Assembly (NCBI GenBank): GCA_028873825.1 | Contig: JAPPNM010000026.1 | Span: 1 to 35,123 of the forward strand | Reading direction: 5' to 3' | DNA length: 35,123 nucleotides | Source of the DNA: Gemmatimonadota bacterium | GTDB lineage: Bacteria > Gemmatimonadota > Gemmatimonadetes > Longimicrobiales > Gaopeijiaceae | Part shown: positions 1 through 35,123 of the stretch, piece after piece | How positions within the stretch are numbered: position 1 is the first letter of the stretch | Layout: the number at the start of each line of letters is the position of its first letter | Program-made: the position numbers and the translations under genes | The notes under the pieces: generated by a model | Seen by the model: the letters and a program-made list of their open reading frames with translations, nothing else | What the model was told of the DNA's origin: nothing | Database searches by the model: none

Positions 1-104
1 CCTGGTATGCGGCAAACTGACCTTCAACCTGCCCACCTGAAACAGCGAGGAGGCACATTTCGGGAGATCGGGCCGCCGAGATTCCGAGGCCCTACCGTCG
101 CGCG

Positions 105-527
105 ATGACGGACATCTTCGACCGCAAGAAACGAAGCGAGATCATGTCCCGGGTCCGCAGCCGCGACACGGGGCCGGAGATGATCGTCCGCAGGATCGCG
201 CACGGACTCGGGTTCCGGTTTCGCCTCCACCGCGGGGACCTTCCCGGCTCCCCCGATCTCGTGTTTCCGAAGCACAAGACCGTGATCATGGTCCACGGGT
301 GTTTCTGGCACCGGCATCCCGGCTGCAAGTACGCCTCCAGCCCCAAGACGCGCGTGCGGTACTGGGAGGACAAGTTCGAGGGCAACGTGGTCCGGGACCG
401 GCGCAACGAGGAAGCCCTGCACGAGCTAGGCTGGCGGGTGACGGTGATCTGGGAATGCGAGACGAGGGATCGCGAGGCCGTGGCCGAGCGGATCGTGGAG
501 TTCCTGCGGGGCGCGGACGGCGATTAG
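105..527 (+). CDS. vsr: Very short patch repair endonuclease (Vsr)
   Basis: This 140-residue protein has the usual length and look of the Vsr family, which nicks DNA 5' of the T in T:G mismatches left by deamination of 5-methylcytosine. Visible family motifs are the N-terminal MSRVRSRDTGPE stretch (residues 14-25), the PGSPDLVFPKHK segment holding the catalytic Asp (about 48-59), and VHGCFWHRHPGC (about 64-75), which carries zinc-binding and active-site residues. A conserved WE.KF..NV.RD region and an RVTVIWECE strand follow. The ATG at 105 gives the expected N-terminus. Vsr normally sits beside a Dcm-type cytosine methyltransferase. Only about 100 bases lie upstream, and a short open frame there ends at base 40, so a partner gene may lie off the window. 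The mcrBC-like pair downstream also deals with modified cytosine, which makes this a modification-related defence cluster. Confidence 0.93.
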   Translation: MTDIFDRKKRSEIMSRVRSRDTGPEMIVRRIAHGLGFRFRLHRGDLPGSPDLVFPKHKTVIMVHGCFWHRHPGCKYASSPKTRVRYWEDKFEGNVVRDRRNEEALHELGWRVTVIWECETRDREAVAERIVEFLRGADGD

Positions 528-539
528 TTCCTCCGCCAG

Positions 540-743
540 TCTCCAGCTCGACCCAGGCGGCCAGCCCATCGGGGCCGAAGGCGTCCGGCATGGGCGGATC
601 GTCCGGCGGCAGGGTGCCGACGTAGCGTCGTCGGGATTCCACACATCGATCACGCCGACGGCTCCTGCCAAGGGGTCTCCTTCGCGTCGGCGCCGCACCC
701 AAAGGAACGGGACCGGGGCATCTCCGGCAAGCTTCGGTCGCAC
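540..743 (-). pseudogene. Degraded C-terminal fragment of a six-bladed beta-propeller protein
   Basis: On the minus strand one frame reads GVIDVWNPDD. After a one-base shift the next frame reads RYVGTLPPDD..PDAFGPDGLAAWVELE. Joined, they resemble the last blade of the propeller proteins common in Gemmatimonadota and Acidobacteriota, which end in a pattern like YLGTLP..FGPDGLAAYIE. Neither frame has a plausible start, and no stop follows before the sequence runs antisense into vsr. The piece is therefore truncated at both ends and frameshifted. The family call rests on memory of motifs, not on a search. Nothing else is seen between vsr and mcrC. Confidence 0.4.
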
Positions 744-764
744 GACTCAAGCGCGTCAGATCAA

Positions 765-1847
765 TCAAGTCGGTCTGCCGTCGCCGCACAGCCCGATCGT
801 GTCCAGCATCTCCTCGTGGATCACCCGCCAGTCCCGGTCGAGGTTGACCGTCCGGGCCTGAATCCAGAATCCCTCCAAACGGACCTTGGCCCTCATTGGT
901 TCCTCGCCGACCTGCGGGTAGAGCAGAATGCCTTCGTGCCGTGCGCCGTCCGGACGGTTGGCCTGGCGGTTCCGCAGGTACGCGAGAAGTTGGTAGAGGT
1001 TGTTGGAGTGCAGCTTGCCGGCGCCGGAGCCGCGTCCGCGGGCGAGGGCGTCGCGGTAGAACTTTGTGTCCAGGATGATGCGGCGGTCGGGAGATTCGAG
1101 GATGACGTCCGCCACCATGACGGGGATCCGTGCCAGATTCGCGGCATCGTCCGCGTAGGGGTCCGCCCAGGCGATCCGGCGGCCTCCCGGATTCACCCGG
1201 TAGACCAGCTGCTCGCGCTCGTAGAATCCCGTTACGAAGTCCTCGAAGAGCCTCCACATGGTGGCCTTGTCCCGGCGGAAGTCGCGGAAGGCGGTATGGC
1301 CGGTGTTCTCGTCGACGACCGCGTTCCGGTAGAGGAGCCAGCACACCGAAAGCAGGTGATGGTAGACGCGGCGCTGGCCTCCCAGCTGGACCTGGCCGAA
1401 GGCGTTCCTCCTAAGCCGAAGGCGCGATACGCCGTCGAGCCTCCTGTACGCGGCGCGTACCTCGCTGCGGACGGCTCCGTCCAATGTGATCCTGGGGCTC
1501 AGCAGACGGCGGAGCGATGTGCGCAGGATGCGGTTGGGCAGGATGTCCGCCGACAGCTCCTCGAATTCGCACGCGGCCCGGGCCCGCGACCGCAGCGCCC
1601 GCTTCGCCGTCTCGCTGACCGCCAACTTGCCGCGAATACCAGCGAGGTCCTCGCGCCGTTCCACGTACCCGCGGTCGATTCCGCGGCGGACGAGGTGATT
1701 GACGCCGGTGGCGAGGACTTTGCCGAGGAGGTCCTGCACCGTCGAGAGGTCGGCAAGGCTGGCGAGCCGCTTCGTATCGCGTTCCTGGACGTGCCTCCAC
1801 GCATAGCAGAGGAGGTAGTAGACGTTGAGGATCGGGATTCGGTTCAA
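765..1847 (-). CDS. mcrC: McrC-type restriction endonuclease subunit
   Basis: McrC is the nuclease subunit of McrBC systems, which cut DNA carrying modified cytosine after GTP-driven translocation by McrB. This protein of about 360 residues begins RIPILNVYYLLCYAW, a typical McrC N-terminus. It ends in a PD-(D/E)XK nuclease domain: VMVADVILESPDRRIILDTKFY (Asp and D-T-K around residues 243-260), then a conserved NLYQLLAYL helix. No ATG is available. The best start is TTG at 1847, two bases after the mcrB stop, or CTG at 1853 overlapping it. Either gives tight translational coupling to mcrB. The longer frame upstream is antisense-like read-through of mcrB and is not real. A second, unrelated mcrC lies at the far end of the window. 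Confidence 0.88.
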   Translation of the reverse strand: MNRIPILNVYYLLCYAWRHVQERDTKRLASLADLSTVQDLLGKVLATGVNHLVRRGIDRGYVERREDLAGIRGKLAVSETAKRALRSRARAACEFEELSADILPNRILRTSLRRLLSPRITLDGAVRSEVRAAYRRLDGVSRLRLRRNAFGQVQLGGQRRVYHHLLSVCWLLYRNAVVDENTGHTAFRDFRRDKATMWRLFEDFVTGFYEREQLVYRVNPGGRRIAWADPYADDAANLARIPVMVADVILESPDRRIILDTKFYRDALARGRGSGAGKLHSNNLYQLLAYLRNRQANRPDGARHEGILLYPQVGEEPMRAKVRLEGFWIQARTVNLDRDWRVIHEEMLDTIGLCGDGRPT

Positions 1848-1849
1848 GG

Positions 1850-4057
1850 TCAGGCGTCGGCCTTGAGTCCGTCCACGGCGTTCTCGACGTCTTCCGGCGA
1901 ATCGAACCAGTACTCGCGGAGAAGCGGAGCGATCTGGGTGTCCACGATATGCCGGTACCAGTCTTCGGCGGGCTTGTCGCCGTCGTCGGGGACAAAGTAG
2001 CTGTGGCCGACCTCGAAGCCGCGGCCAAGTTCGCGGTCGCCGCGGATCTTCTCGTTGAGGCCTGCCATCCGCTCGCAGATGCGGCGGGGGAAGGCGGGGT
2101 CGGCGCCGTTTGACGTGAGGTATTGCCCGAACGCGGTGCGGCCGTAGTCCGACTCGTAGGCCGGCTCCAGAGTCTCGAAGGCGAAACGCCTCCGCAGCGC
2201 GTAGTCGACCAGGGCGAGCGACCGGTCGGCGGTGTTCATCATGCCGAGGATGTGGACGTTCGCGGGGACGTGGAACCGCGCGTCCGAATAGGTCAGCGCG
2301 ACGGCGTAGTCCTCGCTCCGCTTGTCGGCCTCGATCAGCATGAGAAGCTCGCCGAAGATGCGCGACAGGTTGCCCCGGTTGATCTCGTCGATGATGAAGG
2401 CGTGGGGGGTGTCCGGCTTGGCCCGCGCGCGTTCGCAGAAGCGGTGGAAGACGCCGTCCTTGAGGGTGAACCCGCCGTCGTCGGTGGGGCGGTAGCCCTG
2501 CACGAAGTCCTCGTAGGCGTAGGACTGGTGGAACTGGACCATCTCGATGGGGCCGTTGTCCTTGCGGCCGATCAGGCACCAGGCGATCCGGCGGGCGATG
2601 AAGGTCTTTCCGGTGCCGGGCGGGCCTTGCAGGATCAGGTTCTTTCGGGACTTGATGGAGGTGAGGAGGCGGTTGAAGCGGTCGGGGGGGATGAAAAGGT
2701 CTCGGTGGGCGTGAGTGGGGGTGTAGGGGGCGGGGGGTGGAGGCGGGTTGATCTGTTGAAAGTCCATGAGCCACAGGTATAGTCGCACCCAATTCGCATA
2801 CCTTGACCCAAAGCCGGTCAGCCTTTTCGCGGCCCAGCCGCCCCAGTAGGGTCCGAGTGGTATTTCGTGCGCGCAGCGCTGCCAATCCACGGCGCGAGTG
2901 TGAACGCGAAAGCGGGGCGCGTCGGGATCGTAGCGGTACTCGCCGGTAATCCGGCCCCAGCCCAGCAAGTAACGGCCGTTCTTCCGGCTCGCGATCACGA
3001 GGTCCCCAACTTCCATTCCGCTGGCGAAACCGCAGAGGAATCCGACCCTGTTGGAAGGGTTGGGGCCGGATCCCCGGTCGACCAGTTCCTGACGGATCGC
3101 CTCCGCGGACCTACGCAGATCTCCGCAAGCGTCCCAGCCGATCGACGCGACGCCGTCCTCGACCACGCCGGGCCACATGCGTTCTCCGCTGACGTTCATG
3201 TTCATCAGCCACCAGCTCCCGTCGCCAAACTGCTCCCAGAACCACGAGTCGGCCTTCTCATCGTCCCAGAACTCGACGTATGGCAACCGGTAGAAGTGAA
3301 CCTCCGCATCGTCGGATGCAGCTTCCAGGCGCCGTCGGCCTTCCAGGATCGCCTTATCGACGGCGACCGGGTCGGCAGCCTCTTTGGCCCCGAGACGACA
3401 GATCTTCTTCTTGTGGCCGCTCGACACGATCGGCTCGAATTCGTCCGGGAAGATCAAGAAAAGAAGAGCGTGGCGGAACATCCGATTGTCCGCAAACTCG
3501 GTGGAGTCGAGCCAGGAAGCGAACTTCCACGGATCCCCGGCCAGAGCGTGCCGGCGATCCGCATCCAGCGAGAACCAGTCCAGCATCGCGACCGCGAAGA
3601 AGCGGTACTCCGCCCACATGTGCGTGTTGTAGGCGGTCCCCACACTGGCGATTCCAGCCCCGAGCACGTCATCCCCGAGGAGTTCGTGCTCTTCGGGGAA
3701 ATCCCGCCCCGACCAACTCCAGATCGTGCGAACGTGCTGTCGCTTCGTCTCGGCCCTCACTGCCGAGCGGCTCACGATCAGCCGGTACAACCACGCCATT
3801 TCGGCCCACAGGCACTTGGCTTCCTTCGGCCCCGGGCCGAGCTGAAGTTCAAGCTTGGTCAGGAAGGACTCCGATGTCTCGATCGGACGATCCACATACA
3901 GTCGCCGCAACTCCTCGAAGTTCTCGCGCGTCCACAGGGACTGCCCGGTGAACACGGACCCTCCGCCGAGCAGGCATCGGTCCTTCCACTGTTCGGCGGC
4001 GGCGAGGATCCGCCGGGCTTCCGTGACTTGGTCGACCAGGCCCGCCGGGTCGTCGAT
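1850..4057 (-). CDS. mcrB: McrB-type AAA+ GTPase/ATPase with a PUA/EVE-like DNA-reading domain (start unclear)
   Basis: The C-terminal half is a McrB AAA+ motor: Walker A GPPGTGKT (about residue 477), Walker B FIIDEIN (about 552), then a GELLMLIE helix and MMNTADRSLALVDYALRRRF, the family's sensor region. Before it, about residues 290-400 (MWPGVVEDGVASIGW... GDLVIAS...LLGWGRITG) look like a PUA/EVE-type modified-base reader. The N-terminal 250 residues contain an FRHALLFLIFPDEFE patch typical of McrB-like N-domains. The frame stays protein-like as far as about 4057, but I find no ATG, GTG or TTG there. The first in-frame GTG is at 3955, with a GGAGGG only 3 bases before it. The opposite strand beyond 4064 is a truncated hipA, so the true mcrB start may have been lost at a deletion junction. 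mcrC follows immediately. Confidence 0.85.
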   Translation of the reverse strand: MDDPAGLVDQVTEARRILAAAEQWKDRCLLGGGSVFTGQSLWTRENFEELRRLYVDRPIETSESFLTKLELQLGPGPKEAKCLWAEMAWLYRLIVSRSAVRAETKRQHVRTIWSWSGRDFPEEHELLGDDVLGAGIASVGTAYNTHMWAEYRFFAVAMLDWFSLDADRRHALAGDPWKFASWLDSTEFADNRMFRHALLFLIFPDEFEPIVSSGHKKKICRLGAKEAADPVAVDKAILEGRRRLEAASDDAEVHFYRLPYVEFWDDEKADSWFWEQFGDGSWWLMNMNVSGERMWPGVVEDGVASIGWDACGDLRRSAEAIRQELVDRGSGPNPSNRVGFLCGFASGMEVGDLVIASRKNGRYLLGWGRITGEYRYDPDAPRFRVHTRAVDWQRCAHEIPLGPYWGGWAAKRLTGFGSRYANWVRLYLWLMDFQQINPPPPPAPYTPTHAHRDLFIPPDRFNRLLTSIKSRKNLILQGPPGTGKTFIARRIAWCLIGRKDNGPIEMVQFHQSYAYEDFVQGYRPTDDGGFTLKDGVFHRFCERARAKPDTPHAFIIDEINRGNLSRIFGELLMLIEADKRSEDYAVALTYSDARFHVPANVHILGMMNTADRSLALVDYALRRRFAFETLEPAYESDYGRTAFGQYLTSNGADPAFPRRICERMAGLNEKIRGDRELGRGFEVGHSYFVPDDGDKPAEDWYRHIVDTQIAPLLREYWFDSPEDVENAVDGLKADA

Positions 4058-4063
4058 GGGGAC

Positions 4064-4906
4064 GTGTCGGTGTCGGTGCCGGAGATCATGCAGGTCGGGG
4101 GCAGCGCGGGAGGGGCCCGGCCGAAGGCGCTGATCCTCTGGGACCGGTGCGCGAACCGCGTACGATCCGGATTCGCGCGCCCCGAGTCCGGCGAGGAGCC
4201 GTGGCTCATCAAGTTCGACGGGGTGACGGCGGACGCCGCCGGCCGGGGGTTGCGCCGCCCCCGCGGTCCGGGCCCGTGGGGACGCATCGAGTACGCGTAT
4301 TCGTGCATGGCGCGGGAGGCGGGGATCGACATACCCGAGACGCGCCTGCTTCGCGACGGGCCGTTCGCGCACTTCATGGTCAGGCGTTTCGACCGGGTGC
4401 GCAACGATGCCACGGGGACCTTCCGGAGGCTTCACTTCCACAGTCTGGGGGGCCTGCAGCACATCGACTTCAACGACCAGTACGTCTTCGGCTACGAGGG
4501 GTACTTCGACACCATCCGCGCCATCGGACTCGGCCAGCGTTCGGTGAACGAGGCGTTTCGGCGCATGGTCTTCCACGTGGCCACCGTCAACTTCGACGAT
4601 CACGTCAAGAATTGCGGCTTCCTCATGAACCGGGCGAGCCGCTGGCGGCTGGCGCCCGCGTACGACGTGACCTACGCCGAGAACGATGCGTGGACGCGCC
4701 AGCACCAGATGTCGGTGCGGGGGAAGTTCCGGGAGATCACGCGGGGCGACCTGCTGGAGGTGGGGGAGATCTTCGATGTGCCGCGGGGAGGGCGTGAGAT
4801 TGTGGCGGCGGTCGAGGAGGCGGTGGGGGGGTGGGGGGAGCAGGCTCGCGCGGCAGGCGTCCCGGGCGAGATGGCGGAGTGGGTGGGGGGGCGGATATGG
4901 GGGTGA
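4064..4906 (+). pseudogene. hipA: HipA-family kinase, N-terminally truncated
   Basis: This is the C-terminal two thirds of a HipA-type Ser/Thr kinase toxin, the family that in E. coli phosphorylates glutamyl-tRNA synthetase. Recognition begins abruptly at EIMQVGGSAGGARPKALI, the ATP-binding loop normally found about 140-150 residues into the protein. It continues through PWLIKFDG, HFMVRRFDR, the catalytic loop NFDDHVKN (about residue 175 here) and the metal-binding LAPAYDVTYAEN. The catalytic core is therefore intact, but the HipA N-terminal subdomain is missing and no hipB antitoxin gene is present. GTG codons at 4064, 4070 and 4076 could start a short product. The missing part coincides with the start-less end of mcrB on the other strand, which argues for a deletion fusing the two loci. 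Complete HipA proteins are roughly 400-440 residues and this one is 280. Confidence 0.75.
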
Positions 4907-4929
4907 CGACCGGCTGCGGGCGCCGTCGG

Positions 4930-5066
4930 AAATGATCCGCTCGGCGGAGGAGAGCGAGCGCCGCCGTCCGCTCGGGTTAGCCCGAGGTCGAAGAGCGTGT
5001 CCACCCGACGACTCCCTCCGCCGTCCACGACGAGACCGGCGTTGCTCCATCCCCAGCCGCCATGAC
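4930..5066 (-). pseudogene. Scrap of an MBL-fold metallo-hydrolase N-terminus
   Basis: One minus-strand frame reads WGWSNAGLVVDGGGSRRVD followed by TLFDLGLTR. This matches my memory of the start of MBL-fold hydrolases of the form WGWSNAGLVVDG.SLLVDTLFDL.LT. After LTR the similarity stops and no HxHxDH metal motif follows, so only about 35 codons remain. The rest of 4907-5318, between the hipA fragment and the repeat element, holds nothing I recognise. Confidence 0.4.
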
Positions 5067-5235
5067 CAGCTCCGCGTGCGGTCCGTCCATCCACCCAACC
5101 GCACAGCCCACGCGGTTCCGGGCGGGGGGAGACGCGGCGACCGCGGCGCGGCGCGTTGCGGTTGAACCGACCACCGCCGCCGGGTACCATTGAGCGGCCG
5201 CCGACACCCAACCCGCCACCGCACCCCGCGTTCCG

Positions 5236-6948
5236 ATGGCCGTTCACCCTCCTCGCGCCCGCTCCCGGTCTCGCACCGCGGCGCTCTCCGCCCGGATCGC
5301 CCCCCTGCCCCTACCAGCCCGTGGACAAAATCCCCCCGGCATTCGAGCGGCGACGCATCCGCGCCGGCCGCTTCGCTTCACCCGTCCACGCTGTAAAGTA
5401 TACGCTACATTATGTAATGTTTGCTATACATTTTGCCCCTCCAAGGCTTCGCTCTGCGTTGCTCCTCGGGCGAATAGCGCTGCTATTCCCCCTTCGTCGC
5501 GCCTTGCCGGCCCGGCGCCTCGCCGCTCTCGGTGCTCGCGGGGCCTTATCCACGGACTGTTCCTCCTGCTCCCGGGGTGCGGGGACGCGCCGGCCCCCCC
5601 GCCGGACGGCGGCCCCCTCGTCATCGACGGCGGCACCGTCGTCGCCATGGACGAGTCGGGCCGGATCCTCGAAGGCGCCGCGGTTGTCGTCGAGGGCGAC
5701 CGAATCTCCGCGCTGCTCGCGCCGGGCGACCCCCGTCCCGGCGGCGCCCGGGTCATCGACGCCACCGGCCACCTGGTCATCCCCGGACTGGTCAACACGC
5801 ACGGCCACGCCGCGATGTCGCTCCTGCGCGGTCTCGCCGACGATCTCCCGCTCCTGACCTGGCTCAACGACTACATCTTTCCCGCCGAGGCCGCGCTCGT
5901 CGCGCCCGACTTCGTCTACTGGGGCACCCTGCTCTCTTCGGTCGAGATGCTGAAGAGCGGGACGACCACGTTCGCCGACATGTACTACTTCCGCGACGAC
6001 ATGGCCCGGGCCGCGACCGCCGCCGGCATCCGCGCGGTCACCGGCCCTCACGTTATCGGCTTCCCCACCCCCGACTTCGCCACCCCCGAGGCCTCGCTGG
6101 CAGGCGCGGCGGAGTTCATGGAGCGGTACCGCGACCACCCCACCGTGGTACCGGCCGTCGCCGCCCACGCCCTCTACACCACCCCCCTCGAGGCGGTCGA
6201 GGCCGCCTTCCGGCTCGCCGAACGATACGACGCGCCCTTCCAGATCCACGCCGCCGAGGACCCCTCCGAGGACGCTGCCGCGCGGGAGCTGACCGGCATG
6301 GGGGTGGTCGAGGCGCTCGGCTCCATCGGCGCGCTTCGGCCCGGGACCGTGCTGGCCCACTCCGTCTACCTCTCGGACGAGGACATCGCGCGCATCGCGG
6401 CGAGCGGCGCCGGGATAGCGCACAACCCGCAGAGCAACATGAAGCTGGGCGTAGCGCGGGCGGCCCCGGTCGCGGCGGCGCTCGCGGCGGGAATCCCGGT
6501 GGGGCTGGGAACGGACGGGCCCGCCAGCAACAACGATCTCGACATGTTCGACGAGATGGACGCCGCCGCCAAGGTTCAGAAGTTCATGCTGGGCGACCCT
6601 GCGGCGCTCCCCGCCGAGACCGTCTTCCGCATGGCCACCGCGGGAGGCGCGCGGGTGCTCAACCTGCACGGCGAGATTGGGTCGCTGGAGCCGGGCAAGC
6701 GTGCCGACATCGTGCTGGTCGACGTGCGGCGCCCAGGGCTGACGCCGCTTTACCGCGTCTATTCGCACCTCGTGTACGCGGCGCGCGGCAGCGACGTGAC
6801 GACGGTGATCGTCAACGGCCGCGTGGTGGTGCGCGACCGCGAGATCGTCACCGTGGACGAGGAGGAGGTGATGGAGCGCGCGCGGGGCTTCGGCGAGCGG
6901 GTGCGGGAGGTGATGGAGAAGGTGGCGGCCGGGCGGGCTGGGGGATGA
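5236..6948 (+). CDS. Amidohydrolase, MTA/SAH-deaminase-like, with lipoprotein-type N-terminus interrupted by a repeat
   Basis: This is a metal-dependent amidohydrolase closest in pattern to 5-methylthioadenosine/S-adenosylhomocysteine deaminases and atzA/trzA-type chlorohydrolases. Metal and substrate motifs are NTHGHAAMSLLRG (HxH), QIHAAED, VLAHSVYL, AHNPQSNMKLG and GTDGPASNNDLDMFDEM, followed by a GSLEPGKRADIVLVD C-terminal strand. The homologous part seems to start at LFLLLPGCGDAP, a lipobox-like end of a signal peptide (Cys near 5578). The residues before it are encoded by a repeat element, and no ATG, GTG or TTG exists in frame between 5236 and 5647. The listed start (ATG 5236) runs through the repeat. 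The ATG at 5647 would remove the first beta strand and the signal. The original start was probably destroyed. The exact substrate cannot be fixed from motifs. Confidence 0.8.
   Translation: MAVHPPRARSRSRTAALSARIAPLPLPARGQNPPGIRAATHPRRPLRFTRPRCKVYATLCNVCYTFCPSKASLCVAPRANSAAIPPSSRLAGPAPRRSRCSRGLIHGLFLLLPGCGDAPAPPPDGGPLVIDGGTVVAMDESGRILEGAAVVVEGDRISALLAPGDPRPGGARVIDATGHLVIPGLVNTHGHAAMSLLRGLADDLPLLTWLNDYIFPAEAALVAPDFVYWGTLLSSVEMLKSGTTTFADMYYFRDDMARAATAAGIRAVTGPHVIGFPTPDFATPEASLAGAAEFMERYRDHPTVVPAVAAHALYTTPLEAVEAAFRLAERYDAPFQIHAAEDPSEDAAARELTGMGVVEALGSIGALRPGTVLAHSVYLSDEDIARIAASGAGIAHNPQSNMKLGVARAAPVAAALAAGIPVGLGTDGPASNNDLDMFDEMDAAAKVQKFMLGDPAALPAETVFRMATAGGARVLNLHGEIGSLEPGKRADIVLVDVRRPGLTPLYRVYSHLVYAARGSDVTTVIVNGRVVVRDREIVTVDEEEVMERARGFGERVREVMEKVAAGRAGG
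5319..5555. repeat. Palindromic mobile-looking repeat, long copy (CCGTGGACAAA ends)
   Basis: The segment begins CCGTGGACAAAATCCCC and ends GGGGCCTTATCCACGG. These are imperfect inverted termini of about 17 bases. Its last 48 bases (5508-5555) recur with three mismatches, in inverted orientation, at 17717-17764. A short relative lies at 6990-7023. Inside are the perfect dyad GAATAGC-GCT-GCTATTC (5472-5488) and an AT-rich operator-like dyad near 5406. No transposase is encoded, so it resembles a MITE or REP-type element. It ends inside what should be the signal peptide of the following amidohydrolase. Confidence 0.6.
5398..5429. promoter_or_regulatory. AT-rich dyad TACAT-T-ATGTA
   Basis: The core TACATTATGTA (5406-5416) is a perfect 5+1+5 dyad, flanked by GTATAC on the left and CTATAC on the right. 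It stands out sharply from the surrounding GC-rich DNA. The same TACAT-N-ATGTA core occurs in the larger dyad at 7061-7099. It may be an operator or a promoter island lying inside the repeat element. The protein that binds it is unknown. Confidence 0.4.
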
Positions 6949-6989
6949 GGGAGGGCTGGAGGGGGGGCTGGTTGCCCGGCTCTACCAGC

Positions 6990-7023
6990 CCGTGGACACC
7001 CCCCCGGGCGCCTTTATCCACGG
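6990..7023. repeat. Short copy of the CCGTGGACA palindromic repeat
   Basis: CCGTGGACA, an 18-base GC-rich centre, then TTATCCACGG form a hairpin with arms like the ends of the 5319-5555 element. The preceding 17 bases up to GTGGACA (6982-6998) are identical to 5311-5327, so the two copies share flanking sequence on one side. It lies about 40 bases after the amidohydrolase stop and could act as a 3' hairpin. Confidence 0.5.
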
Positions 7024-7038
7024 AATGAGGGCTCGCCG

Positions 7039-7059
7039 ATTGACCTGATTGGGGTCAAT
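7039..7059. promoter_or_regulatory. Perfect inverted repeat ATTGACC-N7-GGTCAAT
   Basis: The 7-base arms match perfectly around a 7-base spacer, directly beside a second, larger dyad. The position is between the amidohydrolase and the blaI operon, but more than 120 bases from the proposed blaI promoter. It is a candidate operator of unknown binder. Confidence 0.4.
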
Positions 7060-7060
7060 A

Positions 7061-7099
7061 TGTCAACTGCGATTTACATAATGTAAAGCACAGTTGTCA
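7061..7099. promoter_or_regulatory. Long dyad operator centred on TTTACAT-A-ATGTAAA
   Basis: The dyad is centred on base 7080. The inner arms TTTACAT/ATGTAAA and the outer arms CAACTG/CAGTTG are perfect, and 16 of 19 paired positions match over 39 bases. This is far more symmetry than chance allows in GC-rich DNA and suggests a dimer or dimer-of-dimers binding site. Its TACAT-N-ATGTA core is shared with the site at 5406, and the ATGTAAA/TTTACAT arms recur at 20171-20190. Confidence 0.5.
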
Positions 7100-7173
7100 T
7101 GTTTGCCCAAGGCCGGACCCCACGCATGGGTTGCTCAACTTTCTCCGGAACCTGCGGTTTCAAAGACGTGTTT

Positions 7174-7246
7174 ACGAAGATTGTCGTTGACAAATGCCTT
7201 CCCGCGCCCCTACTGTATGACCACGAACATCTACGAGAACCTTCGT
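7174..7246 (+). promoter_or_regulatory. Promoter of the blaI-M56 operon bracketed by two BlaI-type boxes
   Basis: A -35 TTGACA (7187-7192), an 18-base spacer and a -10 TACTGT (7211-7216) form a plausible sigma-70 promoter. Two dyads of the same form, ACGA-N6-TCGT, lie at 7174-7187 (touching the -35) and 7233-7246 (about 20 bases past the -10). BlaI/MecI repressors bind short dyads around their own promoters, so autoregulation by the downstream blaI is likely. The second box covers the ATG at 7245, which favours the later blaI start. Confidence 0.55.
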
Positions 7247-7277
7247 GGCGCGAAAAAATGAGAGGACAGGCGGGCGA

Positions 7278-7679
7278 ATGACCGGCCGGCGAGGAAGGCG
7301 GGAGCCGAAGGGCTTCACCGAACGGGAACTCGACGTCATGAGCGTGCTGTGGCGCGAGGGGTCGGGCACGGTCACCGAGGTGCGGCAGGCGCTCGGCGAG
7401 GAGGTGGGCTACACCACCGTCCTCAAGATGCTGCAGATCCTCGAGGAGAAGGGCGCCGTGGGCCACGAGCAGGAAGGCCGCGCCTACCGCTACTTCCCGC
7501 TCGTGGAATCGGTGCGGGCGGGCGGACGGGCGCTCACGCGCATCGTGAACAAGATCTTCCACGGCTCGGCCGAGCGCCTCCTGGCGACCCTGGTGGAGGA
7601 CCGCGAGTTCACCGCCGAGGAGATCGCCCGGATGCGCTCGATCCTCGACCGGGCGGAGCGCAGGGGAGACGAAGAATGA
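7278..7679 (+). CDS. blaI: BlaI/MecI-family transcriptional repressor
   Basis: This is a winged-helix repressor of the BlaI/MecI/CopY family. Visible are the N-terminal FTERELDVMSVLWREGSGTVTEV helix region, the recognition part VGYTTVLKMLQILEEKGAV and the wing GRAYRYFPLV, then a C-terminal dimerisation and cleavage region. In the family, the partner M56 protease cleaves or inactivates the repressor on a signal. The start at 7278 is preferred over the ATG at 7245, because 7245 lies in the putative operator and the shorter form (133 residues) fits the family better. The stop overlaps the ATG of the M56 gene (ATGA), indicating co-translation. The regulated target beyond this operon cannot be told from the window. 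Confidence 0.88.
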   Translation: MTGRRGRREPKGFTERELDVMSVLWREGSGTVTEVRQALGEEVGYTTVLKMLQILEEKGAVGHEQEGRAYRYFPLVESVRAGGRALTRIVNKIFHGSAERLLATLVEDREFTAEEIARMRSILDRAERRGDEE

Positions 7680-9346
7680 TCGCCTGGATGGTGTACGCGG
7701 CGGCGGTCGGCGTGACGGTCTCGATCGGCGGCCTCGCGCTCGAACGACTGGCGGCGGCGGCAGGGCAACCGCGCAGGATCGGGTGGTTGGCGGCCCTGAC
7801 TCTCGCGGTACTGATTCCGCCGGCGGGGGGATGGCGCAAGCCGGCGCCGGCGCCGGATGCGGAGATCGTCGCCACCGAACCCGCGGCGGCCGGGGGAGTC
7901 GCGGTCGGTGAACTCTGGAGCGCGATTCCCGCCCTGACCGCTCCCCGGGGAATCGCAACGGGAAGGATCGCGGCCATGGCGTGGGGCGCGGGCTCCCTGG
8001 CGACGCTGGCCGTTCTGGGCGGCGTACTGGCGCTTGTCGCGCGGGGGCGCCGCCGCTGGGAGCGAAGGACGATGTGCGGCACCGAGGTCTACGTGTCGCG
8101 CGGTTTCGGCCCCGCCCTGGTCGGCATAGCCAGACCGGAGGTCGTACTCCCCGCGTGGGTGGTGCGGCTGGAGCCGCGTGCCCGCGAAGCGATCGTCCGG
8201 CACGAGCTGGAACACGCCCGGGCGAGGGACCACCTCGTGCTGCTCTGCGGCGGCTTGGCGGTGGCGGCCTTCCCGTGGAGCCCCGCGATCTGGTGGATGT
8301 ACCGGCGGCTCCGCGCCGCCGTGGAACTGGACTGCGACCAACGGGTCCTGGCGTCGGGGATCGGGGTCGCCGACTACGGCGACGTTCTCCTGAACGCGGG
8401 ATGCCGTTCCCGTGGCCGCTGGGGATTCGCTCCGGCCATGGGTCAACCCGAGAGTCTGCTCGAACGGAGGCTGAAGACGATGAGCGAGAAGCGAAGGAAA
8501 CCGAATGCGGGACATGCGGCGCTGCTCGCGGCGGTGGCGGTGGGGGCGGTCGTTGTGGCGTGCGATACCCCGGTACCGACCGAGGTGCGGGAGGCGTTCG
8601 AGGAGGTGACCGCGGATCGGCGCGTGGAGCGTACCGAAGCGGAAATGGAACGACGGAGCGTGCGGCTCCGGCTCTTGCGGGACTTTGCGGTCACGGGCCG
8701 CAGCCGGGACTCCGGCCCGATCGTATACCTGGACGGCGTCCGGGTCCCAGGGCCGCGGGAAACGTCCGACGGCGAGGATCCGCTGTCCCGGCTGGATCCC
8801 CGCGATATCGCCGTCGTCGAGGTGCTGAAGGGACCTGCGGCCAGGGAGCTGTACGGCGACGAGGCGGCGAGCGGGGTGATCCTGGTGCTAACGAAGGCGG
8901 TGGAGGACGCCCGGAAGAGACTGCAGGCGACGCTGGCCGAGTACGAAGCCGAGATCGGCAAGCTCGAAGCCGACTACCGGAGGTCGGAAGCCGACTACCA
9001 GAGGGCGTTGGGCGAGTACCGGCAGCGGCAGGTGACGACCGGACAGGCGCGGGCACAATCCCTGCGCGAGCCGAAGGCCACGGAACTCGTCGTGACGGCA
9101 GAGACGGCGGCTTGGACGAAGTGGCTCACCGAGAATGCGGCTTCCGGTACGCCCCCGGGTTGGAGTCCGGTCATCTACGTCGACGACGTACGCCTGGATG
9201 GCGGCGGATCCGGGGTGGACAGGCTGTCTCCCGCGCTGGTCGCCGATCGCATCGACCGCATCGAAGTCGTCAAGGGGGAGAGGGCCGGGGAGCTGTACGG
9301 CGACGAGGGGGAGCGCGGCGCGATCCGGATCTTCACGAAGAAGTAG
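7676..9346 (+). CDS. M56-family (BlaR1-like) membrane protease with two TonB-plug-like C-terminal modules
   Basis: Residues 1-125 hold several hydrophobic segments. The zinc protease motif HELEH is at about residue 175, followed by a LLCGGLAVAAFPWSPAIWW membrane segment and an LDCDQRVL helix, as in BlaR1/MecR1. A last hydrophobic segment near 285 then leads to an extracytoplasmic tail. The tail carries two similar modules, each ending in a (V)EV(L/V)KG....ELYGDE...G.I pattern like the plug of TonB-dependent receptors (about 350-410 and 500-556). They are separated by a Glu/Arg-rich coiled coil (about 410-460). BlaR1 itself carries a penicillin-binding sensor instead, so this tail may be a different sensor or anchor. 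At 556 residues it overlaps blaI by 4 bases. The signal and substrate are unknown. Confidence 0.85.
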   Translation: MIAWMVYAAAVGVTVSIGGLALERLAAAAGQPRRIGWLAALTLAVLIPPAGGWRKPAPAPDAEIVATEPAAAGGVAVGELWSAIPALTAPRGIATGRIAAMAWGAGSLATLAVLGGVLALVARGRRRWERRTMCGTEVYVSRGFGPALVGIARPEVVLPAWVVRLEPRAREAIVRHELEHARARDHLVLLCGGLAVAAFPWSPAIWWMYRRLRAAVELDCDQRVLASGIGVADYGDVLLNAGCRSRGRWGFAPAMGQPESLLERRLKTMSEKRRKPNAGHAALLAAVAVGAVVVACDTPVPTEVREAFEEVTADRRVERTEAEMERRSVRLRLLRDFAVTGRSRDSGPIVYLDGVRVPGPRETSDGEDPLSRLDPRDIAVVEVLKGPAARELYGDEAASGVILVLTKAVEDARKRLQATLAEYEAEIGKLEADYRRSEADYQRALGEYRQRQVTTGQARAQSLREPKATELVVTAETAAWTKWLTENAASGTPPGWSPVIYVDDVRLDGGGSGVDRLSPALVADRIDRIEVVKGERAGELYGDEGERGAIRIFTKK

Positions 9347-9366
9347 GGGACTCCGGGCGGCCGCGG

Positions 9367-11580
9367 TCAATCCACCGCGATGTTCGGCGCGCGCTCCCGC
9401 CTCGCCTTCGATCCTCCCAGGTATCCGTGGAGGAACTCTTTCGACATCTCCCGGTAGCGCAGACTCGTCTCCGTGTCGCCTTCGGCTTCGGCTAACGCTC
9501 CCAGCAGCGCCGTCAACCGGTAGTAGGAGTACGGGATGTGGCGGGTCGAGTAGTCCTGCCAGATCTCGCGCGCACGGAGCCCGCGGTAGCTGTAGACCTC
9601 GTCCACGAGCTGCCTCGACCGCGGATAGTCGAACCATTCGCCGCCCAGGCCCTCGTCCGTCCGCCGGTATCCGGCCGACGGCTCGCGGTCCAGGTCCCGC
9701 ATGTGGAGCCGCACCGCCAGGCCCTCCGAGACAGCCCACGCCGCAAGCCCCATCGTCCTCATCTCTCCGCTTCTCGACGCGAAGTAGACCGGCCGCTCGG
9801 GGGCGGAGGCCCGAATGATCGACAGAGCAATTCGGTGTCCGCTGCGCAGCTCCGTTCCCTTCGGGTACTCGACCAGCATGCCGCCGATTCGCAAGCGCAT
9901 CGTGTCGGGCAGCCGCCCGTCCCCCACCGCCGCAAGCTGCGCGTCCGTGAGATCGACGACGGGACCGGCCGGCGGATCCCGGTCCGCGTAGGGAAGCCCC
10001 TCGGCGGGAACGTACCGCCGCTGGCGCCCCGGTTCGGTCAGTTCGCGCAGCTGGCTCGCGTACCAGTCCGTGAACAGGTACTGGACCACAACCACTGTCA
10101 CGTCCCGGCGAATTCCCTCCACCTCCTGCAGGTACCAGAGCGGGAAGGTGTCGTTGTCGCCTTCGGTGAAGAGCACCCCGTAGGGCTCCACGCTGTTCAG
10201 GAGGCCGTACGCCCAGTCGCGGGCGGCGTAGTCCCCGGCGCGGTTCGCCCAGCCTAGGTTGAGGAAGAACGGGACCAGGGCGACCGCCAGCACGGGCGAT
10301 GCGTTGCGCGGGCCCCCCGCGCGCTCGCCGAGCCACGCCCAGCAGCGCGAGAGCCCGAGTCCGGACAGAACGCCCCAGAGGGCGAAGAAGAGCAGGAAGA
10401 AGTAGTCGCGCTCCCGGACTTCGTGGGAACGTTCGGCGGTGACCTCCGGGGCGAGCGAGTACCCCAGCCTGAAGTTGAGGTAGAAGACAAGCGCAACCGA
10501 CAGCGTGACGGCGAACGCCGCGACGTAGGCGCCGGTGTTGCGGTCTCCCCGCCAGACGGCGAAGAGGCCGGCCCCTCCAAGAGCGATGAAGAGCAGGGTG
10601 AAGGGCAGGCGCGCCGGGGAAGGGGGCTCGTCGGGATCCATCCCGCGCGACCACTGCCAGTCGAAGTACTGGAAGAAGTTCAGCAGCTGGTGTCCGAAGG
10701 GCGCCATGCGCTGCGTGACCGGGGGCTTTCGGTACTGCTCGCGCTTGAGCGCCGAGGCCAGGGCGGGACATCCGGCGGCCCCGCCCGTGTAGATGGCCAC
10801 CGCGGCCTCCACCGCCCCTTCGCAGCGCGGATCGCCCTCGTTGACGACGGGACGCTGGGCCGCGCGAATCGGCAGGAAGAAGTTGAAGGAGATGCCGGCG
10901 ACCACGGCCAGGGCGCAGCGCGAGAGGAAGCGCCGGTGGGCGAGCAGCTTCGGCCGGGTAAGAAGGAGAAAGAGGAGCGCCGCCCCGGCCGGAAGCACCG
11001 ACATGAGGTGGTTGGTCGCGCCCAGCGCCATCAGGTAGACGGCGGCCACGACCAGCCGCGCGCTGCGGGGGTCGTTGCGCCGGTCCCCCCAGCGCAACAT
11101 AAGCCAGCTGACCGCGGCCGCGATCAACAGCGAGACCGTGTACACCTTCTCGTTCGTGTTGCTCTGGCTCCAGACCGTGAAGGCGGTGGCAGAGACCAGT
11201 ACGGCCGCCGCCGCGCCGACCAGCGCCTCGCGCCCGCGTCCCCGCAGCTGGACGAGGGTGCGGTGCGCGACCAGGAAGAAGAAGAAGGACGCGCCCGCCG
11301 AGGTCGCGGCCGCCAGCAGGTTGATCCGCACGGCCGGCGGAAGCCCCAGCGGCGCCAGCAGAACGGACCACGCACGTCCCGTCGCCACGAAGAGCGGATT
11401 GCCCGGCGGGTGCGGTATCCCCAGCGTATGGGCGGTTGCGACGTACTCGCTGGTGTCCCACCAGGTCGGCGCCGGCGCCAGCGTGAGGACGTAGAGCAGA
11501 AAGGCGCCCGCGGCGGCGAACGCGGCGGCCCCGTACGGGGGACCCTGGCCACCGCCGAAGAACCGCGGCGTTGCTATCAT
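9367..11580 (-). CDS. DUF2723-family polytopic membrane protein
   Basis: The protein is 737 residues. It has about ten hydrophobic membrane spans in its first 60 percent and a soluble C-terminal part. The N-terminal pattern LTLAPAPTWWDTSEYVATAHTLGIPHPPGNPLF is the DUF2723 signature, comparable to the first periplasmic loop of GT-C/PMT-type glycosyltransferases with their acidic residue (DTSE). SNTNEKVYT, in the next loop, is also typical. DUF2723 proteins in Bacteroidota and Gemmatimonadota are thought to act in protein O-glycosylation or envelope sugar transfer, but this is inference. The start ATG at 11580 lies back to back with the gene at 11823. The 3' end converges on the M56 gene, leaving only 20 bases between the stops. 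Confidence 0.85.
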   Translation of the reverse strand: MIATPRFFGGGQGPPYGAAAFAAAGAFLLYVLTLAPAPTWWDTSEYVATAHTLGIPHPPGNPLFVATGRAWSVLLAPLGLPPAVRINLLAAATSAGASFFFFLVAHRTLVQLRGRGREALVGAAAAVLVSATAFTVWSQSNTNEKVYTVSLLIAAAVSWLMLRWGDRRNDPRSARLVVAAVYLMALGATNHLMSVLPAGAALLFLLLTRPKLLAHRRFLSRCALAVVAGISFNFFLPIRAAQRPVVNEGDPRCEGAVEAAVAIYTGGAAGCPALASALKREQYRKPPVTQRMAPFGHQLLNFFQYFDWQWSRGMDPDEPPSPARLPFTLLFIALGGAGLFAVWRGDRNTGAYVAAFAVTLSVALVFYLNFRLGYSLAPEVTAERSHEVRERDYFFLLFFALWGVLSGLGLSRCWAWLGERAGGPRNASPVLAVALVPFFLNLGWANRAGDYAARDWAYGLLNSVEPYGVLFTEGDNDTFPLWYLQEVEGIRRDVTVVVVQYLFTDWYASQLRELTEPGRQRRYVPAEGLPYADRDPPAGPVVDLTDAQLAAVGDGRLPDTMRLRIGGMLVEYPKGTELRSGHRIALSIIRASAPERPVYFASRSGEMRTMGLAAWAVSEGLAVRLHMRDLDREPSAGYRRTDEGLGGEWFDYPRSRQLVDEVYSYRGLRAREIWQDYSTRHIPYSYYRLTALLGALAEAEGDTETSLRYREMSKEFLHGYLGGSKARRERAPNIAVD

Positions 11581-11822
11581 GTCACGGTACCCGGTTCGAG
11601 GATCGCGAGCCTCCGCTGACCGCCGGGGCGGGGAGCGCCGCAGACCCGCCGTCCGCCCGCCCGACGCCTATCAAGGTAGCCGCCCCGGTCCGGCCCGTGA
11701 TACCGTCCGGTTCGGGCTCGGCCGTCCCGCGGAGGAGATCTCCCGGCCCGGTTGCGCCCGAAGCGGACGGCACCGGACCGTGCCGTGGATCGTCCCCAGC
11801 AGCCACGCCAGCGAAGCGCATC

Positions 11823-13637
11823 ATGTCAGAAAAGCGATTCAAGTCCATCGAGGACTGGAAGCGGGCCGAGCAGGCCCGGCGCCGCCAGACGGCGTCCCGG
11901 AACCTGGGGCGGCACGCCCCGCCGCCCGCCGGCGGCAGGCTGCGGGTGACGCTGGAGCTCGCCCCGCACGCGGAACCCGCCGCGACACGCCAGTGCCGAG
12001 ATGTCGCGCTCGGATGGCTGCGGGACGGAATGGGGCGCGGATTGCCCCGCAAGGCGCTGCGCCACCGGTCGTTTTCGTTGGGCGGCGACAAGTCCGCCTG
12101 CCGGGCGGTCAGGATCAGGGACGGGCGCCGGGACCATTGGGCAGCCCAGTTCGAGCGCAGTTCCGCCTCGGGACGGGTGACCGTCACCGAGGTCGTCGTG
12201 GGAGGGCGCGAGGGGCGGCTCCCGGCCGTCGGCGTCGAGGTGGTGGACCGGTCGGTGGCGCCGGCCGACGCCGCCGCGGAGTATCCGGCCGGAATGCTGG
12301 CGGCGATGGCGGAGCGCGTGCCCCTCCTTCAAGGGGGACGGAAGCTCAGCCACAGGCCGATCGTCGTGGATTCGGCCGATACCATGCAGGGCTTTCACCG
12401 CATGCTGGTCGACCCGCGCCGCGAAACGCCCTTCGCGGTGGTCTCCGTGCCGCCCGAGGCCGACGAGCCGCAAACCCGAACGCTGCGATCGCAGTGGCGG
12501 GAGCTGGCCCGCGCGCTAACGGGGCTTGCCGTAGTCTGGGTGCTGCCGCCGCCGATGACCTACCGTCTCAGCGACCTCGTCGGCAAGCCTCGGTCGGTGT
12601 TCCTGGGCGCCTGGAGGTTCTACCGTCCCGGCTTCGACCACGAGGCGGAGAGAACCGATCATCCCCTCTTCCTGAAGAACAGGATGGAGGACGGGAGGGG
12701 AGTCGCGGAAGTCACGAGGCGGTTCCTGCTCATGGCCGCCGCGGAACGGATGCGCGGGGGAACCGGTTCCGCCCTCCCGTTCGACTACGAGACGCTCGCG
12801 CGGGAGAACGCCGAAGTCGCGCGCGGGCCGGCCCGCCTGGTCGCTTTCATCCGGGGGACGCTCGGGGGGCATACCGCGCGAGGACCCGAGTACGCGCGCT
12901 CCACGGCCGCGAGGGGGGCCGCAGCGGGCCGGTTGTTGACGGACGGCGCTCCGGGTCGAACCGGAACCGCGCCCGCGGCGGTCCGGGAGCCCGGGGCCGG
13001 CGCGTCCCGGAAGACGGTTCGGGACGAGACCCCGCTGCTGCGGCGCAAGCTAAGGGCCGCGACCGAAAAGGCCAGAGCCCGCGCCAGCCGGTACGAGCGG
13101 GCGAAGCGGCGCGCGGCCACCGCCGAGCGGGAACGCGACGAAGCGCGCCGACGGGCGCGGCAGTTGGCGGAACTAGTCCGGTCGCTGGGAGGGAATCCGG
13201 ACGCCGAGACCCCCTTCCCGACCGCCTGGGGGGAATTCGCCCCCTGGTGCGAGGAGAACCTGGCGGGCCGACTCGTGCTCGCCGCCTCTGCGCGGCGCGA
13301 ACTCGGGGGGGCAGAATTCGAGGATGTGAGCCTGGCGGCGCGCTGTCTCAACTGGCTCGCAGGCGACTACCGCGAGGCGCGTCTCCGGGGCGGGGACTCC
13401 CGACTCCGCGGCCGCATCGCCGACATCGCCGACGGCGTCTTCAACGTGCCGTGCGGGGGGGACGGCTTCGAGTGCTCGTGGGAAGGGCGGCGCCGCCGCG
13501 TCGAGTGGCACGTCAAGCGCGGCGCGAACACGCGCGACCCGCGGCGCTGCCTTCGCATCTACTACTTCTGGGACGAGAAGACGCGCCGGGTGGTGGTCGC
13601 GTCCATGCCGGCCCACCGGAGGTCGGCGGCCACCTGA
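11823..13637 (+). CDS. Large protein of unknown function, possibly defence-associated
   Basis: I do not assign a function to this 604-residue protein. It is soluble and Arg-rich. The N-terminal FKSIEDWKRAEQARRRQ helix resembles the start of plasmid- and island-encoded proteins. The middle part (about 235-285) reads RELARALTGLAVVWVLPPP, then LVGKPRSVFLGAWRFYRPGF and DHPLF. This recalls uncharacterised defence-island proteins with a pattern like LAGLAHVVVL..ALTD.LGK..S.Y.GAVRLYWPGF. Residues about 404-456 form an Arg/Ala/Glu coiled coil. The C-terminal 110 residues end in HVKRGANTRDPRRCLRIYYFW, similar in style to small RelE-like folds. The start at ATG 11823 was chosen because the upstream frame looks non-coding. 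The 242 bases between it and the divergent DUF2723 gene hold no motif I can name. Confidence 0.6.
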   Translation: MSEKRFKSIEDWKRAEQARRRQTASRNLGRHAPPPAGGRLRVTLELAPHAEPAATRQCRDVALGWLRDGMGRGLPRKALRHRSFSLGGDKSACRAVRIRDGRRDHWAAQFERSSASGRVTVTEVVVGGREGRLPAVGVEVVDRSVAPADAAAEYPAGMLAAMAERVPLLQGGRKLSHRPIVVDSADTMQGFHRMLVDPRRETPFAVVSVPPEADEPQTRTLRSQWRELARALTGLAVVWVLPPPMTYRLSDLVGKPRSVFLGAWRFYRPGFDHEAERTDHPLFLKNRMEDGRGVAEVTRRFLLMAAAERMRGGTGSALPFDYETLARENAEVARGPARLVAFIRGTLGGHTARGPEYARSTAARGAAAGRLLTDGAPGRTGTAPAAVREPGAGASRKTVRDETPLLRRKLRAATEKARARASRYERAKRRAATAERERDEARRRARQLAELVRSLGGNPDAETPFPTAWGEFAPWCEENLAGRLVLAASARRELGGAEFEDVSLAARCLNWLAGDYREARLRGGDSRLRGRIADIADGVFNVPCGGDGFECSWEGRRRRVEWHVKRGANTRDPRRCLRIYYFWDEKTRRVVVASMPAHRRSAAT

Positions 13638-13656
13638 ACGGCCGTCTTCCCGGCGG

Positions 13657-13673
13657 CCGGCTCTCGATGCCGG
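13657..13673. terminator. Small hairpin between convergent genes
   Basis: CCGGC, a 7-base loop and GCCGG lie in the 41 bases between the stops of two convergent genes. There is no T tract on either side, so this is at best a weak, bidirectional or factor-assisted terminator. Confidence 0.22.
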
Positions 13674-13678
13674 ACTCC

Positions 13679-14284
13679 TCAGAACCGGATTCTCGTCCCC
13701 AGAGTCACGGCCGGCCCTCCGTCGGGGCCGTATCGCACGTCGGCCACCGGATCCACGGCGCGAACGCCCGCACGGTTGTGCGAAACGGTCTCCCATACGT
13801 CCCTCTTGACCAGCGCGCCCAGCAACAGGCCGACGGCACCGGCCACGGCAGTGCTCGATATCATGATTTCCCTATCGCTCGGGGGGGGAATGTGCTGGTT
13901 GCGCCGAGCCATGCACCACATACCCCCACCGATAGTGCCACCAGTGTTGCAGGCAAACTCCCGCTTCGCGTCGATGCGCACCGCCGAAACGATCAGCCCC
14001 GCGCCGATCCCGATGCCAAGCCCCCACAACGTGGCCCGTCGTGTTCCCGCGCTGACTTCGAGCCGCTCGACTTCGCTGCGCGCGAGCCGCCAATTCCACC
14101 CCCCCGGGACACGCAGCTCGAGCGTGTGCTCGCCCACCTCGGCGACCTTCCCTACCGCCGTTTGTCCGGGCGTTGTCACCCGAACGCGGTCGCCCACGCT
14201 CTGCGCGAGCGCGGGACGGCCGAGGGGAACGAGCGATGCCAGGACAACCGCCGTTGCGGCTCCGGCACGGCATGTCGCAGTCAT
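13679..14284 (-). CDS. Small exported protein of unknown function with a membrane-spanning core
   Basis: The protein is 201 residues. An N-terminal signal peptide (MTATCRAGAATAVVLASLVP, then an ALAQS-type cleavage site near residue 28) is followed by a short beta domain, VGDRVRVTTPGQTAVGKVAE and HTLELRV, that resembles small SH3-like modules. Two Gly-rich hydrophobic segments follow, LWGLGIGIGAGLIVSAV and AVAGAVGLLLGALV. They look like glycine-zipper pieces. The gene starts at an ATG preceded by a strong AGGAGG ribosome binding site. I do not know a function. Similar domain layouts are frequent in Gemmatimonadota genomes and often end in a TLGTRIRF-like beta strand, as here. The neighbour downstream is convergent. 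Confidence 0.65.
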   Translation of the reverse strand: MTATCRAGAATAVVLASLVPLGRPALAQSVGDRVRVTTPGQTAVGKVAEVGEHTLELRVPGGWNWRLARSEVERLEVSAGTRRATLWGLGIGIGAGLIVSAVRIDAKREFACNTGGTIGGGMWCMARRNQHIPPPSDREIMISSTAVAGAVGLLLGALVKRDVWETVSHNRAGVRAVDPVADVRYGPDGGPAVTLGTRIRF

Positions 14285-14439
14285 ACGACCTCCTCTCGAT
14301 GTAGGGGCGGGAAGCGCGTGGACAGCTGTGGCGCGGTCCCGCCCGGTTGAGGACTGGGGGACTCCATGAAACATACGCCCCTTCACCTTCCCGGTTACAG
14401 CCGTCGGTCGCCGGGAGCGCCGGAGTTCGCACGTTCCCC

Positions 14440-15408
14440 TCACACTTCCACCACCCGCCCCACGCCCTCCGCCTCGGCGCGGCGCAGCACCTCCGCGCCG
14501 ATCGCCACGTCCTGAACCGCCGTCCCCACCGACTTGAAGAAGGTGAGATCCCGTCCCCCGCTTCCGGCCGGCGCCCGCCCGTTGACGATCTCGCCGAGAT
14601 CCGCGTCGATCACGTCCGGCCGCACGAGACCTTCCCGGATCGGGATGACCAGGTCTCCGGCTTCCTCGAGCGCCGCTTCGCGCTCCTCGACCACCACCCT
14701 GGCCCTCGCCACCACCTCGCCGCCGATCTCGCGCGCGTCCGCCGCAAAGCTCCCGCTGCCGCTCACGTGCGTGCCGGCCGCGAGACCGGCGCCGTCGAAG
14801 ACCGGAGTGACGGAGGTCGTTACGGCTACGATGACGTCCGCCCCGTCCACCGCCTCGGCCGGGTTCGCAACCGCCCGCGCGTCCACCCCCTCCAGCGAAG
14901 ACGCCAGCATGCGCGCCGACTCCCCGCCCTTCGAGACGACCCGCACCTCCTCGACCGGCCGCACCGCCCTCACCGCCTCGATCTGGCGGGGGGCCAGCGC
15001 GCCCGCGCCGAAGACGGTCAGCACGCGGGACCCGGGACGGCTCAGAAGCCTCGCCGCAAGTCCCGCCGCGGCGGCGGTCCGGATCGCGGTCAGCTCCCCC
15101 GCGTCGATCAGGGCGGCGGGCAGTCCGGTCTCGTCGTCGAGCATCAGGATCACGCCGTTGACGCAAGGCATCCCCCGGGCGCGGTTGCCCGCGAACACCG
15201 ACACGATCTTCGCGCCCCGCTCGCCGCCGGCCCCGAGCCGCGCGGGCATGAAGAGCGAGATGCCGTCGCCGGACGCCAGCCCGACCCTGGCCGGCATCTC
15301 GGCCCGCCCCGCCGAGAGCTCGCCGAAGGCTCGGGCCATGATGTCGATGGCGTCGTCCATGGCGATCAGCGAGAGGACGTCGGCGCGGGAGAGCACGCGC
15401 ACGTTCAC
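14440..15408 (-). CDS. Ornithine cyclodeaminase / mu-crystallin family dehydrogenase
   Basis: This 322-residue protein has the length and fold signals of the OCD/mu-crystallin family: NAD(P)-dependent enzymes that include ornithine cyclodeaminase, alanine dehydrogenase and imine or pyrroline reductases. The N-terminal part has GGERGAKIVSVFAGN and INAGELTAIRTAAAAGLA-like text (here LIDAGELTAIRTAAAAGL, about residues 97-115). The Rossmann segment is VLTVFGAGALAPRQIEAV (about 128-145). A conserved HVSGSGSFAADAREI follows (about 228-242). The gene starts 7 bases after the permease stop, on the same strand, so both are probably co-transcribed and may act on one amino acid or its derivative. Members of this family cannot be assigned a substrate from sequence alone. 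Confidence 0.85.
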   Translation of the reverse strand: MNVRVLSRADVLSLIAMDDAIDIMARAFGELSAGRAEMPARVGLASGDGISLFMPARLGAGGERGAKIVSVFAGNRARGMPCVNGVILMLDDETGLPAALIDAGELTAIRTAAAAGLAARLLSRPGSRVLTVFGAGALAPRQIEAVRAVRPVEEVRVVSKGGESARMLASSLEGVDARAVANPAEAVDGADVIVAVTTSVTPVFDGAGLAAGTHVSGSGSFAADAREIGGEVVARARVVVEEREAALEEAGDLVIPIREGLVRPDVIDADLGEIVNGRAPAGSGGRDLTFFKSVGTAVQDVAIGAEVLRRAEAEGVGRVVEV

Positions 15409-15415
15409 TCCCCGG

Positions 15416-17650
15416 TCAATCCGCCGCCACCCTTCCCACGAACGCCCGCACCCGGTCGTGGCTCTTCAGCACGATCACCGTGCCGGGCGCCTCGCGCGCG
15501 ATCCGCTCGGGAATCGTCCCGAAGAGGATTCGGTGCGAGAAGCTGTCCCCCGAGGCGCCCACCATCACGGCATCGTATTCGCCCGCCGCCCCGACGATCC
15601 CCTCCGCCACCCCCGGCCCCGCGATCACGCGCGTCCCCGCCGCCACGCCCTCCGGCAGCTCCGCCCGCTCCGCCGCCAGCCGGTTCGCCTGCTCCTCCCG
15701 GCGCCCCTCCGGCGCCCCCGCGGGCACCACCGCCGCCAGCGTCAGCTCGCCCCCCTCCGCGTCGGTCATGGCGAGCGCGTATCCCCGCGCCTTGCGCGCA
15801 TGCACGCCCCCGGCGCTCGGGAGCAGGACGCGGCGCGGCACCGCGGGTTCGGGCCCGAACCTGACCAGCATGACGTCGGCCCGCGCTAGCCGCACCACGT
15901 CGTCGGCGACCTCGCCGAGGATCCGCCGCGCGGTGGTCGTGAAGCCCTTCCACCCGAGGATGACCACCTGGGAGCGGTTCTCGCGCCGGGCCTCCAGGAT
16001 GGCGCGGCCCACGTTGCGGCCCACGCGCACCTCGGTCGCGACGGGCACCCCCGTTTCGCCCTCCAGCGCCTGCAGGCGCTTCAACGTCCCCGCCTCGCGC
16101 TCGATCTCCCGCCGCGCCATCTCCGGCGGCAGCTGGTCGGGAACCCGGACCACGCGCAGCACGGTGATCGCGCCGTCGCGGGGCTTGGCGATCGCGGCGG
16201 CCAGGCGCACGAGGGGTTCCGCCGTCCGGGGGTTGTGGACGGGCAGCAGGATCCGGAAGGGGGCCGCGCGGGGGGAGGCGCGCAGCACGACCACGCGCGA
16301 GCCGGGACCGGCCGGGTCGGGCAGGCCGGCGCGGGTGCCGCGCCAGGCCGCGTAGCCGAACAGTCCCGCCGCCAGGGCCAGGACGACCAGGACGACCGGC
16401 CGAATGTGCCCCTGCATCGGAATCTGCAGGATGAGGTACGCGTTCGCGGCGATCCCCAGCGCGGGCAGCAGGGGGACCAGGGGGACCCGGAAGGGGCGCT
16501 CGATGCCGGGGAAGCGGCGGCGGTGGACGATGAGCGCCGCGTTCACCAGGCAGAGCGCCAGCAGCAGGACCAGGTTGGCGAAGTGGGCGAGCGACTCGAG
16601 CGGCAGGAGCAGCGCGAAGACGCCGATCGACCCGCCGGCCGCCAGCACCGCCGCGAAGGGCGTATGCGTGCGAGCGCCGATGCGGCCGAGGAAGCGGGGC
16701 AGGTGGCGAAGGTGACTCATCGACAACGCCACCCGCGACCCCGCCATGATCGAGGCGTTGGAGGCCGAGATCATCGAGAAGAGCGCGCCCCCGACCATGA
16801 CCGCGCCCCCGACCGGTCCCAGGAAGGCCCGCGCGGCCACGCCCATCGCCGCCTCGGTGTACTCGTTCAGGTCGGCCACGACCACGACCAGCACCACCAG
16901 CGAATAGAGCGCCGTCACCGCCGCCATCGAGATGAATATGGCCCGGGGAATCGTCTTCGTGGGGTTGGCGACCTCGCCCGCCGAGGCCGCGATCGCCGAA
17001 AACCCGAAGAAGGTGATGAAGACGAGCGCGGCGGTGGACGCGATGAGCGGAACGTCGCGGCTGAAGCGCTCGGCGACGGCGGTCGCGTCGAAGCTGCCCA
17101 GTCCCCCCGCGACGAACCATGCGAGGAGGATTATCTTGGCCGCCGTGACGACGATCTGGAAGGTGCCGCTCTCCTTGGTGCCCTTGACGTTGAGCAGCGT
17201 GAGCGCGGCGAGGAAGACGAGTCCCGGCAGCGCCGGCAGGGGCGCGTGCCAGACGAACTCGTTGAAGTAGCTGGACAGGCTGGCGACGTAGAAGGCGCAC
17301 GACGACGAGTAGCCCAGCAGAATGCACCAGCCCACCAGGTACGCCAGAAGGGGCGGAAAGGTCTTGCGCGCGTAGAGGTAGCCCTCGCCCGAGAAGGGGT
17401 AGATCGAGGCGAATTCGCAGTAGGTGAGCGCGGTGAAGGCCGCCACGACGGCCGCCAGCAGGAAGGAGGCGATCGCCGCGCTCCCCACGTACCCGACCGC
17501 GAGCCCCGACAGGGTGAAGATCCCGGCCGCGATCATGGTGCCCGTCCCGATCGCCAGCGCCGAGACCAGTCCCAGGTCGCGGCCGAGGCCGGCGACCGCG
17601 ACCTGGCCGGCGGCGCCGGGCGTCCGCGAGGGCCGGCTTTCAGGTTTCAC
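15416..17650 (-). CDS. APC-superfamily amino acid permease with two C-terminal universal-stress (Usp) domains
   Basis: The first 450 residues form a 12-span APC-type transporter. The start of span 1, GLVSALAIGTGTMIAAGIFT, carries the GxG(T/S)G substrate-binding signature, and the conserved FFGFSAIAASAGE region is near span 6. After the last span come two adenine-nucleotide-binding Usp modules (about 470-610 and 620-735), with VHNPRTAEPLVRLA and VMVGASGDSFSHRILFGTIP as typical Usp text. Such permease-Usp fusions are known in cationic and branched amino acid carriers. The Usp part is thought to regulate transport. I chose the GTG at 17650. The longer frame (17740) reads through a palindromic repeat and is unlikely. 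The cyclodeaminase-like gene follows 7 bases later. Confidence 0.87.
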   Translation of the reverse strand: MKPESRPSRTPGAAGQVAVAGLGRDLGLVSALAIGTGTMIAAGIFTLSGLAVGYVGSAAIASFLLAAVVAAFTALTYCEFASIYPFSGEGYLYARKTFPPLLAYLVGWCILLGYSSSCAFYVASLSSYFNEFVWHAPLPALPGLVFLAALTLLNVKGTKESGTFQIVVTAAKIILLAWFVAGGLGSFDATAVAERFSRDVPLIASTAALVFITFFGFSAIAASAGEVANPTKTIPRAIFISMAAVTALYSLVVLVVVVADLNEYTEAAMGVAARAFLGPVGGAVMVGGALFSMISASNASIMAGSRVALSMSHLRHLPRFLGRIGARTHTPFAAVLAAGGSIGVFALLLPLESLAHFANLVLLLALCLVNAALIVHRRRFPGIERPFRVPLVPLLPALGIAANAYLILQIPMQGHIRPVVLVVLALAAGLFGYAAWRGTRAGLPDPAGPGSRVVVLRASPRAAPFRILLPVHNPRTAEPLVRLAAAIAKPRDGAITVLRVVRVPDQLPPEMARREIEREAGTLKRLQALEGETGVPVATEVRVGRNVGRAILEARRENRSQVVILGWKGFTTTARRILGEVADDVVRLARADVMLVRFGPEPAVPRRVLLPSAGGVHARKARGYALAMTDAEGGELTLAAVVPAGAPEGRREEQANRLAAERAELPEGVAAGTRVIAGPGVAEGIVGAAGEYDAVMVGASGDSFSHRILFGTIPERIAREAPGTVIVLKSHDRVRAFVGRVAAD

Positions 17651-17716
17651 GCGCCGCCTCGCCAAGCGCGCTCGCGGCCCGCCCGGATCGGGTTCGCCGT
17701 CGGCATCCTTCGCGAA

Positions 17717-17782
17717 CCGTGGACAAAGCCCCGCGAGCACCGAGAGCAGCGAGGCGCCGGGCCGCGGGGATTTCGTCCATGG
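17717..17782. repeat. CCGTGGACAAA palindromic repeat, 66-base copy
   Basis: The segment begins CCGTGGACAAAGCCCCGCG and ends CGCGGGGATTTCGTCCATGG. The 20-base ends are inverted copies with four mismatches. Bases 17717-17764 are an inverted copy of 5508-5555 (45 of 48 identical). It sits between the tlpA-like gene and the permease and supplies a false start for the longer permease frame. Confidence 0.6.
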
Positions 17783-17816
17783 GTTGCAAGAGCGAACCGG
17801 CGTCGCCCGAACGACG

Positions 17817-18335
17817 TCAGGACCGGCCCGGCATCGCGGCCAGCACCCGTCTCACGCTTTCCTGCACGTCCTCGGCCATGGGCATGAACCCGCCCGTCCA
17901 CCGCTGGACGAAGCGTCCCTCCGCGTCGACGAGGAAGGTGCCGGGAAGGCCGACGAGGCCGTACTTTTCCGCGATTTCCCAGGAAGGGTCGTGATAGATG
18001 GGAAAGTCGACACCCACTTCGCCGAGAAATTCGACGATCGTCTCGCGCGACCCTCGGTCGTCCACGCTCACCCCCACGACCCGGAAGCCCTGGCCGGCGT
18101 ACTTGTCGTGCAGCTCCTGGAGTTCGGGCATCTCGTGCCGGCAGGGGGCGCACCACGTGGCCCAGATGTTGAGCATGTAGGGAGCGCCCGCCAAGCCGGA
18201 GCCGTCGAACTCGCCGCCGTCCAGCGTCGAGGCGGCGAAGGCGGGCACCTTGTCGCCGGGCTCGAGGGGTCTGTCGGGCATTCTGCACGCGGCCCACGCC
18301 AAGGCTGCGATCGAAACGACTAGGCTTCTCCTCAC
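17817..18335 (-). CDS. TlpA/ResA-like thioredoxin lipoprotein
   Basis: This is a membrane-anchored thioredoxin-fold oxidoreductase of the TlpA/ResA type. After a signal peptide with an ALAWAAC lipobox, the domain runs from LEPGDKVPAFAASTLDG through the redox motif ATWCAPCRHEMPELQ (CxxC, about residues 61-64) to VVGVSVDD, the cis-Pro motif GLVGLPGTFLVD and a C-terminal helix. Such proteins reduce disulfides outside the cytoplasm, for example in cytochrome c maturation. The GTG start at 18335 is preceded by GGAGGGGGG and gives a compact signal peptide. The ATG at 18368 adds an unnecessary charged extension. No cytochrome maturation genes are nearby, so the partner is unknown. The gene shares orientation with the permease but is separated from it by a repeat. 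Confidence 0.85.
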   Translation of the reverse strand: MRRSLVVSIAALAWAACRMPDRPLEPGDKVPAFAASTLDGGEFDGSGLAGAPYMLNIWATWCAPCRHEMPELQELHDKYAGQGFRVVGVSVDDRGSRETIVEFLGEVGVDFPIYHDPSWEIAEKYGLVGLPGTFLVDAEGRFVQRWTGGFMPMAEDVQESVRRVLAAMPGRS

Positions 18336-18587
18336 GGGACCCCCCCTCCGGCTGGACTTTCGAAACACGTGGCCTCAAGCTACCCAAAGGGGCGCGGGCC
18401 GGCCAACGGCGCGGGAGCGCCGGCGAGGTCGCGCGGCGGCGCGGGCAACCCCGCGGCGCGGAGGCCGGCGCGGGCGCGGCAACCCCGGGACTGGAAGCGG
18501 GCGCCGAATTCGCGTGCGGGAACCGGAACCCCCCGGCGCCCCGGCACGTAAGGAGCCAGGGAGTTTCCTCAGACGGGACTACGATAC

Positions 18588-19274
18588 ATGACCACGGACC
18601 GAACCCGATCCGCCGCGCGCCGGAAGCTGACCTTCGTCGCCGGTTTCGCCATCTACTTCGCCGCCCTGTGGCTCCTCTGGGACACGCCGGCCATCTACCC
18701 GCTCAAGATCTTCGTGGTAATGCTCCACGAGATCAGCCACGGGATCGCCTCCCTGGCCACGGGGGGCACGATCGACAGGATCGTCCTGGACCCCCAGCAG
18801 GGCGGCGCCTGCCACTGCGGCGGCGGCAACGCCTTCCTGACCCTGTCGGCGGGATACCTTGGCAGCCTGCTCTGGGGCGTGGCGCTGCTGGCGCTCGCGG
18901 GGGCGCGACGCATCTCGAACGCCACGCTGCTCACAGTGATCGGCGGCCTCGTCGTGCTCCTCACCGCGCTTTACGTGCGCAACGGATTCGGGCTCCTCTT
19001 CGGCCTGGGCTTCGGGTCCGCCCTGCTGATCGCCGGCCGCAAGCTCGGACCGCTCGCGAGCAAGGTAGTGCTCACGACTCTGGGCCTCACGAGCTGCCTC
19101 TACGCGATCCTGGACATCAAGAGCGACGTGCTCGACAGGCCGCACCTGCAAAGCGACGCGGCCATGCTCGCCGAGATCACGCCGCTGTCGACGACGGCGT
19201 GGGGGGCGGTGTGGATCGGGGTGGCGGTGATCGTCAGCGGGGTGGCGTTCGCGAGGGCCTACAGGGCGGCTTGA
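18588..19274 (+). CDS. M50-like (site-2-protease type) membrane metallopeptidase
   Basis: The protein is 228 residues with about six hydrophobic spans. The zinc motif HEISHG lies at residues 48-53, inside the second membrane segment (IFVVMLHEISHGIASLATGG), as in the M50B-like peptidase family. A Gly-rich NAFLTLSAGYLGSLLWG segment follows, which in these proteins lies near the active site. A second C-terminal Asp motif is replaced by a D.KSDVLDR loop (LDIKSDVLDRP, about 175-185). Family members cut membrane-bound substrates such as anti-sigma factors, but none is encoded here. The last 43 bases of the gene lie in a 76-base direct repeat, and an internally deleted copy of this locus occurs at 21560-21678. 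Confidence 0.82.
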   Translation: MTTDRTRSAARRKLTFVAGFAIYFAALWLLWDTPAIYPLKIFVVMLHEISHGIASLATGGTIDRIVLDPQQGGACHCGGGNAFLTLSAGYLGSLLWGVALLALAGARRISNATLLTVIGGLVVLLTALYVRNGFGLLFGLGFGSALLIAGRKLGPLASKVVLTTLGLTSCLYAILDIKSDVLDRPHLQSDAAMLAEITPLSTTAWGAVWIGVAVIVSGVAFARAYRAA

Positions 19275-19307
19275 GGGGGCGGAGGGGTCGAATGTCAACC
19301 GGAACTG
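19232..19307. repeat. 76-base direct repeat, left copy
   Basis: Bases 19232-19307 are identical to 21603-21678, on the same strand. The left copy spans the last codons and stop of the M50-like gene and reaches into the last codons of the lipoprotein gene on the opposite strand. The two copies enclose the lipoprotein and DUF4143 genes. Confidence 0.9.
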
Positions 19308-19957
19308 ACTACCGTCACCTCCATGTCGAGCGAAGCGGCCAACCCGCCGGGGTCCTCCGCCACAACCGTAACGGTCGCGGAACCCGGCGCCACGCCCTTG
19401 ATCCTGACGGCCTCCGCCAACACGAGGACGGTGGCCACCTCCGTGTTCGAGGACGACGCGGTAAGCCGCAGTTCCTCCCCATCCGGGTCTTCGAAGCAGG
19501 GTACGACAAGAACGGTCTCCCTCACTTCCAGTGGCGGTGGCCGGGGCGGGGTGTCGCATACCTCCGGTGCCCGGTTGCCTAGCACCGCAACGCCGAATTC
19601 CTGCCGGGCGGTCTGGCCGGCGGGATCCGTCGCCACGACCGCAATGGTCGCCGAACCCGGCGAGACGCCCTTGACGCTGATGGCGGAATCCTGCGCGGCG
19701 GCGGTCGCAACCTCCACGTCCGACGACGACGCGGTCAGCTTCAGTTCCTCCCCCTCCGGGTCTTCGAAGCACGGCGCGAGGCGCACCTCCTCCTCCAGGC
19801 CGAGCGTTTGTTGCGGTATGCTGCCGCACGCCCCGGGAGGCTCGGAGTCCTCCCCACAGGCGAAAAGGCAGACGGCCGCGACCGCCAGCGGCAACCGGCG
19901 GACAAGCAATCCGCGGTCCGGCAGCGGTGAGCGTACGGATGAAAGCGGGTGACACAT
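19295..19957 (-). CDS. Lipoprotein with two tandem Ig-like (cadherin/BIG-type) repeats
   Basis: The 220-residue protein starts with a signal peptide ending in the lipobox AVCLFACG (Cys about residue 33). Two homologous modules follow, each reading CFEDP(E/D)GEEL(K/R)LTASSS, then VATxxx...(I/V)KGV(S/A)PGSAT(I/V)(A/T)VVA.DP.G. This pattern is typical of Ig-like or cadherin-like domains of exported Gemmatimonadota proteins, in which aromatic and Asp residues of DPDGD..Y are common. It is likely a surface or periplasmic binding module, but no partner is obvious. The ATG at 19957 has GGAAAGG about ten bases upstream. A degraded duplicate of its signal-peptide coding region lies about 200 bases upstream. 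The gene's 3' end overlaps the 76-base repeat shared with the 21.6-kb locus. Confidence 0.7.
   Translation of the reverse strand: MCHPLSSVRSPLPDRGLLVRRLPLAVAAVCLFACGEDSEPPGACGSIPQQTLGLEEEVRLAPCFEDPEGEELKLTASSSDVEVATAAAQDSAISVKGVSPGSATIAVVATDPAGQTARQEFGVAVLGNRAPEVCDTPPRPPPLEVRETVLVVPCFEDPDGEELRLTASSSNTEVATVLVLAEAVRIKGVAPGSATVTVVAEDPGGLAASLDMEVTVVSSG
19888..19939. repeat. Direct repeat in the signal-peptide coding region (copy A)
   Basis: These 52 bases encode the start of the lipoprotein's signal peptide. A diverged copy with six substitutions and one indel lies at 20088-20140. Confidence 0.7.
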
Positions 19958-20087
19958 CGGAGTATTCCTTTCCCGTGGAGTGGTGCGCGGCAGGGCCGCC
20001 CGGCGGCGACCCATGGTCAGGTATACTCCTGAAGCGCGGAACTCGCCCGGCGCTACCATTCGGACGTCTGTCACGGTCGGGCGGGCA

Positions 20088-20140
20088 GCGGCAACCAGCG
20101 GACAACGAGTCCGCAGTACGGCAGCGGTGAGCGTACGGAG
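20088..20140. repeat. Direct repeat upstream of the lipoprotein gene (copy B)
   Basis: This 53-base diverged copy of 19888-19939 has the same orientation. Its minus-strand frame reads RTLTAAVLRTRCPLVAAA, like a decayed signal peptide start. No lipoprotein module follows it, so it is a remnant of a tandem duplication. The 148 bases between the copies (19940-20087) hold the gene's start region and a TATAC-containing stretch near 20029. Confidence 0.6.
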
Positions 20141-20150
20141 GGGAGCTGGT

Positions 20151-20190
20151 GTCAACCGGGGTTGACAGAATGTAAAGTGGGGTTTACATG
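20151..20190. promoter_or_regulatory. Two adjacent palindromes, TGTCAACC-GG-GGTTGACA and ATGTAAA-N6-TTTACAT
   Basis: The first dyad (20151-20168) has perfect 8-base arms and a 2-base spacer. The second (20171-20190) has perfect 7-base arms and a 6-base spacer. They lie between the lipoprotein gene, which reads away, and the end of the DUF4143 gene. The mix of TGTCAAC and ATGTAAA elements repeats that of the 7061-7099 dyad. It is a candidate operator and promoter region for the lipoprotein, about 190 bases before its start. Confidence 0.45.
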
Positions 20191-20208
20191 GGAGGGACCC
20201 CCGCTCCC

Positions 20209-21405
20209 TCAACCGGGGCCTGCGGGAAGCGGCGGGGAAGCGTCAAGTCGCGCGAGCAGTGCGGGCAGGTCCTCAAGCGGGACGACCTCGCAGTCCCCCC
20301 GCGACCGCCGGTCCGTTCCTCCATGGACCACGGCCTTGGCGCTGACTCGCGGGAGCAGCTTGGCGACGCGGTCGAGCGCCGCGAGACGACTCCCGCGGAT
20401 CCTCGTCCCGGCCTTGGTCTCGATCGCACCGATGCCGTTGCCGTTCTCGTAGAGCAGGTCGCATTCCAGCCCGTCCGCGTCCCGGAAGAACGTGAGATTC
20501 GACCGGCGGCCCGTGTTGAAGCGGTGCTTGAGGGCCTCGACCACGACGGCCTTCTCGAAGAGCGGCCCCCGCGCCGGGTGCGCCGCCATCTGGCCGGCGT
20601 TCTCGATGCCGAGAAGGTGGCCGGCCAGTCCCACGTCGTGGAAGTAGAGCTTGGGCAACTTGACGAGGCGCTTGCGGATGTTGGCGAAGAAGGGCGGCAG
20701 CCGAAAAACGACGTAGCTCGCCTCGAGGACGGTGAGCCAGTGGCGCGCCGTAGCCTGCGGCACGCCGGCATCCGAGCCCAGGGAGCCGAGGTCGGCGAGT
20801 TGGCCCACCCTCGCCGCGCAGAGACGCACGAACCGGCGGAAGGCGGACAGATCGCGGATCTCGCCGATTCGCCGAACGTCGCGTTCGACGTAGGTCTCGA
20901 GGTAGTCCCCGAGCGCCTGCGTGGGATCCAGCCCGCGATCGTGAATCCGCGGATAGAATCCCGAATAGAGGATGTCGTCCAGCGCGTCGCTCGCTCCGGT
21001 GCGCCGCCGTTCGGCGAGGGAGAACGGCAGGAGCCGCAGCAGCGCCGTTCGGCCGGCGAGCGACTGGCCGATGGTCTCCGAGAGGCGAAACTGTTCGCTC
21101 CCGGTGAGGACGAAGAGGCCGGTTCCACCGTCTTCGTCGGCGAGGACCTTCAGGTAGGACACGAGATCCGGAACGCGCTGGATTTCGTCGAGGATCGCTC
21201 CCTGGGGGAACCGTGCGAGAAAGCCTCGCGGGTCGGACTTGGCGAACGCCCGGCGGTCGGGAGCGTCCAGGTCCACGTGGGGGAGCCCGGGGAAGGCGGC
21301 GCGGCAGAGCGTGGTCTTCCCCGACTGTCGCGGCCCGGTGACCGTGACGAAGGGGTATTGGCGGAACAGGCCGACCAGGACGGGCGTGATCTCGCGCTCG
21401 ATCAT
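20209..21405 (-). CDS. AAA ATPase with C-terminal DUF4143 domain
   Basis: The 398-residue protein has the two-domain layout of the widespread AAA_14/DUF4143 family. The ATPase part has Walker A GPRQSGKTTL (about 24-33), Walker B GAILDEIQRVPDLVSYLK (about 78-95) and a sensor motif FVLTGSEQF. The DUF4143 part, beginning near YLETYVERDVRRI, ends in a PD-(D/E)XK-like fold with FFRDADGLECDLLYE and AIETKAGT. The ATG at 21405 gives the typical MIEREI start. The longer frame upstream runs through the repeat remnant and is not coding. These proteins are common, often in toxin-antitoxin or mobile contexts, and their physiological role is not settled. The gene lies inside the interval bracketed by the 76-base direct repeats. 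Confidence 0.9.
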   Translation of the reverse strand: MIEREITPVLVGLFRQYPFVTVTGPRQSGKTTLCRAAFPGLPHVDLDAPDRRAFAKSDPRGFLARFPQGAILDEIQRVPDLVSYLKVLADEDGGTGLFVLTGSEQFRLSETIGQSLAGRTALLRLLPFSLAERRRTGASDALDDILYSGFYPRIHDRGLDPTQALGDYLETYVERDVRRIGEIRDLSAFRRFVRLCAARVGQLADLGSLGSDAGVPQATARHWLTVLEASYVVFRLPPFFANIRKRLVKLPKLYFHDVGLAGHLLGIENAGQMAAHPARGPLFEKAVVVEALKHRFNTGRRSNLTFFRDADGLECDLLYENGNGIGAIETKAGTRIRGSRLAALDRVAKLLPRVSAKAVVHGGTDRRSRGDCEVVPLEDLPALLARLDASPPLPAGPG

Positions 21406-21559
21406 GCGGGGTAATGTAGGGGAGGGGGAGGCCGCGGGCAGGTCGGTGGCGGCGGCGCGCTTCGCGGTCGGGAAAGCGGTCTTCGCGCTCGCCGCGCCAC
21501 TCAGGTGGACAAGCCCCGGATCGGCACCGGGGAGCCGGCCGACGAACTGCATCACCGGT

Positions 21560-21678
21560 GCGGCAACCCCGGAACCGGAAGCGGGCCCCCGGCGCCACGG
21601 CACGTCAGCGGGGTGGCGTTCGCGAGGGCCTACAGGGCGGCTTGAGGGGGCGGAGGGGTCGAATGTCAACCGGAACTG
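21560..21678. repeat. Internally deleted duplicate of the M50 locus (includes right copy of the 76-base repeat)
   Basis: Bases 21560-21586 match 18476-18502 (25 of 27), bases 21587-21605 match 18531-18549 (18 of 19), and bases 21603-21678 are identical to 19232-19307. The copy therefore joins the upstream region of the M50-like gene directly to that gene's last 76 bases, with the whole coding part removed at a shared CGT. The rest of the 21406-21715 gap holds no recognised gene. Confidence 0.75.
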
Positions 21679-21715
21679 TCGGGAGTAGTCAACCCGTCGC
21701 GGCGGCCTGGCCCGC

Positions 21716-21997
21716 TTACCGGCCGGAGGCTTCTTCAAGTTCCGCAAACATCTCGTCCGCGCTCGCGAATCGCGCCGCGCGCGTGCTGACCATCTCGTCA
21801 ACCTCGGCCATGGCTTCTCGCGTTTTCGCGTTGGGAACCTTGAGTTCAAGCGGGAACGCCTGATCGACGGCAATGCGATGGAACAGAAGCCGCACGGCCT
21901 CCGAAGCCGTCAAGCCCATCGCCGCGAGCGCCGCCATCGCTTTCCGCTTCATCTCGGTGTCCATCCGCACATGCACCATCGAACTCCGTGTCTTCAT
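21716..21997 (-). CDS. RelB/DinJ-family antitoxin, without a visible toxin gene
   Basis: The 93-residue protein is a ribbon-helix-helix antitoxin of the RelB/DinJ type. It has the N-terminal strand MVHVRMDTEMKRKAMAAL, the helix-turn LTASEAVRLLFHRIAVDQAFP, which is the family signature, and a charged C-terminus that would wrap a RelE/YafQ-type toxin. The ATG at 21997 has a strong AGGAGG 6 bases upstream. Antitoxins of this family repress their own promoter and neutralise a ribosome-dependent mRNA endonuclease encoded just downstream. Here the downstream side holds only the repeat remnant and then the DUF4143 gene, so the toxin partner seems lost or encoded elsewhere. Confidence 0.85.
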   Translation of the reverse strand: MKTRSSMVHVRMDTEMKRKAMAALAAMGLTASEAVRLLFHRIAVDQAFPLELKVPNAKTREAMAEVDEMVSTRAARFASADEMFAELEEASGR

Positions 21998-22880
21998 CCG
22001 AACCTCCTGTATCTCAATTGCGATCCACCGTCGTGTTTCGTCGTGAACGAGTCAAGCCGGTGCCGACAACGGCGATCCCCGGGCGGCGGCATCCCCTCTC
22101 GCAACCCGCCCCACGGCGGTTCGGTGGACCAGCAGTCGCGGCACCGCTAGCCACTGTACCCAGTCGCGAATCGCACTGCGGTCCAGACCCGCCAGCTCGG
22201 GTCCGAAGACGGTGTCCGGATCCCGGTCGGTGTAGCCGCACGCCGTCGGCCACCCGAGAGCAACCCCGGAAACGGTGGCGGGGATCGGCGGGGGACCTTG
22301 CTCCCCGGCCCCAACGCGGACCGATTTGGACTAAATTGGTCAGAATTGTCTGGTGGAGGACGCCGGTGGCGCGACGAGGGACATGGGCAATCCGGCGGCC
22401 CGCCGTCCCCGGCGCCATGACCGCCGACATCCTCGCCCGCCCTACGACGCTCCAGGCCGAGGCCCTCCGTCTCCTCGGCGTCCGCCCATGACCCGTACCC
22501 AGTAGCGTACACTCCCGGAATCGCACTATGTCACTGCGCCGCAATCACTTGCCTGACTAACCCGAACTTCGAGAGAAGGCGCGTGGCTAGGTTCTGGTCA
22601 CGACAAGAACATAATAACAGGCGAATTAGTCACGTTTTGGTCATACAGAAGATCGGCTTCAGCCGTCAGTGAGCAGTACGCTTCACAATTCGCTATCCCC
22701 ATGGACATCAGTCTTGACGAGAGCACACTCAGTCGTCATACTGCAACTACGAGTTCGGTGGGTGATTCCCGCCGAAGATCGCACCCATATCCAAGAGGAC
22801 GAAAGCACTAACCTTGCTTCTGACTGACCTGGCCGCTGGACCACACTCCCCGACCGCCCAAATCCCAGAGGAGAAGAAGG
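21998..22880. other. 0.9-kb region without a recognised gene, upstream of the cas operon
   Basis: No frame shows a recognisable protein with a start. On the minus strand, about 22060-22330, one frame without any start codon reads CGYTDRDPDTVFGPELAGLD followed by RSAIRDWVQWLAV. It looks protein-like but matches nothing I know. From about 22540 to 22830 the composition turns markedly more AT-rich than the flanks, which fits a promoter or leader region or imported DNA. I looked for CRISPR repeats here and found none. Confidence 0.4.
22714..22742 (+). promoter_or_regulatory. Candidate promoter for the cas operon
   Basis: A -35 TTGACG (22714-22719), a 17-base spacer and a -10 CATACT (22737-22742) lie in the AT-richer stretch, about 140 bases before the small ORF and about 275 before cas3. 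The spacing is ideal but the -10 is only a partial match. Confidence 0.3.
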
Positions 22881-22991
22881 ATGGCCGAGCTCACGAACCG
22901 CCAGATCGGCGGGAGCGCCGAGGCCACCGTAACCGTACTCCTCGATTCGCGCGAGCGTACGTTCGCCGGTGTCACCCCCACATCGACCTAA
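22881..22991 (+). CDS. 36-residue ORF with a strong ribosome binding site just upstream of cas3
   Basis: This ORF is too short for the supplied track. An ATG follows AGAGGAGAAGAAGG, the best ribosome binding site in the region. The frame reads MAELTNRQIGGSAEATVTVL, continues LDSRERTFAGVTPTST and stops at TAA, 26 bases before the cas3 GTG. I recognise no family. It could be a leader peptide, a real small protein, or the 5' stub of a larger lost gene, since the N-terminus looks like the start of a normal soluble protein. Cas3 itself starts at a GTG without an obvious strong site, so translation of this ORF may help that of cas3. Confidence 0.4.
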   Translation: MAELTNRQIGGSAEATVTVLLDSRERTFAGVTPTST

Positions 22992-23017
22992 TGGACTGCG
23001 TGGCAGGAGTTTAAGGC

Positions 23018-25622
23018 GTGACAACCAATCCCGCCTTGGCGACAGCTCCCGCGAACCTTGATCTGGGAGGTCTCTATCAGGCCGCATTCGGACGACCGAT
23101 GTCCCTCGGTTGGCAGCGCGCTCTCGTAGACGGCAGCTGGCCCGAGGTCCTGATCGCTCCGACGGGATCCGGCAAGACTGCCGGCGTGACGTTGGCATGG
23201 GCGCATCGTCGGCTCCACCGGCCCGAAGCGACTCCGCGCCGTCTCATCTGGTGCATGCCGATGCGCACGCTCGTGGACCAGGCGGCCGACGAGATTCGCG
23301 GGTGGATGGCGCGATGCGAGGCGAAGGGAGTCAACCCCGAGGGACTGATTCCGCGGCGTGAAGACGTTCATGTCGTCATGGGCGGCGCGGATTCGGGGGA
23401 TTGGCGCCTCAAACCCGAACGTCCTCTGATCCTCGTGGGAACTCAGGACATGATGCTCTCCAGGGCCTTGATGCGCGGCTACGCGTGCTCGAGGGCGGCG
23501 TGGCCCATGGAATTCGCGCTGCTGCACCGGGACGCGCAGTGGGTGTTCGACGAGGTGCAGCTGATGGGGGCGGGGCGCGCAACCTCCGCGCAGCTGGAGG
23601 CGTTTCGGCGGGGGGAGCACGAACGGGGCGTTTCGGGAAGCCGGTCGCGCGAGCCGGTTTGCAGAAGCCTCTGGATCTCGGCCACGCTCGAGCCGGAATG
23701 GCTCAAAACCGTGGATCACCCAGCTCCAACCAGGGTGCTGCGGGTAGAGCCAGCGACAGAGGATGACCCAAGGCTGCTCAAGCTCGCGCAGGCCGCGAAG
23801 CACCTGCATCGGGCTCCGGCCGCACCCGAGTCCTCCTCGGCCGCGCACGTGCGGGACTACCTCGCCCGGCTGGCCGAGTCCGTCGTTGACGCCCACCGGG
23901 CGGGTGGCATGACGCTCGTGATCGTCAACCAGGTCAAGCGCGCGCAGGAGCTGTACGCGAGCGCGGGCCGCATTCTCGCGCGTCGCGAGCGCAGGAATGC
24001 TGTTCCGAAGCTCGTGTTGCTGCATTCACGGTTCCGTGCCGCGGACCGTGAGCGTAAGATGGAATGGACTCGGGCCGACCCGGGCGAGCACGGGATCATC
24101 GTGATCTCAACTCAGGCGGTGGAGGCCGGCGTCGACATCTCCGCGGCGGTCATGGTCAGCGAGCTCGCTCCGTGGGCGTCAATGGTGCAGCGGTTCGGGC
24201 GGGCGAACAGGCGAGCCGAGGTCGATGGCGGTGCCGAGGTGCACTGGATCGACCTGCTGGGGCGCTTGGATGCCGACGACACGGCTGGAGAGAAGCAGGC
24301 CGTGGCCCTGTCGAAACCCTACGACGTCGACGATCTGCGCGAGGCCCGCGCGAAGCTCGTTGCACTTGGCGATGTGGCTCCGGTTCATCTGCCGCCACCC
24401 GGCGACATCGACCCTCCTTTGCGCGTGATCCGGCGCAAGGACCTCGACGAGCTCTTCGACACCGACTCGGACCTTACCGGGTTCGACGTCGACATCTCCG
24501 CGTACGTGCGCGACGCCGAGGACACGGATGTCCGGGTATTCTGGCGTGACCTGACGGAACCGGCCGACGATCCTCCGAAGCCCAGCGCAAACGAACTTTG
24601 CGCGGTGCCGATCGGGCAGGCGAAGAGGTGGATCCAAACGGCGACCGAGGCGTCCGGTACGGTCTTCTTCCGTCGCGATCCGCAGTGGCGCCGCCGCGAG
24701 GGAGCGGCGGAGTCCCACCCTCCGGGATGGCCTCCCCTTTCCCCGCGCGATCCGCCGTGGCCCGGACTCACGATCCTGGCCGACGTGAGGGCGGGAGGAT
24801 ACCGGGAGGATCTGGGCTTCACCGGCAACCGGAAGCACCGGCCGGCTCCAGTAGACCCCGACGCAGGGGCCGCGCGCGTGTCGGCGGCCAAGTCGGACGG
24901 CCACCGAACGCCGGAGGAGTCGGACGGATACGACGAGGACCCCGTGAGCCAAGCCGGACGGCCGGTGTCGCTCGCGGGTCATCGGCGGCACGTGGTTCGG
25001 GAGGTGCGCCATCTGGCCGGCGCGTTGCTGCTGCGCAACGAGACTCGCACCCTGCTCCTGCGCGCCGCGCGCTGGCACGATGTCGGAAAGGCGCACGAGG
25101 TCTTCCAGGACACGATGCGGCGCGGGCTGGACGGACAGGTGGTCCAGGAGAACATGCTGCTGGCCAAGACCGTGCTGAGAACACGCCACAAGCGCCGTTT
25201 CCGCCACGAGCTGGCGTCGGGACTGGCGTTTCTGGCTCACGAAGGCTGGCGGCGTGACGCGGATCTGACCGCGTACCTCATCGTCGCGCATCATGGGAAG
25301 GTGCGGATGAACCTGCGCGCGCTGCCGCGGGAGCAGGGACCGAAAGAGCCTGAGCGGGCCGGCGCCCGGTTCGCCAGGGGGGTTTGGGAAGGCGATCGCC
25401 TGCCCCCGCTCGACCTCGGAGGCGATGAACGATGGGAAGGCGGGCGCTTGACGCTGTCGGTCATGGAACTCGGCTGGGACGAGACGACGAGGGAAAGCTG
25501 GACCGAGCGGACACGGGTTTTGCTCGCGCGACTCGGACCGTTTCGGCTGGCTTGGCTGGAGACGCTGCTGCGCATCGCCGACCAGAGGGCGTCCGCGAAG
25601 GAGAGCGCGGGCCGATACGACG

Positions 25623-25630
<8 letters not shown>
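23018..25630 (+). CDS. cas3: Type I-G (I-U) Cas3 helicase-nuclease, helicase first, HD last
   Basis: The 870-residue protein has the reversed domain order of subtype I-G Cas3. The SF2 helicase comes first: Walker A APTGSGKT at about 46-53, the DEAH-box equivalent FDEVQLMG at about 177, SATLEPEW, VEAGVDIS at about 366 and QRFGRANR at about 390. An HD nuclease comes last: HRRHVVREV near 660, the HD pair in RWHDVGKAHEVFQ at about 685, and a later HHGK at about 757. In type I systems Cas3 is recruited by Cascade to unwind and degrade target DNA. All motifs look intact. It starts at GTG 23018 and overlaps the next gene by 8 bases, so the operon is translationally coupled. Confidence 0.93.
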
Positions 25631-28971
<3,341 letters not shown>

Positions 28972-28977
28972 GCAACC

Positions 28978-30639
28978 GTGTTCGGGTTTGCCTTCCGGTT
29001 TCCGGCCGGACGATACCACGCCACGCCGTGGGGCCGAAACGTCAACGAGGCGGATGTCGCGTGGCCGCCGGAGCCGTGGCGGATCCTTCGGGCGTTGATT
29101 GCCTGCTACTGGCGCAAGGGAGACCGGGAGCGCTGGAGCGAGGACGACTTGGCGCGGCTCGTCGATGCCTTGGCCGCCGATCTTCCCGTGTTCCGTCTGC
29201 CGGAGGGTGCCATTCACGCCCATACGCGGCACTACATGCCGATCAGGAAAGGGAGGGCCGAGTCGAGAACTTTGGTCTTCGACGCCTTCCTGCATCTTCC
29301 AGACGGCGGGGAGGTCCAGGTCATCTGGCGGGGCGTGGCACTGGATGGCGATCTGCTGGAGCTTGCTGGCGATCTTGCGTCCGGAATGGGCTATCTCGGC
29401 CGGGCCGAGAGTTGGACCGAATGCCGCGTGATTCTCGAAGCCGATGGCGAGCCGAACTGCGGCCCGGCGGAGGGCGGGTTTGCGGGCGAGTCGTTCCGGC
29501 TGCTCCTGCCGCGGTCGGCCACGTCCTACCGGGCGGTGCGCGAGCGGCTAATGAGGGAGGAGGGAGACCGCATTCGGGCCGCTGCGAAGAAACCGATCAC
29601 CGAGCGCGCACTTCGGGGCCGAATCGCCAAGTCGTTTCGGGCAAAGTCCGTGGACACCCTCCCCGCCCGCTTGGTAGACGCCATCACGGTGGACACCGCC
29701 GACCTCCAGAATCGCAAGTGGAACCGCTCCCCCGCAGCCTACGAGGCTATCTACGCGCGGGATCCCGCGACCAATCCCGGTGTTGTGCCGCGTTCGCTCG
29801 GGAGGCGCAGAATCAGGAGGGCAAGCAGCGTGAAGAACCAACCGACCGTCGCGCGCTATCTCCTGGCGGGCCGACCGCGCCCTCGAATCGAAGATTCGGT
29901 GAAGATCGGCGAGGTGATGCGGGCGGCGGCGCTGTCGAAGTTCGGGTGGGCCACCGATGACGTCTCCGGGAAGCGGGTGCCACGCGCCCCGTGGCAGGTC
30001 ACCGGGCGCGACGAGCAGGGCCGCCCGCTTCGCGACCCGGCCCACTCTCACGCGTTCTGGCTCCCCGAGGATGCCGACGAAGACGGATGGATCGATCATG
30101 TGACGGTATTCGTCGCCGACGGCATGGACCACAGCGTTCGGTCAAGGCTCGACCGGATCACGCGGCTCTGGATCACCGCGAGAGCTCGTGACGAAGCTGG
30201 GGAAAAGCCGAAGATCGACGAGTGGCGCCTGGCCCTGGAGGGGTTCGGCAGCAGGGAGGACTTCGCCGGGGCTTCGCGGCTGCTGGCCACATCGCGGCGC
30301 TGGCGGAGCGTAACTCCGTTATTGGCGGCGGGCCACCTGAAGAAGGCCGGGTACGAGGGAGAGGTGCACCGGCTGCTTCGGCGGCGCGGGATTGCGACGG
30401 AGGGTGTGGCGGTCGAGGAGTTGCGTGACATCGATGTCGGTGGCACGGCACGGCGCGCGCTGAACTTCCACAGGTTCCGCTCGCGGGGGCGGGAGCGGCA
30501 GATCGACACGAGGGGGGCTTTGCTGGAGATCACGTTTCCAGAGGATGTTCGGGGACCGCTGGCTCTCGGGTACGCCAGCCATTTCGGGTTGGGAGCGTTC
30601 GGGGGTGTTGGGGACGCGAACACCACGGGAGGGCGTTGA
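28978..30639 (+). CDS. csb2: Type I-G Csb2 (fused Cas5-Cas6)
   Basis: The 553-residue protein belongs to the GSU0054/Csb2 family, which combines the Cas5 role (5' handle binding) with the Cas6 role (pre-crRNA processing) in subtype I-G. Visible signatures are the RAMP-type start MFGFAFRFPAGRYHATPWGR, then WPPEPWRILRALIACYW, HYMPIRKGR, the PVARYLL-like strand TVARYLLAGRP, and the well conserved HSHAFWLPEDADEDGWIDHV (about 360-380). The C-terminal glycine-rich loop GYASHFGLGAF is the expected RAMP motif. It begins at GTG 28978. The cas10-like gene starts 3 bases after its stop, which is operon-like spacing. Confidence 0.92.
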   Translation: MFGFAFRFPAGRYHATPWGRNVNEADVAWPPEPWRILRALIACYWRKGDRERWSEDDLARLVDALAADLPVFRLPEGAIHAHTRHYMPIRKGRAESRTLVFDAFLHLPDGGEVQVIWRGVALDGDLLELAGDLASGMGYLGRAESWTECRVILEADGEPNCGPAEGGFAGESFRLLLPRSATSYRAVRERLMREEGDRIRAAAKKPITERALRGRIAKSFRAKSVDTLPARLVDAITVDTADLQNRKWNRSPAAYEAIYARDPATNPGVVPRSLGRRRIRRASSVKNQPTVARYLLAGRPRPRIEDSVKIGEVMRAAALSKFGWATDDVSGKRVPRAPWQVTGRDEQGRPLRDPAHSHAFWLPEDADEDGWIDHVTVFVADGMDHSVRSRLDRITRLWITARARDEAGEKPKIDEWRLALEGFGSREDFAGASRLLATSRRWRSVTPLLAAGHLKKAGYEGEVHRLLRRRGIATEGVAVEELRDIDVGGTARRALNFHRFRSRGRERQIDTRGALLEITFPEDVRGPLALGYASHFGLGAFGGVGDANTTGGR

Positions 30640-30642
30640 CCG

Positions 30643-31038
30643 ATGTCACGGTGCATCGCGGAGTACGTAGCGGGTGACCTCTCCGGCATTCAGGACTACA
30701 TCCTCGGAGTTAGAACCGTCGGCAAGGCACAGGCCAAAAGACTGCGCGCGCGATCATTCCACGTTGAGATCTTCGAGTACGCGGCCTTGGCGACGGCCCG
30801 AGCCCGCCTGGGCATCACGGACGCGAGCACATCCCGCTGCACATTGGGCCGGTCACCGGATTCCCCCGCCGGGTGGAAACCCGGCCAATTTGACCAATAT
30901 GGTCACATACTGACAATGGTGTTCCTGCGGCACCGGCGCGGATGGCGTGACGGACCCCAACACCCCCTGGTGCGAATGCCCACCCGGTCGCCCAGATTCG
31001 GATTCCGCCACTGGCCACCCACCGCGACAGGAGAATGA
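30643..31038 (+). pseudogene. 5' fragment of an HD-less cas10-like gene, fused to unrelated sequence
   Basis: The first 55 residues are Cas10 text: EYVAGDLSGIQDYILGVRT followed by GKAQAKRLRARSFHVEIFEYAA. GD(I/L)SGIQ..I and K.LR.RSF.(V/L) mark the start of the Palm 1 region of Cas10, the type III polymerase that makes cyclic oligoadenylate. No HD domain precedes it. After about ARARLGITD the likeness ends. The frame continues through a hairpin and a TGACC-N5-GGTCA dyad to a stop at 31038, with no second Palm and no GGDD motif. It begins at an ATG 3 bases after the csb2 stop, so cas10 was probably an operon member before truncation. The product, if made, cannot be a polymerase. Confidence 0.6.
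30868..30905. promoter_or_regulatory. Hairpin followed by TGACC-AATAT-GGTCA operator-like dyad
   Basis: GCCGGGT-GGAA-ACCCGGC (30868-30885) is a perfect 7-base stem. It is followed at 30891-30905 by a dyad with perfect 5-base arms, in an AT-rich patch that also gives a TTGACC -35 candidate. Dyads of this form are familiar to me from promoters of Phd/YefM-type antitoxins. It lies inside the chimeric cas10 frame and may drive the small gene at 31063 and the CARF gene. Confidence 0.4.
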
Positions 31039-31062
31039 TGAAGAGCCCAAGGGAACAGTTTC

Positions 31063-31287
31063 ATGAACACGAAATCGAAGGACAGCACGGATCAGGCCTC
31101 GCGAGATGGCGGAAGGGGCGCCTCGATCACGCCTTCGACCGCCGCACTCATGCGAAGGCTCGGCCCCTCGCCCGCCCCCCGGATGCTGACGCCATCCGAG
31201 ATCGCCTTGTTGCGAGCCGACAAGCGGGAGATGCCCCAGGTGGTCGACGAAGCTCTCGCCCGCAAGGACGAAGAATCAGAGAGTTGA
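31063..31287 (+). CDS. Small protein of unknown function (74 residues)
   Basis: The first half is polar and probably disordered (NTKSKDSTDQASRDGGRG). The second half, LTPSEIALLRADKREMPQVV followed by DEALARKDEE, is charged and helix-forming. AAGGGAAC about nine bases before the ATG is a fair ribosome binding site. It lies between the cas10 fragment and the CARF gene, 46 bases before the latter and in the same orientation. I recognise no family. The gene could belong with the dyad upstream, for example as a small antitoxin-like regulator, or be a leftover of a larger type III module. Both are guesses. Confidence 0.45.
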   Translation: MNTKSKDSTDQASRDGGRGASITPSTAALMRRLGPSPAPRMLTPSEIALLRADKREMPQVVDEALARKDEESES

Positions 31288-31333
31288 GCTGCTTGAGAGA
31301 TGATTGGCTTCACTCACGATGCGGGAGCATAGC

Positions 31334-33223
31334 ATGACCCACGAAACGCCCGAACGGGAACACGTCCTCCTCACCGTGCTCGGGACCAATCCACGGAATG
31401 CGACCTACGAGCTGGGCGGCGTAACGCAGGATGCCCGCCTGGCACCCGTGGCGCTGCTGCGCCTTCTACCCGAAGTTCGCCGCCCCACGCGGGTACTCGC
31501 CCTCTGCACCGGGGAGGCGAGTCAGGAAAGCTGGCCAAGCCTCGAAGAGAACCTTCCCCAAGGCTGCGCGGCCGACCTCGTGGACCTTCCGGACGGCGAC
31601 TCGCCCGAGGATGTCGACACGTTCCTGGAGGTGGTCGCGGAGGCTGTCCCCGGCCGCGCCGGCCTGACCGTCGACGTGACCCACGGCTTCCGGCACTTCG
31701 CCTTCCTCACCTACGTCGGCGTTCTCTATCTGGCGGCCCTGCGCGACGTGACGATTCGCGGCGCATACTACGGCCTGTACCGGCGCGACCGGACAAGTCC
31801 CTTTCTCGATCTGGCCCCTTTGTTGGAACTGCCGCAATGGATCCACGCGGTCAAGGTGCTGTCCGAGACGGGCAGCACCCTGCCGATTGCGGAGGCCATC
31901 AAGGCGAGACGCGGGTCTTCGCGGCCGGAGAGTCAAGTGGTTCACAACCTGTATCGGGAACTGTCGCGCTTTTCCTCGGCCTATCTTTCCGGCCTGCCGC
32001 TGGAGCTCGGGGCGCAGACGCGGCTCATTCTCGATCAGCATCTCAAGCCGTTGCGGAAGAGGCTGGTGCAGGTGCACCGTGTCCCGCTCGCATCTCGGCT
32101 CGTGAAGGATCTCGAGCAGGCGATGACTGCCTACGATCTTCCCCCCGAATCGGCTTCCCCCAGGGGGGCCTGGAAGGGTCGCATGGGCCTTAGTGACAAC
32201 GAGCTGAGGCGACAGGCCAAGGTCGTTGACGACCTGCTGCGACACGGGAACCTCCCGGCGGCCCTGGGCCTGATGAGTGAGTGGACCGTTTCCTGGATGA
32301 CATGGCGGCGGGGGCGCATGGCCGACTGGCTGGACCATCACGGCGGCAGGCGCGAGGCGGCCAACGCTCTCAACGCCATGGCCGCCGCCGCTGACGACGC
32401 CGAGCTTCGAGCCAGCCTGCTGGACGAGCAGCCCGACCTCGGGCGGTTCTGGAAATCACTTCGCGAGCTGCGCAACGGATACGCCCACCACGGCATGAGG
32501 CGTCAGGACTTGGTCGCATCACCGGACTTGGACGCCCGTCTCGCCAAGGTGCACGAGTACTGGAATGTGCTTCGCGCCCGTCCGCAACTCACAGTCGCAC
32601 TTGACGAGGGATCAAACGCGCGCCTGCTGGTCAGCCCCATGGGACTGCCGCCAGGCGTGCTGTTCAGCGCGCTCCACGCGTGTCGCTCCGACGGCGGGTT
32701 CGGCGAGCCGACAGAGTGCATCGTCGTCTGTTCCGCCGAGACCGAGGGAGGCATCGCGGAGGCCCTCCGGGCCGCCAGATACGAGGGTGCCGCGACACCG
32801 CTGGTCCTCTCGGACCCGCACGGAGGCAGGACGGAGATCAAGCGCTTGCTGACCGGTGCGCGACGGCGGATCTTCGGAGCGAGGGAGATGCTCGTCAACG
32901 TTACGGGAGGAACGACGCTCATGGGACTTGCGGTGGAGGCGCTTGCGAACGAGGGCCGTCGGCTCGCCTGCCCCGTCCGCCGCTTCGGCCTCATCGTGGC
33001 CTTATTGTCGTGGGGGGCCGGCTCCCGCCCGGGATGTCACCTCCTCGTTGCGTCACGAATGATGTCGTGGTTGCAGTGGTTCAACATCACGAATTCGCCG
33101 CCGTCCTCTCGGCGACCAGGTGACCCGGTTCTTTCGGTCGACATATGCCTCCCACACCTCGTCGGCGGTTCCCCGTATCCGGTGGACCTTGAGCCCTGGG
33201 TGCCGGGGGTTACTCTCCAGTAG
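31334..33223 (+). CDS. CARF-HEPN-CARF protein of the Csx2/Csm6 class, C-terminus probably replaced
   Basis: The N-terminal CARF domain (about 1-190) has LLTVLGTNPRNATYELGG and the Csx2-type motif LTVDVTHGFRHFAFLTYVGV (about 112). The middle part holds a HEPN-like helical bundle with the RNase motif R-x4-H in RELRNGYAHHG (about 375-385). A second CARF-like domain follows, beginning RLLVSPMGLPPGV (about 429) and carrying LVNVTGGTTLMGLAVEALAN (about 518). CARF domains bind cyclic oligoadenylate made by Cas10, and HEPN cuts RNA. Past VRRFGLI (about 33,000) the frame runs antisense through a toxin gene until 33223, so the natural end seems lost. The ATG at 31334 has GGGAG 7 bases upstream. An earlier TTG at 31304 is less likely. 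Confidence 0.78.
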   Translation: MTHETPEREHVLLTVLGTNPRNATYELGGVTQDARLAPVALLRLLPEVRRPTRVLALCTGEASQESWPSLEENLPQGCAADLVDLPDGDSPEDVDTFLEVVAEAVPGRAGLTVDVTHGFRHFAFLTYVGVLYLAALRDVTIRGAYYGLYRRDRTSPFLDLAPLLELPQWIHAVKVLSETGSTLPIAEAIKARRGSSRPESQVVHNLYRELSRFSSAYLSGLPLELGAQTRLILDQHLKPLRKRLVQVHRVPLASRLVKDLEQAMTAYDLPPESASPRGAWKGRMGLSDNELRRQAKVVDDLLRHGNLPAALGLMSEWTVSWMTWRRGRMADWLDHHGGRREAANALNAMAAAADDAELRASLLDEQPDLGRFWKSLRELRNGYAHHGMRRQDLVASPDLDARLAKVHEYWNVLRARPQLTVALDEGSNARLLVSPMGLPPGVLFSALHACRSDGGFGEPTECIVVCSAETEGGIAEALRAARYEGAATPLVLSDPHGGRTEIKRLLTGARRRIFGAREMLVNVTGGTTLMGLAVEALANEGRRLACPVRRFGLIVALLSWGAGSRPGCHLLVASRMMSWLQWFNITNSPPSSRRPGDPVLSVDICLPHLVGGSPYPVDLEPWVPGVTLQ

Positions 33224-33328
33224 ACGCAGGCACCTGAAGATTGCCTTCTTCAGCGAGGGAGACTTCTTGCGAAGTTGCTTCTTGAACGATGGAGCGATCG
33301 TAACCCGGGGCGCTTGACCTGACCTCAC
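33037..33328 (-). pseudogene. RelE/HigB-type toxin gene with a one-base frameshift
   Basis: The frame reads VTIAPSFKKQLRKKSPSLKK through KVHRIRGTADEVWEAYVDRK and NRVTW, typical of RelE/HigB-like mRNA-cleaving toxins. Then it runs into nonsense. One base over, the sequence continues REDGGEFVMLNHCNHDII, the expected C-terminal end with its conserved His-rich tail, to a stop at 33037. The 292-base length is one more than a multiple of three, consistent with a one-base insertion near 33115. It starts at GTG 33328, overlapping the antitoxin stop as GTGA. Either the toxin is inactive or the base is a sequencing error. The CARF frame reads antisense through it. Confidence 0.7.
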
Positions 33329-33615
33329 TCCTCCTGCAGCCACCGGATGGCGTCCTCGAACGAGTCGAAACTCACGCCCTCCCCACGGCGAATCTCAGTC
33401 AGAGCTTTCTTTTCGGCACGCTGCCACGCGGCTGACCAGTAGTAGTCCTGCGACGGAATGCGGGCAACCCCGGTGGGGATGGAAGCTCGCCATCTGGGCA
33501 CCTCCATCGTTGACATCCGAAGGTTGGAACGCGGGGGCAAAAGGGCACTGAGGGTCATCTGCCCGACCACGGGGTTCTGGTAGCGTGTCGGGAGCGAGAG
33601 CGAGTGGGCCATCAT
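33325..33615 (-). CDS. Antitoxin partner of the RelE/HigB-like toxin
   Basis: The 96-residue protein has an N-terminal beta-rich part (MTLSALLPPRSNLRMSTM) and a C-terminal segment YYWSAAWQRAEKKALTEIRR with FDSFEDAIRWLQ. That tail, with a W..W...E..A..(D/E)I..G......S.E....L pattern, is typical of antitoxins that pair with ParE/RelE-like toxins and wraps the toxin. The start at ATG 33615 follows an unusually strong AGGAGGGGAGGAGG and overlaps the stop of the small upstream gene (ATGA). The stop overlaps the toxin start (GTGA). This antitoxin is the only one of the three cassette genes without a frameshift. Confidence 0.7.
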   Translation of the reverse strand: MMAHSLSLPTRYQNPVVGQMTLSALLPPRSNLRMSTMEVPRWRASIPTGVARIPSQDYYWSAAWQRAEKKALTEIRRGEGVSFDSFEDAIRWLQEE

Positions 33616-33847
33616 GCCTCCTCCCCTCCTATCTCCTTCATGGCTTCGGTCAGCGACTCGACAAGCTGGCTCGCCGTCTTGACCGTTAGGCCCACGGTGA
33701 AGACTAGTGGGGCTCCTGTTCCACCCCCTCTCGGGTAATCTGGGGCGCGCCGGCCAGAAAGTGGACAACGGCATGGTCATCGGTTACACCGACCACCATG
33801 CCGGATGCGAGGAACGGAAGGAGGCGAAAGGAAGCAGGCTCAGGCAT
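33612..33847 (-). pseudogene. Small gene heading the TA cassette (DUF3467-like pattern), frameshifted
   Basis: The first frame reads MPEPASFRLLPFLASGMVVG followed by VTDDHAVVHF. After a GGGGG run near 33735 the reading moves by one base to GAPLVFTVGLTVKTASQLVE followed by SLTEAMKEIGGEEA and a stop overlapping the antitoxin ATG. Joined, it would give about 78 residues. The ending resembles the VVMS..TAK.L...L.EAI pattern of DUF3467-type small proteins, an uncertain call. The 236-base length is one short of a multiple of three, consistent with one lost G in the run. Confidence 0.5.
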
Positions 33848-33875
33848 GTCGTTTCCTGGTTTGGAGGGTGTCGGA

Positions 33876-33909
33876 TGAACCGGCCCCCCGGCCAGCCGGT
33901 TACGGTTCA
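33876..33909. promoter_or_regulatory. Inverted repeat TGAACCG-N20-CGGTTCA upstream of the TA cassette
   Basis: Perfect 7-base arms lie 29 bases upstream of the first cassette ATG, where a TA operator would be expected. The rest of 33910-34102, between this repeat and the second mcrC, shows nothing I recognise. Confidence 0.35.
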
Positions 33910-34102
33910 TGGACTGTGAGGGCTGACGATGGGCTGAAATCGGGATGAAGCGCCGAACGGGATGGATAACGCCTCGCATCCCTACCGGGCAATCCCCTCT
34001 CCCCATGAGGGCGGCAACCGACGGTCCCGATGGCGAAGGCGAAGGGCTTGGGCGCGTGCTGGGATTGTGGCCCGCTCGCGCCGTGGTGCGCCATGCCGGG
34101 AT

Positions 34103-35012
34103 TCAGGTCGTCGCCAGCGTCCGCAGCGCTGTCCGCACGCTGGCCCCTGCGTTCGCGACGTCGAACGGCAGACAAGCGAGCCTCAAGCCGTCGAAGAACC
34201 GACAGGTGAATGGGCTGGTGAAGCCCGCGCTCCGGGGGTACGCGAGGGCCACCGTGCGACATCCGTACCTCTTGCCGTAGGCATAGAGCTGGTACACGTC
34301 GGAGGAGACGACGTCCCGGATGAGGTCCGGACCGCCCCGGCCGATGTGCTTCCACTTGGCGTCGAGGACAAACCGGACGGCGCCGGTCGCATCGCGGAGC
34401 GAGATGTCGGGCCTGATCGCGAAGAACGACCTGTCCCCCTTCAAGGCCATGTGCCGTCGAGGCCCCTGGGGGATCACCCGGAACTCGCTCTGGTGGCGCC
34501 GAAAGCTGTGGGTCAGGAAGTCCTCGAACACCTCCTCCATGGGGAAGAGCAGCGACCGGTTGACGTGCCTGCCGGACCAGGTCGCGAGCCCGCGGTTGAA
34601 GAGGAAGAGGCCGACCCACCGCATGACCGGGCCGTAGTGCGGCATGGAGCGGTCTACGCTGTGGCTCCGCCAGTCCGCGCGCTGGTCTCGCGCCGGCGGG
34701 ACAGCCGAGAACGCCGGTTTGAGATCCGTGAGCAGCCGCTTGTTGCCCTCGTTGCGCACGACGGGCTCGAGCCTCTCGAGCGCGGTGCGGATAAGCCGGT
34801 TGGCCGGGCGGTTGGGACTGAGCTCGTCGTGTTCGACGTGGAAGCGGGAGCGGTCGATCAGGTTCTCGCGCAGGTGGTCGCGAAAGACGATGCGCCCGCG
34901 CAGGAAGGGTAGGTTCTCCCGGACCGGCACGTAGCGTCGGCTGAGGCCGCCCGTCACGAGCACCCGGACGTTCTCCAGAAATGTCCGGACGAAGACTTCG
35001 AGCATGGGGAAG
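34103..35012 (-). CDS. mcrC: Second McrC-type endonuclease, N-terminus cut by the contig end
   Basis: This is the C-terminal 300 or so residues of an McrC protein different from that at 765-1847. The N-terminal part starts within LEVFVRTFLENVRVLVTGGL and runs through NLPFLRGRIVF and FHVEHDELSPNRPANRLIRTA, the well known McrC middle region. The nuclease core follows: FAIRPDISLRD, VRFVLDAKWKHI (PD...D-x-K) and SSDVYQLYAYGKRYGCR. The ATG at 35005 is internal. The real N-terminus and any mcrB partner lie beyond the poly-G tract. The stop at 34103 is separated from the TA cassette by about 260 bases. Confidence 0.85.
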
Positions 35013-35123
35013 CGTGGGCGCCCCCCCCGGGGGGGGGGGGGGGGGGGTTGGGGGCGCGGGGGGGCCCCCGGGGGCCGCCCCCGCCCCCAGCACCACAAGC
35101 CGCTCGTGTTGGGGGGGGGGGGG
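35013..35123. other. Poly-G/poly-C low-complexity contig end
   Basis: Long runs of G and C (for example more than 15 G in a row) interrupt the mcrC frame and continue to the last base. This looks like a sequencing or assembly artefact at a contig end, not biology. Features near it, including nearby single-base frameshifts, should be read with that in mind. Confidence 0.85.

Follow-up and report, generated by a model that had tools for sequence, protein, structure and literature searches.

Tandem duplication remodeled by deletion is a general process in bacterial genomes. Direct repeats of a different origin, the attL/attR repeats of integrative elements, occur at the 3' ends of genes, and the term 'orphan antitoxins' of type II toxin-antitoxin (TA) systems is reportedly used in a 2023 mBio paper (PMC10790755). 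The locus described here resembles each of these in part, and is probably the scar of a tandem duplicate of a gene block, the second copy of which was almost wholly deleted via two microhomology deletions. The process is ordinary genome decay and the details are new; gene amplification has been reviewed (PMC11721125), and our literature searches returned general context only.

The window, an entire contig of 35,123 bp, belongs to a metagenome-assembled genome (MAG; 3.3 Mb in 183 contigs, 93% complete), and the closest genomes by the M50 protein are Gemmatimonadota/Longimicrobiales MAGs. The case rests on this single MAG, no second assembly of the same species having been found. A search of Rfam gave no match anywhere in the window. 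The features that bear on the scar are the following.

18473-18552, plus strand: M50 upstream segment, source of the relic before the right repeat (alignment to 21556-21602)
18588-19274, plus strand: intact peptidase M50B-like gene, 228 aa (Pfam PF13398, E 2.4e-43)
19232-19307, plus strand: 76-bp repeat, left copy (43 bp of the M50 3' end, 20-bp spacer, 13 bp of the 3' end of the convergent lipoprotein gene)
19295-20017, minus strand: lipoprotein-like gene with two tandem Big_2/He_PIG-type repeats (Pfam PF02368, E 1.2e-11; start codon uncertain)
20086-20154, minus strand: relic of a second lipoprotein 5' end, 69 bp (84% identical to 19886-19954)
20150-20188, no strand: 39-bp double palindrome, TGTMAAN6TTKACA-NNN-TGTMAAN6TTKACA (another copy at 7061-7099)
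20209-21405, minus strand: intact DUF4143 AAA ATPase gene, 398 aa (Pfam PF13635, E 1.5e-43; PF13173, E 1.5e-23)
21556-21602, plus strand: collapsed copy of the M50 upstream segment (alignment to 18473-18547)
21603-21678, plus strand: 76-bp repeat, right copy (meets the M50-upstream relic at CGT and yafQ at CAGTTCC)
21672-21738, minus strand: yafQ remnant, first 22 codons (alignment to intact YafQ genes in relatives; TTG as inferred start codon)
21716-21997, minus strand: intact RelB/DinJ antitoxin gene, 93 aa (TIGR02384, 62.3 bits, cut-off 45.65)
22142-22296, minus strand: AAA-ATPase_like/PDDEXK_9 gene fragments (intact in the relatives L040, L042 and L043; Pfam PF09820, PF08011)

An earlier sequence-only reading had proposed 76-base direct repeats around a lipoprotein gene and a DUF4143 gene, and the repeats proved real: the copies at 19232-19307 and 21603-21678 are identical over 76 nt, lie in direct orientation with their starts 2371 bp apart, and enclose both genes, each of which was recognized there. 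They form the only pair of exact direct repeats of at least 30 nt in the window, compared with the ~17 nt that chance would give for the longest exact repeat in a 35-kb sequence of like composition, and the 76-mer with its left flank has no further occurrence in its own genome. In a 420-kb sample, which defines the background count in place of the entire genome, no other exact direct repeat of such length and spacing stood alone; most of the others were tandem repeats with a short period or repeat runs between copies of gene size. The same reading took the repeat to be the last 76 bases of the M50 gene, a description that holds for 43 bp; the rest is spacer (20 bp) and lipoprotein gene (13 bp), and the left copy thus covers the stop codons of both convergent genes. 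A hairpin or other structural role for the 76 bp was rejected, as its single-strand folding was no better than that of shuffled sequences (z = 0.87 for the 76-mer).

The sequence preceding the right copy ties the repeat to the M50 locus. Positions 21556-21602 align with 18473-18547 upstream of M50 over 46 bases with four mismatches (91%) and one 28-bp gap, an alignment equaled by none of 2000 dinucleotide shuffles and by none of 364 other tiles of the window, and the best match of this relic in the whole 3.3-Mb genome is the M50 upstream region. The right copy therefore consists of M50 upstream sequence followed by the M50/lipoprotein tail, with order and orientation unchanged from the left, but with 683 bp missing between them at a 3-bp microhomology, CGT. 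A duplicate collapsed by deletion would look like this, and the proposal that the interior of a second M50 locus had been removed here is largely supported. At its other end, the right copy terminates within yafQ, where 7 bp (CAGTTCC on the minus strand, read as GGAACTG at 21672-21678 on the plus strand) are common to the join and the lipoprotein gene end. GGAACTG is native to the yafQ gene of the relative L135, exactly at the position of the join, and beyond codon 22 of yafQ and CAGTTCC the sequence continues as the end of the lipoprotein gene on the same strand.

What the second join interrupts is a TA module. The yafQ remnant is 65% identical to YafQ over residues 1-26, and the intact toxin of relatives belongs to the Pfam family YafQ_toxin (E 6e-27). 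The RelB/DinJ antitoxin locus is shared by most genomes of the genus, and relatives often carry an intact toxin gene of the YafQ family after the antitoxin gene, but in the window dinJ has no complete YafQ gene beside it and so does not form a complete DinJ-YafQ module. Since no other DinJ and no intact YafQ were found in its own genome, of which 93% is represented and in which a copy could therefore have been missed, this DinJ is an orphan antitoxin. We also considered a YafQ-DUF4143 fusion protein, as one reading frame runs uninterrupted from the start of yafQ across the right repeat and into DUF4143, but 19% of shuffles of this stretch likewise left a frame open; the open frame alone is thus no evidence, and the candidate was rejected.

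Taken as a whole, the arrangement is that of collinear direct copies with internal deletions in the second copy and microhomology at the joins, as in a collapsed tandem duplication. In the proposed sequence of events, a block of ~3.08 kb (~18473-21556, comprising the M50 upstream region, M50, the lipoprotein gene and DUF4143) would have been tandemly duplicated, with the dinJ-yafQ module situated beyond it. One deletion in the second copy would have taken 683 bp of the M50 body between shared CGT triplets, and the other would have extended from the terminal 13 bp of the second lipoprotein gene to about codon 22 of yafQ at the shared CAGTTCC, removing the remainder of the second block together with the remainder of the toxin gene. 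Copy two would thereby have been reduced to ~46 bp of M50 upstream sequence and the 76-bp junction at which the M50 and lipoprotein genes end. The exact repeat, the arrangement of the parts, both microhomologies, the truncated yafQ and the intact counterparts in relatives are observed; that a duplication took place, in which order the deletions followed and that a second DUF4143 gene once existed are inferred. The distances agree closely: 3084 bp between the upstream copies, less 683 and 28, gives 2373, and 2371 was observed. The repeat takes in the lipoprotein gene end, so M50 and the lipoprotein gene were already neighbors in the sequence that was copied. The outline given by the sequence-only reading, duplication followed by hollowing out, stands, but it missed the second deletion, from the lipoprotein gene end to yafQ, and its 2.37-kb unit has to be replaced by an implied original of ~3.08 kb.

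This account has a weak point in the unequal divergence of the two pieces, which differ between copies at 0 of 76 bases in the repeat and at 4 of 46 in the upstream relic (Fisher p = 0.019), a pattern not expected from a single duplication in which all pieces have the same age. It may be accounted for by gene conversion between the 76-bp copies, a second event or template switching. Furthermore, three events are invoked for a scar of 120 bp, and none of the relatives examined shows an intermediate in which a second M50 or a second DUF4143 is still intact at the locus. A one-step templated insertion is an alternative that deserves consideration, though we regard it as unlikely: template switching would have repaired a break, or a stalled fork, lying between DUF4143 and yafQ, copying first ~46 bp upstream of M50 and then the 76 bp of M50/lipoprotein ends, over a distance of 2-3 kb, and finally joining yafQ. 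The short microhomologies at both joins (CGT and CAGTTCC), the small size of the filler and the nearness of the template are all compatible with such a repair, and a second gene body need not have existed. Yet the order and orientation of the source are kept, as would be expected from duplication followed by deletion but is not necessary under template switching, and with the upstream piece 9% diverged and interrupted by a 28-bp gap, joint recent copying of both pieces is hardly likely.

Comparison with relatives places the enclosed genes and the scar in time. The M50 protein is 71-89% identical to its counterparts in all 22 other genomes of the genus. In L042, a close relative, an eroded and internally deleted DUF4143 orthologue lies between M50 and an intact AAA/PDDEXK_9 gene, and is 92% identical at the nucleotide level to the window gene over 513 bp; both domains of the latter, PF13635 and AAA_14, score above their curated cut-offs (148.8 and 83.6 bits). 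As DUF4143 beside M50 is common to the window and L042, it predates the repeat, and the notion that it is fresh cargo had to be abandoned. The two copies of the duplicated sequence differ at 4 of 122 bases, far below the 21-34% at fourfold sites between the window and L042, indicating that the duplication is young relative to the split of the two lineages.

These comparisons leave little room for a mobile element, in which the 76 bp would be attachment sites or a target duplication and the lipoprotein and DUF4143 genes the cargo. Exact direct repeats at a gene 3' end that enclose two accessory genes do have that appearance, but no integrase or transposase gene was recognized between them, L042 has DUF4143 adjoining M50 without such repeats, a simple target duplication leaves the M50-upstream sequence and the cut yafQ at the right copy unexplained, and plasmid and viral collections gave no match; we consider this origin extremely improbable. 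Site-specific integration of the 2.37-kb unit in particular was rejected, there being no integrase and DUF4143 being older than the repeats. An empty site matching the unit ends was not found among the relatives, of which L042 has DUF4143 without repeats and L040 and L043 have the AAA/PDDEXK_9 gene in that place.

The same alignments bear on the assembly. A chimeric join in a metagenome-assembled contig could in principle have produced the right copy, the more so as there is one MAG in 183 contigs to go by and no second assembly of the species, but the right copy is more than an isolated repeat: it is joined at short microhomologies inside yafQ, and its diverged M50-upstream relic exists nowhere else in the genome. 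Moreover, both flanks belong to this lineage, the DUF4143 side being 92% and the AAA/PDDEXK_9 side 93% identical to the L042 locus. An artefact therefore seems quite improbable.

The surroundings of the scar are eroding generally. AAA/PDDEXK_9 survives in the window only as fragments, of which 22142-22241 is 93% identical to L042 positions 8079-8177 and 22242-22296 skips to 8895-8952, a clean internal deletion of 717 bp relative to L042; L041 retains a 28-residue stump of this gene after the M50 stop codon, and L040 and L043 have it intact directly after M50, with no DUF4143. The lipoprotein gene, which has an internal repeat of 172 nt (76%), is absent from the M50 locus of L042, and relatives of it occur elsewhere in the same genome, several of them consecutively on one contig. 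Its 5' relic at 20086-20154 is a further collapsed piece, inside the repeat-bounded unit, and this relic and the gutted AAA/PDDEXK_9 gene both count in favor of duplication followed by decay. A broader proposal, that the space after M50 is a recurrent exchange site in the genus where DUF4143, AAA/PDDEXK_9 and dinJ-yafQ come and go between M50 and the defense genes, with short identical repeats such as the 76 bp providing homology for gain and loss, strikes us as very doubtful.

Overlapping the lipoprotein relic is the 39-bp double palindrome, which is genus-specific and present in 123 copies in the genome (at most three mismatches) versus none for a reversed control. Copy numbers range from 1 to 243 per genome across 23 genomes of the genus, and at most two mismatches gave 13-58 copies in nine genus members versus 0-2 in 52 other genomes of the order. 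The copies are degenerate, those inspected were mostly intergenic, and the covariation of positions 4/36 and 12/28 is that of a single long palindrome. Elsewhere in the window, a 48-nt inverted repeat, 94% complementary, lies at 5508-5555 and 17717-17764, 12.2 kb apart.

The repeat region also adjoins a CRISPR locus. Type I-G effector genes (cas3g, cas8g1/csx17, csb1/cas7g and csb2) occupy 23018-30639, preceded at 22500-23017, before cas3, by a stretch of clearly lower G+C (0.56 versus 0.69) with no recognized gene. Next to the type I-G genes, at 31304-33223, is an ORF of 639 aa with a CRISPR DxTHG motif, whose match to the CRISPR-associated family TIGR02221 is below the cut-off; a repeat search of the window revealed no CRISPR array.

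The scar itself has no evident function. It probably leaves the cell with an antitoxin deprived of its toxin and with 76 bp of homology for gene loss: recombination over the repeat could plausibly remove the lipoprotein and DUF4143 genes while sparing M50, as the sequence-only reading suggested, a loss seen in no relative examined. The most instructive part is the visible route by which a toxin gene is lost, which suggests a stepwise view in which a TA pair loses its toxin as a by-product of the trimming of a neighboring duplication. The locus also illustrates the erosion of accessory genes beside a CRISPR locus, and serves as a clear worked example, without adding a new principle.

Set against known systems, the locus resembles attL/attR repeats in its exact direct repeats over a gene 3' end and in the accessory genes they enclose, but here there is no integrase, DUF4143 is an old resident, and the right repeat comes with M50-upstream sequence and a truncated yafQ. 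With orphan type II antitoxins it shares an intact DinJ/RelB-family gene that has no functional toxin gene adjoining, and it differs in that the cause is legible, about codon 22 of yafQ being fused to the end of the lipoprotein gene. Like other tandem duplications remodeled by deletion, it displays collinear remnants of the unit, short microhomologies at the joins and an eroded surplus copy; it stands apart in that ~120 bp of the second copy are left and that the gene for a TA toxin was partly taken along.

Follow-up and report, generated by a model that had tools for sequence, protein, structure and literature searches.

The type I-G operon and the genes behind csb2

The window (the whole stretch of DNA analysed, 35,123 nucleotides) lies in contig C27 (48.8 kb), which belongs to a 3.3-Mb draft genome of 183 contigs. 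CRISPR type I-G (formerly I-U) is a DNA-cutting CRISPR system with the components Cas3-Csx17/Cas8g-Csb1/Cas7g-Csb2/Cas5-6-Cas4/1-Cas2; type III is the alarm-signalling CRISPR type. All four type I-G effector genes were found intact, in order and in one operon (Table 1), with csb2 starting on GTG and ending on TGA. Comparison of the csb2 tails showed that the final ~10 residues are unlike those of sister operons. The adaptation part (cas4/1-cas2 and an array of 46 repeats) is present on the same contig past the window, at 39.0–44.6 kb and across a gap of 10 N. The genome has a second type I-G locus (contig G000:C157, locus L025, 1–12746), which consists of a WYL-type regulator, cas3, csx17, csb1, csb2, cas4/1 and an array with 13 or more repeats; the repeat stem differs from that of the C27 array and the tail, CCTCATTGAAGC, is identical.

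Table 1. Features of the window from cas3g to the right-hand end (window coordinates).
Feature	Coordinates	Strand	Evidence
cas3g helicase-nuclease, 870 aa, intact	23018..25630	+	TIGR02621 E=6e-207; PDLC01770 E=3e-242
csx17/cas8g large subunit, 801 aa	25623..28028	+	TIGR04113 E=2e-173
csb1/cas7g, 322 aa	28003..28971	+	PF09617 E=4e-42; TIGR02570 E=6e-37
csb2 (Cas5-Cas6 fusion), 553 aa	28978..30639	+	TIGR02165 E=2.8e-45; Cas56g PDLC01778 E=1.4e-137
cas10 remnant, Palm-1 start, ~55 homologous residues (GDLSGIQ...KRLRARSF)	30643..30828	+	TIGR02578; PADLOC Cas10; PDB Csm1
Junction DNA with 74-aa ORF (31063-31287)	30829..31303	+	no informative match to the DNA of 154 genomes in the order; no family match
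CARF-HEPN-CARF (Csx1-type) effector, 639 aa	31304..33223	+	PDLC01840 E=7e-125; TIGR02221 E=1e-17
Two small ORFs (33053-33343, 33325-33780), read as RelE-type toxin-antitoxin pair	33053..33780	-	reading of ORFs only
mcrC	34103..35098	-	PF10117 E=3e-60

In the sister operons (C157, G030, G067 and G014b) cas4/1 begins within about 60 bases or less of csb2. The corresponding distance in C27 is ~8.4 kb and is occupied by a cas10 remnant, a gene for a CARF-HEPN-CARF protein, McrBC and PIN. When C27 was aligned with the sister operons, homology ended in the csb2 tail and set in again exactly at the start codon of cas4/1 (GTGAGCGACCGA), from which it follows that the cas10 remnant and the effector sit in an insert. 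The right-hand part of this insert spans the scaffold gap (contig positions 35124–35133), which starts exactly at the window end; on its far side an AAA protein read as mcrB (the apparent mcrC partner), a PIN toxin, cas4/1, cas2 and the array were found. Within the window (34103–35123), mcrC adjoins a poly-G/poly-C stretch and the gap. No csm2, csm3 or csm4 was found in C27 from 30 kb to the contig end.

The 475 bp of junction DNA between the cas10 remnant and the effector gave only short, weak and scattered DNA matches to possible sources and no Rfam or tRNA match, and no stable RNA structure was predicted at this position (z=-0.5). Just past the break in cas10, at 30865–30915, a GC hairpin (GCCGGGTGGAAACCCGGC) is followed by an imperfect palindrome (TGACCAATATGGTCA), which is possibly an operator left behind by an inserted element. 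A Pfam search with the 151-aa ORF of the putative toxin-antitoxin pair gave no match.

The effector contains both CARF and HEPN domains, and its motifs TVDVTHG, RNGYAH (HEPN) and NVTGGTT are all intact. Two further genomes of the order contain homologues, G092 (43% identity) and G035 (39%). In G092 (locus L050, G092:C243, 1–3452) the gene lies 78 nt behind csb2 and is followed by an array; the only cas10 found in that genome is of the Cmr2 type and is located on another contig. The homologue in G035 lies beside a Cmr2-type cas10. These two cases support the reading that the effector has more than once become associated with type I-G or type III loci. The earlier note had taken the neighbouring CARF-HEPN gene as a sign that type III signalling was linked to this operon; the position in G092 supports that link, but no cas10 lies between csb2 and the effector there. 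Since no intact cyclase was found in the window genome, its effector is probably orphaned.

A truncated cas10 three bases after csb2

The ORF behind csb2 has its ATG at 30643, 3 bases past the csb2 stop, and runs for 131 codons to 31038. It had been read as the Palm-1 start of a Cas10 cut to about 55 residues, and the assignment, the spacing and the length are confirmed. Residues 9–61 match positions 232–282 of the 753 in the Cas10/Csm1 model (TIGR02578, E=1.1e-9), the PADLOC Cas10 profile recognises the fragment with E=7e-9, and solved Csm1 structures in the PDB align to it with one two-residue gap (E=2e-5). The Palm-1 start signature GDxSGIQ...LRARSF is present. Because the fragment is the only TIGR02578 match in the whole genome and the Cmr2 model has no match there, the similarity is not that of a chance motif.

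No Cas10 homology was detected past about residue 62 in any frame of 30800–31320. The ORF reads on for ~70 residues in non-homologous sequence, with a drop in G+C at third codon positions from 0.77 to 0.67, and ends before the point where the Palm-2 GGDD cyclase motif would stand. A merely frameshifted gene was rejected, as no later Cas10 motif occurs in any of these frames; the gene is thus truncated, and the loss of homology after about 55 residues makes it a pseudogene. The lack of an HD domain, also claimed earlier, is true of the window ORF but not demonstrable for the ancestral gene.

The origin of the fragment was assessed with Palm-1 models of two groups of Cas10. The model of the HD-less clade linked to type I-G (described below) gave 44.4 bits and that of ordinary III-A Cas10s 42.6 bits, compared with 82–123 bits for clade members in leave-one-out scoring. 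The lead-in of the fragment, 'VAGDLSGIQ', is similar to the 'VAGD' surroundings seen in HD-bearing Cas10s. No closer relatives were found within the phylum and none in viral contigs. Two Planctomycetota genomes, G713 (L132:8571–8741) and G751 (L133:8970–9140), each hold a solitary 52-residue Palm-1 remnant, distant from any CRISPR gene, whose break falls at almost the same residue as that of the window fragment.

Type I-G operons joined to a Csm module

Profile searches for csb2 and cas10 covered 154 genomes of the order. Of these, 22 have csb2 and six have any cas10 or remnant (the Csm1 model detected five, the Cmr2 model G092); each of the six also bears csb2 (hypergeometric P about 4e-6, kinship not corrected). 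The earlier note had proposed a look for relatives in which csb2 is directly followed by a full-length cas10 with a GGDD motif. Such an arrangement exists in G087, a Gemmatimonadota MAG (GenBank JACQVF010000097) with the order cas3-csx17-csb1-csb2-cas10-csm2-csm3-csm4-CARF/HEPN, where the ATG of cas10 overlaps the csb2 stop. The G087 Cas10 (540 aa) is HD-less, starts at Palm 1 and has the GGDD motif; together with Csm2, Csm3 and Csm4 it scores above the NCBIfam cut-offs for the III-A families. An AlphaFold model of this Cas10, built from 4 sequences, is weak (pLDDT 59.5), has Palm-1 secondary structure from residue 2 and gave Csm1 chains as top Foldseek matches. Searches for relatives found none in phages and, in plasmids, only distant III-A-type Cas10s (<35% identity). 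A Micrarchaeota match (L046) was rejected as a relative, being an ordinary HD-bearing Cas10.

The same order is found in the Planctomycetota genome G491 (cas3-csx17-csb1-csb2-cas10-csm2-csm3-csm4), with 144 nt between csb2 and a cas10 that is frameshifted in the assembly. In two further genomes the module lies downstream of csb2 on its contig, separated from it by one to two genes: Gemmatimonadota G145 has csb2, an MNT/HEPN-like pair and then cas10-csm2-csm3, and Planctomycetota G429 (L045) reads Cas3g-Cas8g-Cas7g-Csb2-Cas4/1-Cas10-Csm2-Csm3-Csm4-CARF, followed by repeats that end CCTCATTGAAGC, as in the type I-G arrays of the window genome. The module of G041 is on a separate short contig, which has no end overlap with the csb2 contig and is not joinable to it. 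GGDD is present in all five Cas10s. The III-A genes cas10, csm2, csm3 and csm4 are all present in G087 and G429, where csm4 is followed by the CARF gene and the gene lists contain no cas6. In G087, G041 and G429, read on the 3' side as far as the CARF gene, csm5 and cas6 were both absent next to the module, and no crRNA-processing enzyme other than Csb2 was seen at these loci. The intact examples, where named, are MAGs, and those with estimates show 1–6% contamination.

Genes of the MNT nucleotidyltransferase/HEPN toxin-antitoxin type occur at two of these loci, between csb2 and cas10 in G145 (L028:3342–4269) and just behind the CARF gene in G087 (L026:14591–15322; HEPN PF05168 E=2e-19).

On the Cas10 tree the five HD-less proteins group in a single clade (support 100/100), apart from 19 other Cas10s, in which Palm 1, where located, mostly begins 180–275 residues in. 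Their csb2 partners do not form one clade, and the csb2 tree requires at least three changes of the following gene. One clade of Cas10 with scattered csb2 partners suggests repeated capture; the simplest reading of these trees is that one Cas10-Csm lineage became specialised for I-G operons and was captured more than once. As G087, G491, G145 and G429 carry both parts, the hybrid of types I-G and III that had been proposed for the window is real in these relatives. In the window it is unproven, given the near-equal bit scores of the fragment and a csb2 from a clade in which cas4/1 comes next (see below), and is plausible for the broken copy.

Origin of the remnant and relation to known systems

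The explanation that we find probable is that the window ORF is a truncated cas10 pseudogene, the remains of a cassette for type III signalling that entered, with the effector, between csb2 and cas4/1. Points against it are the failure to find csm2, csm3 or csm4 in C27 from 30 kb onwards, the scaffold gap in the right-hand part of the insert and the scores that leave the fragment outside the HD-less clade. On the csb2 tree the window gene falls in the csb2-cas4/1 clade, which argues that cas10 arrived by a separate insertion and that the 3-base spacing could be a product of the junction. The same tree position would also suit a different history, unlikely yet serious, in which the fragment stems from the middle of an ordinary III-A cas10 that lost its HD-coding part in a rearrangement which joined the rest to the csb2 tail; the spacing of the ATG would then be coincidental, and the two systems would be neighbours in a defence island and never one operon. 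This history has to be taken seriously because the fragment is not placed in the HD-less clade and has a lead-in like that of HD-bearing proteins. In addition, the deviating end of Csb2 looks as though it reads into foreign DNA, and the same insert carries McrBC, PIN and other cargo. However, the fragment lies behind csb2 and starts at Palm 1, in the position where the intact csb2-cas10 junctions of G087 and G491 are found, cas10 in this order is confined to I-G genomes, and a homologous CARF-HEPN-CARF gene stands behind csb2 in G092.

A wrong joining of a type I-G contig to a type III contig would be conceivable in a draft of 183 contigs with a poly-G stretch and a gap at 35124, but we regard it as very unlikely, for the csb2-cas10 junction is 4.5 kb away from the gap, the same type of junction occurs in the independent assemblies of G087 and G491, and the contig goes on into a matching I-G cas4/1-cas2-array. 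It is extremely unlikely that the short ORF is not debris but encodes a small working protein, for instance a regulator or a Palm-1 peptide. The solitary remnants of G713 and G751, with their near-identical break, would fit such a role, but 3 synonymous and 3 non-synonymous changes separate them, the GD(I/N)SG motif included, so that they show no sign of constraint; a conserved small protein is not supported. The 70 non-homologous residues of the window ORF and its drop in third-position G+C likewise speak against function.

If the window did receive a cassette, it would have brought type III signalling genes, the CARF-HEPN-CARF ribonuclease effector and other defence genes into the type I-G operon. 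The intact relatives, with a compact HD-less Cas10-Csm2-Csm3-Csm4 module joined onto the operon end, suggest how such a system would work. I-G repeat transcripts would be cut by Csb2 and the crRNAs loaded into both the I-G Cascade and the mini-Csm complex. Cascade would bring Cas3 to DNA; binding of phage RNA by mini-Csm would lead Cas10 Palm 2 (GGDD) to make cyclic oligoadenylate, which would switch on the CARF-HEPN RNase. This crosstalk is deduced from gene content. In the window copy the signal maker would be dead and the effector orphaned, with the I-G part apparently intact, and the broken cas10 with its orphan effector illustrates a possible course of decay for such a system. We give an even chance to the wider proposal that a dedicated HD-less Cas10-Csm2-Csm3-Csm4 lineage evolved to plug into I-G operons, came to lie behind csb2 by several captures across two phyla and uses Csb2-made crRNAs. 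If true, DNA cutting by Cas3 and a second-messenger alarm set off by RNA would both depend on a single array and a single transcript. Type III systems are known to take Cas6 from loci nearby; an effector lineage of type III that keeps to a single type I subtype, and once overlaps the crRNA-processing gene of that subtype, would amount to natural two-tier immunity with one memory, and crRNA sharing between DNA-targeting and signalling complexes becomes directly testable in one operon.

Gemmatimonadota have been described in the 2025 classification as without detectable CRISPR-cas loci (PMC12669027), and the present results add such loci to the phylum; the same study states that Cas6 is supplied in trans for most type III loci. 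HD-less, cyclase-positive Cas10s are common, and hybrid loci with a type III part are recognised as a category in annotation (PMC11229360). Hybrids have been noted in myxobacteria, the I-G/III-A pair not being named in the available part of that source (PMC11237760). Our literature search, whose reach excluded most subscription journals, found no description of an I-G/III-A operon, and a combined I-G and type III immune system in two phyla appears to be little known.

The C27 locus resembles type I-G down to its array, the repeats of which have the tail TTGAAGC that PMC11237760 gives for I-G repeats; unlike usual type I-G loci, it has a type III fragment, a CARF effector and defence genes separating csb2 from cas4/1. 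The window effector matches the CARF_HEPN_CARF class of PADLOC (CARF2), with motifs intact as in Csx1-type CARF-HEPN(-CARF) effectors, but unlike the usual members it stands in a genome in which no intact Cas10 was found. With type III-A (Csm) the modules share Cas10 and Csm2–4 above the III-A cut-offs in G087 and Csm1 structures as best Foldseek matches. They differ from III-A in having no adjacent csm5 or cas6, an HD-less Cas10, no adaptation genes of their own and a position appended to I-G operons; in the window, about 55 cas10 codons are left. Co-located type I and type III loci are exemplified by I-F with III-B in Marinomonas (PMC5576922), and the arrangement is alike in that a type III effector lies beside a type I system and probably uses its crRNAs. 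In contrast to that co-location, the Cas10s described here belong to one clade, of which all placeable members are at I-G loci and one overlaps csb2.
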